DNA from: Symploca sp. SIO1C2
GTDB lineage: Bacteria > Cyanobacteriota > Cyanobacteriia > Cyanobacteriales > Coleofasciculaceae
NCBI GenBank assembly: GCA_010672925.1
Contig: JAAHFP010000021.1
Span: 1-64,000 of the forward strand
Length of the DNA stretch: 64,000 nucleotides
Reading direction: 5' to 3'
Shown in pieces: positions 1 through 64,000 of the stretch. The position numbers were made by a program, and so were the translations under genes. Numbering within the stretch: the stretch's first letter is position 1; each line of letters opens with the position of its first letter. Below the pieces are notes generated by a model. It had not been told where the DNA came from, did not search any database, and saw only the letters and a list, made by a program, of their open reading frames with translations.

Positions 1-125
1 AGCTATCAACATCAAAAATAGAGCGGTGGGGCATCCCGTTCTTAAAGCTCAGTTAATGTCCGACGGGTTACCGGGAGTCGCTGAGAAGCCCACACTTACC
101 CGATAGGGAAGTGTGGGAGTATGTC
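1..125 (+). mobile_element. right end of an IS200/IS605-type element (probable omega-RNA 3' region)
   Basis: After the tnpB tail there is a hairpin with perfect 9-bp arms CCCACACTT (89-97) and AAGTGTGGG (109-117), then GAGTATGTCAC. Such a subterminal hairpin next to the tnpB stop is the usual right end of IS605-group elements and also the 3' part of the guide (omega) RNA that overlaps tnpB. The exact cleavage site is not determined; about 118-128 is an inference. Confidence 0.6.
2..106 (+). CDS. tnpB: TnpB C-terminus (partial, enters from left edge)
   Basis: The open frame starting at base 2 ends in a TAG stop at 104-106 and gives about 34 residues. The stretch NIKNRAVGHPVLKAQ followed by GVAEKPTL is the typical tail of cyanobacterial TnpB proteins of IS200/IS605 elements. 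TnpB is the RNA-guided nuclease of these transposons. Only the extreme C-terminus is present, after the RuvC and zinc-finger parts, so activity cannot be judged. It lies directly in front of the right-end hairpin of the same element, as expected. Recognition is from memory of family tails, so identity is likely but not proven. Confidence 0.7.
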   Translation, partial: AINIKNRAVGHPVLKAQLMSDGLPGVAEKPTLTR

Positions 126-459
126 ACCTGACGAAAGCCAGTAATTTTCTTAGTAATAGTCCTACTGATGTAGCATCACCCGCTATGAAGGGAAGAATTG
201 TGCAGATATTTAGGGGCATAATATTTGGGCAACAATTTTTCGTATATAGACGTAGCCATATCAATCCCAATGCTGCCCCAACCACTACAAATGAAAGAAA
301 CTTTTGTCAAATCCTCTTTCTTCCTTTCTTCCCTGTTGCCTGTTGCCTGGTTTCTTCAAAGCAGTCCCACTGGGACAGTAGTATCTGTTATGAAAGACAG
401 ATTCAAATCTAAAATCTAAAATCTAAAATCTAAAATTGTTTCTTGAAAGGATAATTAAT
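126..459. other. intergenic region upstream of the lipid cluster
   Basis: There is no convincing gene. Small open frames here lack family features. Four TCTAAAA heptamers lie at 408-435. The Shine-Dalgarno-like GAAAGGA of the next gene is at 445-451. Any promoter of the 460-10514 cluster would have to lie here, but no clear -10/-35 pair can be called. Confidence 0.4.
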
Positions 460-1377
460 ATGAATAAATTAACAACTGAAAATTTCGAGGTTTCAACTCA
501 AGCTATTAAGCCAGATTACCAAGGTACATCTACAGAGGCTATCCAGTATCACTACGATGATGGCAATGATTTTTTCCAACTCTGGTTAGATAATACTATG
601 GCCTATACTTGTGCCCTGTGGGAACCAGGTGAAGGGTATGAAGCATTAGAAACAGCCCAAATCCGGAAGTTGGATTTCCATATTAACCAAGCAAAAGCCA
701 AGGGCGCTAAACGAGTTTTAGATATTGGTTGCGGTTGGGGTCCGCTTTTGAAACGCTTGGTAGAAGTACATGGTGTTGAGAAAGCAGTTGGTTTAACCTT
801 GAGTAAAGCTCAAGCTGAGTTGGTTCAATCTTGGAAAAACTCCAGGATTGAGAGTTATTGGGAAAACTGGGCAGATCATGATCCCGAAGAACCTTATGAT
901 GCTATTTTGGCGATAGAAGTGCTGGAACATGTTGCCCAGGTAGGGTTATCTGAAGCCGAAAAAGTTAAAGCCTATCGTCATTTCTTCGAGTGCTGCCACC
1001 AATGGCTGAAGCCTGGAAGTTGTCTGTCTTTGCAAACTATAGTATACGAGAACATGCGTCCAGAAAACTTCAATGAGTTTCTTACTACTGAAGTTTTCCC
1101 AGAGTCAGATCATGCTAACCTAGCAGAGCTAGTGAAAGCCAGCCAAAGACTTTTCGAGATTGTGACAATTAGGAATGACCGCCTAGACTACGAACTTACC
1201 TGCAAAGCTTGGTTGGCAAGACTAAAGGCAAATCGTACCGCTGCTGTCAATCTTGTTGGTTCCGAAGTAGTTGCCCGTTACGAAAAATATCTCAAGTTTT
1301 GCATTATTGGTTTCCACACTGGAAATATTAACCTAGCGCGAATTATGATGCGCCGTATTGATAAACCGTGCAAGTAA
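460..1377 (+). CDS. cyclopropane-fatty-acid/mycolic-acid synthase-type methyltransferase
   Basis: The protein has 305 residues and belongs to the CMAS/Cfa family of SAM-dependent enzymes that add a methylene or methyl group to acyl chains of lipids. The family start motif YHYDDGNDFF is near residue 35, the SAM-binding loop VLDIGCGWG near residue 87, GLTLSK follows, and AIEVLEHV gives the conserved Glu/His region. Similarity runs to the C-terminus. The ATG at 460 is chosen over an upstream TTG at 436 because GAAAGGA sits 8 bases before it. It is the first gene of the lipid cluster and ends 34 bases before the KS-PlsC gene. Cfa enzymes normally act on unsaturated chains in phospholipids such as PE, which fits the Psd gene downstream. 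The actual substrate is unknown. Confidence 0.85.
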   Translation: MNKLTTENFEVSTQAIKPDYQGTSTEAIQYHYDDGNDFFQLWLDNTMAYTCALWEPGEGYEALETAQIRKLDFHINQAKAKGAKRVLDIGCGWGPLLKRLVEVHGVEKAVGLTLSKAQAELVQSWKNSRIESYWENWADHDPEEPYDAILAIEVLEHVAQVGLSEAEKVKAYRHFFECCHQWLKPGSCLSLQTIVYENMRPENFNEFLTTEVFPESDHANLAELVKASQRLFEIVTIRNDRLDYELTCKAWLARLKANRTAAVNLVGSEVVARYEKYLKFCIIGFHTGNINLARIMMRRIDKPCK

Positions 1378-1411
1378 TTGGTTAGTGTTTTTAAGGCAGA
1401 TCGAAAATAAA

Positions 1412-4400
1412 ATGGAATCAATAGCAATTATAGGCATGGCCTGTCGCTTTCCCCAGGCTAAAAACCCAGAGGAATTCTGGAAGCTACTCCTCGAAGGTAT
1501 AGATACCATTAGCGAGGTGCCCTCAAAGCGATGGGATGCTGAAGCAATTGATCAACCGACACCAGCAACACAGGGAAAAATCAATACTCGTTGGGGTGGC
1601 TTTCTGGAAAAAGTAGATTGGTTCGATCCTAGTTTTTTTAGGATTGCTCCCCAGGAAGCAAAACGCATAGATCCCCAACAAAGACTGTTCTTGGAGATAG
1701 CTTGGGAAGCCTTGGAAGATGCCGGAATAGTGCCAGAAAAACTGCGAGGTAGCCGCACGGGAGTATTTGTCGGCATTAGCAACAGCGACTATCATCGGCT
1801 TTTAAGCAGAGAATTATCTGGAATAACCCCATACGATAACGTTGGCAACTCCTTTGCCATAGTTGCCAACCGTCTATCTTATATACTCGATTGCCAAGGA
1901 CCAAGTATAGCCATAGATACTACTTGCTCTTCCTCCCTAGTTGCAGTCCACTATGCTTGCCAGAGTCTACAGTGCCAAGAGTCGAATCTTGCTCTAGTCG
2001 GAGGGGTGAACTTGATTCTATCCCCAGAAGTAACTATTGGTTGTTCTCTAGCAGGCTTGATAGCAGAGGATGGACATTGTAAAACTTTTGATGCCTCTGC
2101 TGATGGTTTTGTTCGGGGGGAGGGATGTGGGGTAGTAATTCTCAAACGTCTTGCTGATGCTAAGAGGGATGGAGACAATATTCTGGCAATTATTAGAGGT
2201 TCAGCAGTTAATCAAGATGGGCTAACTAATGGACTCACTGCACCTAATGGTCCTTCCCAACAAGCAGTGATGCGTCGGGCTTTGGAAAATGCAGAGGTAG
2301 CACCAGCAGAAATTAGCTATGTAGAAGCTCATGCTGTTGGTACCCCGATGGGAGATGCAATCGAGGCTAAATCACTAAAATCAGTGCTGATGGAGGGTCG
2401 TAAACCTTCCCAGCCCTGTTGGATTGGCTCAGTTAAAACCAATATCGGTCACCTAGAAGCTGCTAGTGGGATTGCTGGTTTAATCAAGGTGGTGTTACAA
2501 ATGCAAAACAAAAACATTGCACCTCACCTGCACCTGAAGCAGTTGAATCCATATATCCGGATCAACAATACCCCATTATCGATTCCCACTGTCTCGCAGA
2601 AATGGCCAGATCTTCAAGCACCACGGTTGGCTGGTGTCAATTCCTTTGGTATCGGCGGTACAAATGCCCATGTCATTCTAGAGGAAGCACCTGTTAGAGT
2701 TAAAAGTGAAGACTTCTGTGAGCGTCCTTGCCATATCTTCACTTTGTCTGCTAAATGCGAGCAGGCTCTACAAGATTTATCACAACGTTATCAAGAATTT
2801 TTAGAGAATAATTCCACTGCATCGATCGCAGATATCTGTTTTACTACTAATACAGGGCGGACGCATTTTGAGCACCGTCTTGCCATAGTTGCTGAATCTA
2901 CTGTGCAGTTGCGTGAACAGCTAAAAGCTTTTGCTACTGGAACAGAAACACCGGGAGTGATAAGTACTAATACGCAGTTGCGTTCAAAGATAGTAGTTCA
3001 GACAGACACGGAGACGTGGGGACGCGGGGACGCGGAGAAAATGAATGTGCTACTTCTGAATGCAACTTGGAATAAAGTAACTAGCAAGAAATCCCCAAAG
3101 ATCGCATTTTTATTTACTGATCAAGGTGGACAATATATTGACATGGGACGCCAACTGTACGAAACCCAATCCACCTTCCGGCAAACCCTAGATCTTTGTG
3201 ATGAAATTCTTCGTCCCTATCTAGCTCAGCCCCTGCTATCATTCCTAGATGCTGAACCTGGTGAAACTTCACCAATAGATAAACCTACCTTATTTTCCCT
3301 AGAATATGCCCTCGCCCAGTTATGGCAATCCTGGGGTATTGCACCAGATGCAGTGATGGGTTGCGGTGTGGGGGAATATGTTGCGGCTTGTGTTGCTGGA
3401 GTATTCAGCTTAGAAGCTGGTCTAAAGCTGATGGTGAACAGAGGAAGTTTAGGAGAATCATCGCCACTCCAGTTAATTTCCAATGTTACCGGAGATCTGG
3501 CTACCGCAGAAATGGGAACTCCTCAATACAGGGAAGGTCATCGGCAACCACCAGTGATACTTGCCGATTCGATGGAAAGCCTGAAAAACAATGGTTGTCA
3601 ACTGTTTGTGGAAATAGGGTCGCGATCCAGCCCATGGGATCTGAGTCGCCAATGTCTACCGGAAGGAATGGGAATTTACTTACCCAGTATGCAGCAAGGG
3701 CAATCCCCTTGGCCACAACTCCTGCAAACTTTAGCACAATTATACCTCCGTGGAGTAAAAGTAGACTGGTCAGGGTTTGACCGGGATTATCCCCGTAGCC
3801 GTCTTCAATTGCCCACTTATCCCTTCCAGCGACAGCAGTATTGGTTTAAGACAGCTACTCTCAATCCCCAATCTTCAACTTCCTCTGACCAAACCGTTAA
3901 TACCAGGCAAACCCCTCCTTTGTTCTCCCAAGGAGAGAAGGCAGTCCCAACAACAAAAATTTCACCACCATGCAAGAAAATCAATCTCGAACCGTCCCCA
4001 TATCCTCCCGTCCCCGCGTCTATTTTCAAGAGGGATAATGTAGAGTCAATCCAAAACTGGATCGTAGATTGGTTAGTTAAAAAATTGAACCTCGAAGCCA
4101 CAGCCATTGATGCCAGTAAATCTCTGGTGGATTACGGTCTCGATTCCCTAGGGGCGATGGAGTTAGCTCAAGAGTTAGAAAACTGGCTGGGACATTCCCT
4201 GAATCCTACATTATTTTGGGATTTTCCCACCATTGAATCTTTAGCACGTCACCTACCCAGTGAACTCAATCTTCCAGCATCCGTCGAGAAAAAAACCATC
4301 AACAACGATACACCTTCATTCAATGATAATCTTTTGTATGGAAATCCCAGTGAACCCCTGCCACCACCACGAGGGATAATAGCTCGTATTGCTATCTGGC

Positions 4401-5014
4401 TTTTTGGCATAATCTCCCGCTTCATTTGGCATATTGAGGTGAGTGGTATCGAGCATGTTCCCAAAAGCGGTCCATTTATTCTCACACCGAACCACGAATC
4501 ACACTTTGATAGTTTGTGGATCTCCTCTTATTTGCCACCATCCCTAAGATATAGCTTCTGTTGTCTGGCCAAGCAAGAGCATTTTGAGCGGTTAACAACC
4601 CGACTATTTGCCAGTCTTGTTGGTGGCATCCCAGTTAATCGTCAAGGAGATGCCTTGCCTGCTCTCCGCACTGCTGCTAAAGCTTTATCAGCCCAACAAT
4701 CCCTCCTGATCCATCCTGAGGGAACACGGACAAGGACTGGTACACTGTTGCCTTTCCATCGCGGTCCTGCTAAATTAGCGATCGCTACTGGTGTTCCTCT
4801 GATTCCAGTCCGAATAATTGGCGCTTACGACATTTTTCCCCCCCATCGCAAGCTACCAAGTTTCTTTGACTGTAAGCGGCTTCAACGTCGTCCTCTTCAA
4901 ATTATCTTTGGCAAACCCATTTTACCACCCAAAGATGAGGAAGGATGGGCATTGGAAACCCGTCTGACCGAACAACTACGTTCAGCAGTGGAGTCTCTAG
5001 GGCTGGCGGAATAA
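1412..5014 (+). CDS. KS - degenerate AT - ACP - PlsC fusion (polyketide-synthase-like glycerolipid acyltransferase)
   Basis: The protein has 1200 residues. Residues 1-430 are a ketosynthase with active-site Cys172 (TTCSSSL), His307 (EAHAVGT, normally EAHGTGT) and His347 (NIGHLEA). Residues about 565-740 are an acyltransferase remnant: TDQGGQ replaces TGQGSQ, and GCGVG at 650-654 replaces GHSVG, so the nucleophilic Ser is Gly652. About 150 residues of the AT core are missing. An ACP follows with Ser912 in GLDSLG. Residues about 990-1200 are a PlsC-type 1-acylglycerol-3-phosphate acyltransferase with NHESHFD (His1028, Asp1033) and HPEGTRT near 1101. A hydrophobic helix precedes the PlsC motif. 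The start MESIAIIGMACRF is preceded by AAGGCAGA. Inferred role: an ACP-bound, KS-processed acyl chain is passed to a lysophosphatidate-type acceptor. Linkers at 3004-3036 and about 4010-4022 contain 'gacgcgggga'-type repeat DNA, which suggests relaxed constraint. Confidence 0.85.
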   Translation: MESIAIIGMACRFPQAKNPEEFWKLLLEGIDTISEVPSKRWDAEAIDQPTPATQGKINTRWGGFLEKVDWFDPSFFRIAPQEAKRIDPQQRLFLEIAWEALEDAGIVPEKLRGSRTGVFVGISNSDYHRLLSRELSGITPYDNVGNSFAIVANRLSYILDCQGPSIAIDTTCSSSLVAVHYACQSLQCQESNLALVGGVNLILSPEVTIGCSLAGLIAEDGHCKTFDASADGFVRGEGCGVVILKRLADAKRDGDNILAIIRGSAVNQDGLTNGLTAPNGPSQQAVMRRALENAEVAPAEISYVEAHAVGTPMGDAIEAKSLKSVLMEGRKPSQPCWIGSVKTNIGHLEAASGIAGLIKVVLQMQNKNIAPHLHLKQLNPYIRINNTPLSIPTVSQKWPDLQAPRLAGVNSFGIGGTNAHVILEEAPVRVKSEDFCERPCHIFTLSAKCEQALQDLSQRYQEFLENNSTASIADICFTTNTGRTHFEHRLAIVAESTVQLREQLKAFATGTETPGVISTNTQLRSKIVVQTDTETWGRGDAEKMNVLLLNATWNKVTSKKSPKIAFLFTDQGGQYIDMGRQLYETQSTFRQTLDLCDEILRPYLAQPLLSFLDAEPGETSPIDKPTLFSLEYALAQLWQSWGIAPDAVMGCGVGEYVAACVAGVFSLEAGLKLMVNRGSLGESSPLQLISNVTGDLATAEMGTPQYREGHRQPPVILADSMESLKNNGCQLFVEIGSRSSPWDLSRQCLPEGMGIYLPSMQQGQSPWPQLLQTLAQLYLRGVKVDWSGFDRDYPRSRLQLPTYPFQRQQYWFKTATLNPQSSTSSDQTVNTRQTPPLFSQGEKAVPTTKISPPCKKINLEPSPYPPVPASIFKRDNVESIQNWIVDWLVKKLNLEATAIDASKSLVDYGLDSLGAMELAQELENWLGHSLNPTLFWDFPTIESLARHLPSELNLPASVEKKTINNDTPSFNDNLLYGNPSEPLPPPRGIIARIAIWLFGIISRFIWHIEVSGIEHVPKSGPFILTPNHESHFDSLWISSYLPPSLRYSFCCLAKQEHFERLTTRLFASLVGGIPVNRQGDALPALRTAAKALSAQQSLLIHPEGTRTRTGTLLPFHRGPAKLAIATGVPLIPVRIIGAYDIFPPHRKLPSFFDCKRLQRRPLQIIFGKPILPPKDEEGWALETRLTEQLRSAVESLGLAE

Positions 5015-5038
5015 GTAATAAGTAATAAGTAATAAGTA
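5011..5038 (+). repeat. heptamer STRR (ataagta x4) overlapping a stop codon
   Basis: Four 7-bp units begin at the last codon and TAA stop of the KS-PlsC gene. Short tandem heptamers are a hallmark of filamentous cyanobacterial genomes. The same heptamer recurs at 6002-6018 and 6143-6187. Confidence 0.85.
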
Positions 5039-5109
5039 ATGAACAGTAGTAGGACTTCAGTTCAAAAAGAAGTCAGCAAATAGAAGTTACAGGAGTTCAT
5101 AATTGAGTA

Positions 5110-5964
5110 ATGTTGCTACATTTTTATATTTTTTGCTTGTCTTTACTTTTGTTCATACTGGGACTTGCTTTAATCCAGAAAAAACAAGAAACAATCCTTA
5201 GGGTATTAACTCTTATGGGAATCTTGCAGGTTATTTGTTTGGCAGTATGGCAGGGGACATTAGCTTTTACTCTGTTGATTACAGGTCTTTTAGCATTAAG
5301 CTTATATGAATTATCTGCTCATTACCAAACCAATCGCATCTTGTTTGGTTTGGGTAGCATAATTTTATTTGTTGTTTCCCTATACCATAACGATCTGCCA
5401 GTTATTCAGTTGGCTTTAATTTGGTTTACTATTATCAGTATACTCACTTTTATCGGTCGTCAAGATACAATCAAAAGTCCGCCATATTTATTTGCTTTTT
5501 CCTCCTGCTTTCTAATTCCCTGCTCCATTTTTGTGATTGAATTAATGAAAATCAACAGCAGCACAATTATTATGATCTTACTGCTGCTGCAATTAAATGA
5601 TTCCTTTGGATATTTATTTGGCAAGCAACTGGGCAAAACACCTCTATTTAAAACCATTAGTCCCAACAAGACTCTAGAAGGATATTTGTGCGGAGGGATA
5701 GGCATAATTTTGGGTATTTTGTTACTGCACACATATATACCGGTTTTATCAGCAGAGCCGTTTTACAAAGACATAATCATTTTTCTCTGTATCCTAATTT
5801 TCGGTAACTTAGGAGATTTATTGCTTTCTAGTTTTAAAAGAAAATTAGAAATCAAAGACTTTAGCAATATCTTGCCAGGACATGGGGGAATTTTAGACCG
5901 ATTTGATAATCTTTTTTTTGTTGCACCAATATTTTATATGCTGTTCAGCTACCATTTAATTTAA
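5110..5964 (+). CDS. cdsA: phosphatidate cytidylyltransferase (CDP-diacylglycerol synthase)
   Basis: The protein has 284 residues and is a multi-pass inner-membrane protein with about eight hydrophobic segments. It should convert phosphatidate and CTP to CDP-diacylglycerol. The C-terminus carries the CdsA signature: SSFKRKLEIKD followed by LPGHGGILDRFD. The ATG at 5110 has an AGGAG-like element about 14 bases upstream, a rather long spacing. It supplies the substrate for PssA, two genes on. A cyanobacterium needs one CdsA for PG and SQDG-independent lipids; whether this is the housekeeping copy or a dedicated second copy cannot be told here. Its position inside a PS/PE cluster argues for a dedicated one. 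Confidence 0.93.
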   Translation: MLLHFYIFCLSLLLFILGLALIQKKQETILRVLTLMGILQVICLAVWQGTLAFTLLITGLLALSLYELSAHYQTNRILFGLGSIILFVVSLYHNDLPVIQLALIWFTIISILTFIGRQDTIKSPPYLFAFSSCFLIPCSIFVIELMKINSSTIIMILLLLQLNDSFGYLFGKQLGKTPLFKTISPNKTLEGYLCGGIGIILGILLLHTYIPVLSAEPFYKDIIIFLCILIFGNLGDLLLSSFKRKLEIKDFSNILPGHGGILDRFDNLFFVAPIFYMLFSYHLI

Positions 5965-6142
5965 CCAGGGCTTGTTGAATAATTTGATTGATTCTGGTTT
6001 TGAAGTAGTAAGTAATAAGCGCCTAACGGCGAATTAAGAATTAAGAATTAAGAATTCATTGATTTAATCGCCGAAAAAGAAGTCAGACAATAATCATATC
6101 GAAGGATTCAGACATGCCGTTGTCATTTTGAGTTTCTTGAGA

Positions 6143-6187
6143 GTAATAAGTAATAAGTAATAAGTAATAAGTGATAAGTAATAAGTC
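6143..6187 (+). repeat. heptamer STRR (taataag) upstream of the hydrolase gene
   Basis: About six tandem TAATAAG-type heptamers, one with a base change, fill the gap between cdsA and the hydrolase start at 6217. Confidence 0.85.
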
Positions 6188-6216
6188 AAGATTAAATTAG
6201 GGATTATACGGTTAAA

Positions 6217-7017
6217 ATGATTGAAACAGAGTTGTCATCACCAGATAATGTAGGCACAAAAATCAATTTACAGGAACTTCAAGCAGGAAGTAGCCCTGTA
6301 GTTTTTTTAGTAAATGGTTTCGGAGGTTGTGCCCCTTGTATCACTCGTATTTTACATAAAAAGCTTCAATTACAGAGCATATCAGTTTATGACCTTGACT
6401 GGAATGATATATATTTAAGACGCAGATCAGTTTATTTGACATTCACTGATACCAAGTTTATCCAACAGATGGTGGAGTTGGTAATTCCTACTATCAAGTC
6501 AGAAAGACCAATTATATTGATTGGTGAGAGTCTTGGTGGTGATGCTATCCTGGAAGTAGCCGCAAGGGTTAGGCCAAGAAAAATAGATTTTCTGGGAATT
6601 ATTGACTCTGTAAATAAGTTAGGACAAAGAACAACCAAGGAAGTTCCGGAAAATGTCAACTACTTTTATAACAGGTGGACACAAAATCCATCCCTACCTC
6701 GGAATATCGAGTCCTGGAAATTACCAGGAACTAATTATCGACTGGGCATACCTTTGAATGCCTCGAAAAGTGGGGAGTTATTCTGCCCAAACCCCTCAAC
6801 TTATTCTGATCAACAAGAGCAGTCCTATGGATATAATGCTGATGGCACTCCTATCTTAGTCGCCAACACAACCAATTCTAGCGTTACCAAACAAAAAATA
6901 CTAACACACGCTTGTAAAAACGCTATTTACAAAGACCCTTATATACAACAACAAATCTTTGAAATAATCAAAAAAATTGATGTCAAGTCCCATTCTGCGC
7001 CAAGTCGATCTTCCTAA
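6217..7017 (+). CDS. alpha/beta hydrolase (lipase/thioesterase-like)
   Basis: The protein has 266 residues. The strand VVFLVNGFGG near residue 30, a nucleophile elbow GESLGG with Ser105, an acid candidate in LGIIDSVNK near 130, and a His candidate in LTHACK near 227 give the hydrolase fold order. No signal peptide is visible, so it is probably cytosolic. The sequence resembles the thioesterase/lipase group but no narrower family is claimed. In this cluster it could release acyl chains from the ACP of the KS-PlsC protein, or deacylate a phospholipid to make the lyso acceptor. The 3' end overlaps the pssA start by 38 bases in another frame, which suggests translational coupling. Confidence 0.75.
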   Translation: MIETELSSPDNVGTKINLQELQAGSSPVVFLVNGFGGCAPCITRILHKKLQLQSISVYDLDWNDIYLRRRSVYLTFTDTKFIQQMVELVIPTIKSERPIILIGESLGGDAILEVAARVRPRKIDFLGIIDSVNKLGQRTTKEVPENVNYFYNRWTQNPSLPRNIESWKLPGTNYRLGIPLNASKSGELFCPNPSTYSDQQEQSYGYNADGTPILVANTTNSSVTKQKILTHACKNAIYKDPYIQQQIFEIIKKIDVKSHSAPSRSS

Positions 7018-7609
7018 TGCTTTCACCTTAAGCGGGCTGATGCTCAGCTTGCTCTCAGTAATATTTGCCATACAAGAACAGTTTTGTGCGGCAATAATCT
7101 GTATGATTTATGCCGGTTTAACGGATATGTTAGACGGTGTTGTCGCTCGTCAAACTCAGCGTACTGAATTGCAGTCCAAGGTAGGCAAGCAACTTGATAG
7201 CATTGTCGATGTTTGCTCTTTTGGCTTTGCTCCCGCTATTTTTGCTTACTGCTTTGGACTACAAGACCCCTTATCCATCGCTGTGCTGATCTTCTATATA
7301 GGAATGAATGCCTTGAGACTGGCTTATTTCAATAGCACAGGTTTATCTGAGTCAGAGGGTGAAGAGTATTTTACAGGACTGCCTGTTACCTACGCAGCTA
7401 TGTTTATACCCCTCACTTTTACCGCTAGTTTCGTCTTGTCTAACTCCACCATGAAGTTAGTGATGAACGGACTTTATTTACTCCTAGCCATAGCGATGAT
7501 CATAGATTTCAAAATGCTCAAAATCCGTGGCATTTGGTACGGAATATTCGCCTTAGGAGCACTAGCCCTTACCGCAGTCTATGGTTGGGCAATCGCTGTG
7601 GGGATATAA
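6980..7609 (+). CDS. pssA: CDP-diacylglycerol--serine O-phosphatidyltransferase
   Basis: The protein has 209 residues and is an integral membrane CDP-alcohol phosphatidyltransferase. The family motif is complete: Asp49, Asp52, Gly53, Ala56, Arg57, Gly69, Asp73, Asp77 (DMLDGVVAR ... GKQLDSIVD). The N-terminus LPNAFTLSGL and SFGFAPAIF after the motif are typical of PssA rather than PgsA. The reaction is CDP-diacylglycerol plus serine to phosphatidylserine. The ATG at 6980 directly follows a TTG at 6977 and is preferred. It overlaps the hydrolase gene by 38 bases. Psd, which decarboxylates PS, is the next gene. PS synthesis is unusual for cyanobacteria. Confidence 0.9.
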   Translation: MSSPILRQVDLPNAFTLSGLMLSLLSVIFAIQEQFCAAIICMIYAGLTDMLDGVVARQTQRTELQSKVGKQLDSIVDVCSFGFAPAIFAYCFGLQDPLSIAVLIFYIGMNALRLAYFNSTGLSESEGEEYFTGLPVTYAAMFIPLTFTASFVLSNSTMKLVMNGLYLLLAIAMIIDFKMLKIRGIWYGIFALGALALTAVYGWAIAVGI

Positions 7610-7621
7610 CTTTTGAGAAAC

Positions 7622-7672
7622 ACTCTGGCTAATGGCTAATTGCTAATGGCTAATTGCTAATGGCTAATTGCT
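7622..7672 (+). repeat. heptamer STRR (taatggc/taattgc)
   Basis: About seven alternating 7-bp units follow pssA. A 'ggaggca'-type heptamer stretch comes next at about 7687-7712. Confidence 0.8.
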
Positions 7673-7784
7673 CCTAAGAAACACAAGGCAGAGGGCAGGA
7701 GGCAGAAGGCAGAAGGGAAGAGGATTTCACCTTGTTTCTTACATCCATAACGGATGCAATCACGTCAGTGGGGGGCTTTTAAGA

Positions 7785-7882
7785 AATAAAGCAACAGTGA
7801 TAAAACTTGACTATTTCAGCATTGGAATTGATTGTTCTAACTGGTCTGATTAAGTATTTATGTATTAGTACAAGATGTGAGT
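7785..7882 (+). repeat. partial copy of the ATCTTGCAC/GTGCAAGAT element
   Basis: The stretch with 'gatttcagcattggaattgattgtt'-like sequence is shared with 43756-43852 and 56207-56297. This copy keeps only the right part, ending in a degenerate 'tacaagatgtgagt', and lies just upstream of psd. Confidence 0.6.
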
Positions 7883-7907
7883 AAAACCTAAAACCTAAAA
7901 CCTTTTC

Positions 7908-8831
7908 ATGAGTACTACTACTTCCCAAAAAACTGAAGTTTGCTACCGCGATCGCCAAACAGATAGCATAGTTACGGAAACTATCTTTGCCGAAAATACA
8001 TTGCGTTGGTTCTACGAAAATCCTCTTGGTTTTACGGTGTTTAACTACGCCCTCAATAACCCAGCTTTTTGCTGGCTATATGGCAAGTTGCAAGAATTAC
8101 CGATAACTCGTCAGAAAATTCCGGAATTCGTCGCTCAATATGGAATTAACCTTGACGAAGTAGAACTCCCTTTGCAGGATTACCTCAGTTTTAACGCCTT
8201 TTTTTCTCGCCGACTCAAAAAAGAAGCTAGACCCTTTGTCACTAGCCCTGATGTCTTCTGTGCCCCTGGAGATGGTAAAGTCTTAGTGTTCCCCAAATTG
8301 ACAGCTGAAACCAAAATCCCCATCAAGGGAGCCTCTATTGCTATAGCATCCCTACTAGCCTCCACCACAGCAGCACAAACTTATCAAGGTGGTATGGCGC
8401 TTATTGTCCGTCTTGCTCCCTACGATTATCATCGTTTCCACTTCCCCGATGATGGAGAAGCAAGTCCAGCAAGACAGATTAAGGGAGAGTATCACTCGGT
8501 TAACCCCATAGCTCTGACCAAGGTTCCAGATCTATTCTGCCGCAATAAACGTGCCGTGACGGAGTTTGATTCAAAACATTTTGGGAGAATAGCTTATATA
8601 GAGATAGGCGCTATTACTGTAGCTAGCATTGTTCAGACTTATACTCCTGGTGTAGTCAAAAAAGGTCAAGAGAAAGGATATTTCCAGTATGGAGGCTCCA
8701 CCGTTGTGCTACTATTCGAGCCTGGTGCGATCGCATTTGATGACGACCTGATTCGAGATTCAGCTAATAATCTTGAGGTACAGGTGAAAGCTGGCAGCCA
8801 GATTGGAAGGCGATCAGTAATAAGCGCCTAA
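7908..8831 (+). CDS. psd: phosphatidylserine decarboxylase proenzyme
   Basis: The protein has 307 residues and resembles the clostridial-type Psd proenzyme over its full length: NAFFSRRLKKEARPF near 100, YDYHRFHFPDDG near 170, and a C-terminal YGGSTVVLLFE. Self-cleavage at Gly263-Ser264 in GGST would create the pyruvoyl cofactor on Ser264. It converts phosphatidylserine to phosphatidylethanolamine at the membrane. The start ATG at 7908 has no obvious Shine-Dalgarno sequence. The stop codon lies inside a short repeated string 'taataagcgcctaac' also found at 6012. With pssA it completes a PE route, unexpected in a cyanobacterium. Confidence 0.92.
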   Translation: MSTTTSQKTEVCYRDRQTDSIVTETIFAENTLRWFYENPLGFTVFNYALNNPAFCWLYGKLQELPITRQKIPEFVAQYGINLDEVELPLQDYLSFNAFFSRRLKKEARPFVTSPDVFCAPGDGKVLVFPKLTAETKIPIKGASIAIASLLASTTAAQTYQGGMALIVRLAPYDYHRFHFPDDGEASPARQIKGEYHSVNPIALTKVPDLFCRNKRAVTEFDSKHFGRIAYIEIGAITVASIVQTYTPGVVKKGQEKGYFQYGGSTVVLLFEPGAIAFDDDLIRDSANNLEVQVKAGSQIGRRSVISA

Positions 8832-9218
8832 CGGAGCAGGCAATAGGCAATAGGCATTGGTGACAAGTTAAGGAAAAAGTGTCGTTGTCAAGGGAGCAGA
8901 GGAGCGGAGGAGCGGAGGAAGAAGAAGACAATTTTCCTTAACCCTTGGAATATTTCCATATATAGTTTTTTTTGAGAATCACTACGCCATATATGGGAGT
9001 TGACAAAATGCACGACCTTTTAACTTGTCACCAATGGGCAATAGGCAATAGGCAATAGGCAATAGGCAACAGACGCCGAAAAAGAAGGTTATAAACTAGT
9101 CATATCAAGGGATAGAGTAATAAGTACTGAGTACTGAAGAAATACTCCCTATTCCCCATTCCCTATTCCCCATTCCCTATTCCCCATTCCCTGTTCTCCT
9201 GTTTCCTTTATCTATGTA
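8832..9218. other. repeat-filled gap between psd and the MFS gene
   Basis: No gene is seen. It contains caatagg heptamers at about 8838-8857 and 9036-9069, a 'ggagcggaggagcgg' tract near 8900-8925, and attccct/attcccc heptamers at about 9149-9190 that end about 28 bases before the next ATG. Confidence 0.6.
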
Positions 9219-10514
9219 ATGCAAACTTTTCTTCTCATTTGGTTTGGACAAGTTATATCCCTGATTGGTTCTGGTCTAACAGGCTTTGCTTTGGGGGTAT
9301 GGGTGTACCAAACCACTGGATCAGCGACACAGTTTTCCCTGATATATTTATTTACTGAATTACCAGCTATTATAATTGCCCCTATTGCTGGTGTGATCGC
9401 AGACCGTTGGGATCGACGCTGGGTGATGCTCCTCAGTGATCTTGGTTCTGGTCTTAGTACTTTTGTTATTGTTCTGTTGCTATGGTCAGGCCAGCTAGAA
9501 ATCTGGCATATTTATCTAACAATGGCAGTGAGCTCCATCTGCAAAGGTTTCCAAGAGCCAACCTACTATACCACTCTTACTATACTTCTTCCCAAGAAAC
9601 ATTTCGGTCGCGCCAACGGGATGATTCAACTTGGTCAAGCCGCCGGAAAATTGTTCCCTCCTGCGTTGGCAGGAATACTAGTGGGGATTATCCAAATTCA
9701 GGGGGTAATTCTGATCGACTTCGCCACTTTTCTCTTTGCTGTTTGTACTCTGCTAATTGTGCGATTTCCCCAACTGGAAAGGAGCAGTGAAAGCAAGGCA
9801 CATCAAGGTTCTCTGTGGGGAGAAGCTGCTTTTGGTTGGAACTACATTGTAGCGCGACCCGGACTATTAATGATGCTGATGTTCTTTATCATTACCAACT
9901 TCACCATTGGCATGGCTCAAGTCTTGATTACACCGATGGTGTTAGCCTTTGCTAACGCTGAAGTACTAGGCAAGATCATGTCCCTTGGTGGTAGTGGCTG
10001 GCTGTTTGGCAGCATCCTGATGAGTACTTGGGGTGGTCCGAAGCGACGAGTAATAGGAGTATTCGGCTTTGAAATCCTGCTGGGAATCAGTATCTTGCTC
10101 ATCGGGTTAAGACCAAATGCTATCCTGATTACGATCGCTGCTTTTACTGGCTTTTTCAGTGTCCCCCTGATCACTGGTTCGAGTAATGCCATTTGGCAAG
10201 TCAAAGTTGCCCCTGATGTACAGGGTCGCGTCTTTGCTATGCGAGGAGCGATCGCTTGGTCATCTTTTCCCCTTGCCTATCTAGTGGCTGGTCCTTTAGC
10301 GGACAATGTTTTCGGACCACTTTTAATGACAGGGGGAGCACTAAGTAACACCGTTGGAGAATTCATCGGTGTTGGACCAGGACGTGGCATTGGGCTCTTA
10401 TTTATTCTAGTGGGAGCCTTCATCATCGTAGCAACAGTGGCCGCCTATCAGATTCCTCGCCTGCGGTTAGTTGAGGATGAACTACCGGATGTTGTGGAGC
10501 ATAATGCTCTATAG
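9219..10514 (+). CDS. MFS permease
   Basis: The protein has 431 residues and about 12 hydrophobic segments. The N-terminus FGQVISLIGSGLTGFALGVWVYQ and the loop DRWDRRWVM between helices 2 and 3 are typical of the EntS/LplT-like major facilitator group. It is a plasma-membrane transporter. The substrate is unknown. It is the last gene of the lipid cluster, 387 bases after psd. In Escherichia coli an MFS protein (LplT) flips lysophospholipids for re-acylation by a PlsC-domain enzyme, so lipid flipping is an attractive inference here. Related permeases also accompany cyanobacterial natural-product genes. The start lacks a clear ribosome site. Confidence 0.8.
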   Translation: MQTFLLIWFGQVISLIGSGLTGFALGVWVYQTTGSATQFSLIYLFTELPAIIIAPIAGVIADRWDRRWVMLLSDLGSGLSTFVIVLLLWSGQLEIWHIYLTMAVSSICKGFQEPTYYTTLTILLPKKHFGRANGMIQLGQAAGKLFPPALAGILVGIIQIQGVILIDFATFLFAVCTLLIVRFPQLERSSESKAHQGSLWGEAAFGWNYIVARPGLLMMLMFFIITNFTIGMAQVLITPMVLAFANAEVLGKIMSLGGSGWLFGSILMSTWGGPKRRVIGVFGFEILLGISILLIGLRPNAILITIAAFTGFFSVPLITGSSNAIWQVKVAPDVQGRVFAMRGAIAWSSFPLAYLVAGPLADNVFGPLLMTGGALSNTVGEFIGVGPGRGIGLLFILVGAFIIVATVAAYQIPRLRLVEDELPDVVEHNAL

Positions 10515-10602
10515 CTAATCCAGAAATGCGATCACTCATCAAAAAACGCGATTGCCAACAACAGCAGCTTGCGCTAAAAGTTGATATCTGAGAACTATAA
10601 CC

Positions 10603-11241
10603 ATGCGAGTCAAGATTTGTGGCATTACTAAACCAGAACAAGGTCAAGCGATCGCTAATTTAGGAGCAACTGCCCTAGGATTTATCTGCGTCAGTGCATC
10701 CCCCCGTTATGTGACACCAGAGCAAATCCGGCTCGTAGTAGAGCAGCTGACAGTAACTGTGGACAGAGTAGGAGTGTTTGCCGATGCTACGGTTGAGGCA
10801 ATTAGCCACATCGTTACGGCAGCTAATTTAAATGTGGTACAGCTACATGGTAATGAGTCACCAGAATTTTGTACTCAGCTGCGTCAGTTTTTGCCAGAGG
10901 TGGAAATTATCAAGGCTTTGAGAGTGAGGACACCAGATTGCCTAAATCAGGTATTTAATTATACAGCTCACATTGATACTCTGCTGCTAGATGCTTACCA
11001 CCCTCAAATTCTGGGAGGCACTGGTAAAACCTTAGATTGGTTCACCTTAGAGCAATTTAACCCTAACTGCCCTTGGTTACTGGCTGGTGGTTTAACCCCA
11101 GATAACATCTTAGACGCCCTCAAACTGCTGCAACCCAATGGTATTGATTTATCTAGTGGTGTCGAGCGATCACCTGGAGATAAAGATTTAGACAAAGTTG
11201 CTCAGCTGTTCAGTCAGCTATCAGAGCCTTTAGGGGCGTAG
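10603..11241 (+). CDS. trpF: phosphoribosylanthranilate isomerase
   Basis: The protein has 212 residues, normal for TrpF. The start [12 protein letters not shown] contains the catalytic Cys. [32 protein letters not shown] (with the catalytic Asp) and [10 protein letters not shown] follow in the usual order. It is a cytosolic TIM barrel that catalyses the third step of tryptophan synthesis from anthranilate. It lies 88 bases after the MFS gene but has no functional link to it. No trp neighbours are present, as is usual in cyanobacteria. Confidence 0.96.
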
Positions 11242-11367
11242 CATTTGGGCGATCATTTAAGCAGATAGTCCCAAGTATATATATCCATCCCAATGCTACG
11301 CCTAACCCAAGAGATAGAGAGTGTTTCTTTCCTTCTTCCCTCCTGACTCGGAGTTCCTTGAAGGCAA

Positions 11368-11430
11368 CTAGCAATTAGCAATTAGCAATTAACCATTAGC
11401 CATTAGCCATTAACCATTAGCCATTAGCCA
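11368..11430 (+). repeat. heptamer STRR (attagca/attagcc)
   Basis: About nine 7-bp units run up to the region before the deacetylase gene. A palindromic 'actggcaagatgccagttcc' repeat follows at 11450-11469. Confidence 0.8.
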
Positions 11431-11483
11431 GAGTGTTTCTTCAGAGTACAACTGGCAAGATGCCAGTTCCACAATCAATAAAT

Positions 11484-12401
11484 ATGGACTTGCCAATCAT
11501 TTACCATCCTGATTACGTTGCACCCCTCCCTGAAGAACATCGCTTTCCCATGCCCAAATTTGGGAAACTCTACGAATTGCTTCTGCGCGATCGCTTGGCT
11601 ACTCCCCAACAATTTCACCTTCCCGAACTTCCTCCCACAGAGTGGATAGAACTGGTTCATACTCCTGAATATGTCCAAGCCTACTGCCAAGGGACTCTCA
11701 ACCCCAAAGCTCAGCGGCGCATTGGATTACCTTGGAGTCCAGCTTTAGCCCAGCGTACCTGCACTGCATTAGGGGGCACTATTCTCACTGCTCAACTAGC
11801 TCTAACTTACGGTTTAGCCTGTAACACTGCTGGAGGAACCCATCACGCTTTTCCCAGTTATGGGTCGGGTTTTTGTATTTTTAATGACTTAGCTGTTGCT
11901 GCCCGGGTTCTGCAAAAATTAGGATTTGCTCATAAAATTCTGATCCTGGATCTTGATGTTCATCAAGGAGACGGCACTGCTTTTATTTTCCAAAATGACC
12001 CAAGCGTATTTACTTTTTCTATGCACTGCGAAGTAAATTTTCCTGGAACCAAACAAAAAAGTGACCTAGACGTACCTCTACCGGAGGGGTTGGATGATGA
12101 TGCTTACCTACAAACTTTGGCTAAATATCTCCCTGATTTACTATCTGGGTTCCAACCAGATTTAGTCCTCTACGATGCTGGAGTTGATCCTCATATTAGC
12201 GATCGCTTGGGCAAATTAGCCCTAACTGATGCTGGTATTTACCGCCGCGAGATGCAGGTTTTAAGCACTTGTTTAGCTGCCGGTTATCCTGTTGCCAGTG
12301 TAATTGGTGGTGGTTACGCCTACGACCTTGATAGCTTGGTTTATCGACATTCTTTTCTTCATCGTGCTGCGAATGAGGTCTATCGTCAGTATCGGCTTTA
12401 G
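11484..12401 (+). CDS. histone deacetylase/AcuC-family amidohydrolase
   Basis: The protein has 305 residues with the zinc-dependent deacetylase fold. GGTHHAFPSYGSGFCIFND gives the paired His residues, LDLDVHQGDGTA the zinc-binding Asp and His, and LYDAGVDPH the second zinc Asp. The class is common in cyanobacteria; substrates may be acetylated proteins, polyamines or other amides, and are not determined here. The start ATG at 11484 is preferred, because an upstream in-frame GTG at 11433 would translate a dispersed palindromic repeat. It is cytosolic. Flanks are trpF and gshA with no evident operon. Confidence 0.9.
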   Translation: MDLPIIYHPDYVAPLPEEHRFPMPKFGKLYELLLRDRLATPQQFHLPELPPTEWIELVHTPEYVQAYCQGTLNPKAQRRIGLPWSPALAQRTCTALGGTILTAQLALTYGLACNTAGGTHHAFPSYGSGFCIFNDLAVAARVLQKLGFAHKILILDLDVHQGDGTAFIFQNDPSVFTFSMHCEVNFPGTKQKSDLDVPLPEGLDDDAYLQTLAKYLPDLLSGFQPDLVLYDAGVDPHISDRLGKLALTDAGIYRREMQVLSTCLAAGYPVASVIGGGYAYDLDSLVYRHSFLHRAANEVYRQYRL

Positions 12402-12576
12402 GTGTTAGGTGTTAGGTGGTAGGTTGATAACCCAATCAACAACTGTATTGTTTTAACAAATCTGCCTTTAATGTCACAATATAAGAAATACGAATAATTT
12501 GGTCTTTATCAATACAATGTACCTCAAGATAAACCGGAAATGACCAATAACCAATTCCCATCCAGGAGAAACAACA

Positions 12577-13713
12577 GTGCTATCCAAAGGCTTTGAAATA
12601 GAGATGTATACCGGCACACCCCAAGGGGATATCGTCGGACTCTCTGACAAGATTGTGGCTGCCCTAGACGGATTTGTCAGGGAACCAGACAGCCGCAATG
12701 TGGAATATACAACTGCTCCTCTATGCTGCTATGACCGTCTCTTATGTGCTCTATTGCGCCCTCGTAAGCAATTGCGGCAGTATCTAAAAAGCCTAGGGAA
12801 TTACACTCTGATTCCTGGAAGTACTTTATCTCTAGGAGGAAGTGATCGCTTCCATTACTCTGACCCCCATAATCCTTACTACAGATATATTGAGCAAAGC
12901 TACGGTACTAATGTTGTCACTGCTAGTGTCCATATTAATGTAGGCATCTCCGACCCGGAACTTTTGATGCGAGCTTGTCGTCTTATACGTCTAGAGGCTC
13001 CTCTCTATCTTGCCCTAAGTGCCTCTTCGCCTTTTCTGGATGGACAACCTACAGGCTATCACTCTACCCGATGGCAAGTCTTTCCCAAAACTCCTACTTA
13101 TGTTCCTTTATTTGAGAGTCACTCCCACTTTATTAACTGGACTCAAGAGCAACTGAGGGCAGGAACCATGCGTAATGTTCGTCACCTCTGGTCATCTGTG
13201 CGACCTAATGGCAATCGACGCCCCTATGATCTCAACCGCTTGGAACTGAGAATTTGTGATTTAGTGAGCGACCCCATTGCCCTCCTATCAATCATGGCAC
13301 TGTTGGAAGCACGCCTAACTCAGTTACTCAAAGAACCGACACTTGACCCTCTAGAAATCAGTAAATTACCTTCGGATGACCTGATTGCTCTGACAGATGC
13401 CAATGAAGCTGCTGCCGCGAAATCCAGCTTGAATGCCCAACTCCAGCACTGGCAAGATGGCAGAAAGATTTCTGCAAGGGATTGGATTGAGGAAATATAT
13501 CAAGAAGTGTGGCCTGTTGCCAAAAAACAGGGTTTTAGTTGCTTTCTTTCCCCAGTCAAGAAAATTCTGCGGGAAGGTAATAAGGCTCAGCAATGGTTAC
13601 AACTCCAAGCCATTGGTCTTGATAGCCGTCAGATTCTGGTTCAGGAGATTCAGGCTATGGCAGATCTCGAACAAGAACTCGAAGACAAATTGTGCCAGTT
13701 AATGGCCGTCTAA
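12577..13713 (+). CDS. gshA: glutamate--cysteine ligase (cyanobacterial type)
   Basis: The protein has 378 residues, the usual length of the cyanobacterial GshA family, which differs from the proteobacterial and plant enzymes. FEIEMYTGTPQGD at the start, REPDSRNVEYTT, SVHINVGI and NRLELRICD are conserved ligase motifs. It makes gamma-glutamylcysteine, the first step of glutathione synthesis, in the cytosol. The GTG at 12577 is chosen because AGGAG at 12564-12568 stands 8 bases upstream. The gene stands alone; gshB is not nearby. Confidence 0.93.
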   Translation: MLSKGFEIEMYTGTPQGDIVGLSDKIVAALDGFVREPDSRNVEYTTAPLCCYDRLLCALLRPRKQLRQYLKSLGNYTLIPGSTLSLGGSDRFHYSDPHNPYYRYIEQSYGTNVVTASVHINVGISDPELLMRACRLIRLEAPLYLALSASSPFLDGQPTGYHSTRWQVFPKTPTYVPLFESHSHFINWTQEQLRAGTMRNVRHLWSSVRPNGNRRPYDLNRLELRICDLVSDPIALLSIMALLEARLTQLLKEPTLDPLEISKLPSDDLIALTDANEAAAAKSSLNAQLQHWQDGRKISARDWIEEIYQEVWPVAKKQGFSCFLSPVKKILREGNKAQQWLQLQAIGLDSRQILVQEIQAMADLEQELEDKLCQLMAV

Positions 13714-13958
13714 TACTGACCACGGAATCCTAATCTGAAAATAGGCTCAGAGACGCGAGATGTACCAGACGCGGAGAAAGAGAGATTTTCATCCTTCTTT
13801 GTGAGGTGAAAGTTCATGGGAGTCTGATTTGTCAATTAAAATATCTAATCAATTGTTCCAGACCACCGGACATTAAGAAAACATATACTATAGCTATCTA
13901 AAGGCAGATAAATGCATACAGCGCAATTTTGTAATACTGAAATTGAATCTAGCTGCTC

Positions 13959-14420
13959 ATGGTAAGGGTTGTGTTGGTTCATCCTCAAATTCCACCGAAT
14001 ACTGGTAATATTGCCAGAACCTGCGCTGCCATGACTACAGAGCTACATTTGGTAGGTCCTATAGGCTTTGAACTTAGCGATCGCTATCTGAAAAGAGCAG
14101 GGCTAGATTACTGGTCTTACGTCACTCTTCACTATCATGACTCCCTCCAAGAATTTAACCATATTCACCAGAAGCAAGGTGGACGTTGGATTGGTTTCAG
14201 CACTGGTGGAAAATGTAGTTATGTTAAGTTCCAGTTTCAAAAGGATGATTGGCTATTGTTTGGTAGTGAAACTACCGGTTTGCCAGCCCAAGTCTTAGAT
14301 GCTTGTGATCGGGTTGTTTACATCCCCATGAGCCAATCAGGGGTTCGTAGCTTAAATCTTTCTGTCAGTGTAGCAATTGGTTTATTGGAGGCTAGGCGTC
14401 AGTTAGGCTATTTGGAGTAA
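13959..14420 (+). CDS. trmL: tRNA (cytidine/uridine-34 2'-O)-methyltransferase
   Basis: The protein has 153 residues and belongs to the SPOUT class. VLVHPQIPPNTGNIARTCAA, LFGSETTGLP, IPMSQSGVRSLNLSVSVAI form the trefoil-knot SAM site and match TrmL/YibK, which methylates the wobble ribose of leucine tRNAs. It acts as a dimer in the cytosol. The start ATG at 13959 gives the family N-terminus MVRVVLVHP. It has no operon partner. Confidence 0.95.
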   Translation: MVRVVLVHPQIPPNTGNIARTCAAMTTELHLVGPIGFELSDRYLKRAGLDYWSYVTLHYHDSLQEFNHIHQKQGGRWIGFSTGGKCSYVKFQFQKDDWLLFGSETTGLPAQVLDACDRVVYIPMSQSGVRSLNLSVSVAIGLLEARRQLGYLE

Positions 14421-15234
14421 GCGTTGCCCGCAAACCTTACATAAGTAGATAAATTTATCCGCATATGTAGATAAATGTATGTAACTTCAAATCAGTTTTA
14501 AGTTGACTGTTGGACTTGCATTTTGCTCCCAGTGTCAAGAGATGAACCTGGGTTTAGTTACATACAATACTGAACAGTGCAAATAATATAAGAAATTCCT
14601 ATTAAAAAAACTGGACAAAGCTGGTGATTGATTGATAGATTTTAATCATCCTCAGTAAATTAGTTGTAAAGTCTACAACCTTCTATTGGCAAGGAAAAAC
14701 AAAGATTTTTGGTTTTTGAAAAACTCATAATGGTTGGCAATATTATGGTTTAGGCTGTAAGATTTTACGGTTGTTACCTTGGTAGGAATGACGTAGAGTT
14801 CGGTACTGTGAGTAATCAGCTTTGAGGCTATGTTCTTGCGAAGATGGAAAAACAATTTCCAACAAGCCGAAAGGAGTTTTGTTCCAACCTATAAACTTCT
14901 TCCGGAGGAAAGACCATAATATGAGTAGATGATAAAAAGTAAGGCTTGGCAACGGCCTTAACTATCACCGGCAGTGTCTCTCGTGAATGAACATGCTTTA
15001 CTAGAGTCACTCACTTATTGCTCCTTCTAAGGGTGGATCGAAAATAGTTGCCGTTAAAGGTATAAATTTTTACTCAGTCATGTAAACTTGTCTAAATCCA
15101 AAAAGCAGGTTACTCTTGCCTAAGCATAACAAATAAGTGTGATCCAAATCACAATTATGGGTGATCTGCTTCATTGACTGGGAAAAAACTTATCAGGAAT
15201 TGTTAAGCACTCTTCACACACCAGGAGGTCGTTG
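14421..15234. other. long intergenic region before the LysM-M23 gene
   Basis: No gene can be supported. Short minus-strand frames of 60-69 codons between 14673 and 15010 overlap each other in different frames and show no family features; they might be a decayed gene. An AGGAGG sequence at 15223-15228 belongs to the next gene. Confidence 0.4.
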
Positions 15235-18048
15235 TTGAAACGAACACTTACACAGAAGCTAAAACATGTTCCAACCGGTGCACCAGATAATTCTGATGCC
15301 CTACTGAAGCTTTCTGTAGAGAAACATTCGGTTGAAACACCAATACCAACCGAAGTTAACCGTAAAGCTCGCACCTCTGCCGCCATGATTGGCTTGGCAA
15401 TTTCGATGGGTGCTTCTAGCTTATTGCTTCCCCAAAAAGGTGATAAGGCAATGGCTGTTGAGCCCATTGCTCCTGAACAAAATGTTACTAATCTTCCAGT
15501 TGAGAAGAGTACGAACGTTTCCAGTTCACCAGTAGTAGAGCCAAAAGTGGTTACTGCTGCCTCTAAGCCGTCGGTTACCGTGAAACCACAAGCGGCAGTG
15601 GACTCGAAAACTGCCCTAGCACCTGTAATTGAACATCAGGTCAAGCAAGGGGAGACTCTGTGGGAAGTATCTAAGAATTATGAGATTCAGCCACAAGCGA
15701 TCGCTGCTTCTAATAGAGTCCAACCTGATGCTACGCTTTCGGCTGGTGAGAAGCTGAAAATTCCGACAGAGAACGGCATTGTTCACCAGGTTCAAGCAGG
15801 TGAAACTGTTGAAACTATTTCTGAGTCTTACAGAGTAGAGCCAACACAGTTACAGATATCTGCATCCGTTTCAGAATCGAGTCAGCTGCCAGCAGGTGAA
15901 GCTGTCGCAGTCTCTGGCAATGTGGATGAGCTTTTAAAGGTAAGGCAAGAAGTTTCACTGAACCGATTAAAGGAGCAGCAGAACCGTTTAAGTGAAAGTT
16001 TGGCGGAGTTGAGGTCTGAGGAGAAGCAGGAGCTAGATGAACTAGTAACAGTACCTAGTTCCACTTTAGGTTTTCAATCTGAGGAAAATACACCTAGCTC
16101 TACCAAACCAACAGTTATTACAGTACCGACACCAGAAGTAGCTGTCTCACCTACTGTAGAGCGGGAAATTAACTCTCCCCAGCCTAAGGTGACATTACCT
16201 AGTGAGCCAGTAGTTATTCCAGTACCGACACCGGAAGTAGCTGTCTCACCCACTGTGGAGCCGGAAATTAACTCTCCCCAGCTAGAGTTGACAGTACCTA
16301 ATGAGCCAGTAGTTATTCCAGTACCGACACCGGAAGTGGCTGTCTCACCTACTCTAGAACGGGAAGTTACATCTCCCAAGCCAGGGGTAAGAGTACTTAA
16401 CGAGCCAGTAGTTATCCCAGTACCGACACCGGAAGTGGCTGTTTCTCCCACTGTGGAGCCGGAAATTAACTCTTCCAAGCCAGGGGTAAGAGTACTTAAC
16501 GAGCCAGTAGCTACCCCAGCACCGACACCAGAAGTAGCTGTTTCACCCACTGTGGAGCCGGAAGTTACACCTCCCAAGTCAGGAGTAAGAGTACTTAACG
16601 AGCCATTAGTTATTCCAGTACCGACACCAGAAGTGGCTGTTTCTCCCACTGTGGAGCCGGAAGTTACAGAAACCACTGATCTGGTAATTGAGCCACGAAC
16701 AATCTCAAAAATTCCTGCTGAGCCCCTAGCTCCCCAGCCAGTAGTGATGGAAACCCTGGACAGAGGAAATACCGCTACTGTCTATCAGGTTAAACCGGGA
16801 GATACAATTGAAGAGATTGCCCGTAATTACAATCTGACTTCTTCGGAACTAATCGAGGTCAATAAACTCGATAATCCTCATGTGATTCAAATTGATCAAA
16901 AGCTGAAAATTCCTCAAGTTCAGCCAGCGGATGTTCCTTCTGAAGCCGTTACGTTACTACCCGGAATTAGAACCAACCCAAACATTGGAAGTACTAGAGA
17001 ACAGCAACCAAGAATTGGGACACCTACCGTACCGAGCACATCACAAACGCTAACCAGTCCAGTCTTGGCTCAATCTATCTCTGTAGATGATGAGCCAGCA
17101 AACTCAACAAATAAGATTGAGACTGAGCAGAGTGAGTCTGATGAATCTCAGTATCCTCCCCATCTTCAAAGATTGATGGCTGAGATTGAAGAGATGCGGG
17201 CAGAGTACAAAAATCAGAGAACTGATGGTCAGGTTGTCGCACAGACGATTCAAGTGCCGGTTGCTGAAAGTTTGAACAATCAGTCTAAACCTTCCAGAAT
17301 CAATCCAGAGTTCAATCCTAACGCTTACAACGAAAGCATACAGATAAATCAGCCTGAACAGCGGTTCAATGCTATTCCTATCGCTGTACCGCCCCCTGAG
17401 TTACAGCAGCAACCGAGGCAGCAGCAACGACGGGTTACTGTACAACCGCAACGACGGACTCCTGCACAACAGCAAGCTTCTGTTTCCATTACTGTACCTC
17501 CACCAGAAAGAGCAGCTTCTAGGACACAAGAAGGATTGTTGGCAACAGCTCCTGTACCAGGGCAAATCTATAATGGGAGCCTTTACCCACAACCAGGGGA
17601 AACAGTTGCTCCTCAACTACCACCCCTGTCACCACCCGGTACTTACCTACCGGATAGTCCTGCTCGATTTAATGGTTATATCTGGCCAAGTAAAGGTGTA
17701 ATTACTTCAGGCTATGGTATGCGTTGGGGAAGGATGCACAAGGGACTTGACATCGCTGCTCCTATTGGTACACCAATTGTGGCAGCTGCACCTGGTGTAG
17801 TTGTTACTGCTGGTTGGAATAGCGGTGGCTACGGCAAGTTAGTAGAAATTCAACACCCTGATGGCAGCCAAACCCTCTATGCCCACAACAACCGCATTTT
17901 GGTAAAGCGTGGACAACAGGTTGCTCAGGGTCAACAAATTTCTGAGATGGGTAGTACTGGTTACAGCACTGGCCCCCACTTACATTTTGAAGTTCATCCC
18001 AGTGGACGTGGGGCGGTAAATCCGATGGCCTATCTACCTAGGCGTTAA
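15235..18048 (+). CDS. LysM-domain M23 metallopeptidase (cell-wall endopeptidase)
   Basis: The protein has 937 residues. A basic N-terminus is followed by one hydrophobic stretch (AAMIGLAISMGASSLLLP, about residues 45-62). LysM modules start with HQVKQGETLWEVSKNY (about 136), a weaker HQVQAGETVETI (about 184) and YQVKPGDTIEEIARNY (about 517). Six 33-residue Pro/Val/Glu-rich repeats lie between the second and third LysM. The C-terminal M23 domain has HKGLD (His835, Asp839) and HLHFE (His915, His917), the zinc ligands of peptidoglycan-cleaving enzymes such as cyanobacterial NlpD/AmiC-factor homologues. The TTG at 15235 is preferred over TTG 15232 because AGGAGG at 15223-15228 then lies 6 bases away. 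It probably binds and cuts peptidoglycan in the periplasm. Confidence 0.88.
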   Translation: MKRTLTQKLKHVPTGAPDNSDALLKLSVEKHSVETPIPTEVNRKARTSAAMIGLAISMGASSLLLPQKGDKAMAVEPIAPEQNVTNLPVEKSTNVSSSPVVEPKVVTAASKPSVTVKPQAAVDSKTALAPVIEHQVKQGETLWEVSKNYEIQPQAIAASNRVQPDATLSAGEKLKIPTENGIVHQVQAGETVETISESYRVEPTQLQISASVSESSQLPAGEAVAVSGNVDELLKVRQEVSLNRLKEQQNRLSESLAELRSEEKQELDELVTVPSSTLGFQSEENTPSSTKPTVITVPTPEVAVSPTVEREINSPQPKVTLPSEPVVIPVPTPEVAVSPTVEPEINSPQLELTVPNEPVVIPVPTPEVAVSPTLEREVTSPKPGVRVLNEPVVIPVPTPEVAVSPTVEPEINSSKPGVRVLNEPVATPAPTPEVAVSPTVEPEVTPPKSGVRVLNEPLVIPVPTPEVAVSPTVEPEVTETTDLVIEPRTISKIPAEPLAPQPVVMETLDRGNTATVYQVKPGDTIEEIARNYNLTSSELIEVNKLDNPHVIQIDQKLKIPQVQPADVPSEAVTLLPGIRTNPNIGSTREQQPRIGTPTVPSTSQTLTSPVLAQSISVDDEPANSTNKIETEQSESDESQYPPHLQRLMAEIEEMRAEYKNQRTDGQVVAQTIQVPVAESLNNQSKPSRINPEFNPNAYNESIQINQPEQRFNAIPIAVPPPELQQQPRQQQRRVTVQPQRRTPAQQQASVSITVPPPERAASRTQEGLLATAPVPGQIYNGSLYPQPGETVAPQLPPLSPPGTYLPDSPARFNGYIWPSKGVITSGYGMRWGRMHKGLDIAAPIGTPIVAAAPGVVVTAGWNSGGYGKLVEIQHPDGSQTLYAHNNRILVKRGQQVAQGQQISEMGSTGYSTGPHLHFEVHPSGRGAVNPMAYLPRR
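16108..16674 (+). repeat. 99-bp tandem coding repeats in the LysM-M23 gene
   Basis: Five complete units and a shorter sixth encode VPTPEVAVSPTVEPE plus a variable linker, 33 residues each. The copies are very similar at DNA level, so unit number probably varies between strains. The repeat also produces an artefactual 200-codon frame on the opposite strand. Confidence 0.9.
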
Positions 18049-18078
18049 TTAGTGCTTCGATAAACTCATTTACAATAC

Positions 18079-18126
18079 AGAGAAGGGAAGTCCAATTCTT
18101 GTCAGAAGAAGACCTCCCTTTCTTTG
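18079..18126 (+). terminator. possible terminator after the LysM-M23 gene
   Basis: The arms 'agaagggaagtc' and 'gacctccctttct' pair imperfectly across a loop of about 20 bases and are followed by a T-rich 'tttg'. It lies about 30 bases after the stop codon. The loop is long, so this is only a moderate candidate. Confidence 0.35.
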
Positions 18127-18148
18127 TCATTCAAACCGCTTTTAAAAC

Positions 18149-18267
18149 ATACCAAATCCGGTTACAACAGAACCGTTTTGAGCAAACTGCTTTCATCCTG
18201 TAGGGACGTTTCATGAAACGTCTCTACAATTTGGGAATAGTGGGTATATCGATACCGGATTTGGTAT
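18149..18267. repeat. nested palindromic element
   Basis: Perfect 14-bp inverted ends ATACCAAATCCGGT (18149-18162) and ACCGGATTTGGTAT (18254-18267) enclose a second inverted repeat, GTAGGGACGTTTC/GAAACGTCTCTAC near 18202-18229. A single arm of the outer repeat recurs at 43861-43875. It resembles a small non-autonomous mobile element. Confidence 0.7.
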
Positions 18268-18320
18268 CATTACTTTCCCAAGCATTTTATAGCTCAATTC
18301 CACGCTTTTTGGACAGAAAA

Positions 18321-19172
18321 TTAATTCTCTACTGTGACAGGTGTACCCATCTTTACTTTCTCAAATAGCTCTACTACATGTTCATTGTGCATCCGGACAC
18401 AACCGTTGGAAGCTGCTTTGCCAATAGAAGATATAGTAGGGGTACCATGAAATCCAATTATACCATTAGGTAATTCGGCAAAACCAATCCACCTCAATCC
18501 CAGAGCACTATTGGCTCCAGGAGGAAATACTTCTCCTGTCCAGGGACTTTTCCAAACAGGATCTACAACCATTTGAAACACTTGATAAGTGCCTGTGGGG
18601 GTTGGAGTGCTGGATTTGCCGATGGCAACTGGATAACTAGCTTTTTCTTGCTCACCCTGATAGACATAAACTTTACGTTCGCTCAACTTGAGTACTAAAC
18701 GAATATCCTTGGATATTTCGGGTAGATAGATTGAGGGAATTCCCAGTGTTGGCAATGCTAATGATAGTTCTTCTATAGTTAGAGATTCTCTATCCAAGTT
18801 GGTTGTGCTCTCAGTTGCCGCTGTGGGAATAGCAGCAGGAGATTCTATTTCTAGGATTGTTTGGTTGTCAGTTGCTCCCGTTGAGGTACTATTCGGAGGC
18901 GGTGTTTCCAGCAAGATTGGATTGTCAGTGTCCCCTTCTGAGGTACTGTTTAGAGGTGGAGCTTCTCGAATAATTTGATTACTATTGTCCTCTTCTGGAA
19001 TATTAATCGGGGGTGGGGCTTCTACAATTGTTTGATTGACAATTGTTGATTCTGGTGGTAAGGGATTAGACCTTGCTGTTTTGGGTTGAGTCCACAGCAA
19101 AAGGAACGCTGCACTGGAGCAAAACAGCATCAAGCTTCGGGATAGACTTTTATTTGTTATCTGTACAGTCAT
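18321..19172 (-). CDS. L,D-transpeptidase (YkuD/ErfK family)
   Basis: The protein has 283 residues. A hydrophobic N-terminal segment (LMLFCSSAAFLLLWTQ) acts as signal or anchor. Residues about 35-125 are a low-complexity Pro/Thr/Asn/Glu linker with a roughly 28-residue repeat (EAPPPIN, EAPPLNST, ETPPPNST). The catalytic domain has GFHGTP (His242) and SNGCVRM (Cys258), the YkuD active-site pair. It forms 3-3 cross-links in peptidoglycan or anchors proteins in the periplasm. It points toward the LysM-M23 gene, so two cell-wall enzymes are convergent neighbours. Confidence 0.9.
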   Translation of the reverse strand: MTVQITNKSLSRSLMLFCSSAAFLLLWTQPKTARSNPLPPESTIVNQTIVEAPPPINIPEEDNSNQIIREAPPLNSTSEGDTDNPILLETPPPNSTSTGATDNQTILEIESPAAIPTAATESTTNLDRESLTIEELSLALPTLGIPSIYLPEISKDIRLVLKLSERKVYVYQGEQEKASYPVAIGKSSTPTPTGTYQVFQMVVDPVWKSPWTGEVFPPGANSALGLRWIGFAELPNGIIGFHGTPTISSIGKAASNGCVRMHNEHVVELFEKVKMGTPVTVEN

Positions 19173-19290
19173 GCTTTGTGGACTAAATATTTACTATCTC
19201 ACAATGTCAGTCCATCATGGACTTGCGCTAAAAACCTGTGGACTGAAGCCCACAGCGAAGTATAAAATCTAACTTCATCAACTTGTTTAT

Positions 19291-19809
19291 CTACCACAGT
19301 CCACGAATTGGGCCACTACCAATACAAGCTCCCAAAGTACTATTGCTGTTTGGTAAGGCAGTACCGCGAGGAGCCATAGTTACTGGTACCCAAGCTTTGT
19401 TATTTTCCAGGGCAATGGCAACGTAAATGGTGTCCGTGTTATTCTCAGAAGGCAAACGTTTCTCTTCATAGGGCTCGGATAAGGTAATCTGCTCACCTAA
19501 AGGAAAGAAACCTGTGGGCTCTGAATCAGTAGTGAGATTTTCTGCATTGCCTACAGCATAAACAGGAATACCAGATACTCCATCCTTCTTTGTTCTAGAA
19601 TTGATTACTCGGCGACACTTGGGATCTTTAGGATCAGCTGCTATTTCCCAAGAACTTCCCGTAGGTAAGGGGTTGAAAACTCTGGATTGGGAAAATTTGT
19701 CAGTTTCTGGTGCCGTTGATGCTGCAATGGTAGCAGGTACAACTCCCATTGCAATAGAGATTGAAACTAATAAAGCTGCTGGTTTTGCCAATTTATCAAG
19801 TGTTTTCAT
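19291..19809 (-). CDS. secreted protein of unknown function
   Basis: The protein has 172 residues. The N-terminus MKTLDKLAKPAALLVSISIAMG and ATIAAS look like a cleavable signal peptide, so it is probably periplasmic or exported. It is not recognised. Three Cys residues in the mature part and a middle region rich in Glu and Asn are visible. It lies 118 bases upstream of the L,D-transpeptidase on the same strand, so it may share transcription with it. Confidence 0.65.
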   Translation of the reverse strand: MKTLDKLAKPAALLVSISIAMGVVPATIAASTAPETDKFSQSRVFNPLPTGSSWEIAADPKDPKCRRVINSRTKKDGVSGIPVYAVGNAENLTTDSEPTGFFPLGEQITLSEPYEEKRLPSENNTDTIYVAIALENNKAWVPVTMAPRGTALPNSNSTLGACIGSGPIRGLW

Positions 19810-19955
19810 CCGTTTTACTCCTCTATCAAATGGTAAGCAAGAACCTTTGTACTATTTTATTGTCTTTGACACTTCCCGCGCTTTCATCAAAAGGGATTCT
19901 CAGTTCACGGTAGCCACTTGCTCTAGCATTAATAATGCTAAAGCAGAAGGCTAAA

Positions 19956-20909
19956 CTATTCCATTCTCAATTTTAAAAGCGTTACCTCCCAAACAAGTCG
20001 TGGTTGGGCGTAGCTGAGGAGGTATTGTCGAGCTTGCTCTAATTTTTGGATAATTACAGACTGATGTTGACTTTGCCAATAACAGTGCTGTAAATAATCT
20101 GTTAACCATAACTGTGCTTCTGTGTCAAGGGTTTTATCAATTTCCTTTGCTAGTTCTAGGGCTCTGCGAGGTTTTTTGGGTATTTGAGTGAGTTGGGCAA
20201 GTAAATTATCAGGAATGGCTTGAAGTTGCTGGAAAGAAGCGATTGCTTGCCCCGGACTTCCTTGAGCCATTGCGAGTACTGATGACTCTTGGAGAAGTTC
20301 TTCATAACCTGCTTGCTTGAGTACTACTTCCATATCGGATAGCGCTAGCCGATAGAAAGGAATCCTTTGGCAGCGAGAAACTAGGGTTGGTAGAAGAGAT
20401 TCGGTGCTAGGGGCAATCAAAATTAACGTTGCTACCCCCGGTTCTTCCAAAGTCTTGAGCAAGCCATTGGCAGCAGCTTCTGCCATGGTTTCTGCCTGTT
20501 CTAAAACCACGACCTTGCGAGGAGCTTCTAGAGAGGAACGACTGAGAAATTGGGCAATTTCGCGAATTTGCTCCAATCGGATTTGAGGGGGAGCCCTGCG
20601 CTTGAGCCCCTTTTCCAATGCTTCCTGAGTAGATAGGAGATTGCCATTATGGAGATAGGTTGGCTCTATCAACAACAAGTCCGGATGGTTACCTTGCTCT
20701 AATCGCCTTTTGATTAGAGGTTGCTTCTCAACAGGGATACCCTGACAGAACAATAATTCAATAAAAGCCCGTGCCGCGATACTTCGTCCAACACCAGGGG
20801 GGCCAGCAAACAAATAGGCAGGAGCAATCCGGTTAGTCGCGATCGCTCCTTGTAATAAAGTAATTGCCTGACCCTGCCCTATGAGGTTTGAGAAAGCTTG
20901 TTTGACCAT
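19956..20909 (-). CDS. holB: DNA polymerase III delta-prime subunit
   Basis: The protein has 317 residues. The AAA+ clamp-loader fold shows IGQGQAITLLQGAI at the start, the P-loop variant AGPPGVGRSIAA, the Walker-B-like VVVLEQAETM, and PTLVSRCQRI (sensor region with the SRC motif). It is part of the clamp-loader complex that loads the beta clamp. The gene overlaps the end of tmk by 31 bases on the same strand, the common tmk-holB arrangement, so the two are almost surely co-transcribed. Confidence 0.93.
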   Translation of the reverse strand: MVKQAFSNLIGQGQAITLLQGAIATNRIAPAYLFAGPPGVGRSIAARAFIELLFCQGIPVEKQPLIKRRLEQGNHPDLLLIEPTYLHNGNLLSTQEALEKGLKRRAPPQIRLEQIREIAQFLSRSSLEAPRKVVVLEQAETMAEAAANGLLKTLEEPGVATLILIAPSTESLLPTLVSRCQRIPFYRLALSDMEVVLKQAGYEELLQESSVLAMAQGSPGQAIASFQQLQAIPDNLLAQLTQIPKKPRRALELAKEIDKTLDTEAQLWLTDYLQHCYWQSQHQSVIIQKLEQARQYLLSYAQPRLVWEVTLLKLRME

Positions 20910-21604
20910 TGACTAAACCGTTGACGTAAAATCTCCTGGATAGAGGCATGTACCTGTTGCTCACTGCCATTAGCATCCACTTGTACAATCCGATGGGGAT
21001 TTTGTTGATACAATGAGCGAAAGCCTGACTGCACTCGCTGATGAAATGCGATATCAGCTTGCTCGATGCGGTCAGTTTTTCCCCTGGTTCTAGCTCGCTT
21101 TAATCCAACTTCCAAATCTACATCCAGCCACAGGGTCAAATCACTTTCCAAGCCACCAGTCGCAATTTGGTTAAGCTGTTCGATCAATTTTAGGTCAAGT
21201 CCCCGTCCGTAACCTTGGTAGGCAATAGTGGAATCAGTATAGCGATCGCACAAAATAATCGCTCCCTGTGCTAGCTTAGGCTTAATAAATTCTTCCACAT
21301 GTTGAGCTCTGTCAGCGGCGAAAAGTAATAGTTCTGTTCTCGTCTTGGGAGCAGTACTCTGATGTTCACTTTCTCCTAGCAACAGCTCCCGTACTTTTGC
21401 ACCGAAAGAGGTTCCCCCTGGCTCTCTAGTAGTTATCACCAGAGGTTTTTTTTCACTGGTACTATCTTTACCCTCAAGCCAACCACCAGTTTCTTGGAGC
21501 CAGTCGGAGCACCACTGTAGTTGAGTAGTTTTGCCCCCTCCTTCAACTCCTTCAAATACAATCAATTTACCCTGTCTTACCCAATCATGATCACTACGGC
21601 TCAT
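20879..21604 (-). CDS. tmk: thymidylate kinase
   Basis: The protein has 241 residues, slightly longer than the usual 205-215 because of an insert around LEGKDSTSEKK. The P-loop FEGVEGGGKTTQ, TREPGG, DRYTDSTIAYQGYGRG and the lid region RARTRGKTDRIE are visible. It phosphorylates dTMP to dTDP in the cytosol. The ATG at 21604 gives a 17-residue extension before the P-loop. It overlaps holB by 31 bases. Confidence 0.95.
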   Translation of the reverse strand: MSRSDHDWVRQGKLIVFEGVEGGGKTTQLQWCSDWLQETGGWLEGKDSTSEKKPLVITTREPGGTSFGAKVRELLLGESEHQSTAPKTRTELLLFAADRAQHVEEFIKPKLAQGAIILCDRYTDSTIAYQGYGRGLDLKLIEQLNQIATGGLESDLTLWLDVDLEVGLKRARTRGKTDRIEQADIAFHQRVQSGFRSLYQQNPHRIVQVDANGSEQQVHASIQEILRQRFSQWSNKLSQTS

Positions 21605-21711
21605 AAAATACTTTTACCCAAAATTTCATCAAGTTACAGTCTTGATCATTAACCTGAACAGAGGTTCGATAAGATAAGAGGGTCTAACTATACTAACTTT
21701 CAGAGTTATAT

Positions 21712-22065
21712 ATGGCTCGCTATACTTGTTCCTTCAACGTTAGTATTTCCCTTGAGCGTCTTCAGCCGTCACTGATTGAAGTGTTGCAATCGTGCAATTT
21801 CGACATCATCTACGATACTGGGGACTACTTAATGGCACGGGAAATTCCAGGTCGCGTCACCTTTGCTAAGCTGGTGACAGTAGAAGTCTTAATTGACAAA
21901 TCTGTAACTACTCCTCAAGAAGTGCAAATGCACTTTGTCATCAAAAATGAGGAGTTACCCCTTCAGTTGGACAACCATTGCTATCAAATGTTTCAGGTTG
22001 TGCAGTCAGCGATTGCTCAAAATGAGTCTTGTCAGCTCATAGAAAACGAAAACGTTGCTAGCTAA
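21712..22065 (+). CDS. conserved cyanobacterial protein of unknown function
   Basis: The protein has 117 residues, with no signal peptide or membrane segment. It begins MARYTCSFNVSISLERLQPSL, has alternating hydrophobic strands and a C-terminal helix, and looks like a small soluble alpha/beta domain. The pattern is reminiscent of conserved cyanobacterial proteins but no named family can be assigned. It is transcribed away from tmk-holB. Confidence 0.65.
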   Translation: MARYTCSFNVSISLERLQPSLIEVLQSCNFDIIYDTGDYLMAREIPGRVTFAKLVTVEVLIDKSVTTPQEVQMHFVIKNEELPLQLDNHCYQMFQVVQSAIAQNESCQLIENENVAS

Positions 22066-22111
22066 TTTTTGGCTGTAACCAAAGTCAGAGCCAAATTGCC
22101 CAATTTACCCT

Positions 22112-22549
22112 TCATTCAAGCATATCCCCATCCTCTTCTAGCCCAAGAGAACCAGGGCTAATCAGAGTAATGTCAAATTCATCTATTGGTCCTGTTGGGC
22201 TCGTCTCACGCTTGAACTGTAAATATTTAGCAGTCACATTCGGACCAAACTCAATTTTGTCTCCATCTTCAAGATCGTGGGTTTTTGTTTTGCGCCCGTT
22301 AATAAAGAGTCCGTTGGCACTCGGTTTGCCCTTAGCATTACCATCGACAATTCGGTAATATTGGCTACCATCCCCACGTTCGTGCCTCACCAAAGTTGCA
22401 TGTTGGCGAGAAACAAACTGTGAGAACAGGCGGATATCTGATTTTTGGTCTCTGCCGATGGAGTACACGTTCTCTTCCAAGGGGTATTCTGTACGTCCCT
22501 TGTCGTCTTCAATAATTAATACATTTTTGTGATCTGATTGTGTAGCCAT
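22112..22549 (-). CDS. FHA-domain protein
   Basis: The protein has 145 residues. One forkhead-associated domain covers most of it: YSIGRDQKSDIRL (phosphate-contacting Arg), SRQHATL, NGLFINGRKT and LEDGDKIEFG in the correct order. FHA domains bind phosphothreonine, so it is likely a partner of Ser/Thr kinases in the cytosol. The acidic tail EEDGDMLE is unstructured. It faces the preceding + strand gene convergently. Confidence 0.9.
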   Translation of the reverse strand: MATQSDHKNVLIIEDDKGRTEYPLEENVYSIGRDQKSDIRLFSQFVSRQHATLVRHERGDGSQYYRIVDGNAKGKPSANGLFINGRKTKTHDLEDGDKIEFGPNVTAKYLQFKRETSPTGPIDEFDITLISPGSLGLEEDGDMLE

Positions 22550-22839
22550 CGAAAAAAAAGTAGTAGAGAATGCAGTCAGTTGCTGAAAAATGCTCTTGCT
22601 TATTTACATTGGTACACCAGGTAAGTTAGCTTTCCTCAACTCTTGGGCAGGGTCTCCCTGGTTTACCCATAATTCACCAGGCGTTACCTTTTTAAATAAC
22701 TCTTAGCATTGTCGGAGTCAATGGTGTAGACTCCCAGGTAACAGTTTTCCTGACGCCGAAGAGATATCAAAATATTTGGTTACTCTGATTCCTGCTTTCA
22801 TTATTTATAACTCGCCATTCCCCATTTTGGCACATCAGT

Positions 22840-25254
22840 TCAGTTAACTTTGACAGCTCCAATCTCCAATCTCATTTGCTTACTACGCCGTAGTAAAAGA
22901 GAGTTGGTAACTACGCTCACGGAACTGAAAGCCATCAAAGCACCAGCAGCAGAAGGAGAGAGGGCAATACCAAATCCCGGCAGCAGGATACCACAGGCAG
23001 CCGGGATAGCCAAAGCATTATAGCTAAAAGCCCAGAAGAGATTTTGGCGAATTTTTTTAAAGGTAGCCTGGGAAAGCTGAATCGACTCAACGACATCTAA
23101 CACTGAGTTACGCATGAGGATTATTCCGGCAGTTTCCACCGCCACATCCGTACCCCCATTGAGAGAAATACCGACATCTGCCTGTGCTAAAGCCGGACCA
23201 TCATTAATACCATCCCCAACCATTGCTACCTGGCATCCCTGGTTTTGTAGCTGGGTGATGGCGGCGGCTTTATCGTTGGGGCGTACTCCAGCAATCACAT
23301 CCTTGGGAGCAATTAACAGATTTTGAGCAAGAGCAGCAGCGGCATTTGGTTGATCTCCAGTTAGTAACATCACCCGGAAACCCATGTTTTTTAAGAGTTT
23401 GACTGTCTCTTTGGCTTCCGATCTGGGAACATCTTGTACTGCAATTACTCCAGCAAGTATACCTTCTACTGCCAGATAAACCAATGTTTTTCCGGCATCT
23501 ACCAAGTCCTGAACCTGAGCAAGGACTGCATCACTAATCCTCACTCCTTGTTTGCTCAACCATTCAGCATTTCCTAAAAACACCCGTTGATTTTCTACCA
23601 AAGCTGATATTCCTAGTCCTGCTTCGGTGTAAAAATCTTGAGCAGTTAATCTTGGTAGTTTTTGTTGTTGGGCTTGATTACAAATTGCTAAAGCTAGGGG
23701 GTGAGATGTACCACTTTCTGCTGCTGCTGCTAGTTGCAGCAGTTGGTTGGAAGTCAATTCCCCAATTTGACTGGATGTTGCTAGGGGCAGACAATCGGTA
23801 ACAGTGGGTTGACCAGTAGTGAGAGTACCTGTCTTATCAAAAATGATGGTATCGAGTTTGTGAATCTGTTCTAAAATATCACCACCCTTGATTAATAAAC
23901 CTCGCTCCGCACCAAGGCTAGTCCCAACGAGAATTGCTGTAGGTGTGGCTAGTCCTAGGGCACAGGGACAGGCGATTACCAAAACTGAGATCGCGAGTTT
24001 GATGCTCAGAAGTAAGGGAAAAGTGGGCATTGGCATACTGTGAGCCAATCCCTCCTTCATTGGTAATAAAACCTCAGGCCAGATTTTGGTGCCCAGAAGA
24101 TACCAAAATAGGAAAGTTACCGAAGCGATCGCTAAAACACCATAGCTGAAGTATCCTGCTACTGTATCTGCTAACTGCTGTATGGGAGCCTTACGGGTTT
24201 GGGCTGACTCAATTAATGCCACAATCTGTGCCAGGGTTGTCTCAGAACCGGTACGGGTTACTTTAAGGACAATTACCCCTGACTGATTCAATGTGCCACC
24301 AGTAACCTTGTCTCCTACTTGCTTAGATACTGGTAGTGGTTCCCCCGTTAGCATCGACTCATCCACTAATGACTTACCAGCAACCACTTCTCCATCTGCT
24401 GGAACTTTTTCCCCTGGTAAGACTCGTAACCACTCACCCACTCGGACTTGCTCTAAAGGAATTTCGATTCCTGCTTGCTCCGTTACCTCTTCTTTGTTCG
24501 TTACTTCTGCTGAGGTGCCAATCAAACGAGCTATCTGGGGCTGTAATGCTAACAAGGACTCAAAAGATGCTGATGCCTGACGCCTAGCTCTTTGCTCTAA
24601 GGTACGCCCTAAGAGGATGAAACCCAACATCATCACCGGTTCATCAAAGAAGCATTCCCAGCCTAATTGAGGAAAGAATAAAGCGACACAGCTAGCAGTA
24701 TAAGCTGTAAATGCTCCTAGCCCTACCAAACTGTTCATATTTGGCGATTGCTGCCATAAGCTGCGCCAACCATCTATCAAAATTGGACGCCCTGGCACCA
24801 AAAGTGTCACAGTTGCCAGTCCCCAGTGAAACCAGATATTACTCAATACCGGTAGCATTGGTCCATGAAGCCAATGACCAATATGCCCTAAAGTTGAGAG
24901 AAGGATGAGGATACCAGCAATCACCAATCGCCGGACTTGCTCCCTGGCTTCTTGTTCCTGTCTCTGGGCTGGAGTTAGGGTAGACTCTGAAGTAGGTAGT
25001 GATGTACCGGCAACAGAGGCACGAGGTTGAGAGGGAAAACCTTTAGCGGTTAGTTGCTCAGCTAGGGCTACTGGATCAACGGTATTAGCTTGACAATCTA
25101 CAACAGCTACCTCGGTTAAGAGATTAACTTGAGCTTCAATAACACCAGAATAGCCGTTCAGTTGCCGTTCCACAGCACTGACACAGCCAGCACATTTCAT
25201 TCCCGTGACATCTAAGGTTATTTTTTCTGTTGGTAGGGTAGGATTAGTTACCAC
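22840..25254 (-). CDS. heavy-metal (copper-type) P1B ATPase
   Basis: The protein has 804 residues. It has an N-terminal HMA domain with GMKCAGC (Cys21/Cys24), eight expected membrane helices, the CPC motif in [10 protein letters not shown] (about residue 428), the phosphorylation site DKTGTLTTG (about 472), a C-terminal hinge [19 protein letters not shown], and SHPLA of the nucleotide domain. CPC with a CxxC HMA domain indicates Cu(I), as in PacS or CtaA of cyanobacteria. PacS (thylakoid) and CtaA (plasma membrane) cannot be told apart here, so no symbol is given. The gene stands alone; a heptamer repeat lies directly upstream. Confidence 0.92.
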
Positions 25255-25271
25255 TTTCTTTTAAAAACGAT

Positions 25272-25312
25272 TTTAGATTTTAGATTTTAGATTTTAGATT
25301 TTAGATTTTAAA
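25272..25312. repeat. heptamer STRR (ttttaga) upstream of the P-type ATPase
   Basis: About six 7-bp units lie within 20-60 bases upstream of the ATPase start. The same unit occurs at 28648-28684 and, in the other orientation, at 408-435. Confidence 0.85.
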
Positions 25313-25476
25313 CCTTGCCTACTGAAAATTATCATATATCTACTGTAGCAATAACACTGTGGAACCGGCTTCTAGTACAGTGGGCATGGAAATAACCCAC
25401 CAGTTCGAGTCAATAGAATCATTACTCCATAAACATTCTTAATTATTAACTATTAATTCTTAATTCCCTGAGGACC

Positions 25477-25624
25477 GGGTGAGGTGAAATTTTGGGTGGG
25501 ATTTCTTGAGCTTTGTATCCCAACATTATCAGTTCTCTCTTCTTCCTCTGCTCCTCTGCTCCTCTGCTCCTCTGCTCCTCCGCTCCTCTGCTCCTCCGCT
25601 CCCCACCCTTTTTTTCGCTCACCC
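25477..25624. mobile_element. 148-bp MITE-like element, copy A, with 9-bp target duplication
   Basis: The ends GGGTGAGG... and ...CGCTCACCC form imperfect inverted repeats. The flanks carry the direct repeat CTGAGGACC at 25468-25476 and 25625-25633. The left part (attttgggtgggatttcttgagctttgtatcc) is shared with 59078-59224 and, inverted, with 32561-32712. The core is a 'ctcctctg' minisatellite. The rest of the 25255-25618 gap shows nothing else. Confidence 0.8.
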
Positions 25625-26302
25625 CTGAGGACCTGCCCAAACGTGGTTGACTACTTGACCAAAAACCATTGGTTTGTCTTCAGCAGCCAAAGTAGTTTTA
25701 CCATTGAGAGCAACACGACCCATTGACCAATTCTCTTCACCAAATTCACCAGCACGAAAGAGGACCTGCTCTGGGTTATTTTTACTCCAGCCTAGTAGAA
25801 TGGCGTAATTGTAATTAATTCCTTCTGGTGCTATTGTACTAGAGCAATTTTGCTGACAATCCCAGACTAAAGCATAATCAGAAGCATCGGATGTGCCGAG
25901 TCGTCCTTCAAATTGCCGTGCTAAAACGCGATCGCTGGAGTTTGACCAAGAAATTGGCAGCACAATTGAGAATGCTCCTGGTAAATGAGCTTCTTCACAA
26001 CTAGCTAAAGGATTATCAGCGAAGGGAGAGGATGCTGTGATGGTGCGCAAAGCCCCAGTCTGTAAATTTTCCACGAACATCACACTAGTGATGCGGCTGC
26101 GGTGCGGTTCCGATTGCCCCTTAATCTTAATGCGACTATAGGTAGCATACTGACCATCCGGAGAAATTAATGAATGGCTGCGATAGTACCGCACCCTAAC
26201 ATGCCCATTCCTGCTAACTTCAGCCTGAGTCGCCAAAACCCAACTCCAAGGAACAGGATGGGGACTATTAAGGGGGTCAACTTGCACTCCTATTTGCATC
26301 AT
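25619..26302 (-). CDS. conserved cyanobacterial protein, beta-propeller/TolB-like, unknown role
   Basis: The protein has 227 residues. SPDGQYATYSRIKI and later ALVWDC and LGWSKNNPEQVLFR resemble blades of TolB- or WD40-type propellers, but no complete domain is seen. There is no signal peptide. The TGA stop comes from the terminal repeat of a mobile element inserted at the 3' end; the pre-insertion frame would have read about three more residues (Ile-Lys-Asn) before stopping, so the protein is almost unaltered. Two adjacent ATG codons (26300-26302, 26297-26299) are possible starts. Confidence 0.7.
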   Translation of the reverse strand: MMQIGVQVDPLNSPHPVPWSWVLATQAEVSRNGHVRVRYYRSHSLISPDGQYATYSRIKIKGQSEPHRSRITSVMFVENLQTGALRTITASSPFADNPLASCEEAHLPGAFSIVLPISWSNSSDRVLARQFEGRLGTSDASDYALVWDCQQNCSSTIAPEGINYNYAILLGWSKNNPEQVLFRAGEFGEENWSMGRVALNGKTTLAAEDKPMVFGQVVNHVWAGPQG

Positions 26303-26511
26303 GCCAAGGACTATTTCTTAGAAATTTAAATATAAGCTATATCAATAACAGAATTCCTTAACTCACTCTTTTACGAAAGTTTGTACTCTACTTTACAAAT
26401 CTTTATTTCATTTCATTTCATTTGTGATATAGTTTACTTTTTAATTAAATTAGTGCTATCTAAATTTTTTGTAGTCCTTGTTCTTTGTGTGGATAAAATT
26501 CGGAGAAATCG

Positions 26512-27390
26512 GTGATCCAATCGGCTAATTCAGAAGCTCAAACTGCTCCGAAAGAATCGAAGGGTAGACTTTCTTGGCTAGTAACCTTGGTTTTTCGACT
26601 CCTGCTGCTGGGAGTAGGGAGTGGTTTAGCCATCATTTTGGGAATTATCCTTGCTAATTTTTACCCCAGTGCTAGTGCTAACAAACCCTTGCTACTCCAA
26701 GTTACAGATAGTTGGGGTAAGGGAGTACCGGTTATTGCTCGTAATTCCGGCTCAACTCCTGGAACCGATACTGCTAATTCACCACTACAGCTGACTGCAG
26801 AACAAAAACAACAAGCACAGGCTGAATTAACTAAGTTACAAGACCAGCAGCAGTCTTTGCAGGATGCTGTTACCACTTTGGAAACCCAGGTGGGTATTAG
26901 TAACCCCACGGAAACATTAGAAATACGACTGCAAAGCCTTTCCCAGCAAATTCAAGCAGGAGTGGCTCCTAGCACTGAAGCTTCGGCGGCTAATGTTAGT
27001 ACAAATCAAACTACCAACTCTTCAGAATCTGTCTTATCGGCGGACAAGTTAAAGGTAACTTTACCCAGTGATGCCCTGTTTGAACTGGATAATAGCATTT
27101 TGCGACCAGAAGCAGGTTTGCTGTTAGACAAAATTATTGCTGATTTGCGAGATTATCCTTCGACAACTATTCGCATTGCTGCTTATACTGATGGCACTAA
27201 GGAAGCGGCAGACAATCGAGAGTTGTCCTTTCGCCGTGCCAAATCTCTTGAGCAATATCTTGCTAATGCTTTGGGGGATGAATACCGTTGGTTAGTTGTT
27301 GGCTATGGGGAAACTCTGCCTCTTGTGGCCAATGATAATGCTGCTAACCAACAGCGCAATCGTCGTATTGAAATTGCTGTTGTTGATTAG
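26512..27390 (+). CDS. OmpA-family peptidoglycan-binding membrane protein
   Basis: The protein has 292 residues. One membrane helix (LVTLVFRLLLLGVGSGLAIILGII) follows a short cytosolic N-terminus. A coiled-coil stretch rich in Gln/Leu covers about residues 95-140, and a C-terminal OmpA domain begins near LPSDALFELDNSIL and ends NQQRNRRIEI, which holds the peptidoglycan-binding Asp/Arg positions. It probably anchors the membrane to the wall, like MotB/Pal-type proteins. The GTG start at 26512 has GGAG at 26502-26505. Confidence 0.85.
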   Translation: MIQSANSEAQTAPKESKGRLSWLVTLVFRLLLLGVGSGLAIILGIILANFYPSASANKPLLLQVTDSWGKGVPVIARNSGSTPGTDTANSPLQLTAEQKQQAQAELTKLQDQQQSLQDAVTTLETQVGISNPTETLEIRLQSLSQQIQAGVAPSTEASAANVSTNQTTNSSESVLSADKLKVTLPSDALFELDNSILRPEAGLLLDKIIADLRDYPSTTIRIAAYTDGTKEAADNRELSFRRAKSLEQYLANALGDEYRWLVVGYGETLPLVANDNAANQQRNRRIEIAVVD

Positions 27391-27616
27391 AAAAACAATA
27401 AGAATGTACTTATCGTAGTAGCGTGACCCACCTAAAACTGTGCAATAGATTTTGGTTTCTAGTTCCTTCTTACTTGTTACTTTTTACTTGTTACTTTTTA
27501 CTTCACAACCCGTTTCTAATGAACCATTTTAGCTGGGTCACGGCAGTAGGGTGTGTTAGCGCAGCGTAACGCACCGCATAACGGGTACCATCATTTTAAA
27601 ACAAAATACGATCGCC

Positions 27617-27639
27617 CAATTCCCAATTCCCAATTCCCA
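27617..27639 (+). repeat. heptamer STRR (ccaattc) ending at the fmt start codon
   Basis: Three CCAATTC units end exactly at the ATG of fmt. A change of repeat number would move upstream signals relative to the start. The same unit occurs at 28771-28802. Confidence 0.85.
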
Positions 27640-28641
27640 ATGAAAATAATCTTCTTCGGTACTCCCCAATTTGCTGTAACCTGTTTAGAGCGACTGTTAA
27701 ACCATCCTGAATTTGAAGTGCTTGGTGTAGTTACCCAGCCGGATAAACGTCGGGGCAGGGGTAGTAAGGTTACATACTCTCCAGTAAAAGCAGTTGCTCT
27801 AGAATCTCAACTACCAGTCTGGCAGCCACAACGAATAAAAAAGGATCTCCCAACTCTGACTGAACTCAAACATTTGATGGCAGATGTTTTTGTGGTGGTT
27901 GCCTATGGGCAAATCCTCTCCCAAGAAATTCTAGATATGCCCAAGTTTGGTTGTGTCAATGTTCATGGTTCAATTTTGCCTAAATATCGAGGTGCTGCTC
28001 CCATCCAGTGGTGTTTGTACCATGGGGAAACAGAAACTGGCATTACTACCATGCAGATGGATGCGGGGATGGATACTGGAGCAATGCTACTGAAGGCTTA
28101 TACACCAATTGGGTTATTCGATCATGCTCAACAGTTGGCCCAGACTCTAACTAATTCCGGAGCAGATTTATTAGTGGAGACACTTCTAAAGTTAGAGAGT
28201 CAAGAAATTCAACCAATTCCTCAAGATGAATCCCAGGCAACTTATGCACCACTGATTCAAAAGCCCGATTATGCTATAGATTGGTCAAAGGCTGCGATCG
28301 CTTTACATAATCAAATTAGAGGATTTGCTCCTAACTGTGTAGCGTCATTTCGAGACAAATCCCTCAAAATTATCCTTACTGCTCCCTTGAGTGCAGCTTA
28401 CTTATCCCAGTTGCCTCCAGAGTTAAGTATATCTGAGCAGGAATTTTCCTCTCTAGTAGCTCATTCTGGTCGTCCTGGAGAAATAATGAAAATTATTAAA
28501 GGAATTGGTCCTTTGGTGCAAACTGGCGAGGGATTGTTGCTCTTGCGAGAAGTGCAGCTGGCAGGTAAGCGGGTTCAGTCGGCTTGGGATTGGGTTAATG
28601 GAATGCGTTTGGCTGCGGGAGAAGTTTTGGGAAATGGTTAG
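27640..28641 (+). CDS. fmt: methionyl-tRNA formyltransferase
   Basis: The protein has 333 residues. [13 protein letters not shown] is the normal start. [12 protein letters not shown], the catalytic region [19 protein letters not shown] with SLLP-like loop, and [18 protein letters not shown] follow in order, and the C-terminal OB-like domain ends with [13 protein letters not shown]. It formylates initiator Met-tRNA in the cytosol. The in-frame upstream TTG would translate repeats and is rejected. No def gene is adjacent. Confidence 0.96.
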
Positions 28642-28647
28642 GAGATG

Positions 28648-28803
28648 AGATTTTAGATTTTAGATTTTAGATTTTAGATTTTAGAATTGAATCAGTACAA
28701 GCCTATTGCTCCAAGGTTCTGAGAGAAGTTGACTTGTCTTTTATCTTCTTTTTCAATATGGAATTTTATCCAATTCCCAATTCCCAATTCCCAATTCCCA
28801 ATT
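28648..28803. repeat. two heptamer STRR tracts after fmt
   Basis: TTTTAGA units lie at 28648-28684 and CCCAATT units at 28771-28802. They fill the convergent gap between fmt and the next minus-strand gene. Confidence 0.8.
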
Positions 28804-28819
28804 GACCTTCCTCACATCG

Positions 28820-29185
28820 TCAGATGCTCACTACTGAAGGTTCATAGAAGCGGCAAGTATCACAAGGTCCTTCTGGATTAACGGCGCAACGAATTAGTTC
28901 AGAGTTAGCATTAAAGTGGCAACTAGCATCTCCAATTACCCAACGACCTGCGATAAGACTTTTTTCCTTGGGGCGTTGGGCGGCTTTAACGTAAAGTGCT
29001 ACTTTGTGTAATCGATAGCTTCCGAATTTTAGATGATAGCGATGGCGGCGTTCTAAAACTGCGTAGGTTTTGCCTTGATAGTCTAGATAGTTACCCGGTT
29101 GTGGTGTCCAATCAAGTTGGATATTCCCTAAGGATTGACGCGGGTTCGTCAAAATAAGCTCTGCTGGTACAGAATCTAGCTCCAT
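28820..29185 (-). CDS. DUF6464-type conserved cyanobacterial protein
   Basis: The protein has 121 residues. It resembles the cyanobacterial DUF6464 family: LDWTPQPGNYLDYQG, VLERRHRYHL, GRWVIGDASCHFNA and a C-terminal NPEGPCDTCRFYE. Four Cys residues, including CDTC, may bind a metal. There is no signal peptide or membrane helix. The function is unknown. The family name is from memory. Confidence 0.75.
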   Translation of the reverse strand: MELDSVPAELILTNPRQSLGNIQLDWTPQPGNYLDYQGKTYAVLERRHRYHLKFGSYRLHKVALYVKAAQRPKEKSLIAGRWVIGDASCHFNANSELIRCAVNPEGPCDTCRFYEPSVVSI

Positions 29186-29275
29186 AGTATCAATGTGATG
29201 CTGACTACATTTTGGATGGTAACGCAGTCTGATACTTTAGTGCATTTGACTTCAGATTTCGATAGAATTGCCAGA

Positions 29276-29329
29276 TGTAGAGACGCGCCTGCCGAAGGAT
29301 ACCCGTAGGGCTGTCGGCGCGTCTCTACA
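29276..29329. repeat. palindromic element with 14-bp perfect arms
   Basis: TGTAGAGACGCGCC (29276-29289) and GGCGCGTCTCTACA (29316-29329) are exact inverted repeats round a 26-base loop. It lies between two minus-strand genes and could fold as a hairpin or be a REP-type repeat. Confidence 0.75.
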
Positions 29330-29428
29330 AACGAAAAATCCTGATGGGAGAGATCGTCGCCCGCTGCTTGTTTATTTTTTTTACAAACAACAAACGACAA
29401 ACAACCAATAACCAACAACAAATAACTT

Positions 29429-29707
29429 TCAAGCCAAATCCCAATTTAGCTCACTACCATCAACTTTTAGCCAGTCGAAAAGGGTTCTTCGTTCGTTTTG
29501 GCTCAAAATGTTGAGATGTTCTCGCTCAAAAGAGTAAATTTTACCCCGAATTTGGCAGCGCAAAGCATAAGCCTTATTCTTTGACCACATTATTTCTCCC
29601 TGCTTGGCTTCAGTAATATTGAAGCTAACTAACAATTTTCCTTCTTCTATAACCGAGATAAGGAGAGAAGGTATTGAATTTACAGATTTATAGGTAGTTC
29701 CTGGCAT
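29429..29707 (-). CDS. small protein of unknown function
   Basis: The protein has 92 residues, soluble, with no family recognised. It has a compact hydrophobic pattern (LLISVIEEGKLLVSF, IMWSKNKAYALRCQIRGKIYSF) and the tail FDWLKVDGSELNWDLA. The ATG at 29707 is plausible. Coding status is moderately supported by length and composition. Confidence 0.5.
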   Translation of the reverse strand: MPGTTYKSVNSIPSLLISVIEEGKLLVSFNITEAKQGEIMWSKNKAYALRCQIRGKIYSFEREHLNILSQNERRTLFDWLKVDGSELNWDLA

Positions 29708-29965
29708 CTTTTCTGGTGTAATTTATGATAAATATCTTATAGTTATAGCAACTGCCAAGACGATTAGGACAAGAGGCTTAAACCCCTTGTTAACTTACCT
29801 TGCCTGGGAATATATTAACCGCCCAGGTAACTGCTATATCTAATTAGAAAGTATTTAATACAATAACAACTTTATCTAGCTAAATTGATAAATTTTTTAG
29901 CAAGAAGTCAGGATTTTAGATGAAGTTAAGGTAAAATTTATCTATAGAAGCTTTTCATCATCCCT

Positions 29966-30670
29966 ATGGTTATTGCTCAATCTCTAACCCCACAAACCCT
30001 TTCCCTAACGGTTGCATGGAAGAAGCTGCCAGACAATTTTAAGCTACCTGATGATCCTGTTGATAACGTTAATCAACCTGTTCTTGCTGCTGCCCTCACA
30101 GATAGTTTGAACCAAGCAGGGCTAATAGCAGATGCTTCTTTTACTATGACTAATTATGGGATCTGTGCCACGGTTAATGAACAAACTGTGGTGAAAGCGC
30201 CTGACTGGGCTTTTGTTGCTCAGATAACAGTCCCTAGGGCAGAGATTGAACGCAGTTACACACCCCATTTACAGGGTGATGTTCCAAGTATTGTGATGGA
30301 ATTCCTCTCTGAAACACCGGGAGAAGAATATTCCAGTAAACCTACCTATCCCCCAGGCAAATGGTTTTACTATGAAGCAGTATTGCAAGTGCCATACTAT
30401 GCAATTTTCGAGCCAACCTCCGGAGATTTAGAAGTATATCAGCTTCAGGAGGATGGTAACTACTCCCTTCAAATCATGGCCGAAAACGGGTTGTATTGGA
30501 TCGATTCCATGCAGTTATTCTTAGGGGTTTGGCAAGGTGAAAGGGAAAATCGGACAGGTTACTGGTTAAGGTGGTGGGATGCACAGGGAAATCTATTGCT
30601 CTGGGGGATAGAGCGGGCTCAGCGGTTACGGGCACAGCTTCGAGCAGCAGGAATAGAACCGGAGGACTGA
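29966..30670 (+). CDS. Uma2-family (DUF820) PD-(D/E)XK-like protein
   Basis: The protein has 234 residues. The middle and end match the Uma2 fold: VPSIVMEFLSETPGEEYSSK, WFYYEAVLQVPYYAIFEP, LEVYQL and a C-terminal IERAQRLRAQLRAAGI helix. The family is greatly expanded in filamentous cyanobacteria and is related to restriction-type nucleases. Function is not established. The first Asp of the nuclease motif is not obvious here, so activity is uncertain. Two further Uma2 genes, one broken, lie at 42948-43502 and 55556-56140. Confidence 0.8.
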   Translation: MVIAQSLTPQTLSLTVAWKKLPDNFKLPDDPVDNVNQPVLAAALTDSLNQAGLIADASFTMTNYGICATVNEQTVVKAPDWAFVAQITVPRAEIERSYTPHLQGDVPSIVMEFLSETPGEEYSSKPTYPPGKWFYYEAVLQVPYYAIFEPTSGDLEVYQLQEDGNYSLQIMAENGLYWIDSMQLFLGVWQGERENRTGYWLRWWDAQGNLLLWGIERAQRLRAQLRAAGIEPED

Positions 30671-30681
30671 CTTTTCAACAT

Positions 30682-32442
30682 TTATTCTGGCAAAAGATGG
30701 AAGTTCTTCTCTGTTTTGGCTCTATTAAATTTGATTAAATTGCCATCAGCAGTATTGGAATTCATCTGAGCAAGTTGAACAACCGGTGATTTGCTCCAAC
30801 TTTCCCCCTGTACTAAAGTATGGACTTGCCAATCGGGAGAAGTTTGCAGATAATCGCTGCGGTAATGTCCCCCTCGACTTTCTGTGCGCCAAGCAGCACT
30901 TTTGAGGATTAAGTAGGCAATATCAAGTAGATTGAGGGCTTCGGCACAAGTTCGGAGTTGCTGTTGAGCCTTGGCTGAAGTTAATTGCACTGTTTGGTTT
31001 GGTGTAAGCTGGAGTAAGCATTGGGTTACTTCTAAAGCAGTTAGTTCACAACGCCAATCACTAACTTGAGCGATCGCTTCCTCCAATGCTTCTTGAGAAC
31101 GACAAATTCCCGCACTGTGCCACATCAGTTGGGGTAAATTTTGCCGCATAGAACTAATCAATTCCATTTCTGCTTCCCAATCTCTTGACTCGGTGATAAC
31201 AGAAGCAGGCTCTACCGATGTCCCATTAGGTTCAATGTCCAGCCGTGACAATTCAGCGGCAAAAACGATACATTCTAGTAAAGAGTTACTTGCTAAACGA
31301 TTTGCTCCGTGAACCCCAGTACTGGCGGTTTCGCCGATGGCATATAATCCCTTAATAGAAGTTTCACTGTGTACATCAGTAACAATGCCTCCCATCCAAT
31401 AGTGAGCAGCTGGAGCCACGGGAATCGGTTCAGAAAAGACATCAATACCCCACTGTTGACAAACTTTGATGATATTGGGGAAACGGTGACGAATTTGCTC
31501 AGGGGGGATGGGGTTTAAATCTAAGTAGACACAGTAGGGTTCTGGTGCTGTTTGCTCTAAGTGACGAAAAATTGCTCGACTGACGACATCTCTTGGTGCT
31601 AGTTCTCCATCAGAATGATAATTAAAGGCAAAACGCTGTCCTTGAGAGTCTACTAAATGGGCTCCTTCTCCTCTAACTGCTTCACTAATCAGAAAACGAG
31701 GTGCTCCTGGTTTGGTTAAAGCAGTAGGATGAAATTGGAAAAACTCTAAATCTCGGACAATTGCTCCTGCACGCCAAGCTAGTGCTACTCCGTCTCCGGT
31801 ACTTACTGTTGGATTCGTGGTTTGGGAAAATACTTGACCGCCACCACCAGTTGCGAGGATAACGGCAGATGCTCTGAGCCAGCTAATTTGCTCTTGGTAA
31901 AGTATACTAATTCCCTGACAATGACCAGTTAAGTCATTAAGCCACAAGCTCAAAGCAAATGCTGGGGAAATAACTTGGATATTAGGGCGGTGCAATACTT
32001 GCTCAGTGAGAGTATCAATGATAGCTCTTCCTGTGGTATCCGCAGAATGGAGAACACGAGGACGAGAATGAGCTGCCTCTAGAGTCATGGCTAGCTTTTC
32101 CCCTTGGCGATCAAAGGCTACTCCCATCTCTAAGAGGGATTTAATCCCAGCAGAGGCATTTTCCACTAAAAACTTTACCGCTTCTGGTTCACAAAGACCA
32201 GCACCAGCTTTGAGGGTATCCGCCAAATGTAACTCCGGTGCGTCCGATGGGTCAATGGCAGCAGCAATTCCTCCTTGTGCCCAGCTACTGGAGCCAGTTT
32301 TGAGAGTATCTTTGGTAATTAAGCCTACTTGTAAATGAGTCGGTAAGCAGAGAGAGGCATAGAGTCCTGCTGCACCACTACCTACTACCAGGATATCGAA
32401 TTGGGGGAGAATTTTTGGAGATGCCATTAAGCTGCCACACAT
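30682..32442 (-). CDS. nadB: L-aspartate oxidase
   Basis: The protein has 586 residues. The FAD-binding DILVVGSGAAGLYASL starts near residue 16. SSWAQGGIAAA, HSRPRVLHSADTTGRAI, FFQFHPTAL, ISEAVRGEGAHLVD and HGANRLASNSLLECIVF are characteristic of NadB/SdhA-type flavoproteins. It oxidises L-aspartate to iminoaspartate in NAD synthesis. The start at 32442 has a weak CAGG; an ATG five codons later is an alternative. The downstream + strand Uma2 gene is convergent. A nicotinamidase-like gene lies upstream on the same strand. Confidence 0.93.
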   Translation of the reverse strand: MCGSLMASPKILPQFDILVVGSGAAGLYASLCLPTHLQVGLITKDTLKTGSSSWAQGGIAAAIDPSDAPELHLADTLKAGAGLCEPEAVKFLVENASAGIKSLLEMGVAFDRQGEKLAMTLEAAHSRPRVLHSADTTGRAIIDTLTEQVLHRPNIQVISPAFALSLWLNDLTGHCQGISILYQEQISWLRASAVILATGGGGQVFSQTTNPTVSTGDGVALAWRAGAIVRDLEFFQFHPTALTKPGAPRFLISEAVRGEGAHLVDSQGQRFAFNYHSDGELAPRDVVSRAIFRHLEQTAPEPYCVYLDLNPIPPEQIRHRFPNIIKVCQQWGIDVFSEPIPVAPAAHYWMGGIVTDVHSETSIKGLYAIGETASTGVHGANRLASNSLLECIVFAAELSRLDIEPNGTSVEPASVITESRDWEAEMELISSMRQNLPQLMWHSAGICRSQEALEEAIAQVSDWRCELTALEVTQCLLQLTPNQTVQLTSAKAQQQLRTCAEALNLLDIAYLILKSAAWRTESRGGHYRSDYLQTSPDWQVHTLVQGESWSKSPVVQLAQMNSNTADGNLIKFNRAKTEKNFHLLPE

Positions 32443-32560
32443 CTAGTTTTTTAACCTGAGCTAGGTTATATTCAAAATTTTGGTGTCCAAATTATACAAT
32501 TTAAATGTGTTATAGCTTACTTTGGAGGCAGGAGGCAGGAGGCAGAAGGCAGGAGGCAGG

Positions 32561-32712
32561 GGGTGAGCGAAAAAAGGTGTGGGGGTGTGAGGAGCTGAGG
32601 GAGCTGAGGAAGCTGAGGGAGCTGAGGAAGCTGAGGAAGCTGGAGGACAAGAGAGAACTTATAGCTATTGGATACAAAGCTCAAGAAATCCCACCCAAAA
32701 TTTCGTTCACCC
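32561..32712. mobile_element. MITE-like element, copy B (inverted)
   Basis: It starts GGGTGAGCGAAAA and ends ACGTTCACCC-like (TTTCGTTCACCC), and carries the same 'ggatacaaagctcaagaaatcccacccaaaatttcg' block as copies at 25477 and 59078, in reverse. The core here is a 9-bp 'gctgaggaa/gctgaggga' minisatellite rather than 'ctcctctg'. No target duplication is visible; a 'ggaggca' heptamer tract abuts the left end. Confidence 0.7.
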
Positions 32713-32730
32713 AGGGAGATAAGCTTAAAC

Positions 32731-33474
32731 TTAAAGCAAGATTTCAGCAGCAAGCATTGCTCCCCTCTTCTCCATGGTGTACAAACCCATATGATGAGTT
32801 ACTTTCTGGGGATGAATCGCTGTTTTCGGTAAACCAAATTTAGCTACCATTTCTGGGGTCATATCGTAAGTAGCACAGCCTTCGGTATAGACAACAATAT
32901 CTTTTAAGGTGGGTACTAGATTGTGATTGCGTGCCGATAGCAGAGTAACCACGAAATCCATCACGCAGATATCGGTGCAAATTCCCACAACGACTAAAGC
33001 TTCTAGTTTATATTGGTTAACCCATTGTACTAAAGTATTATTACCAGTATCTGGTGCGATCGCGCCAATAAAACCATTGATACAGTCTTTTTCAATTAAG
33101 GTGGTATGGGGATTATCTTCTAGCCATTCCAGTTGCGGAACTAGCTTTTCTTCCCCTGTTCCCTGCTCACAATGCTTGGGATATGGTGGTTCTGGTTTAC
33201 CTGGTTCGTGGGTATCCAAAAAGGCCAATACTGGTAAACCTATAGCAGTAAAAGTTTGAGCCAAACGGTTCGTCTGTGCCACCATCGTCTCTATTTGTTC
33301 GTTGGGTTCTGCTGGTGCTAAAGAACCATGGCCAACAGTGCAGAAGCCGTTAATCACATCTACAATAACTAAACCAGTAGAGCGATCGCCTACAGTATAA
33401 GGTTGGGGGTCAATGGGTAAGGCAGCTTCAATCGCAGCTAAGGTGGAATCAGGAGTGGCTAAAGTAGTTATCAT
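32731..33474 (-). CDS. isochorismatase-family hydrolase (nicotinamidase-like)
   Basis: The protein has 247 residues. The cysteine-hydrolase triad is visible: Asp in VIVDVINGFC, Lys in IEKDCINGF and Cys in VGICTDICVMD. FLDTHEP and the HCEQGTGEEKL region resemble plant and bacterial nicotinamidases, which convert nicotinamide to nicotinate. The neighbouring nadB supports an NAD role, but other isochorismatase-fold substrates remain possible, so the pncA symbol is not used. Cytosolic. The start ATG at 33474 is the only good one. Confidence 0.82.
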   Translation of the reverse strand: MITTLATPDSTLAAIEAALPIDPQPYTVGDRSTGLVIVDVINGFCTVGHGSLAPAEPNEQIETMVAQTNRLAQTFTAIGLPVLAFLDTHEPGKPEPPYPKHCEQGTGEEKLVPQLEWLEDNPHTTLIEKDCINGFIGAIAPDTGNNTLVQWVNQYKLEALVVVGICTDICVMDFVVTLLSARNHNLVPTLKDIVVYTEGCATYDMTPEMVAKFGLPKTAIHPQKVTHHMGLYTMEKRGAMLAAEILL

Positions 33475-33734
33475 TTTTCTTGGTTGGTTATTCAGTCTAA
33501 GGTTAGCAATACCAACTTATGTACCATCTTTATATATAGGTGCACACTTTTCCCACTATAAAATAATACTATCAACAAATAATGGTAAATGCAACTAACT
33601 TACCAACTCCTGTTTGTTGACTATTTTGAAGATTAGCTCTTAGAAAGGTTAGTGCCCGGGATATTTTCTGCATTCCCTCGAAGGCTTGACTAACCGAAGA
33701 ACCCGCCTCGCCTCGAAGAACAGCAAACACCAGT

Positions 33735-34214
33735 TCACTTTCCCTCTAGTTCTAATAAGAACAAACCTAAGATACCAAGGTACAAAATTAGAGCAAACAA
33801 GACTAGAACGAAAGGTGGATCAAGGAATACAGGAATACCGTTGTCTATCAAAATATTGGGTAAAAAACCTTGGTAACAGATACTGTCTCCACAAATATCA
33901 TAATTGAACAAAACAACAAACAATTGTAAGCCAACAATATAAGGAATTAAGCCTTTCTTTAGTCTAACCTTAGTTCTTCTACTTTGGGTACGAACAATTC
34001 CACGTAAAAGCAAACCAATCCCGCTAGCAATATAGTATGCTCCCACAATCAATGCGAATACAAAAAATGTAACCCAACCACCAGAAGTCGAGAAAAATAG
34101 ATGCAAACTGATGGTGGCATAAATTACATAGAGAATAAATAGCGCCCAAATGTTAAGTTTCATCATTAGGGATTTATCCCTTTTTCTTTGCTCAATATGT
34201 TTGTTTTTTTGCAT
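33735..34214 (-). CDS. small multi-pass membrane protein of unknown function
   Basis: About 159 residues from the ATG at 34214; a later ATG pair at 34161-34166 with AAGGGA upstream is equally possible. Four hydrophobic segments are seen (WALFILYVIYATISLHLFF, VTFFVFALIVGAYYIASGIGLLL, LIPYIVGLQLFVVLF, FVLVLFALILYLGILGLFLL). A basic loop (RTQSRRTKVRLKK) separates helices 2 and 3, and a CGDSIC pair lies in the following outer loop. No family is recognised. Confidence 0.55.
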   Translation of the reverse strand: MQKNKHIEQRKRDKSLMMKLNIWALFILYVIYATISLHLFFSTSGGWVTFFVFALIVGAYYIASGIGLLLRGIVRTQSRRTKVRLKKGLIPYIVGLQLFVVLFNYDICGDSICYQGFLPNILIDNGIPVFLDPPFVLVLFALILYLGILGLFLLELEGK

Positions 34215-35153
34215 CCTGTTTAGATTAAAAACTGTGTAAAAGATAGTAGAAATCAATTCCTGAATAGCAAATATAATTCCTCTCAAGTCTTTCCTGACTT
34301 TAGGAATGAGGGAAACTAGAAAACTTTCCAGAAAGTTACTGTTACTTTCTCTCCATCATTTTTGAGCTGAAGAAAGGAAGTCCAATTTTCCCGATACTCC
34401 AAGCTCTTCCTACTGTTTCAGTAGCTTGTCACCCTTTGAGAGCTTTTGTATCAGTTGCTTACAACACTTACCTCACCAAACCACATATGATGTAAAAATT
34501 TGGCAAAGACTCTATTACACCCTACGAATAGAGTCTTTAAATTATTCTTCCCTCAGATAGAGGTAGATTGATTTGGCTGATGATTGTCAGTTACCTAGAT
34601 TCAAAAAGTTCCATCAATATGGATTTGCTATCACCCTGCGTTTAGCACTCACTGATGTGTTAGCGACAGTTACACCCAACGACAAAAAAGTTCAATAATC
34701 CTTAGTTGCACCAAAAACCGAAGATTGTAGTGCATTTCCCTGTTCTCGGCGTATGCTATTACTTTCGCGCCAAGTTACAGCCATCCGGAGGCATATATCT
34801 TCGGAACTAAAATGATACCTCAATCAGCCACGTTTAGCTATAACTAAAGTATAAAATATTACTATCAACTCAGCAACACAAGGGATAGAGGGGGAAAGTA
34901 GGAATATGAAGATTGTGGAATATACTTAAGGCTTGCTGAGTAAGTATTTAGGGAGAGCAAGAGGAAGGAGACAGAAGGCAGGAGGCTCCGAGGCTCCGAG
35001 GCTCCGAGGCGAGGAAGGGAAGCTGACTTGTTTCAGCTTCTTTTTGAGACATTGTCTATCTAACACTTATCAAAAAAACATGGCCAGATAAACTGGGTTT
35101 CGCAATTTTGATGTATATTAAGACTTTAAATTTTTGGTATAATGAGAGAAGCT
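34215..35153. other. long intergenic region
   Basis: Apart from the hairpin at 34505-34538 and a 'ggctccgag' direct repeat at about 34983-35010, no feature is supported. A short + strand frame of about 40 codons ending at 34698 has protein-like composition but no start signal or family. Confidence 0.35.
34505..34538. terminator. hairpin with 12-bp perfect stem
   Basis: AAAGACTCTATT (34505-34516) and AATAGAGTCTTT (34527-34538) pair perfectly across 10 bases. The A/T-rich flank resembles a factor-independent terminator in either direction, but no gene ends close to it. Confidence 0.4.
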
Positions 35154-35948
35154 CTAAAGAGATACTTCTGGGATTTCAGCCAAATGTAATAGCGAATCTT
35201 TGTTGTTAGTCATGGAACCTTCTGAAATTCGCTGACAACGAATTGCAAAGTTACAGTCACGGCATCTCCCAGTGGATACTTCTACTTGGGGAAATTGCTT
35301 TCCTGTCTGATAGTGTTGTCGCCACTGAGTTAATTTGATTAACTGCTTTGTTAAATCCTGTCGAGTTTGTTCATGTTGTAGTTGGCTGTAGGTGAACTTG
35401 AGGGTTTGGGGACCCGATTGGGACTTAACAAACCAGTAACTCATCGAAATTTGTTCTGGCAAGTAATCGCTGGTTTCGGCCAAAATATATAGATATAGCC
35501 TTGTCTGCCAGTCTTGGGCTAACCGTTGACGGTCTTTTGGTTGAGGATAGGTTTTCCAGTCAAGAATTTGTGCGCAGTTTTTGTCTTCAATCAACAAATC
35601 ATAGATAACAGTTAGTAAATAACCTTGGAAACTCAAGGTACGACAGTGCTCTGATTCGCGGAAAGTTTGAGGCGTTTTGGTTAAAATTTCTGGGGCTGCA
35701 TCCACTAAAGCAGTAACCCAATGTTGCAGCTGAGTATCTTCCTCTACCAGAGATTCCACTGGTAACCCTAGTTCCCTTTGCTGCATTACTAGGTGAAAGC
35801 GACTACCCCAAGTCAGATGTTCTTGTTGTTCCGGAGATACGTGGGTTCCGAGTTGTTCCAGGTAAATATGTTGAAATTTACGGGGACAGGCTTTAAGCAG
35901 GTTTAGCTGACCCTGAGATAAACGAACTAAAGACAATTCCTGATTCAT
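35154..35948 (-). CDS. PD-(D/E)XK nuclease family protein (RecB/Cas4-like)
   Basis: The protein has 264 residues. The RecB-type nuclease order is present: GSRFHLVMQQ (motif-I His), an Asp in VIYDLLIED, the ILDWKT (D-x-K) motif, and QTRLYLYIL (QxxxY). A Cys in ACPRKF near the N-terminus and CRDCNFAIRC near the C-terminus could ligate an iron-sulphur cluster, as in AddB and Cas4. It is probably a DNA-repair nuclease. No CRISPR array or cas genes are nearby, so Cas4 is not proposed. Confidence 0.85.
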   Translation of the reverse strand: MNQELSLVRLSQGQLNLLKACPRKFQHIYLEQLGTHVSPEQQEHLTWGSRFHLVMQQRELGLPVESLVEEDTQLQHWVTALVDAAPEILTKTPQTFRESEHCRTLSFQGYLLTVIYDLLIEDKNCAQILDWKTYPQPKDRQRLAQDWQTRLYLYILAETSDYLPEQISMSYWFVKSQSGPQTLKFTYSQLQHEQTRQDLTKQLIKLTQWRQHYQTGKQFPQVEVSTGRCRDCNFAIRCQRISEGSMTNNKDSLLHLAEIPEVSL

Positions 35949-35979
35949 AACCTACCACCTACCACCTAAAACCTACCAC

Positions 35980-36564
35980 CTAATTTTTGCTCAAAACAAA
36001 CACACTTCCTTCATTACCACGCCCAAGACGTAGATCTTGGTCGAGATAAGTAATATCTAGCCAACCTTGTTGATTACGATTCTCAATACCAAAGTCAAGG
36101 GCAAGAAACTTCTTGCCTGCTTCAATTTGCACAATAAAATCATTGGGAGACTGATAGCCGATTAAGCGTTGTAAACCAGCGATAGAACGCTCAAATTTCA
36201 CATTAACCCGCTTCTGAGAGACTGCCTCAAATCGAGCAGCAACGCTAACTAAGCCTTCGAGATAAGGGGGAGCCAAAAATTCGGCAATATTGTAAATTTT
36301 GGCATCTGAGGTACGAACACATTGGTAAATAGAGCCGAGTTTGGCTAAAGGAAACTGGTCTAGGTTCAAGAGAGCTTTACTGGTCGTATAAAGTAGACGC
36401 CAGTTGCCTTCCAGCAGTTCAGTTGCTGCCAGAGGCTCAGGAGTAGGGTTGCGGTCTTCCAACTGGGCAATTGCTGAGAGAATGGCAACTTTCTCTGTTT
36501 CCGTTGCCAGCAAGCCGCGATTCTTGCCTGCAATCGCTTCTAATAATTCTGCTTTATTAATCAT
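35980..36564 (-). CDS. PAP/fibrillin-family protein
   Basis: The protein has 194 residues. LEGNWRLLYTTSKALLNLD, GSIYQCVR and the C-terminal GWLDITYLDQDLRLGRGNEGSVFVL are the plastid-lipid-associated (fibrillin) fold, a lipocalin-like barrel that binds lipids or quinones at thylakoids. The family is confined to cyanobacteria and plastids, which supports the taxonomic call. It lies 31 bases from the nuclease gene on the same strand and may be co-transcribed. GGTTATT heptamers stand directly before the start (36567-36602). Confidence 0.9.
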   Translation of the reverse strand: MINKAELLEAIAGKNRGLLATETEKVAILSAIAQLEDRNPTPEPLAATELLEGNWRLLYTTSKALLNLDQFPLAKLGSIYQCVRTSDAKIYNIAEFLAPPYLEGLVSVAARFEAVSQKRVNVKFERSIAGLQRLIGYQSPNDFIVQIEAGKKFLALDFGIENRNQQGWLDITYLDQDLRLGRGNEGSVFVLSKN

Positions 36565-36704
36565 ATTTGGTTATTGGTTATTGGTTATTGGTTATTGGTC
36601 ATTGCTTCTTAGGATTGATTGTACAAACAACAAACAACAAACAACAAATAGCAAATGTTATTCTAGCTGTATAGGAATTCTAGAATTGCCAGCAAAATCT
36701 TGCC

Positions 36705-36929
36705 ATGTACAATCCTTCTTTACGTGAACAACCTCGTGATCACCAAGCTGAAGTCATTCCTCTTAACCAGCATACCTCCCTGTTAAAATGGTTAGAATCT
36801 CAAGGTCGTCTTTTGGCCCGTGAACCCCAAGACGAAAATTTAGTAGATGGTGAAGAGGAAATCTCGGAACTGATGGACGTTGATGATGCCACCTATGATG
36901 ATGATGACGATATGCTAGAGGATGAATAA
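36705..36929 (+). CDS. DUF3134-type small acidic protein
   Basis: The protein has 74 residues. MYNPSLREQPRDHQAEVIPL followed by LLKWLESQGRL is the cyanobacterial DUF3134 pattern. The C-terminus is a run of Asp/Glu residues (DDATYDDDDDMLEDE). It is soluble and of unknown role. The family name is from memory. Confidence 0.8.
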   Translation: MYNPSLREQPRDHQAEVIPLNQHTSLLKWLESQGRLLAREPQDENLVDGEEEISELMDVDDATYDDDDDMLEDE

Positions 36930-37035
36930 TTTTACATTGGTCATTGGTCGTTAGTCCTTTGGCATAGAGAAGAATAGAGAGTAGGAAATCGCCTACCACC
37001 TACTACCTACCACCTACTACCTACCACCTAACAAG

Positions 37036-37638
37036 CTAAGCTTGCTTCATCACCTGTAACAGAGATGTCAAAGCTTGGTCTTCATCGGGGTTAACCTGTC
37101 GATCAAGCATGGCAATACTGACTGCTTTAGGAAGAGCAATCGCAGCAATATCTGGTTCTAGTCCTTCTAAAAGGTTTTCCAGAGATTGGGGAACCTTAAG
37201 AGCAGATCTAATGCCTAGTAGCATTGGTTCATCTAAACCTAAAGCTTTTAGTTGGGGATAGATGGCATCCCAGTTGACTGCGACTTCCGGTTCCCCTACT
37301 TGGATGAGGTAGGCTAGCAACCGTTGGAGTTTACTCTGCTGTTTTGGTGTAATTTGAGGCTGAACTAGTTGTGAAATATTGGCATCACTGTTACTGCCGT
37401 TGAGGTTGGTGACAATTTTGCGCCAATCCTGGGAGTCACAGGCTTCTGGTTTACCTACAGTTAGAGAAATGCGAATATTGTGCTGATCACAAACATCTAA
37501 ATGGGTGACTTCAGCCTTCACACCCAGGAAACTTAACCATTGAGCCACCGTTGAAATTAGGGTAGTACGGGTTGCTTGAGAGTTAGCCAACAGACGAAGT
37601 TGGGTGTGAACCATAGGGCGCACGATTTGTGAAAGCAT
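37036..37638 (-). CDS. conserved cyanobacterial protein of unknown function
   Basis: The protein has 200 residues. It is soluble, starts with MLSQIVRPMVHTQLRLLANS, has a probable beta domain around KAEVTHLDVCDQHNIRISLTV and a helical C-terminal half (TPKQQSKLQRLLAYLIQVGE ... DEDQALTSLLQVM). It resembles conserved proteins of filamentous cyanobacteria, but no name can be given. CTACCAC heptamers follow the stop (about 36990-37030) and GTTAGGT heptamers precede the start region (37688-37722). Confidence 0.6.
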   Translation of the reverse strand: MLSQIVRPMVHTQLRLLANSQATRTTLISTVAQWLSFLGVKAEVTHLDVCDQHNIRISLTVGKPEACDSQDWRKIVTNLNGSNSDANISQLVQPQITPKQQSKLQRLLAYLIQVGEPEVAVNWDAIYPQLKALGLDEPMLLGIRSALKVPQSLENLLEGLEPDIAAIALPKAVSIAMLDRQVNPDEDQALTSLLQVMKQA

Positions 37639-37902
37639 AAGCCGAGACCATAAGCTAAGCGGAATAGATATGAGTTTAACTCACGATTATAGGTGTTAGG
37701 TGTTAGGTGTTAGGTGTTAGGTAGGGTTTTAGGTAAATAGGTGTTAGTAATTTTACACGCTAAGGTGTAAGTAAATTGAGCCACAAGATACAATTTCCTG
37801 GACAAACCGATTCCTCATTCCCAAAAAACACCGAATAAAGTATTATGAGCCAGTAGGAAATGCTATATACCAATTTATTTCCTTAACTTCTCATAATTAT
37901 CT

Positions 37903-39504
37903 ATGAAATTCTCCCGCAGAATTTTCACTAAAAATAGTGCTGTGCTACTGCTGAGTAGTTCCCTGTCTCCTGTGTTAATCAAGGAAGTACGTTGGCGGTT
38001 TGGAGAAGAGACAGTTCCAGTAGAAAAAGCCCAAAATCTTGACTTTATCAACAAAATAGATACCACTCTACCTCCAGTAACTGAACTATTAGTTCCTAGC
38101 TACTTAGGTAATGCTCAGAGGAGATTTTACGGTAGAGGTACACCTCAAGGATTAAATCTGATTCATAAATTCAATTTGGGTAGTGGCAGAACCAATGTTT
38201 TTGGTTCCATTCAAGTCTGGAGTGGTGCCGGGTGGACAGGACAACCAACTATTATCAAAGATCAAGATAAACTCTACTTAATTATTGGCTCCTATGATCA
38301 TCATTTAAGGAAAATTGACTTAGCAACAAATCAGGAGGTTTGGCGGTATAAATTTGATGATGTGATTAAAGGCTCATCTACTGTTTATCTCCAACCAGGA
38401 GCGAGTGAAGCCAATCAAGTAGTGGTTTTACAAGGAAGCAGGTTAGGTTTAAACAGTGTACTACAATCAAATCAGCCAGTGCCTAGCTTCAGAGCCATTT
38501 CCTTCAGGACTGGGCAAGAACTGTGGCGTATGAATATCAGGAAAACCGATAGTTATAGCCGAGATAATGATAGTAGTGCTTTATATTTGGGCAATGGCCA
38601 GATCTTTAATGTAGGGGAGAATGCTATTGGTTATTTTCTCAATAGTTATACTGGTGCGGCTCAAACCAAGGAAAACATGATACAGCCACAAGTCCTTGGG
38701 GAAGTCCAGCTGTATCGACCCGAAGATGTGCTGAGGCATCGGGGCAATCTGGTAGCAGAATCATCACCAGCGAGATTAAATGACCGGATTTTTGTGGCTG
38801 CGGGTTCTGGACATTTTTATGGCATTAGTATTGCTAGTCGTCAAATTGTTTGGGACTTTTATGTTGGCTCTGATTTAGATGGAACTATTGCCATATCGAA
38901 AGATGGAAAGCTCTTTTGTGCAGTGGAGAAGCAGTATATTCCCGGTAATGGTGGTGTGCTTAAACTCGACCCCAATAAGCCTCCAGCAGAAGCAGTAGAC
39001 TGGTTTTTACCTACTAGTAGTATCAGATTTGCTAATTGGAGAGGAGGAATTATTGGCTCAGTAGCTTTGAATGATGAGTATCGCTCCGAGGAATTACCTG
39101 CTTTGTTTGCGACTAATGCCATAGACGGTAATCTGTATATTGGTTCTCAAACCATGATTACTGGTGCTAAAGTACGAGGGCCATTGCTACAAAAGTCTTA
39201 CGATACACCTTTTATTGTCTTTAAACAAAGGGTAGGGCCATCTATTTCGACACCAATTTTTACTGATGGCAATCGACTAGTAACCGCAGGATATGATGGG
39301 GTTTATCTGTTTCAGCTTAATTTTGAACCAGCTCAACCTGGTACACCTAATACTTTGCTTAATGCTCAGGGAAAGCCTTGGCGTTTAGTAGTGCAACAAG
39401 TAGGTAGGTTTCTACCGGGGGTCTCTTTTGAATCTACCCCTGTTGTTTGGGATGGCTTGATTAGAATTTGTTCTAAGGATGGATTTATGTATACTTTGGG
39501 TTGA
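37903..39504 (+). CDS. Tat-exported PQQ-like beta-propeller protein
   Basis: The protein has 533 residues. The N-terminus MKFSRRIFTK with a following hydrophobic stretch (SAVLLLSSSLSPVLI) is a twin-arginine signal (SRRxFxK), so it should be exported folded. Blade-like repeats such as QPTIIKDQDKLYLIIGSYDHH, LATNQEVWRYKF, FRTGQELWRMNI and SRQIVWDFYVGSDLDGTI are the PQQ/quinoprotein propeller pattern. Whether a cofactor binds is unknown; related BamB-type proteins bind none. No operon partners. Confidence 0.8.
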   Translation: MKFSRRIFTKNSAVLLLSSSLSPVLIKEVRWRFGEETVPVEKAQNLDFINKIDTTLPPVTELLVPSYLGNAQRRFYGRGTPQGLNLIHKFNLGSGRTNVFGSIQVWSGAGWTGQPTIIKDQDKLYLIIGSYDHHLRKIDLATNQEVWRYKFDDVIKGSSTVYLQPGASEANQVVVLQGSRLGLNSVLQSNQPVPSFRAISFRTGQELWRMNIRKTDSYSRDNDSSALYLGNGQIFNVGENAIGYFLNSYTGAAQTKENMIQPQVLGEVQLYRPEDVLRHRGNLVAESSPARLNDRIFVAAGSGHFYGISIASRQIVWDFYVGSDLDGTIAISKDGKLFCAVEKQYIPGNGGVLKLDPNKPPAEAVDWFLPTSSIRFANWRGGIIGSVALNDEYRSEELPALFATNAIDGNLYIGSQTMITGAKVRGPLLQKSYDTPFIVFKQRVGPSISTPIFTDGNRLVTAGYDGVYLFQLNFEPAQPGTPNTLLNAQGKPWRLVVQQVGRFLPGVSFESTPVVWDGLIRICSKDGFMYTLG

Positions 39505-39536
39505 ATTTTGTATGTGGAACTGGCATCTATAGGCTT

Positions 39537-39560
39537 AACAAGGGGCTTAAGCCCCTTGTT
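39537..39560. repeat. 24-bp perfect palindrome after the propeller gene
   Basis: AACAAGGGGC and GCCCCTTGTT flank a central TTAA. It lies 32 bases after the stop at 39504 and could act as a terminator-like hairpin, though no T tract follows. A related half-site is near 29770-29790. Confidence 0.65.
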
Positions 39561-39639
39561 GCTCAGACACTGGGAGACAAAAGTTCTTGCCTTCTCCAAA
39601 GGCATTCAACAAGCACTCAAAAGATTAGGAAAATAAACT

Positions 39640-39900
39640 ATGCAAACTCAGCATCGCTCTCTTCCTGTCGCCAATCCTACTCTGAGTACATTAATTACAG
39701 AGTTAGGCTCAGAGTGTGAAAATGTTACTGCCCTAATCTATCAGCTTCAGTCACCTCACCTGAGTGATAGGCAACAAGCAGAAATTTTAGCTGAATTGCT
39801 GGCTGCTACAATTCATTTGAATGTCCACTGCGAGGAAGAGTTCCAAACACTCATTGCTCAGGAGATGGAAACATTGGCAGATGATGATGAACCTGATTAG
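39640..39900 (+). CDS. small conserved protein of unknown function
   Basis: The protein has 86 residues, acidic, with an alpha-helical pattern (LITELGSECENVTALIYQL, QQAEILAELLAATIHLNVHC). A TTAGGA sequence stands about 10 bases before the ATG. No family is recognised. Confidence 0.6.
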   Translation: MQTQHRSLPVANPTLSTLITELGSECENVTALIYQLQSPHLSDRQQAEILAELLAATIHLNVHCEEEFQTLIAQEMETLADDDEPD

Positions 39901-40003
39901 TTATTTTAGATAATACAAGACGCGATCGCTTCCCTACCTCAACAGACTATTCTCTGTGGAATTAGCATCTTGCCAGTCACCAAGAGGGCAAAAGAGTAAA
40001 GGG

Positions 40004-42694
40004 TTACAGAGTCCACGCTGCCTCACACACTACACGAAAACCGATAAGGTCTACGTGTGAGTAGCTTGGAACATAGTTGAGGCGAGACGCAGAACGGCAA
40101 ACCTTAGGATAGTCGAACCAGGAACCGCCCCGCAACAGCCGACAAAGATTCTCATGATCACCCCTATCCACCCACGCATTACTATCTTTCGGCGCACCTT
40201 CATAATTATTATGCCAATGGTCTGCACACCACTCCCAGACATTCCCATGCATATCGTAGAGTCCAAAGTCATTCGCTACCTTAAAGCTACCCACTGGAGT
40301 TGTTTTCCCACGATATTTACCTTGGGAACCAGAACCATAAATATAGTTGTCATCATAGTGAGCTAAGTTGGTTGTAATCGTCTCCCCAAAATGAAACGGA
40401 GTAGTTGTACCTGCCCGACAAGCATACTCCCATTCAGCTTCACTGGGTAGCCGATACTGTCGCCCAGTTTTTAGAGAGAGGCGATCACAAAACTCTACAG
40501 CATCATACCAAGAGACTCCCTCTACAGGACGGTCTTCACCTTGAAAACGGGATAGATTGGCTTGAAGTTTAGTCTTAACTGGTGGCAAAGCAGCTACGAC
40601 TTGCCATTGTGCCTGGGTAATTGCGTATTTACCCATGAGGAAGGATTTAACTGTTACCCTATGTTGGGGAGATTCAGAACTACGCCGTTCAGGTTCGTCT
40701 TTTGGAGAACCCATGAGAAAGCTTCCTGAAGGAATAGCAATCATCTCTAACTCAATTCCATTCCCTAAGTCTTCAGTAAAACAATGAGCTTGTTGTTGGC
40801 GACGATGGATGGTTAGTTTTGTTGCTTCTAACTCAATGGTTGCTACGTCAAAATCAAAAGGTTCTAGCTTAATTTCTGGGGTTGATGTATCAGAAGACTG
40901 GCCTTCCAACTGTTCAGCTAAAGCAGCATACTCTCCTCCCAAGCGGTGCAAAACCTGGGTGGCAATCCGAGCAAAAGGCATTACTTCCTTTTCTGTAGCT
41001 TTATCCCACTTAGCATGGGGAGATAGTAGAGCAGCAAAATTATTCATCGATAAACCAGCGCGGCGAGCAATATACTGGGAGACTTTCTCTAGCACCGCAT
41101 CAACATCTGGAATTGGAACAGAGTCTACCAGTAAATTTCTGACTCCCTCAACAAACTCGTACTGTACAATCTGGTCAGAGCCAGGATTTGTCTCCCAGCT
41201 GTCGGAGGGCGAAGCATTTGGATTGTATACCTTGGGTTTCTGCGATAAATTATCCCCCAAATGCTTCGCCCCTACACCTCCTACATCAGATTGAGGTTGC
41301 AAAAGACCACTCATAAAAACTTCAGCAACATGAACCTGCCTAGACTCTGGCAACAAAGTTTCCTGGATAAGATAAACTACAGGCAAACTCACAGGAACTG
41401 CTGCCATCAATCCAGCTAAACGCCTTGCTATCGGTGATGCTGTTGTCCGAAATCGCTTTACCAAATCTACCGCAGATAGTTGCTCTTGAGTTGCTGCCGA
41501 AGCTTGGGGTAATAAAGATAAATCCCACAAAATCCCAGTGGTTTGGGTATTCCCTGCCCCAGCCACCACTCGTGACCATTGTTTGAGAGAATCAGGTTCT
41601 AAGGTAATTACAGGTAAATTGACGGCATTAGCAAGATTCACTTCTTCCCAAACCGGTAATCCCTCAACCACTAGTTGACTATTAGCAACACCTGGGACTA
41701 AAGAACTTAATTGAATAGGAAACCCAGCACCTAAAGCTGTTCGTCCCCAGATGCGCTCTGGCAAAAGTTGTAAAATCGCTACTGGGCCATGATTTGACCA
41801 ATGCTTTAAAATTTGATAAACCTTACCTTGACGCCAAATAGGAGAAATACAGTCGCTAATCAGCAAGATTAAGCGCCTACCTGTAGGGTCTAATAATTCT
41901 TTAAAACTGCGGGAACGTTGCTTTTTGGCAGAAAAGTTACCTTTAGGAATTAGCTTGATTACCCCATTATGATCAGTTTTTAAGCCCCAAGTGCGAACAT
42001 CTCGAAAAGCACCTTGGAGTTCAGTCAGTCTCTGAAACTCAGCAATTATTTCTTGCCAAATTACTGTTGAACCAGATTCTTCCACCACCAGTGCCAATTC
42101 TAACCAACGTTCCGGTGCTGGCTTGAGTACAGGTGTCCAAATCCCTTTTTCAGAAATTTGGGTAACAGTTTCTTCTTCATCAATAACCGTCTGAGTTGGA
42201 GAAGGAACTTTCCGCATCAGGGGACGCAGTGCCCTTGCTAAAGCCAGAGGTTGACGTAATGCTGGGGCAGCAGGTGCTTGAAAAGGGATACCTTCAGATA
42301 CCGTTTTCTTTGGTATTTTCTTTGGTAACTGATTCTCTGGGGAATCGGGAAGATAAGCAGAGGCGGCGGGTGGATTAGATGTAGTTTTTATCGGTGGTGT
42401 TAATGGAGCATCAGGAGGTGTTTTAGTTTCGGTATTAATAGCAGTCTGATGGTCTTGAAGCGGGATAGCATCAATGTTATCCACGAAATTTGAGCTTGTG
42501 CTTTGAAATCCTTCACCAAATGTGGATCTAACAGCTGTTTCCTTTGGGGAAGTTTCCTCAATCTCACGGATTTGAACAGCTAACCAGAGGATATCGGCAA
42601 TTTGTTGAGCATCTAAGTCTAATTCAGCCTGTTTTAGCAGAGAATTCAGTTGAGCAATACCCAAAGTTTCTGGATCCATCTCATATCTGGTCAA
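40004..42694 (-). CDS. SAV_2336-type protein with C-terminal FGE/C-type-lectin domain
   Basis: The protein has 896 residues. The N-terminal 60 residues are helical; a Pro/Thr-rich linker follows. Residues about 150-500 match the SAV_2336 domain of bacterial conflict systems (ALARALRPLMRKVPS, ERWLELALVVEESGSTVIW, RRLILLISDCISPIW, LGAGFPIQLSSLVPG). Residues about 660-896 are an FGE-sulfatase fold (IPSGSFLMGSP, YAITQAQW, RLPSEAEWEYACRAG, LYDMHGNVWEWC, LRGGSW, IGFRVVC). The reactive Cys pair of true formylglycine enzymes is incomplete near LRGGSW, so it is probably a binding domain. Its last part looks like a retroelement-diversified region (separate entry). A palindromic repeat is inserted in frame at 41207-41271. 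Confidence 0.82.
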   Translation of the reverse strand: MTRYEMDPETLGIAQLNSLLKQAELDLDAQQIADILWLAVQIREIEETSPKETAVRSTFGEGFQSTSSNFVDNIDAIPLQDHQTAINTETKTPPDAPLTPPIKTTSNPPAASAYLPDSPENQLPKKIPKKTVSEGIPFQAPAAPALRQPLALARALRPLMRKVPSPTQTVIDEEETVTQISEKGIWTPVLKPAPERWLELALVVEESGSTVIWQEIIAEFQRLTELQGAFRDVRTWGLKTDHNGVIKLIPKGNFSAKKQRSRSFKELLDPTGRRLILLISDCISPIWRQGKVYQILKHWSNHGPVAILQLLPERIWGRTALGAGFPIQLSSLVPGVANSQLVVEGLPVWEEVNLANAVNLPVITLEPDSLKQWSRVVAGAGNTQTTGILWDLSLLPQASAATQEQLSAVDLVKRFRTTASPIARRLAGLMAAVPVSLPVVYLIQETLLPESRQVHVAEVFMSGLLQPQSDVGGVGAKHLGDNLSQKPKVYNPNASPSDSWETNPGSDQIVQYEFVEGVRNLLVDSVPIPDVDAVLEKVSQYIARRAGLSMNNFAALLSPHAKWDKATEKEVMPFARIATQVLHRLGGEYAALAEQLEGQSSDTSTPEIKLEPFDFDVATIELEATKLTIHRRQQQAHCFTEDLGNGIELEMIAIPSGSFLMGSPKDEPERRSSESPQHRVTVKSFLMGKYAITQAQWQVVAALPPVKTKLQANLSRFQGEDRPVEGVSWYDAVEFCDRLSLKTGRQYRLPSEAEWEYACRAGTTTPFHFGETITTNLAHYDDNYIYGSGSQGKYRGKTTPVGSFKVANDFGLYDMHGNVWEWCADHWHNNYEGAPKDSNAWVDRGDHENLCRLLRGGSWFDYPKVCRSASRLNYVPSYSHVDLIGFRVVCEAAWTL
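40046..40117 (-). other. candidate DGR variable region (VR)
   Basis: After LRGGSW the codons are TTC, GAC, TAT, then fixed CCT, then AAG and GTT, fixed TGC CGT TCT GCG, TCT, fixed CGC, then CTC, AAC, TAT, GTT, fixed CCA, and further NNC/NNT codons up to ATC GGT TTT CGT. Most changed codons keep a final C or T where an AAC or AAT (Asn) template would be expected, which is the adenine-directed pattern of diversity-generating retroelements. The fold (FGE/C-type lectin) and the C-terminal position fit. No reverse transcriptase or template repeat is in the window. Confidence 0.6.
41207..41271. repeat. palindromic element inserted in frame within the SAV_2336 gene
   Basis: GGGCGAAGCATTTGG (41207-41221) and CCAAATGCTTCGCCC (41257-41271) are exact 15-bp inverted repeats round 35 bases. 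The stretch is read through in frame as part of GVGAKHLGDNLSQKPK... in a linker. This 'gaagcattt' palindrome is a common intergenic repeat type in filamentous cyanobacteria (from memory). Confidence 0.75.
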
Positions 42695-42763
42695 TTAATC
42701 TTAATCGAAGTAGAGGTGGTTAACATAAGCTATCTTTAGCTTAACGCTTAGTTTCTACACTCA

Positions 42764-42881
42764 CCCAGAGTTTAAACTCTGGGCTAATAGCTAAAGTCCA
42801 CTTAAGTAGACTGAATATTTTTGGTAAGATTGAGTCATCTAAAGATGACTTGAGCTATTAGCAAGGAACTTAAGTTCCTTG
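42764..42881. repeat. cluster of palindromes (multi-hairpin element)
   Basis: It contains the perfect palindrome CCCAGAGTTTAAACTCTGGG (42764-42783), paired CTAATAGCT/AGCTATTAG arms (42784-42792, 42853-42861), AGTCCACTTAAGTAGACT (one mismatch, 42795-42812), AGTCATCT/AGATGACT (42833-42850) and the palindrome 42862-42881. The inner hairpins are enclosed by the CTAATAGCT arms, so one folded structure is possible. Confidence 0.75.
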
Positions 42882-42947
42882 TGGGGTATGAATTGTACGT
42901 TAAGTTGACACCAATATTGGTAGTTCTTGCCTTATTGTATTATTCTC

Positions 42948-43502
42948 TTAGAGCTTTAACCAATTAAAAACCTGCTCAACCGTTAGCTCTAGTTCAATAC
43001 CGCTAATAATAGGTAACTGAGCCGTCCCCTTGAATAATTTTACTCGTTGCTCTGGGAACACGGCTAAAATACTCTCATTTTTTGGCTCCATTAACCACCC
43101 TAATTCTGTACCATGCTCAGAACAGTGCAGTAATTTTTCTAGTACTTTGGTTTGACTCTGGTCTGGAGATAAGATTTCAATAGACCAATCAGGATGAATC
43201 TCAAAGCGATTAGCAATTTTCCCAGAAGGAGTAACCGGAATTCTTGCCTACCGAAACACCGAAATATCCGGGATAACCGAGTCTCCACCAAAAGTACAGC
43301 GTAGTTCAGGAAATGCTCTAGCAATTTTTTGGGGTTTAGCTACTCGGTTAATTGCTTCACACAGTTCAACTTGTAGCAGACTATGCTCTCCTTGTGGGAT
43401 TGGTTTTTGAATAATCTCGTTGTTAATAAACTCTGAAGCAGGTTTGGTTTCTGGGAATTTTAAGAACTGCTCTAGAGATAGAGATTGCGTAGCTATAGTC
43501 AT
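42948..43502 (-). pseudogene. Uma2-family gene interrupted by an amber codon
   Basis: Reading from ATG 43502, 84 residues (LSLEQFLKFPETKPASEF ... VIPDISVFR) end at TAG 43248-43250. The same frame continues without shift: ARIPVTPSGKIANRFEIHPD, WSIEILSPDQSQTKVLEK, LELTVEQVFNWLKL, stop at 42948-42950. The combined 184 residues are a normal Uma2 protein. At the TAG position Uma2 proteins usually have Trp (VFRW-RIP), so TGG to TAG is the simplest explanation. It is either a recent nonsense mutation or a sequencing error. Confidence 0.85.
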
Positions 43503-43700
43503 CTGTGCTACAAAGCCTCAATTTATTATTAATCATATCATTAAAAGTGTGATCGCACTAGTATAGTTAGTTGGTGGAACTGACATCTTGCCAGTGGCCG
43601 AAACTATGATTTGATGGAGACTGTTGCTACAGGCTAGAAGCCTGTTCCACAGGAGGACTTTAGCTGGGTCTCGCCACTTCAAAGACAGATTTATACTCAG

Positions 43701-43852
43701 ATCTTGCACCAAGTTGAACATTGACCTGTGAAGTTAGGGAATAGGGAATAGGGAATAGGGAATAGGGAACAGTGATAAGATTTGACGATTTCAGTACTGA
43801 AATTGATTGTTATCAGTCAGGATATTCAGTATTTTTGAAAAGAGTGCAAGAT
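43701..43852. repeat. ATCTTGCAC/GTGCAAGAT element, copy 2
   Basis: The inverted ends are ATCTTGCAC (43701-43709) and GTGCAAGAT (43844-43852), extended outward to CTCAG/GTGAG with one mismatch. The interior holds gggaata heptamers and the 'ttcagtactgaaattgattgtt' block shared with 7785-7882 and 56164-56297. The rest of 43503-43950 holds a GTGGAAC...GTTCCAC repeat at about 43574-43651 and no gene. Confidence 0.7.
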
Positions 43853-44052
43853 GTGAGTTATACCAAATCCGGTTCTCATATCAGGGGAAAAATAATTCAC
43901 AGTCTCCCATGGAAGCAAAAGCAAAGTATCCTCTGGCTTCCCCCTTATTAAGCAGGGCTAATTCATTGTGATGAGAGAAAATTAGGACAGCCAGAAAAAG
44001 TGCGTAAACTATCGATTGAACGAATATGTGAAACTCTCTCACTTCTCCAGGA

Positions 44053-44626
44053 ATGAAAACCAATCTTCTTGATACTTTAGCTCAACTCCCAGATTGTCGT
44101 GCTCCCAGAGGAAAACGCTATCCCTTATGGTTAATTTTGCTGCTGGTGATTATGGCAACGATGAGTGATTGCTATGGTTATCGAGCCTTGGAAGATTTTG
44201 CTCGTCGTCATCACCAAGCCTTGCGGGAAAGTTTAGAGTTACCACCAGTGGGTTTTCCCTCAGACTCGACTTTTCGCAGAGTAATGATGAGTATTGATTT
44301 TACTCAATTAGCCCAAGTTTTGACGAACTGGATTAGGGATAGGATGCCAACCCAAGAGGGTGATTGGCTAGGAGTTGATGGCAAGAGTATCAAAGGAACA
44401 TTGAATAATTATGCTCAAGCTTATCAAGACTTCGTTTCAGTAGTTTCTGTATGAAGATCGCTCCAGAATACAATTGGGTAATGCTCCTGCTAATCTCTCA
44501 ATGATTCGTAGTTTAGTCATGGCCATTTTACGCTACCATGGCTACTCTTCTATGACCACAGCAATTCGGTCGATTGCTCATGATCTAGAGAAGATTTTGC
44601 TGCTAATTGGGACTCAAAAGAGCTAG
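44053..44626 (+). pseudogene. ISAs1-family transposase, internally deleted
   Basis: The 5' part encodes 133 residues (LAQLPDCRAPRGKRYPLW, SDSTFRRVMMSIDF, WLGVDGKSIKGT with the first catalytic Asp) and then stops. A second piece in another frame encodes the C-terminal LGNAPANLSMIRSLV, AILRYHGYSSMTTAIRS and ends TAG 44624-44626. The middle of the DDE domain (roughly 150-200 residues) is missing, so no active transposase can be made. Confidence 0.85.
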
Positions 44627-44676
44627 CGAGCGCTCTCACGGGCGAACCCAAGCAATCGCTTTCTCTTGGATGAGCT

Positions 44677-44945
44677 ATGGCGGCTTTTGAGGTTAGCGAT
44701 CAGCGATCGCACAACCAGTCGGAGTCATGGCAGCTTTTGAGGTTAGCGATCGCACAACCAGTCGGAGTCATGGCAGCTTTTGAGGTTAGTGATCGCACAA
44801 CCAGTCGGAGTCATGGCAGCTTTTGAGGTTAGTGATCGCACAACCAGTCGGAGTCATGGCAGCTTTCGAGGTTAGCGATCGCACAACCAGTCGGAGCTAT
44901 GGCAGCTTTTGAGGTTAGCGATCGCACAACCAGTCGGAGCTATGG
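44677..44945 (+). repeat. 43-bp tandem minisatellite containing HIP1
   Basis: Units beginning 'atggcagcttttgaggtta' start at 44677, 44727, 44770, 44813, 44856, 44899 and 44942. Spacing is 43 bases except 50 for the first, which has a 7-base duplication. Most units hold gcgatcgc or gtgatcgc. No unique spacers exist, so this is not CRISPR. After the inverted repeat, 45061-45125 is a cctgcct/ctgcctt heptamer tract. Confidence 0.9.
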
Positions 44946-45132
44946 CTGATTTGTCCGAGAGTTCCACATATTCGTTCAATCGATAGTTTACGCACTTTTT
45001 CTGGCTGTCCTAATTTTCTCTCATCACAATGAATTAGCCCTGCTCCAAGGAGGGGTTAGGGGTGGGTTTCTGCCTCCTGCCTCCTGCCTCCTGCCTCCTG
45101 CCTTCTGCCTTCTGCCTTCTGCCTTCCAAGCA

Positions 45133-45891
45133 CTAAAGTGCCACCTGAGTTATTTCCTCTGGAGTTAAGTGAGAATAGACCACCTTACCATCTAAAAACC
45201 AGACAATACGCCTGGTTAAACGAGCCACTTCTGGTTCATGAGTAACCATCACCACCGTGATACCAGTAGCATTAAGCTCAGTAAAGATATCCATTACCTC
45301 CGCAGTCGTCCGAGAATCCAAAGCTCCCGTTGGTTCATCTGCTAACAATAAGACTGGTTTATTGACAATAGCACGAGCGATCGCGACTCGTTGTTGTTGT
45401 CCCCCAGAAAGTTGGTTGGGTTTATTATGCATCCGGTTAGCTAACCCCACCCGGTGCAAAGCTTCCGTCGCTAGGTCTCGTCGCACCCTAGCAGGAATTC
45501 CCGCATAGATCATGGGCAATATGACATTTTCCAATGCTGTTAGTTGGGGCAACAGATGGAATTGCTGAAAAATAAACCCAATTTTGAGATTACGAATCCC
45601 CGCTAAATCAGTGTCTCCCAAATGGGCAACATCCAAACCATCTAGGTAATAGCATCCATCTGTCGGTCTGTCAAGACAACCAATAACATTCATCGCTGTA
45701 GACTTTCCTGAACCAGAAGGACCCATAATTGCACAGTATTCCCCTTGTTCAACAATGAGGTTAACATTATCCAATGCCTTAACTTCTGTATTATCTGAAC
45801 CGTAAACCTTAGAAATTGCTTCCAGGCGAATAATTACCGGTTGATGAGCCGGACTAGACGAAGCAGCAGATTTCATAATCTTATTTTCCAA
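45133..45891 (-). CDS. ABC exporter ATP-binding subunit (MacB/LolD type)
   Basis: The protein has 252 residues. Walker [11 protein letters not shown]-loop [16 protein letters not shown], signature [14 protein letters not shown], Walker [15 protein letters not shown] and the H-loop VTHEP are complete. FQQFHLLP and the short form are typical of the MacB/LolD group, which drives tripartite export or lipoprotein release. The matching MacB-type permease (51673-52896) and HlyD adaptor (57327-58817) are on the same strand but separated by other genes. It is cytosolic, bound to the permease. Confidence 0.9.
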
Positions 45892-45912
45892 CTCCTAATT
45901 CTAAAACTTTTT

Positions 45913-45974
45913 TCCTGTGGAACTGGCATCCTGCCAGTACAGAGTTTGAAACAGGCTAGAAGCCTGTTCCACTG
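45913..45974. repeat. GTGGAAC...GTTCCAC dispersed repeat
   Basis: The ends GTGGAACTGGC and AAGCCTGTTCCAC enclose two small palindromes, 'actggcatcctgccagt' and 'aggctagaagcct'. Related copies lie at 43574-43651, 51119-51200 and, partly, at 11447-11471, 39514-39530 and 46119-46150. Confidence 0.7.
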
Positions 45975-46185
45975 TTCTAACAATTCTTAAATATTAATCT
46001 CGATGAGTTTGTTGCATTGACCATTATCTTTTGACTATTATTAGGGATAATGGAGAAAGTGTGCGCTTATAGATAAAGCACAATGATATCTTGAAGTGCA
46101 AAATCATCAATTTTCCTCCTGTGGAACTGGCATCCTGCCAGTAAAAAGCTGGAAACAGTCTATAAGCAAAGTTCTCCATTCTTAA

Positions 46186-46215
46186 TTCTCCATTCTCCAT
46201 TCTCCATTCTCCATT
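46186..46215 (+). repeat. heptamer STRR (cattctc) ending at the NACHT start codon
   Basis: Four CATTCTC units end three bases before the ATG at 46219, taking the place where a ribosome site would be expected. Confidence 0.85.
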
Positions 46216-46218
46216 GCT

Positions 46219-49200
46219 ATGGTAGAGCCTTTAACAACTTTGGGAGTTTCTGTCCTGGGAAGTTTGGTATTGAAAGAGATTCTACCGGAGTTAGGCAAAG
46301 GAGCACTGGAAGATTACGTTAAAGACTTCTTCAAGGATTTTATTAAAGGTAAGATTCCCTCAGCTAACAATAGCGTTTTGCAACAGGCGCTGGGTAAAAC
46401 TCTACAGCAGTTTGTAAAATTAATCGAATTGGAGTTGGAATATAAATGTGACCTTTCTGGTGCAGAAATTAGAGACAATTACCAAGTCAGAATTAAGGGA
46501 TTTCTTAAGAATGAGCAGGTTAAATCCCTGTTGGGGAGTGCTTTTGGCTATGATTACCATGAAATAAATGGTAAACAATTGGCCTTAATCTGGAGACAGC
46601 ATTATCCCCCAGCAATGCCAGCTGGTTTTAATTGGCATCGGGTTGCGACTAAATATGTGGAAGTAGTTAAAGATTTAATTAAGCAGTTACCGGAATTGAG
46701 GGAAATTCTGGAATTAGAAACACTGCAAGTGGTAGCGGAGCAGACTCAAGCAATTGCTGGTATTCCTACAGATTTTAACCTGGCAGCTTATCAAGAAGGA
46801 CTTAAAGAGCGCTATGCTAATCTCAATTTAGATAGTTTGGATGCTAGTGTCTATGACTATCGGGAAAAACTGAAGGTCTGGCAGGTATTTGTACCACAGT
46901 ATGTGCGGCAATGTCAGGAATTTTTACCCCAAGTTTACGAAATTCCTAAGGAACATCAAAGACAATTACGGCAGAGTGATCAACTAGAGGCAGAAGTTGA
47001 CCCAGCAGCTTGGGAACGGTATAAAGAGATTTATTATCAGCAGCCCATCAGACAGATTTTGGAGGTGGTTAGTGAAATCTGGTCTGATGACAGCTATCGG
47101 TATCTGGTAATTTTGGGAGACCCGGGTTCCGGTAAGTCCATGTTATTGCAATATTTGGCATTGAACTGGGCTAGGAGTCCTCTGGATAATGCCATTGAAT
47201 TGCGGATTCCTCTGTTAATTGAACTGCGGACTTATATTCTTGACCGCAATACTGGAGGGTGCAAGGATTTATTAGACTTTTTGGACAAGGGTAATGTGAT
47301 CTGTCGCCTCAATCCCCATCGACTCCAAGAAAGATTAAAAGCGGGTAAGGTTTTGGTGATGTTTGATGGCTTGGATGAGGTATTTGAGCCTAGGCAACGG
47401 GAAAAGGTAATTACCGATATCCATCGGTTTACTAATGAGTATCCCAAAGTTCGGGTAATCGTCACTTCTCGCATTATTGGTTACAAACCTCAACGGCTGC
47501 GAGATGCTGAATTTCGTCACTTCCTGCTGCAAGATTTAGACTCAAGGCAAATTCAGGACTTTATCCACCGTTGGCATCAGTTAACTTTTACCGATGAGGC
47601 TGATAAACTGAGAAAGCGGGAGCGTTTACAGCGGGCTATCGATACCTCGAAAGCGATTAGGGAGTTAGCAGAAAATCCCCTGTTGCTGACCATGATGGCC
47701 ATACTTAATCGTAATCAAGAATTACCCAGAGACCGACCGGAACTTTATCTCCAAGCCTCGCGAGTATTGCTGCATCAATGGGATGTAGAGCAAAAACTGT
47801 TAGCCGACCCCCAGCTAAATGCGGTAACTATCGATTATAAGGATAAGCAAGCGATGCTGCGGCAGATTGCCTACTTTATGCAAGGAGCAGATAAGGGTTT
47901 GGCAGGTAATCTGATTCGGGGGAATAATTTAGAAGGGCTTCTCTTTGACTATATAGAAAGTCTCAAAGTCGGCAATGCCAGAACCATTGCTCGGTTACTG
48001 ATTGAACAACTGCGGAGTCGCAATTTTATTTTATGCTTTCTGGGGGGAGATGTTTATGCTTTTGTCCATCGGACATTTTTAGAATATTTCTGTGCTTGGG
48101 AATATGTCTGGCAGTTTCAACAGACGCAAACCCTCTCTATTGAACAATTGAAAACCGAAGTATTTGGTAAGCATTGGCAGGATGAGTCTTGGCAGGAAGT
48201 CCTACAGCTGATAGCTGGGATGATTGATGCCAAGTTTGTGGGGCAAATTATTGAATACCTGATAGAGCAGAAAATCGATAAGCGAGATTTTCTTGATAAA
48301 TATAGACGATTGAAAGCTGAAGGAGTAAAAAAGCTGCTCTTAGCAGCCAACTGCCTTGGGGAAGTAAGAAACAAAAATGCGATTGTTCCGATTTCTACTC
48401 GACTGCAAGCATTGCTTATCAAAGAGCTGGAACAAGAATATCCTTATAAATTCGATGCTGAAGCGGCTAGTGTAATTGTGAATGCGATCGCTACAGTTTG
48501 GCAAGATGCTCCACAAATGTTGAAGTGGCTGAAATCCTGTGTTCAGCTTGATAATCTAAGTTCTTTTATACCAGAATCTGCTGTCAAAGCGATCGCTCAA
48601 CATTGGAAAGATGACCCTGATACTTTACCCTTGCTCAAACAATGGGCGCAATCTGATAACAATAGTAATGTGCGACAAGCGGCAGTGCGAGAATTAGCCA
48701 AGGGTTGGAAGGATGAGCCGGATACTTTACCCCTAATCCAACAACGGGCACAATCTGATGACAATTGGCTTGTGCGACAAGCGGCAGTACAAGAAATAGC
48801 TCGTGGCTGGAAAGATGAACCGGATACCTTACCCCTGCTTAAACAATGGGTGCAATTTGATAAATATAGGGTTGTGCAATATGCAGCAGTCGAAGCATTA
48901 GCCAAAGGCTGGAAAGATGACCCCGAAACCTTAACCCTAATCAAACAACGAGCCCAATCTAATAAACATTCGGGTGCGCGACGTGCAGCAGTCGAAGCAT
49001 TAGCCAAAGGCTGGAAAGATGACCCTGAAACCTTACCCCTGCTCAAACAACGGGCACAATCTGATGAGGATATGTGGGTGCGACGTGCAGCAGTCGAAGC
49101 ATTAGCCAAGGACTGGAAAGATGACCCCGAAACCTTAGCCCTAATCAAACAACAAGTCCAATCTGATGAGGATAGTTGGGTGCGACGTGCAGCAGTCGAA

Positions 49201-50772
49201 GCATTAGCTAAGGGCTGGAAAGATGACCCCGAAACCTTAGCCCTAATCAAACAACAAGTCCAATCTGATGAGGATAGTTGGGTGCGACGTGCAGCAGTCG
49301 AAGCATTAGCCAACGGCTGGAGGGATAAACCGGATACCTTACCCTTGCTCAAACAATGGGTGCAATCTCATGAAAATATTGAGGTACGACAAGCTGCCGT
49401 GGAAGAAATCGCCCGTGGCTGGAAGGATGAGCCTGATACTTTACCCTTGCTCAAACAATGGGCGCAATCTCATGAAAATATTGAGGTACGACAAGCTGCC
49501 GTGGAAGAAATCGCCCGTGGCTGGAAGGATAAGCCTGATACTTTACCCTTGCTCAAACAATGGACGCAATCTGATAAAGACTGGGCTGTGCAACGTGCAG
49601 CAGTTCGAGAATTAGCCAAAGGCTGGAAAGATGACTCTGAAACCTTAACCCTAATCAAACAACGAGCACAATCTGATAACAATAGTAATGTGCGACGTGC
49701 AGCAGTGGAAGCATTAGCCAAGGGCTGGAAAAATGACCCTAAAACCTTAACCTTAATCAAACAATGGGCACAATCTGATGAAAATAGTGATGTGCGATGC
49801 GCAGCAGTAAGAGAATTAGCTAAGGTTTGGAAAGATGACCCTGATACCTTAACCCTAATCAAACAACGAGCTCAATCTGATGAAAATAGCAATGTACGAT
49901 GTGTAGCAGTGGAAGAAATCGCCCGTGGCTGGAAGGATGAACCCGATACCTTACCCCTGCTCAAACAACGTATTCAATTGAAAGAACATCCATATGTACT
50001 AGAAGCAGCAGTGGAAGAAATCGCCCGTGGCTGGAAGGATGAACCCGATACCTTACCCTGGTTAAAACAACGTATTCAATTGAAAGAGTATTGGTTTGTA
50101 CGAGGAACTGCTATACAAGAGTTAGCTAAAGGATGGAAAAATGAACCTGAGACCTTACCCCTGGTGAAATTTTATGCTCAGTATGATAATCATTGGTTGG
50201 TACGAGGAGTAGCGATGACAACTTTAGCTGAAAGATGGAAAGATGATCCTGATACTTTACCTCTTCTCCAACAATGCGCTCAATCTGACGATAATAAGTT
50301 TGTGCGACGTGAAGCAGTGCAACAACTAGCCAAGGGATGGAAAGATAATCCTGAAATTGTCAATTGGCTCAAAAATTTGGCAGTGACTGATAATTCCTTA
50401 GATATAGAGCAAGCAACCATCGAAGAGTTAACCAAAGACTGGACAGAAACTCAACAAGCTATACCCTGGTTCAAATCCCTTGCTCAACTAGATGATGATT
50501 GGTTCATGCGACAATTAGCAATAGAATATTTAGCTCAAAATTGGCAAGATGAGCCTTGGATGTTAGAGTTTTTAAGCGATCGCGTACTCAATGACCCCTT
50601 TAAGCGGCAAAGTAAGTGGGAAGACAACCCTCGGCAAGTCGCCCTTGAGCTCATCATCAAGCACTATCCCAACCATCCTGATATTCTACCCCTGTTACAG
50701 GACAGAGCCGAAAATGACTCGGATGAAAAAATGAGGAAATTTGCGAAGAGGAATTTAGATTTTAGATTTTAG
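46219..50772 (+). CDS. NACHT NTPase with C-terminal HEAT-like repeats (bacterial NLR-like)
   Basis: The protein has 1517 residues. The N-terminal 120 residues are helical and may be the effector or adaptor (ILPELGKGALEDYVKDFF). The NACHT module has Walker A GDPGSGKS (300-307), Walker B VMFDGLDE (380-387), VIVTSRIIGY, LAENPLLLTMMA and FVHRTFLEYFCAWEY. From about residue 794 to 1440 come about 20 HEAT-like repeats of 34 residues with the pattern GWKDDPETLPLLKQ...VRRAAVEALAK. This is the plan of STAND/NLR-like defence proteins: sensor repeats, switch NTPase, effector. It would act in the cytosol, perhaps against phage. The start ATG follows a heptamer repeat. No protease or nuclease effector domain is recognised. 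Confidence 0.88.
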   Translation: MVEPLTTLGVSVLGSLVLKEILPELGKGALEDYVKDFFKDFIKGKIPSANNSVLQQALGKTLQQFVKLIELELEYKCDLSGAEIRDNYQVRIKGFLKNEQVKSLLGSAFGYDYHEINGKQLALIWRQHYPPAMPAGFNWHRVATKYVEVVKDLIKQLPELREILELETLQVVAEQTQAIAGIPTDFNLAAYQEGLKERYANLNLDSLDASVYDYREKLKVWQVFVPQYVRQCQEFLPQVYEIPKEHQRQLRQSDQLEAEVDPAAWERYKEIYYQQPIRQILEVVSEIWSDDSYRYLVILGDPGSGKSMLLQYLALNWARSPLDNAIELRIPLLIELRTYILDRNTGGCKDLLDFLDKGNVICRLNPHRLQERLKAGKVLVMFDGLDEVFEPRQREKVITDIHRFTNEYPKVRVIVTSRIIGYKPQRLRDAEFRHFLLQDLDSRQIQDFIHRWHQLTFTDEADKLRKRERLQRAIDTSKAIRELAENPLLLTMMAILNRNQELPRDRPELYLQASRVLLHQWDVEQKLLADPQLNAVTIDYKDKQAMLRQIAYFMQGADKGLAGNLIRGNNLEGLLFDYIESLKVGNARTIARLLIEQLRSRNFILCFLGGDVYAFVHRTFLEYFCAWEYVWQFQQTQTLSIEQLKTEVFGKHWQDESWQEVLQLIAGMIDAKFVGQIIEYLIEQKIDKRDFLDKYRRLKAEGVKKLLLAANCLGEVRNKNAIVPISTRLQALLIKELEQEYPYKFDAEAASVIVNAIATVWQDAPQMLKWLKSCVQLDNLSSFIPESAVKAIAQHWKDDPDTLPLLKQWAQSDNNSNVRQAAVRELAKGWKDEPDTLPLIQQRAQSDDNWLVRQAAVQEIARGWKDEPDTLPLLKQWVQFDKYRVVQYAAVEALAKGWKDDPETLTLIKQRAQSNKHSGARRAAVEALAKGWKDDPETLPLLKQRAQSDEDMWVRRAAVEALAKDWKDDPETLALIKQQVQSDEDSWVRRAAVEALAKGWKDDPETLALIKQQVQSDEDSWVRRAAVEALANGWRDKPDTLPLLKQWVQSHENIEVRQAAVEEIARGWKDEPDTLPLLKQWAQSHENIEVRQAAVEEIARGWKDKPDTLPLLKQWTQSDKDWAVQRAAVRELAKGWKDDSETLTLIKQRAQSDNNSNVRRAAVEALAKGWKNDPKTLTLIKQWAQSDENSDVRCAAVRELAKVWKDDPDTLTLIKQRAQSDENSNVRCVAVEEIARGWKDEPDTLPLLKQRIQLKEHPYVLEAAVEEIARGWKDEPDTLPWLKQRIQLKEYWFVRGTAIQELAKGWKNEPETLPLVKFYAQYDNHWLVRGVAMTTLAERWKDDPDTLPLLQQCAQSDDNKFVRREAVQQLAKGWKDNPEIVNWLKNLAVTDNSLDIEQATIEELTKDWTETQQAIPWFKSLAQLDDDWFMRQLAIEYLAQNWQDEPWMLEFLSDRVLNDPFKRQSKWEDNPRQVALELIIKHYPNHPDILPLLQDRAENDSDEKMRKFAKRNLDFRF
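48601..50340 (+). repeat. 102-bp tandem coding repeats of the NACHT gene
   Basis: About 17 clear units of 102 bp. Neighbouring units at about 49110-49211 and 49212-49313 are almost identical, as are those at about 49363-49464 and 49465-49566, which points to recent unit duplication. Minus-strand frames at 48597-49352 and 49470-49862 are artefacts of the repeat. Confidence 0.9.
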
Positions 50773-50789
50773 AAAAAATTCCGTCATTT

Positions 50790-50983
50790 GTAGGGGCGGG
50801 TTTAGGGTCGCCGTTAACGGAATTTACGACAACTTTGGTACAAAACCCGCCCAATCGATAACCTGGCAAATAAAACTGGTAATTGGGGATTAATTGCGTT
50901 AACTGGGGAGGGTGACAGAAGGGCGGGTTTTGATCCTAATATTCGGGTTAAATGGCTTAGACTTTCTCTAAACCCGCTCCTAC
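50790..50983. repeat. 194-bp palindromic-ended element, copy 1
   Basis: The ends GTAGGGGCGGGTTTA and TAAACCCGCTCCTAC are inverted repeats with one mismatch. It is homologous along its length to 51321-51515. A second shared block ('gcacaacttt...gttatttgtg') lies beside each copy, at about 50994-51090 and 51212-51309. Confidence 0.8.
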
Positions 50984-51320
50984 GGGATACAGGCGCACAA
51001 CTTTTCCATCATGGAAAATAATACAACAAATATGACGCGATCGCAACCTTGTTATTTGTGGAATTGGTAATTAAGGATTGGGATAAAATATGGAATTTAG
51101 ATTTTAGAAAAAATGGTTAGTGGAACTGGCATCTTGCCAGTGTATAAATGTAGCATCTTGCCGATGCAGCAACGAAAACAGGCAGTCAGCTTGTTCCACA
51201 TAGAAGCTACAGGTGCACAACTTTCTCATTATGCAAAATAGTACAGCAAATAGAGTGCGATCGCAACCCTGTTATTTGTGAAATTGGCAATTAAGAATTA
51301 GGAACAAAATTCCGTCATTT

Positions 51321-51515
51321 GTAGGGGCGGGTTTAGGGTCGCCGTTAACGCAATTTACGGCAATTTTGGTACAAAACCCGCGCAAACCGATAACCTGGAA
51401 AATAAAACTGGTAATTGGGGATTAATTGGGTTAACTGGGGAGGGTTACAGCAGGGCGGGTTTTGATGGTAATATTCGGGCTCAATGGCCTAAATTTTCCC
51501 TAAACCCGCCCCTAC
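51321..51515. repeat. 195-bp palindromic-ended element, copy 2
   Basis: The perfect inverted ends are GTAGGGGCGGGTTTA (51321-51335) and TAAACCCGCCCCTAC (51501-51515). It is a direct repeat of copy 1. The remainder of the 50773-51672 gap holds a GTGGAAC...GTTCCAC repeat (51119-51200) and caaacaa heptamers (about 51625-51668), and no gene. Confidence 0.8.
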
Positions 51516-51672
51516 GATAGGTGTAATTTAATTGATAGATTAAAGTCGAAGGTCGAAGACAGTAGCAGAAAATGTAGGTTGGGTGAAACAAAGTGAAACC
51601 CAACGCAGCCCACTCTCCCAAACAACCAATAACAAACAACAAACAACAAACAACAAATAACAAACAACAATT

Positions 51673-52896
51673 TCAAGCACTTCTCAAAGCGACAATTGGG
51701 TCAAGTTTAGCTGCACGCCTTGCAGGTACAACACCAAAGAATAAGCCAATGCCACCAGAGACACTGACAGCGAGTAGGATTGCTCCAGTGGAGATACTAG
51801 TGGATAAAGGAGTTACCGCACCAATCAGTAAAACACCACCAACACCAATTAGAGTACCTACAATACCACCCGCTGCTGAGAGAATCACCGCTTCGATCAT
51901 AAACTGAACCAGAATATCTTGTTCTGTCGCACCAATAGCTTTACGAAGTCCAATTTCTGAGGTACGCTCTGTTACCGATACCAACATAATATTCATCACC
52001 CCAATACCTCCCACAAGAAGAGATATACTAGCGATCGCTCCTAGCATTAGGGTTAATGCTCCTGTGATAGTATTAACAATAGACAAAATATCTTTTTGAG
52101 TACGGACAAAAAAATCATCTTCGTCAGTAATTTTGTGGCGCAGCCGCAGGAGATTTTCTATCTGAAACTGAGCTTCTCCAGGGTTACCTTCGTCTTTGGC
52201 AGAAACAGAAATCAAACTGACTTGCATACCGTAAGGAGAAGTATTGCCCACCAGTCGGTTAGACATTGTGGTTAAAGGTACATAAGCACGAACATCTTGG
52301 TTAGTGCCCAAACTAGTCCCTTTAGCTTTCATTACTCCCACAATCTGAAAGCTGCCATTTTTAATCCGTAACTGTTTCCCAATCGGATTTTCCGCACCAA
52401 ACAATTGTTCTGCTAATTCAGGTCCTAGTACCGCAATCTGATTGTTGCGCTTGAGGTCTAATTCGGTAATAAATCGCCCTTTAGTTACTTCAAAACTACG
52501 TACTGAAAGAAACTCTGGTGTCGTTCCTACCACTGCAGATTGGGTATTTTTATTGCGGTAGGTAATTAATTGCTGAGCTCTAATCTCAGGAGCCACTTCA
52601 GCAACGGCTCGTACTTGAGATGCAATCGCTTTAGCATCTGCAAAAACCAAAGTTTTAGGAGTTGCAAAACTTGACCTGCGAGTTTCGTTAGAACCAGGAA
52701 TTACGAATAGCACATTTGGCCCTAAAGCTTCAAACTGCTCCGATGCTAGTTTCTGAGCACCTTGTCCAATACCTACCATGGCAATTACTGAAGCATTGCC
52801 AATAATAATACCCAACATTGTTAGTCCACTGCGCAGTTTATTGGCAATTAGCGTGGTGGAAGCCATGGTGATGCTTTCAACAAAATCTACTGTCAT
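51673..52896 (-). CDS. MacB-type ABC exporter permease
   Basis: The protein has 407 residues. One N-terminal helix region (NKLRSGLTMLGIIIGNASVIAMVGIG), a large periplasmic MacB_PCD domain and three C-terminal helices (ISLLVGGIGVMNIMLVSVTERTSEIGLRKAIGA, VILSAAGGIVGTLIGV, ILLAVSVSGGIGLFFGVVPARRAA) are typical of MacB/FtsX-like permeases that do not themselves transport through the helices. There is no fused ATPase; the subunit at 45133-45891 is the likely partner. Caaacaa heptamers follow the stop. Confidence 0.92.
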   Translation of the reverse strand: MTVDFVESITMASTTLIANKLRSGLTMLGIIIGNASVIAMVGIGQGAQKLASEQFEALGPNVLFVIPGSNETRRSSFATPKTLVFADAKAIASQVRAVAEVAPEIRAQQLITYRNKNTQSAVVGTTPEFLSVRSFEVTKGRFITELDLKRNNQIAVLGPELAEQLFGAENPIGKQLRIKNGSFQIVGVMKAKGTSLGTNQDVRAYVPLTTMSNRLVGNTSPYGMQVSLISVSAKDEGNPGEAQFQIENLLRLRHKITDEDDFFVRTQKDILSIVNTITGALTLMLGAIASISLLVGGIGVMNIMLVSVTERTSEIGLRKAIGATEQDILVQFMIEAVILSAAGGIVGTLIGVGGVLLIGAVTPLSTSISTGAILLAVSVSGGIGLFFGVVPARRAAKLDPIVALRSA

Positions 52897-53357
52897 TTGT
52901 TATTTGTTGTTTGTAAAAAATTGTGAATTAGTTCTATATTACGCTCTAGGTTAGTTTTTCACACTAGGGAACTACGTAATTTCACTGAATAAAAAACTGT
53001 AAGGTGGCAAAATTTCCCAAATAAATACTTTTTTCCTCACTGTTGAACAGAAGCAATACCAAAGTTAGGGAATACTTTTCTAGTTATTTTTACTGAGGTA
53101 ATTGCTGCTAGTGTCACCAAGACATTTATTGAAGGTAAAGATAATTTAACTGTAGCCGTTGCTTGTATAAAATCTACCTTATGCTAGACATAGTTATAGG
53201 GTGAACGAGACTAAAACAGAGATAAGCAACTAACTCATCTACTTATAGGCATATTGGATCTTCAGGGAATGCTATATTTCCTGAGTTGGTTCGACAATTA
53301 GAGAGTTGGTTATCAAAGAGTTGTACAAAGTGATAGAGGTAGAAACAAAAAAACTCT
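52897..53357. other. divergent intergenic region
   Basis: It separates the leftward permease and the rightward haloperoxidase, so it should hold both promoters. No repeat, RNA gene or clear promoter boxes are recognised. An 'aggag' directly overlaps the haloperoxidase start region (tgaaggagcg is inside the gene). Confidence 0.35.
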
Positions 53358-55190
53358 ATGAAGGAGCGTCGTCAAAAATCTTTTTCTGTTCGCGTTGAGG
53401 CAGCTGAATTAGCCAAAAGTCGCCAATATCCCAGCCATCAAGCTAATGGGGATGAACAGCGCTACGCAGGAGGGGATAAGTATTTCATGTCCTTTACCAA
53501 AGGTTTAATCCATAACGACCAAACAGGATTATTACAGGATCCAAGAGACTTTGTAGAATTTCGCCGAGCGATCGATGATGGCTTTATTGATCCTTTTACC
53601 GATAGAGTTCGTCATGGTGCTAAGTATCAGGTTGTTAATGATAGGATTAAAGAAGAGAAAGATCCAGATAAACTCGCAAATTTCAGACAGTGGGAAGCTC
53701 CCACCGCAGGGGTTGTACATGAATTAGAAGGACCTGATCCACAAGGGGTCACCATGCCTCCTGCACCGCCACTGTTAGATGCCACTGGCAACACCAACCC
53801 AGAACTAATTTTTGAGATGGCGGAGGTATATGAACTAGCGATTATTCGCGACTTACCTCTGAATAGTTTTGAGAACAATGGTACAGCAGATGCTAAGTTG
53901 CAAGGGTCAATTGAGCGCCTCAATCAACTCGATTACATCAAGGAACAAAACGGAAGACCGCGAAAAGTTAACCCGGAAGGAGAACTTGATGCTCAGACGG
54001 TATTTCGTGGGTCTTCTCCGGGGGTAGAAGTGGGGCCTTATCTGTCTCAATTCCTGTTGATTGGTAACAAAAGCATCAACGGAGAATTGAATGTCCAGGA
54101 TGGGAAAATTACCTATGGTGTTTTGGAAATCAACCAAAAAGTTCCCATAGCCAAACCCAAGCTAGACTATATGACCAAATTGGACGATTATGTTGATGTC
54201 CAGCGGGGAATTCAACAGCCACGAGAAGCATACGATGCAGGACTTCGCTTTATTTACACACCCCGGGACTTAGCAACCTATGTCCACTATGATGCCCTTT
54301 ATCAGGCTTATCTCAATGCTTGTCTGATTCTGTTGGGAATGGGAACTCCTTTCGATCCTGGTTTCGATCATCTCTCTGGAGGCGGTGTAGCAGCAGGAGA
54401 TCCCCAAACTCGCCGCCATGCTAATGGTTTTGCTCTTTATGGCGGTCCCCACATTTTGACCTTGGTGACTGAGGTGGCAACCAGGGCACTCAAGGCTGTT
54501 CGTTTCCAAAAGTTTAACAATCATCTTCGCTTGCGACCAGAAGCCCTAGCAGCACGAGTTGACTTGGTGCGTCGGAAAAATGACTGTCAGATAGAAGAAG
54601 AGATACCAAAGGCGTTGAGCCAATATGTTCAGGTGTTCATCGATAAGCTGACAGCAAATAAAGGACAGTGTCAACTGAGTACTCTGGACGAGATTTGTGC
54701 CATAGCTGATGATAGTTATCTGCTACCAATGGCATTTCCTGAAGGCTCTCCTATGCACCCTGCTTATGGGGCAGGACATGCTACCGTTGCTGGTGCTTGT
54801 GTAACTATTCTCAAGGCATTTTTTGATACTAGTGCAGTGCTGGTCAAGAATTGTAACCAGGATTATCAATTCAAACGTATGGAGAAAAGCGATCAGTTGG
54901 TTGCTTTTCGAGCAGGTAATTGCGGTAGTACCTTGGAAGAAAGCAAAATTGATGACATTTCTGAGGCTCTAACTCTTGAAGGTGAACTCAATAAACTAGC
55001 CGCCAATATTTCCATTGCTCGAAACATGGCAGGAGTCCACTACTTCACCGACTACTACGACAGTATTCGCATGGGAGAGCAAATTGCCATTGGTATTCTT
55101 GAAGAACAAGCATTGACTTATCCAACAGACCCCTTTGTCTTGTCAGTACCAACCTTTGATGGCGATGTTGTGAGAATTGGTGGCCGATAG
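53358..55190 (+). CDS. vanadium-dependent haloperoxidase
   Basis: The protein has 610 residues. The vanadate pocket of the PAP2/haloperoxidase superfamily is complete: Lys385 and Arg393 in KFNNHLRLRPEA, AYGAGH with His474, and Arg555 with His561 in ARNMAGVHYFTD. The spacing and RNMAGVH motif match algal-type bromo/chloroperoxidases. It oxidises halide with H2O2 to a halogenating species. No classical signal peptide is seen. In cyanobacteria such enzymes occur in marine filamentous strains. Halide choice cannot be read with certainty. Nearby polyketide genes make a tailoring role conceivable but unproven. Confidence 0.92.
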   Translation: MKERRQKSFSVRVEAAELAKSRQYPSHQANGDEQRYAGGDKYFMSFTKGLIHNDQTGLLQDPRDFVEFRRAIDDGFIDPFTDRVRHGAKYQVVNDRIKEEKDPDKLANFRQWEAPTAGVVHELEGPDPQGVTMPPAPPLLDATGNTNPELIFEMAEVYELAIIRDLPLNSFENNGTADAKLQGSIERLNQLDYIKEQNGRPRKVNPEGELDAQTVFRGSSPGVEVGPYLSQFLLIGNKSINGELNVQDGKITYGVLEINQKVPIAKPKLDYMTKLDDYVDVQRGIQQPREAYDAGLRFIYTPRDLATYVHYDALYQAYLNACLILLGMGTPFDPGFDHLSGGGVAAGDPQTRRHANGFALYGGPHILTLVTEVATRALKAVRFQKFNNHLRLRPEALAARVDLVRRKNDCQIEEEIPKALSQYVQVFIDKLTANKGQCQLSTLDEICAIADDSYLLPMAFPEGSPMHPAYGAGHATVAGACVTILKAFFDTSAVLVKNCNQDYQFKRMEKSDQLVAFRAGNCGSTLEESKIDDISEALTLEGELNKLAANISIARNMAGVHYFTDYYDSIRMGEQIAIGILEEQALTYPTDPFVLSVPTFDGDVVRIGGR

Positions 55191-55324
55191 GTCTTTATAA
55201 TTGGGGAATAGGGAATGGAGAATGGGGAATAGCCTATCTCCCCTACCTGTTTCTAATACCTATTTAGTTGGGAGATGCATCAAGTTCCTCTCTCCCAGCG
55301 ACCGGAAGTACTGAGGAAACGATG

Positions 55325-55546
55325 CGATCGCGTTTACCATCTCCAGTCTAACTTGTTTCCACCTTGAGTTAAGTAATTTCAATCATACTGGCTTTAAGTT
55401 ATAGCACTACGCGCAATTCAAAATTCAAAAATATACCATGACTAGGTTTCAGGCTTTATTAATGTCTTAACCTAAGTGCGTAGTGCTATACAAAAATAAT
55501 GGATGATTGTGGTGCTGAATTTTTAGGAGATTATGTCGTTTCAGCA
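55325..55546. repeat. direct repeat left of the Uma2 gene (carries an insertion)
   Basis: The stretch beginning 'cgatcgcgtttaccatctcc' and ending 'gtcgtttcagca' is repeated at 56404-56537. This copy is longer by 90 bases because of the small element at 55400-55490. The two repeats bracket the Uma2 gene. Confidence 0.85.
55400..55490. mobile_element. 87-bp MITE-like element with TA duplication
   Basis: The inverted ends TATAGCACTACGC (55400-55412) and GCGTAGTGCTATA (55478-55490) are perfect. The element tagcac...gtgcta (55402-55488) is flanked by TA on both sides, as for IS630/Tc1-type transposition. The second copy of the surrounding repeat (56404-56537) lacks it and reads 'aagttcaaaaaa' across the site, giving a natural empty site. 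Confidence 0.75.
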
Positions 55547-55555
55547 AACCCTAAA

Positions 55556-56140
55556 TTATCTTGCCTCCAGAATCTGTGCAGCAGTCAGCCCCAGTTGAGG
55601 AAAAGTCTGAGAAACAATCTGCTTATTCCCAGAGAACTCAGTTTCCTGATAACTACCATTGACCAACAGTAGTACAATTACAACCCGTGCTTGAGGGTCA
55701 ATAATCCAGTATTCAGGAATACCCCGCTTTTCATACTGCTCTCGCTTTTTAATGTAATCACGTTTGTAGTTGTCATCTTTTTGATTACGGTAGGGGCTAA
55801 CTACCTCAACGACTAACTGTGGGGGCGGCATATCGAGGGTGATAGTACGCCGCTTTTTGGTTAATTTAATGTGTTCTTCTCTCAAGACTACTAGGTCAGG
55901 AAATCGGTTTTGTGGATTGCCTAGGACTTGCAATTCGTAGGGGAGAATCTTAACTAAGCGGCGCTTGATGGATTGAACGAACTCATCCCGTAACCATTCA
56001 ACTATCCAGCCATTTTCTTCACTTTCTGGTGGCACTGGTATTAGCTCCCCATCCCATAGTTCATAACAGTTATCTGTCCCATCGTCATATTGGAGATATT
56101 GTTCAAAGGTCAATTTTACAGGTGTGTGGGTCATTTTCAT
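55556..56140 (-). CDS. Uma2-family (DUF820) PD-(D/E)XK-like protein
   Basis: The protein has 194 residues. LTFEQYLQYDDGTDNCYELWDGELI, NRFPDLVVL (catalytic PD), PPQLVVEVVSP (ExV/K position) and RDYIKKREQYEKRGIPEYWIIDP are the standard Uma2 motifs, and the nuclease-type Asp and Glu are retained. The function of the family is not known; similarity is to restriction endonucleases. It sits between two direct repeats (55325-55546, 56404-56537) that could recombine and delete it. Two start ATGs (56140, 56134) are possible. Confidence 0.88.
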   Translation of the reverse strand: MKMTHTPVKLTFEQYLQYDDGTDNCYELWDGELIPVPPESEENGWIVEWLRDEFVQSIKRRLVKILPYELQVLGNPQNRFPDLVVLREEHIKLTKKRRTITLDMPPPQLVVEVVSPYRNQKDDNYKRDYIKKREQYEKRGIPEYWIIDPQARVVIVLLLVNGSYQETEFSGNKQIVSQTFPQLGLTAAQILEAR

Positions 56141-56163
56141 TTTGGTTTATATGAGAAACTTAA

Positions 56164-56297
56164 ATCTTGCACGCCTGTCGAAAATCTACCGGTGAAGGTA
56201 GGGAATAGGGAACAGTAATAATATTTGACAATTTCAGCATTGGAATTGATTGTTGTAACTGACTCTATTAAGTATTTGTGATGCAAGGGTGCAAGAT
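56164..56297. repeat. ATCTTGCAC/GTGCAAGAT element, copy 3
   Basis: The inverted ends are at 56164-56172 and 56289-56297. The interior 'gacaatttcagcattggaattgattgtt' matches the copies at 7785-7882 and 43701-43852. It lies just upstream of the Uma2 start. Confidence 0.7.
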
Positions 56298-56403
56298 CTC
56301 AGAGAAACGCTATATAACAGATCTAATACCAATTATCGAAAGGTGACCGGGCAGAAGAGAATTACCACCGTTTATCCGAATTTGAAATTACTCAACCGAC
56401 ATA

Positions 56404-56537
56404 CGATCGCGTTTACCATCTCCAGTCTAACTTGTTTCCACCTTAAGTTAAGTAATTTCAATCATACTGGCTGCAAGTTCAAAAAATAGTTGATGATTGT
56501 GGTGCTGGAATTTTTAGGAGATTAGGTCGTTTCAGCA
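56404..56537. repeat. direct repeat right of the Uma2 gene (empty-site copy)
   Basis: It corresponds to 55325-55546 without the 90-base insertion. Similarity is high but not perfect, so the duplication is not brand new. Confidence 0.85.
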
Positions 56538-57326
56538 CTTGAATTAAAAAACGAGAAATGATATAAATATAGTAGTTATGCATTCTTGTAACTTTTTTTC
56601 CTAAAATAGGCCGCTTAAGCCCTACAACCCTGATAATAGCGTGGCAAAGATGGGAAATATTGAGGTTAGAGGGATTTAGGGAAAGTGGCTTGATGACTAA
56701 AAAATTAGCGCGGCTAAATTGAGGCTGTTGACAATCTGTTGATCCTATGGGTGTTAAGGTGAGTGCGATCGCACGGAAATAGGTCAACATAAGCATAAAT
56801 TACCTTTCTCCCTGGAGATTATGTCTTAGTAGTTGCGATCGCGTCGGTTAATCAGAAAGTTTGATTGCTAGGGTCAAATCTTCTTACTTTTGCTTTTTGC
56901 CTATTTTCACAAGTCAATTTCGACAGGAATCCAAGATCTCAGTCAAACTCAGATTGTTGGTATTCAGAACGTCTTTACCGGAATTCCTCGACCTTCTTAG
57001 GTAACGGGATGTCATGCGTGCTGCATGTCTGCTGCATCTATATCTCCAGTATAGTTCAAGGCTATGGGCATTTGAGTGAACAACAGGTACATTTTTTCCT
57101 AGAAATTACCTAAGTCAGTAGTGTGGGCATCTTGTTCGCTCTTAGGAAATGGAGGATGGGGAGAGAAATAGTTTATATGTGCACACCTATTCCATTATTT
57201 GTAATAGTAGCAAAAAATAAGCGTGATTACAAGGGCAAGGGATGCGATCGCTTTTAGATTAGCTACTACGGTGGGTTACTGCGGTACGTTACGCTGCGCT
57301 AACAAACCCTACGATTACTATACCAC
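56538..57326. other. long intergenic region
   Basis: No gene is supported; short frames have no family features. HIP1 or near-HIP1 octamers are present at about 56764, 56836 and 57244. A 'gcggtacgttacgctgcgctaaca' type dispersed repeat lies at 57278-57301 and is present inverted at 27551-27574. Confidence 0.45.
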
Positions 57327-58817
57327 CTAATTCCTAAAGCCTTTTGGTAAAGCAATGAACACCCGTTCTCCCGGCTCTAATCCTTCTAAAATCTCAATTT
57401 GGTCTTGAATGGTTGAGCCAATGGTGACTGACTTAAACTGGGGCTGGTTATCCTCATTAGGAATCATAACACCAGTTTGACCACCTTCGGTAACAACCGC
57501 ACCAATGGGAATCAGCAGAGCGTTACTAACCTTTTCTCCCAAAAAAGTGAGGTCAACTTTCATACCTGAAAGCAATTCTTGTTGAGCTTCCGGTGAAAGG
57601 GCTACTTGCACTTCAAAAGAAATCACTCCACTGTTGTCTTCAACTGCCGCTGATGGTATCCGCTTGACATTACCCTGAAAAACTTGATCAGGAAACGCAT
57701 CAGCGATAATCTCCACAGATTGCCCTGGTTTAATTTGCCCTACATCTACCTCTGTTACTTTAGCAACAACTTTCAGTCCCTGAGATATCTCAACAATGGC
57801 ACTGGAATTTCCCTCTTGTGTTGCGGCAGCTTCTGTCGTTGGAGTCACGAAAGCTCCTTCTACAGCATATTCCTGGCTCACAATTCCCGAAAATGGTGCT
57901 TTAATTACCGTTTCTTCTAACTGAACTTGCACTATTCGCACTTGAGCTTGAGCAGCTTCAACGGCAGCTTGTTGCTGGGTAATTTCTTCTCTTCTCGTAC
58001 CATTGCGTAGCTGTTGTAGGGCAAATGCTGCCTCTTGCACCGAAGCTTGGAGTTGTTCAATTGCTGGAGAGTCGCTGTTTTTGGTATTTTGTATTTGCTC
58101 TAGGCGTTGCTGAGCCTCAGTCAAAGTTGCTTGAGCATTACGAGCCTCTGTTGTTACCTGATCAAATTGATCCTGGGAAATAGCTCCTTGCTCAGACAAA
58201 GAGCGATTGCGCTTGACCCTTCCTTGAGCCAAATTTAGCTGGGAGCGAGCAATTTCCACTTGGGCTTTAGCTTGTTCAATTTCTTTGGGATTACCGGCGA
58301 GAGCCTCATTAAGACGTGCTTGAGCTTGAGTTAGACGTGCTTCGGCTTGGTTAATTTCTTCCGTGCGATTGCCAGCTTGAGCTTGAGCCAGACGTGCTTG
58401 AGTTTGTTTAAGCTCAGCTTGAGCTCTTAACAACTGTGCTTGCAGCTGCTCACTCTCCATCCGTGCCAACTCTTGTCCCTGCTCTATTCTGTCTCCTTGC
58501 TCCACATAAAGCTTTTCCAAAATACCAGCAGTTTTGGGAGAGAGGTTAACATTTTTAATTGCTTCTACTTCACCACTACTAGCAATCCGCAGGGTGAAGT
58601 CTTGGGTCTCCACTGGCACAGTAAGTTCATCAAGGTTAATTTTGCTTGGTCTTGCCGCCATGATGAAGTAACCTGCACCAATCACCACCAAGATTCCAGC
58701 GGTAATTAGCCCGATCAGCCAAGAAAAAGGTCGCTTCACTTTACCAATTTTGGGGATTTCCATGACCAAGGTATTCGGTAGTGCCAATCTCTCTATTTCT
58801 ATCTTAGTGGAGGCCAC
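57327..58817 (-). CDS. HlyD/MacA-type periplasmic adaptor (membrane fusion protein)
   Basis: The protein has 496 residues. One N-terminal helix (PFSWLIGLITAGILVVIGAGYFIM) is followed by a split biotinyl-lipoyl domain (NVNLSPKTAGILEKLYVEQGDRIEQGQ and ETVIKAPFSGIVSQEYAVEGAFV), a long Ala/Gln coiled coil (about residues 110-310) and a beta-barrel region. It connects an ABC permease to an outer-membrane channel. It is the natural partner of the permease at 51673-52896 and ATPase at 45133-45891, about 4.4 kb downstream. The start is a GTG at 58817 without clear ribosome site; ATG 58763 is possible. Confidence 0.9.
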   Translation of the reverse strand: MASTKIEIERLALPNTLVMEIPKIGKVKRPFSWLIGLITAGILVVIGAGYFIMAARPSKINLDELTVPVETQDFTLRIASSGEVEAIKNVNLSPKTAGILEKLYVEQGDRIEQGQELARMESEQLQAQLLRAQAELKQTQARLAQAQAGNRTEEINQAEARLTQAQARLNEALAGNPKEIEQAKAQVEIARSQLNLAQGRVKRNRSLSEQGAISQDQFDQVTTEARNAQATLTEAQQRLEQIQNTKNSDSPAIEQLQASVQEAAFALQQLRNGTRREEITQQQAAVEAAQAQVRIVQVQLEETVIKAPFSGIVSQEYAVEGAFVTPTTEAAATQEGNSSAIVEISQGLKVVAKVTEVDVGQIKPGQSVEIIADAFPDQVFQGNVKRIPSAAVEDNSGVISFEVQVALSPEAQQELLSGMKVDLTFLGEKVSNALLIPIGAVVTEGGQTGVMIPNEDNQPQFKSVTIGSTIQDQIEILEGLEPGERVFIALPKGFRN

Positions 58818-58860
58818 ACAGAGGTCATTGGTGTCAACTTAACCTGAAAAGCGCTTGAAT

Positions 58861-59022
58861 CTGGGGGAGCTGAGGGAGTTGAGGGAGTTGAGGAAGCTGA
58901 GGGAGTTGAGGAAGCTGAGGGAGCTGAGGGGGCTGAGGGGGCTGGGGGAGCTGAGGGGGCTGAGGGGGCTGGGGGAGCTGAGGGAGCTGAGGGAGTTGAG
59001 GAAGCTGAGGGGGCTGGGGGAG
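58861..59022. repeat. 9-bp minisatellite (gctgaggga/gctgaggaa)
   Basis: About 18 units of nine bases directly upstream of the HlyD gene. The same unit forms the core of the mobile element copy at 32561-32712. Nine bases keep frame, so it opens long meaningless frames on both strands. Confidence 0.9.
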
Positions 59023-59077
59023 CTTGAGAATGCTCCTGTCGCTGACTCTTTCTTCTGTTAATCAGGTAGGGTAAGGC

Positions 59078-59224
59078 GGGTGAACGAAATTTTGGGTGGG
59101 ATTTCTTGAGCTTTGTATCCAAAAATTATCAGTTCTCCCTTCTTCCTCCGCTCCTCCGCTCCTCTGCTCCTCTGCTCCTCTGCTCCTCTGCTCCTCCACT
59201 CCCCACCCTTTTTTTCGCTCACCC
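59078..59224. mobile_element. 147-bp MITE-like element, copy C, with perfect 9-bp target duplication
   Basis: GGGTGAACGAAATTTTGGG at the left and CCCTTTTTTTCGCTCACCC at the right form inverted ends. GGGTAAGGC occurs immediately outside both ends (59069-59077 and 59225-59233). The core is a ctcctctg/ctcctccg minisatellite as in copy A. Confidence 0.85.
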
Positions 59225-59767
59225 GGGTAAGGCTACCGGCTCAGTTGAAGTAGAACTTCTCTGGCACTATTAATTGGCAATGGTTGTGACTTAAGTTGAC
59301 ACCAATATACATCGGCGCACCCCTACAATCAAAAATGCTAATCAGATAAAATAAATACTGTTTGAAGGCAACGATCGCTCTTTTTCCCTATTCCCTTGAG
59401 CGAGAAAAGCGATCGCCTACTGTAATAACGGTATGATTTACGGCAGACTCTCTTGACTTCTCTGAGTCAGGAAGGGTAGTGAGATACTTTGGCAAGATAT
59501 CTAGTGTAGCTTGATTGGGAATAGGGAATGGGAAGTTGTACAATCCTTGGTGGAATCTAGTAATACCCTCAATAGTAGGTTGGGTTGTGGTTTTTCTCTA
59601 GTAGTTTAGGCATTTCTACTGATTTGATTCTATGCTTTTAATATCTGTGGCATATTCTTTATCTAGTGAGCTACTGCCTATTTTCTGGCTTTTGACAACT
59701 GGTTTGTGATTTTTGCTCAGGAGATTCAAAAGACGTTTGGCTGTAAGGAGGACTAAGGGAGCAGGGA
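59225..59767. other. intergenic region upstream of the FAAL-PKS gene
   Basis: No gene is supported. A HIP1 site lies near 59409. AAGGGAG at 59755-59761 is a plausible ribosome site, six to seven bases before the ATG at 59768. The promoter of the PKS gene should lie here. Confidence 0.45.
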
Positions 59768-62700
59768 ATGACCGATAGTTTTGATTACTTGAACGGGTAC
59801 AAGCACCAATTTTCGACTTTAGTAGACCTGCTGCGTTACCGATCACTACACCAACCTGACCGCATTGCTTATACTTTTTTGCCGGATGGGGAAACATCAG
59901 GCATAAGCTTAACTTATCAAGAATTAGATCAAAAAGCACGAGGGATTGCCGCTGTACTTCAGCAGCAAGGGTCTACTGGTGAGCGAGCGTTGCTGCTCTA
60001 TCCACCAGGTTTGGAGTTCGTTACTGCCTTCTTTGGCTGTTTGTATGCAGGAGTTATTGCCGTCCCGGTATACCCACCCAAACGTAACTATCACAGTAAT
60101 CGATTACAAGGAATTGTCACTGATGCCCAAGCAACAATTGTCCTCACAACTACATCGATTCTGAGCAATTTTGATCAAACATTACCAGAAAATCTCACAT
60201 TAGCCACGTTGTGCTGCATTGTTACGGACGAGATTGACAGTAACCAAGGTAATGATTGGCAACCTTTGTCAATAGAAACTGAGACTTTGGCATTCCTGCA
60301 ATACACTTCCGGTTCCACAGGAACACCAAAAGGGGTGATGGTTTCTCATGGGAACCTGCTGCACAATTTATCTTTGATCCACAGGTGTTTTGAGCATACA
60401 CCCAACAGTCGGGGTGTCATTTGGCTGCCATTATACCACGATATGGGGTTAATTGGTGGGGTGCTACAGCCAATTTACGGTGGTTTTCCTGTGACCTTAA
60501 TGCCTCCGGTAGCTTTTCTCCAAAAACCTATACGCTGGCTGCAAGCAATTTCCCGCGACAAAGCAACTACCAGTGGTGGACCTAATTTTGCCTATGAATT
60601 TTGTGTTAATAAAATCAAGCCAGAACAACTAGCAGAACTTGACTTGAGCAGTTGGGAAGTCGCTTTTACTGGTGCTGAACCTATCCGTATGCAAACACTA
60701 GAGCGGTTTGCTCAAACTTTTGCTGATTGTGGTTTTCGTAAACAGGCATTTTACCCCTGCTATGGTATGGCAGAAACTACCTTATTAGTATCTGGAGGGC
60801 TAAAAGCTAAAGCGCCAATTATTCAATTTGTTGATAGCAATGAACTATTACAAAATAGAGTTGTTTCTACCATTGATACTCATAGAGATTCCCAGGAAAT
60901 TGTCGGTTGCGGTAGTAGTTGCTTGGATCAAAAAGTAGCCATTGTCAACCCTGAATCTTTAACTGAGTGTAACAACACAGAAGTTGGAGAGATTTGGGTT
61001 TCTGGAGAAAGTGTCGCCCAGGGTTATTGGAGGCGGATAGAGCAAACCGAGCAAACCTTTCGGGCTCGTTTAGCAGATACCGGAGAAGGGCCTTTTCTGC
61101 GCACGGGAGATCTGGGATTTGTACTGGATGGTGAGCTGTTTGTTACGGGGCGCATCAAGGATGTGATGATTATCCGGGGACAAAACCATTATCCCCAGGA
61201 TATTGAGCTGACGGTTCAAAAGAGCCACCCGGCACTGCGATTTGATTGTGGTGCAGCATTTACTGTAGAGTTCCAAGGTTCAGAACGACTAGTAATTGCC
61301 CAAGAGGTTGAGCGGCGTTATCTGCGGAAGTTAAAAGTAGATGAAGTAATTGGAGCTATTCGTCAAGAAATAGTTCAAGAACATGCTCTACAACCTTTTG
61401 CCATTCTGCTACTTAAGACCAACAGTATCCCCAAAACCTCCAGTGGTAAGATTCAACGCTATGCCTGTAGAGCTGGTTTTAGAGAAAATAGTTTAGATGT
61501 AGTCGGAGAATGGAGAGAAGTTCAACAAACAACCACCAACCACCAACCACCAACCACCAACCACCAACCAACAACCACCAACCAACAACCAACAACAACT
61601 ATTCAAACCTGGTTAATCAAACAAATAGCTGAACAGTTGGGTTTAGAACCTCAGGAAATCGATATTCGGGAACCTTTTGCCCGCTATGGCTTAGATTCGG
61701 TGGCAGCGGTAAGGCTTTCAGGAGAGCTAGAAGAATGGTTAGGACGGAAGTTGGCTCCCACTTTAGCCTATGATTACCCTACTATTGAAGCTCTGGCTCG
61801 TCATCTAAGTAAGGAAGCTCTTGTAGAACCAACTAACTCTATTGAAAGAGGACAACAAAATACTAACAGGGCTAAGACTTCTGATGAATTGATTGCCATT
61901 GTTGGTATCGGCTGCCGTTTGCCGGGAGCTAAAAACCTACAAGCCTTCTGGCAGCTTTTGCGCAATGGAGTGGATGCGATTACAGAAGTACCTGCCAATC
62001 GCTGGTACCAAGAAGCTAAACAACCAATCCCCAAGTGGGGTGGTTTTCTCGAACAAGTAGATCAGTTCGACCCCCAGTTTTTCGGGATTACTCCCAGAGA
62101 GGCTCAGAGTATGGATCCCCAGCAGCGGCTGCTAATGGAGGTTAGCTGGGAAGCGTTAGAAAATGCAGGAATTGCTCCTGAGAAGTTGGCTGGTAGTAGA
62201 ACAGGGGTATTTATTGGTATTAGCAACTATGATTATTCCCGGCTACAGTTCCCCGATGACCCCTATTCTGGTACAGGTAATGCCCTAAGTATTGCCGCTA
62301 ACCGCCTGTCCTATCTCCTAGATTTACGGGGACCTAGTTGGTCTGTAGATACAGCTTGCTCCTCATCTTTAGTGGCAGTTCACCAAGCGACACAGAGTCT
62401 GCAACAGGGAGAATGCCATTTAGCCCTGGCAGGTGGGGTCAATCTGATGTTGTCCCCTGAGTTGAGCATAACCTTTGCCCAAGCAGGTATGATGGCAGCA
62501 GATGGTCGCTGTAAGACTTTTAGTGACAATGCTGATGGTTATGTACGGGGAGAAGGCTGTGGTATAGTCGTCCTTAAGCGTCTTTCTGATGCCCTCAGAG
62601 AAGGAGACAATGTACTAGCTCTGATCAAAGGCACAGCAGTAAATCAGGATGGTCGCAGCAATGGACTTACTGCTCCCAATGGACCAGCCCAGCAAGCTGT

Positions 62701-64000
62701 AATCACTCAAGCTTTAGAAAATGCTGGAGTAAAACCGGCAGAAGTTAGTTATTGTGAGGCTCATGGCACCGGTACATCCCTCGGAGACCCCATTGAGGTC
62801 AATTCCCTCAAAGAGGTATTAATGAAGGGACGTACTCTAGAGCAACCTTGTTGGCTTGGTTCCGTCAAAACTAATATCGGTCATTTAGAAGCCGCTGCGG
62901 GGATTGCCGGTTTAATCAAAGTAGTGCTTTCTCTACAACATGCAAAAATTCCCCCTCACTTACATTTACAGCAGCTAAACCCCCATATTGACCTCGAAAA
63001 TACCCCCTTAGCTATTCCTACTAAGCTCCAAGAATGGCAAATTAGTCAAAAACGCCGCATCGCTGGTGTAAGTTCTTTTGGTTTTGGAGGTACTAATGCC
63101 CATATAATCCTGGAGGAAGTTACCGCACCAGTAGTTAGTGCAGCAGAAATTGAACGTCCGAAACACCTATTGACCCTTTCTGCTAAAAGTGAGCAAGCTT
63201 TGGCAGAACTAGCACAAGCTTATACAACTGAACTGCAAGACACTACCGCCTCCTTAGCAGATATTTGCTTTACTGCCAATACAGCCCGGACGCATTTTGA
63301 GTATCGCCTTGCCATCATTGCGGAATCTACCGCGCAATTGCAAGAGCAGTTGACTAATTTTGCTACAAGGAAAAAAACTAGGCAACTATTGACGGGAGAA
63401 GTTCATAATACAAAATACCCAAAACTAGCTTTTCTTTTCACTGGTCAGGGTTCTCAGTATCTAGGCATGGGAAGAAAACTCTACGAAACCCAGCCTACCT
63501 TCCGCCAAGCAATCGACCATTGTGCTGAAATTCTACATCCCTATCTCGAAAAACCTTTACTAGAAATTCTCTATCCCCAGATAGAAGATAAACAGAATGG
63601 AAATAGCTATAGATTACCCGTTCTTCTAGACCAAACTACTTATACTCAACCAGCCTTATTTGCTCTAGAATATGCTCTCGCCCAGTTATGGCGGTCTTGG
63701 GGTGTAGAACCAACAGTAGTCCTGGGTCACAGTGTTGGAGAATATGTTGCTGCCTGTGTCGCTGGGGTATTTAGCTTAGAAGATGGTTTGAAACTGATTG
63801 CCGAAAGAGCGCGTTTAATGCAAGCTCTACCGAAGACTGGCGAGATGGTGGTGGTGTTTGCCTCGGAAGCAGTTACCCGTGCTGTGATTCAACCCTACGC
63901 CAATATTTGTGCAATCGCAGCAATTAACTCTCCAGAGAATATAGTTATTTCTGGAGAAGAGCAAGCGATCGCGGCTGTTGTTGCGGCACTGGAAGCCAAA
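59768..64000 (+). CDS. FAAL-ACP-KS-AT polyketide synthase (partial, runs off right edge)
   Basis: The open frame covers 1411 codons to the last base. Residues 1-600 are a fatty acyl-AMP ligase: YTSGSTGTPKG near 179, LPLYHDMGLIGG, YGMAETTLLVSGG, RTGDLGF, and SGKIQRYACRAGF. A Gln/Thr/Asn/Pro linker encoded by heptamers follows. The ACP has Ser644 in YGLDSVAA. The KS has Cys864 (DTACSSSL), His999 (EAHGTGT) and His1039 (NIGHLEA). The AT has TGQGSQ and GHSVGE with Ser1322, all intact, and is cut by the window end. FAAL activates a free fatty acid and loads it on the ACP for extension by a malonyl-type unit. The order fits an olefin synthase (which would continue KR-ACP-ST-TE) or another lipopeptide/polyketide starter; the missing part decides. 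Confidence 0.92.
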   Translation, partial: MTDSFDYLNGYKHQFSTLVDLLRYRSLHQPDRIAYTFLPDGETSGISLTYQELDQKARGIAAVLQQQGSTGERALLLYPPGLEFVTAFFGCLYAGVIAVPVYPPKRNYHSNRLQGIVTDAQATIVLTTTSILSNFDQTLPENLTLATLCCIVTDEIDSNQGNDWQPLSIETETLAFLQYTSGSTGTPKGVMVSHGNLLHNLSLIHRCFEHTPNSRGVIWLPLYHDMGLIGGVLQPIYGGFPVTLMPPVAFLQKPIRWLQAISRDKATTSGGPNFAYEFCVNKIKPEQLAELDLSSWEVAFTGAEPIRMQTLERFAQTFADCGFRKQAFYPCYGMAETTLLVSGGLKAKAPIIQFVDSNELLQNRVVSTIDTHRDSQEIVGCGSSCLDQKVAIVNPESLTECNNTEVGEIWVSGESVAQGYWRRIEQTEQTFRARLADTGEGPFLRTGDLGFVLDGELFVTGRIKDVMIIRGQNHYPQDIELTVQKSHPALRFDCGAAFTVEFQGSERLVIAQEVERRYLRKLKVDEVIGAIRQEIVQEHALQPFAILLLKTNSIPKTSSGKIQRYACRAGFRENSLDVVGEWREVQQTTTNHQPPTTNHQPTTTNQQPTTTIQTWLIKQIAEQLGLEPQEIDIREPFARYGLDSVAAVRLSGELEEWLGRKLAPTLAYDYPTIEALARHLSKEALVEPTNSIERGQQNTNRAKTSDELIAIVGIGCRLPGAKNLQAFWQLLRNGVDAITEVPANRWYQEAKQPIPKWGGFLEQVDQFDPQFFGITPREAQSMDPQQRLLMEVSWEALENAGIAPEKLAGSRTGVFIGISNYDYSRLQFPDDPYSGTGNALSIAANRLSYLLDLRGPSWSVDTACSSSLVAVHQATQSLQQGECHLALAGGVNLMLSPELSITFAQAGMMAADGRCKTFSDNADGYVRGEGCGIVVLKRLSDALREGDNVLALIKGTAVNQDGRSNGLTAPNGPAQQAVITQALENAGVKPAEVSYCEAHGTGTSLGDPIEVNSLKEVLMKGRTLEQPCWLGSVKTNIGHLEAAAGIAGLIKVVLSLQHAKIPPHLHLQQLNPHIDLENTPLAIPTKLQEWQISQKRRIAGVSSFGFGGTNAHIILEEVTAPVVSAAEIERPKHLLTLSAKSEQALAELAQAYTTELQDTTASLADICFTANTARTHFEYRLAIIAESTAQLQEQLTNFATRKKTRQLLTGEVHNTKYPKLAFLFTGQGSQYLGMGRKLYETQPTFRQAIDHCAEILHPYLEKPLLEILYPQIEDKQNGNSYRLPVLLDQTTYTQPALFALEYALAQLWRSWGVEPTVVLGHSVGEYVAACVAGVFSLEDGLKLIAERARLMQALPKTGEMVVVFASEAVTRAVIQPYANICAIAAINSPENIVISGEEQAIAAVVAALEAK
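61533..61595 (+). repeat. nine in-gene heptamers (ccaccaa/ccaacaa) in the FAAL-ACP linker
   Basis: Nine consecutive 7-bp units lie within the reading frame. Three units make 21 bases and so a 7-residue peptide repeat (TTNHQPP, TTNHQPT, TTNQQPT). Gain or loss of one or two units would shift the frame of the whole PKS. Confidence 0.9.

Follow-up and report, generated by a model that had tools for sequence, protein, structure and literature searches.

Does the C-terminal end of the SAV_2336-FGE protein of Symploca sp. SIO1C2 belong to a diversity-generating retroelement (DGR), and if it does, where is the machinery that rewrites it? The gene lies on the minus strand of a 64,000-nt stretch at the start of contig JAAHFP010000021.1 (assembly GCA_010672925.1), which is called the window here. 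The following features are relevant to the question.

40004–42694, minus strand: SAV_2336-FGE gene, coding for a DGR-type variable protein of 896 aa, with TTG start and intact open frame
41288–42613, minus strand: SAV_2336 N-terminal domain, residues 28–469 (NF041121, E 4.5e-141)
40028–40747, minus strand: FGE-sulfatase/C-type-lectin-fold domain (PF03781, 192.5 bits; predicted structure similar to PvdO, FGE, and TvpA)
40046–40117, minus strand: DGR variable region (VR) of 24 codons, from GGSW to IGFRVVC (codon-position signature and alignment to TR and VR of intact DGRs)
39980–40003, minus strand: pyrimidine-rich tail CCCTTTACTCTTTTGCCCTCTTGG directly 3' of the stop codon (seen when 3' flanks were compared between targets and templates; putative role)

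The window protein carries the FGE domain behind a SAV_2336 module that is probably vWA-like, and the whole protein may be a sensor. The FGE domain was modelled in AlphaFold2 with pLDDT 79 and pTM 0.82. Structural matches of the model include PvdO and formylglycine-generating enzymes as well as the DGR protein TvpA from Treponema denticola (2y3c, rmsd 2.8). The VR sits near the C-terminal end of the C-type-lectin-fold domain, with 13 codons from its end to the stop codon. Both the PF03781 match and the predicted structure agree with the position proposed in the initial annotation, a C-terminal loop of the C-type-lectin/FGE fold. The nearest homologue found for the N-terminal part is from Moorena sp. 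SIO3H5, with 78–79% identity. No homologue of an AAA (MoxR) ATPase was found in the window; at the homologous loci of Nodosilinea (L191), Moorena (L181), and G000:C186, an AAA ATPase is located directly upstream. Short ORFs near the gene, at 44053–44454 and 43248–43502 of the window, resemble a transposase-related fragment and a Uma2-like fragment, respectively, as judged by eye from their translations.

Codons of the form NNC or NNT between LRGGSW and IGFRVVC were the starting point of the initial annotation. The 24 codons were located exactly at 40046–40117, and 19 of them end in C or T, whereas the gene-wide share is 51% (binomial p 0.004); a count this high is reached in 1.4% of the gene's 24-codon windows. 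The NNY excess in the one window sequence is moderate and suggestive only, and with a p value of this size, a retroelement-free explanation, ordinary diversifying selection acting on a binding loop, has to be weighed as well. The constancy of the intervening codons, also claimed at first, is not visible in one sequence and was shown by comparison among family genes. In an alignment of 49 FGE genes from the family of the window, variable VR codons have mean entropies of 1.69, 1.52, and 1.01 bits at positions 1, 2, and 3, respectively, whereas the values for variable codons farther upstream in this domain are 1.36, 1.16, and 1.58 bits. The VR codons vary at positions 1 and 2 and retain position 3, which is the opposite of the remaining domain. 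This contrast gives p 3.6e-8 for the family (49 genes) and p 1.4e-4 for the 12 own-genome copies alone, both values being optimistic due to the kinship of the sequences. Between the window VR and the copy of a congener (G002:C1215), amino acids are common at none of the 13 variable codons, and third bases are common at 12 of the 13. Scrambled positions 1 and 2 with position 3 kept are the mark that random change of adenines in AAC/AAT template codons would leave, and third bases retained position by position, opposite to the remaining domain, contradict selection as the explanation. In third-base C/T conservation, no difference was seen between the VR codons and conserved twofold codons upstream, so the recency of rewriting is not arguable from that test.

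With a profile built from five cyanobacterial DGR RTs (reverse transcriptases), 97 further genomes of the order were searched, and 18 of them carry a clade-typical RT (569–706 bits). In the intact loci read in detail, the template (TR) and a target adjoin the RT, and templates have the general form RGGSWNNNPRNCRSAxRNNNNPDNRNNN.GFRV. When targets of intact DGRs of the order were compared with their own templates, 316 of 637 adenines were changed, versus 8 of 1482 other bases. Codon for codon, the window VR can be aligned with both the template and the variable copies from intact DGRs of cyanobacteria. Nodosilinea sp. P-1105 (L191) has the gene order AAA ATPase, SAV_2336-FGE homologue (889 aa), Avd, RT, TR, and second target, and all 18 in-region differences between its template and the VR of the homologue are at template adenines, with three more differences in border codons. 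As this homologue is a cis target beside the RT and TR, a protein of the SAV_2336-FGE type is a DGR target elsewhere. The variation of the window VR falls at template-adenine positions as judged against relatives and templates of other genomes, not an own template, and substitutions among relatives concentrate at positions of this type, as the expectation of adenine-directed changes had it. The coincidence of variable positions with template adenines of intact DGRs is a second point against selection.

A third one comes from the 3' flank. In many DGR targets, the stop codon is immediately followed by a pyrimidine tail such as CCCTTTGCCCTTTTGCCC, whereas templates continue into different sequence instead. 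The flank of the window gene is of the target type, TAACCCTTTACTCTTTTGCCCTCTTGG, with the VR-type tail CCCTTT...TTTTGCCC past the stop codon, and this tail is a possible target-recognition element. Diversifying selection by itself is therefore extremely improbable as the origin of the pattern, and the observation of a DGR-type variable region at 40046–40117 is confirmed by these sequence comparisons.

A structured conserved domain with the core GAAGAGTCCAGACCTGTTCC follows about 30–180 bases past each template of the cyanobacterial DGRs (L105, L106, L107, L109, L113, L191, and others). The template-RNA model computed from it, R1, has 151 positions and 32 base pairs and had no match in Rfam 15. 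It recovers all 18 RT-bearing genomes, many of which contributed to the model. The R1 domain is also present in a dozen genomes with no detected DGR RT.

In the own assembly, a draft of 245 contigs that is 8.67 Mb long and 97.9% complete, the RT profile gave group II-level scores only, and neither a DGR RT, nor a template repeat for the window VR, nor a template-RNA domain (R1) was found. The RVT_1 matches of this genome fall into three sorts (RTs of group II introns, short copies of the QG..SP type, and fragments), and none has the DGR motif. For Avd, there were weak matches only (24–26 bits, cut-off 40); Avd-like matches of up to about 32 bits were disregarded, except for target-adjoining Avd fragments in G002 and G015. 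Across the family of the window, DGR RTs were found in 0 of 22 genomes (own and 21 relatives), versus 18 of the 97 genomes from the rest of the order (p 0.02). Some relatives have RTs scoring 100–125 bits; these carry QGAVISP instead of the DGR motif, and the own genome has no counterpart of them. The RT matches inspected in G019, G017, and G010 belong to group II introns or to other non-DGR types. Viral contigs, as a putative donor, had no exact match to the template-like pattern or the TR-RNA motif. The initial annotation had proposed a template and DGR RT acting in trans. The identity of the VR is upheld by homology, codon signature, fold, and 3' flank, and the own-genome template and RT were not found. 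The absence of both from the genome, together with substitutions not confined to template adenines, had been named as the result that would speak against the proposal, and only the first half of it was encountered, so that the interpretation is partly supported overall.

Scars of lost cassettes were found in three genomes of the family. At G015:C249 (L211), a target and an Avd fragment with an in-frame stop are followed directly by the 3' domain of the template RNA and a second target, and the RT and TR are gone. At G018:C457 (L207), the VR is joined straight to the template-RNA domain, a junction that VR/TR recombination would produce, and such recombination may be a route of DGR loss. A template-RNA remnant lies about 2 kb past a target at G012:C140 (L206). 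In the congener G002, a target and Avd are interrupted by the contig end. Another match to the template-RNA domain (124.5 bits) is at 1501–1656 of G018:C179 (L212); the 1.5 kb to its left and right show no similarity to FGE, Avd, or RT.

Within the genus of the window, one VR ortholog group (G000:C157, G001:C470, and G002:C817) has a nearly unchanged VR with mostly third-position changes, and a second group (G000:C189 and G001:C59) likewise has near-identical VRs with mainly third-position changes; the targets in both groups are therefore frozen. The window VR differs from the family consensus, which is not a genus-specific template, in about six codons, including CCA for CCG, AGC for GGC, and GTA for NNC, and eight third bases differ between it and its own paralogue C186. 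Measured against the family consensus, these scaffold and third-base changes fit a stopped, drifting target.

The window VR is accordingly read, with good probability, as an orphaned and probably dormant DGR target, which was once rewritten, has lost contact with the machinery, and is now drifting or held fixed. This reading is based on the codon-position reversal, the comparison with G002:C1215, the VR-type tail, the Nodosilinea locus, the lack of own machinery, the scars, the frozen groups, and the scaffold drift. A DGR of the cyanobacterial type would have copied an AAC/AAT-rich template using an adenine-error-prone RT, and the copy would have been pasted over the 3' end of the window gene, so that the ligand-binding face of the C-type-lectin (FGE) domain, fused to the SAV_2336 module, would have been randomised. 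Later the gene would have lost contact with the DGR machinery, and rewriting appears to have stopped; the VR may now be drifting or be fixed as one chosen specificity. Against the orphaned state it counts that a cassette could be missed in a draft of 245 contigs, that orthologs in the Moorena group look recently rewritten, likewise with no machinery detected, and that the drift estimate is based on a family consensus.

The Moorena group comprises G008, G017, G019, G020, and G021, five genomes that belong to a different genus of the family; G021 matches the contig of Moorena SIO3H5. The flanks of its syntenic target loci are up to 98.8% identical, and the VRs of orthologs of equal length differ at 19–28 bases, almost all at codon positions 1 and 2. 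In the VR of locus A, there are 61 changes at positions 1 and 2 versus 2 at position 3, while upstream the numbers are 76 versus 63 (p 7e-11); locus B has 101 versus 14 (p 4e-9), and locus C has 41 versus 7 (p 1e-4), all three p values overstating the evidence since pairs have sequences in common. Four frozen pairs have a neutral pattern (7 versus 12). As the differences are almost exclusively at positions of the template-adenine type, rewriting, or import of rewritten copies, continued past the species split. No DGR RT, template, or template RNA was found in any of the five; two of these assemblies, with about 10 and 20 contigs, are nearly closed. In Fischerella, Nostoc, Anabaena, Acaryochloris, and Microcystis, clade-typical DGR RTs are plasmid-borne, so a cassette on an itinerant plasmid would be the simplest candidate for the source. 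That VRs of the family are still rewritten in this manner with no recognisable DGR RT, template, or template RNA, through a trans source (an itinerant plasmid or a donor strain) or an unrecognised enzyme, is a tentative possibility, and how the syntenic targets of the Moorena group kept changing is the question that these loci raise. Plasmid3 of Cylindrospermum sp. NIES-4074 (L184) encodes a window-protein homologue whose tail is VR-like, so targets of this type can be plasmid-carried.

For the window VR itself, continued diversification in trans, by a DGR missed in the assembly or coming and going on a plasmid or other mobile element, is unlikely. The Moorena-group loci with their 61 versus 2 changes, the plasmid-borne RTs, and the target and Avd ending at a contig edge in G002 argue for it, whereas no trace of an RT, a template, or template RNA was detected in the own genome, third bases and scaffold positions of the window VR have changed, and the genus includes two frozen VR ortholog groups. 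It is still less probable that rewritten 3' ends were imported by homologous recombination from DGR-bearing strains, in which case the VR would have been diversified elsewhere and the product alone would have travelled. Conserved flanks would permit such recombination, the Moorena-group targets vary with no local machinery, and in its FGE part, the window protein is nearer to a Moorena gene other than that of its N-terminal homologue (68% versus 66%), but a search for a donor sequence gave none.

Like the window protein, the DGR targets TvpA (Treponema denticola) and Mtd (Bordetella phage BPP-1) bear their VR within the C-terminal portion of a C-type-lectin fold. The two function at a surface or on a phage tail, whereas the window protein is fused to a SAV_2336 module. 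In BPP-1 the TR and RT adjoin the target; for the window gene neither was found. Vallota-Eastman et al. (PMC7517822) described cyanobacterial DGRs, their remote variable proteins, and a paralogue in Nostoc that retains remnant TR-VR homology with no RT in its vicinity, and Dore et al. (PMC10907252) described DGR targets of Thiohalocapsa that are best explained by diversification in trans. Cyanobacterial DGRs of clade 5E (PMC7517822; PMC10907252) have the FGE/C-type-lectin domain, the C-terminal segment, and the AAC/AAT-derived variable codons in common with the window gene. Their remote targets are merely away from the RT, whereas in the window case no RT or template was found genome-wide and no RT in the family. 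MoxR conflict systems with vWA components fused to DGR-diversified FGS domains were described by Kaur et al. (PMC7159879). In VMAP/MoxR ternary conflict systems (PMC7159879), a module precedes the variable FGE domain as in the window gene, and an AAA ATPase is present at homologous loci; unlike these systems, the window gene has no AAA partner within the window and no DGR. The window gene belongs to a known kind of DGR target, probably in an orphaned state. The case shows that DGR targets stay recognisable by their sequence even once the machine is gone, and the comparison of codon position 3 with positions 1 and 2 is a test that separates rewritten, drifting, and frozen targets.

Just 3' of the window gene, positions 39944–39981 contain GTGGAATTAGCATCTTGCCAGTCACC, close copies of which are at other sites in the genome. 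Several copies of this type, with spacing of about 106 bases, are at C186:39560–39801. Another target gene is also followed by such a copy, and the inverted repeat of this copy is cleaner.

Follow-up and report, generated by a model that had tools for sequence, protein, structure and literature searches.

A tandem-array-bearing MITE family in Symploca sp. SIO1C2 with a right end like those of ISKra4-family insertion sequences

The STRR heptamer arrays of heterocystous cyanobacteria are free arrays of 7-mers. In Porphyromonas gingivalis, a tandem array is instead part of a MITE, BrickBuilt, which combines small inverted ends with a leader, a tail and, between them, a tandem minisatellite of 23-nt units, and which occurs in 19 copies (PMC4596501). 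Nezha is described as an active cyanobacterial MITE (Zhou et al. 2008, as cited in PMC10969869). In the superfamily that includes ISKra4, inverted repeats measure 18–39 bp and direct repeats 8 or 9 bp (PMC3942029), and a 1917-base insertion described as 'ISKra4 family transposase, hypothetical protein' differs between two Tolypothrix strains (PMC9679502).

We analysed a 64,000-nucleotide stretch of the Symploca sp. SIO1C2 draft genome (hereafter the window), in which a sequence-only reading had placed a 147-base repeat, copy C, between two perfect 9-bp duplications and had grouped it with another copy, A. This repeat belongs to a genuine MITE, a small non-autonomous transposon with at least about 100 copies in the genome. 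It is very probably moved by a cognate ISKra4-family transposase that makes 9-bp staggered cuts, with an internal array that changes by slippage or recombination.

Copies in the window and an empty insertion site

The duplications reported around copy C are exact, and copies A and C do belong to one element family, of which the window in fact contains three copies. The 23-mer noted in the earlier reading occurs at 25498 (+), 32670 (−) and 59098 (+), compared with no occurrence in 100 shuffles. The features are as follows.

59078-59224, + strand: MITE copy C, 147 bp, between perfect GGGTAAGGC duplications
59069-59077, unstranded: left 9-bp target duplication of copy C, GGGTAAGGC, from sequence reading
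59225-59233, unstranded: right 9-bp target duplication of copy C, GGGTAAGGC, from sequence reading
59078-59101, + strand: left terminal repeat of copy C, GGGTGAACGAAATTTTGGGTGGGA, 18/24 against the right terminal repeat
59201-59224, − strand: right terminal repeat of copy C, reading inward GGGTGAGCGAAAAAAAGGGTGGGG, 24/24 against the ISKra4-family IS end of Symploca sp. SIO2E9
59144-59202, + strand: internal tandem array of copy C, 8-bp unit TCCTCTGC/TCCTCCGC, from tandem-repeat reading
58826-59307, + strand: outer dispersed element hosting copy C, inverted ends ATTGGTGTCAACTTAA / TTAAGTTGACACCAAT
25468-25633, + strand: copy A with its CTGAGGACC duplications (element 25477-25624, 148 bp; duplication perfect)
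32561-32712, − strand: copy B, 152 bp, 9-bp-unit array, without target duplication

Copy C begins GGGTGAACGAAA and finishes TTTCGCTCACCC, and no transposase gene lies inside its 147 bp, about 40% of which is simple array. The earlier description of this copy was right about its duplications and omitted two features, the variable-length internal array and the mobile element that hosts it. The right flank of copy B is a (CCTGCCT)n array.

The host of copy C has perfect 16-bp inverted ends at 58827-58842 and 59291-59306. The joined flanks of copy C, used as a query, gave dozens of matches to this outer dispersed element, and at least five of these run uninterrupted across the insertion point of copy C. 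The empty site is known because these uninterrupted copies have a single GGGTAAGGC. The outer element is a second, unrelated MITE family with ends CATTGGTGTCAACTTAA, about 180–230 bp long in most uninterrupted copies. It has dozens of matches in the genome and was read at window positions 58826-59307 and at loci L281, L286, L287, L288, L293 and L298; among 13 pairs of ends, 6 have a 9-bp duplication with at most one mismatch. Copies of the 147-bp family at C1:427578 and C167:81560 also lie within outer-element copies, at nearby points. Together with the site of copy C (59069-59077), these are three independent insertions within about 15 bp in second-family copies, which suggests a preferred target for the MITE within the second family.

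The window also holds other repeats. An ISAs1-family remnant at 43960-45040 has long inverted ends (CAGGGCTAATTCATT...) and a broken transposase, and its interior carries 5.7 repeats of a 43-bp unit at 44702-44946. Free 7-bp tandem arrays with differing units are numerous (e.g. 405-436, 5010-5040, 9146-9196, 45068-45126 and 61523-61596). Two long tandem arrays, with repeat lengths of 99 and 102 bp, occupy 16113-16666 and 48604-50169; these lengths are multiples of three, and the arrays probably encode repeat proteins.

Target duplications across the draft genome and its relatives

Copies were gathered from the draft genome (8.67 Mb, 245 contigs) by sequence search and from specified regions. 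A 27-mer of the left end, with up to three mismatches, occurs 112 times, compared with none for the reversed control, and the right end TTTTTTTCGCTCACCC has 58 exact occurrences. A search with copy C itself listed 53 matches in this genome, including one of 100% identity over 147 bp. In the fetched loci 76 left ends could be read, of which 60 are accompanied by a right end and 16 are not. Elements range in length from 102 to 405 bp.

Collecting flanks genome-wide, as the sequence-only reading had proposed, bears out its claim of a MITE family with 9-bp target duplications. The duplication is perfect in 43 of the 60 complete copies and has one mismatch in a further 7; two copies have an 8-bp duplication and none of the 60 has one longer than 9 bp. 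When flanks were re-paired at random, a mean of 1.05 copies had a duplication with at most one mismatch, although the right end was taken as the best candidate within 650 bp, which slightly favours a duplication match and has no equivalent in the shuffles. Copies without duplications, the outcome named beforehand as refuting, number no more than about 10 among the 60, and repeat arrays themselves form some of the flanks concerned. Position 9 of the duplication is G or C in 35 of the 43 perfect cases. In one nested insertion, a MITE copy lies within the right end of another and TTTTTTCGC is duplicated. The family is thus short and multi-copy, with inverted ends matching at 18/24 positions, a target duplication of constant length and no transposase gene, and its ends are common to autonomous elements, the closest ISs matching 23–24/24 on the right and 17–18/24 on the left.

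Insertion upstream of sigma-A promoters is a trait of some members of the ISKra4 group only. In this family, the mean number of mismatches to a promoter-like site beside the two ends (5.48 and 5.43) did not differ from that of the control (5.35).

The 27-mer left end is present in 5 of 37 relatives, belonging to only two genera. In the genome grouping used, SIO1C2 falls into one genus with SIO2C1 and SIO2E6. With a looser 22-mer, the matches listed include contigs of the Symploca genomes SIO2C1, SIO2E6, SIO2E9 and SIO3C6, as well as Nostoc linckia, N. spongiaeforme, Desmonostoc, Calothrix and Xenococcus. Among these matches most copies have a 9-bp duplication; those of Xenococcus are decayed, with two mismatches in the duplication or none found. 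The left end gave no real match in plasmid and viral collections.

A candidate helper of the ISKra4 family

No helper had been seen in the window by the sequence-only reading, and none was seen here; the SIO1C2 assembly likewise yielded no ISKra4 transposase, either with the NF033572 profile or with the L209 protein as query. No autonomous copy emerged when ends lying on either side of long inserts were paired in the fetched loci. In MITE-carrying genomes, NF033572 (ISKra4) identified two loci with GGGTGAGCGAAAAAA ends, L209 and L215, neither of which has a target duplication. Both are ISKra4-family copies (L209:1075-2354 and L215:1186-2278) that have suffered internal deletion or breakage and retain the two ends. 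A second ORF lies downstream in each; it is about 139 aa long in L209 and broken in L215, and was assigned to no family. In structure, the two loci stand between an IS and a MITE.

An IS with GGGTGA-type ends, of the kind that the earlier reading had proposed to look for, does exist and belongs to the ISKra4 family. The L209 protein, used as a query over 388 genomes of the order, led to an intact relative, L236, in a genome of the same family. L236 is 1932 bp long, is flanked by the 9-bp duplication GTTATTGGG, and has perfect 24-bp ends, GGGTGAGCGAAAAAAAGCGTGGGG, that match the MITE right end at 23/24 positions. It has ORFs of 429 and 138 aa, the first of which, the transposase, scores 281.7 bits against NF033572 (cut-off 205); its score above the NCBIfam cut-off, inverted repeats within 18–39 bp and duplication within 8–9 bp are those of ISKra4. 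The transposase of another locus, L238, scores 313 bits against the same profile and cut-off. The second ORF of the IS had no family match in profile comparison. In the copy-rich Symploca sp. SIO2E9, an IS end, GGGTGAGCGAAAAAAAGGGTGGGG, is identical to the MITE right end (24/24). Two contigs of this genome (C248 and C375), which represent different sites, stop inside this one IS at the same base, likely because a multi-copy ISKra4-family IS was collapsed in assembly.

These ends point to an ISKra4-family insertion sequence as the helper type, and mobilisation of the MITE in trans would follow from recognition of both of its 24-bp ends by the transposase, a Mutator-like DDE enzyme. Insertion would proceed by 9-bp staggered cuts, with host repair producing the 9-bp duplications, and the cognate IS supplying the transposase may have been lost from the SIO1C2 genome or may lie unassembled there. 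The MITE retains conserved modules of about 58 bp on the left and about 27 bp on the right, and the array of 8- or 9-bp units that separates them may expand and contract by slippage or recombination to give lengths of 102–405 bp. Several observations weigh against this reading. The SIO1C2 assembly yielded no ISKra4 transposase, and agreement between the MITE left end and the IS ends is limited to 16–18/24 positions. L236 was the one intact helper copy found to combine such ends with a duplication, L209 and L215 have the same ends but lack duplications, and 16 of the 76 MITE left ends have no right end.

A different IS family that makes 9-bp duplications (IS1, ISAs1 or another DDE_Tnp_1 family) could instead move the MITE, the likeness to ISKra4 ends being incidental. 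Duplications of 8–10 bp are also made by ISAs1, IS1 and some IS4/IS5 groups, and an ISAs1 remnant is present in the window itself. However, the right end matches ISKra4-family ends at 23–24/24 positions and both the MITE and the IS have 9-bp duplications, which makes this explanation improbable. The ISAs1, IS1 and DDE_Tnp_1 loci of related genomes were each considered as helpers, and their boundaries lack GGGTGA-type ends. It is similarly improbable that the element was once mobile, is now immobile in this genome and is retained as a functional sequence such as a promoter, terminator or RNA. The lack of a helper in the SIO1C2 assembly agrees with such a history, but many copies have perfect duplications and near-identical modules, which indicates recent movement. 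Less credible still is a reading without a transposon, in which a tandem-array hotspot or recombination gave rise to the repeat and its direct repeats are leftovers of array recombination: arrays of 7–9-mers are common in the genome outside the MITE, and several of the 16 left ends without a right end pass from the array directly into other sequence, but the duplications are exactly 9 bp, vary between sites and are placed around conserved terminal sequences, and their length and the empty sites contradict it. We therefore retain a MITE moved by an ISKra4-family transposase as the preferred reading; a repeat abundant in cyanobacteria (Nostoc, Desmonostoc, Calothrix, Xenococcus and Symploca) would thereby be tied to a specific transposase family.

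The internal array and comparison with known systems

In SIO1C2 the MITE carries an array of either an 8-bp unit, CTCCTCTG, or a 9-bp unit, CTTCCTCAG, and the spread in element length arises because this array varies. The array type follows the variant of the left module, with TTATCAG mostly accompanied by 8-bp units, and AATAGCTATAAG and TTATAAG mostly by 9-bp units. Related elements each hold an array of 8- or 9-bp units in the corresponding internal place, and the units are specific to the lineage: about ACACTCCCC (9 bp) in Nostoc, Desmonostoc, Calothrix and Xenococcus, and mostly CTCCGCGT (8 bp) in Symploca SIO2E6, SIO2E9 and SIO3C6. Moreover, the 9-bp arrays of this family share their unit (CTGAGGGAG/GAGCTGAGG) with the array of the second, unrelated MITE family. 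Arrays may therefore move between families by recombination or conversion. Tandem repeats can spread as transposon cargo, and we tentatively raise the possibility that MITEs carry minisatellites around cyanobacterial genomes, seeding and exchanging them; if true, this would explain where the many short tandem arrays long noted in cyanobacteria come from.

A literature search on the terminal sequences of the MITE returned no relevant paper, and the papers returned for ISKra4 together with MITE appear to concern other subjects; most subscription journals lay outside the search, and this absence is weak evidence of novelty.

A MITE that carries a minisatellite has a precedent in BrickBuilt, the nearest published structure found. 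In both, a tandem minisatellite lies between a leader, a tail and small inverted ends. However, the BrickBuilt unit is 23 nt and the element is present in 19 copies, whereas the family described here has units of 8–9 nt that differ between lineages, more than 100 left ends and a candidate ISKra4-type helper. Nezha, as described in the cited work, is likewise a cyanobacterial MITE. The STRR arrays resemble those described here in being short-unit tandem arrays dispersed between genes, but they are free arrays of 7-mers, whereas the 8–9-mer arrays here lie inside a transposon. The Tolypothrix insertion resembles the helper IS in its layout. Like the MITE, the ISKra4-family IS (p-MULT 4; PMC3942029) has 24-bp ends that begin with GGG and is flanked by 9-bp duplications; in contrast, the IS encodes a transposase and a 138-aa second ORF, whereas the MITE encodes nothing and retains the ends only.
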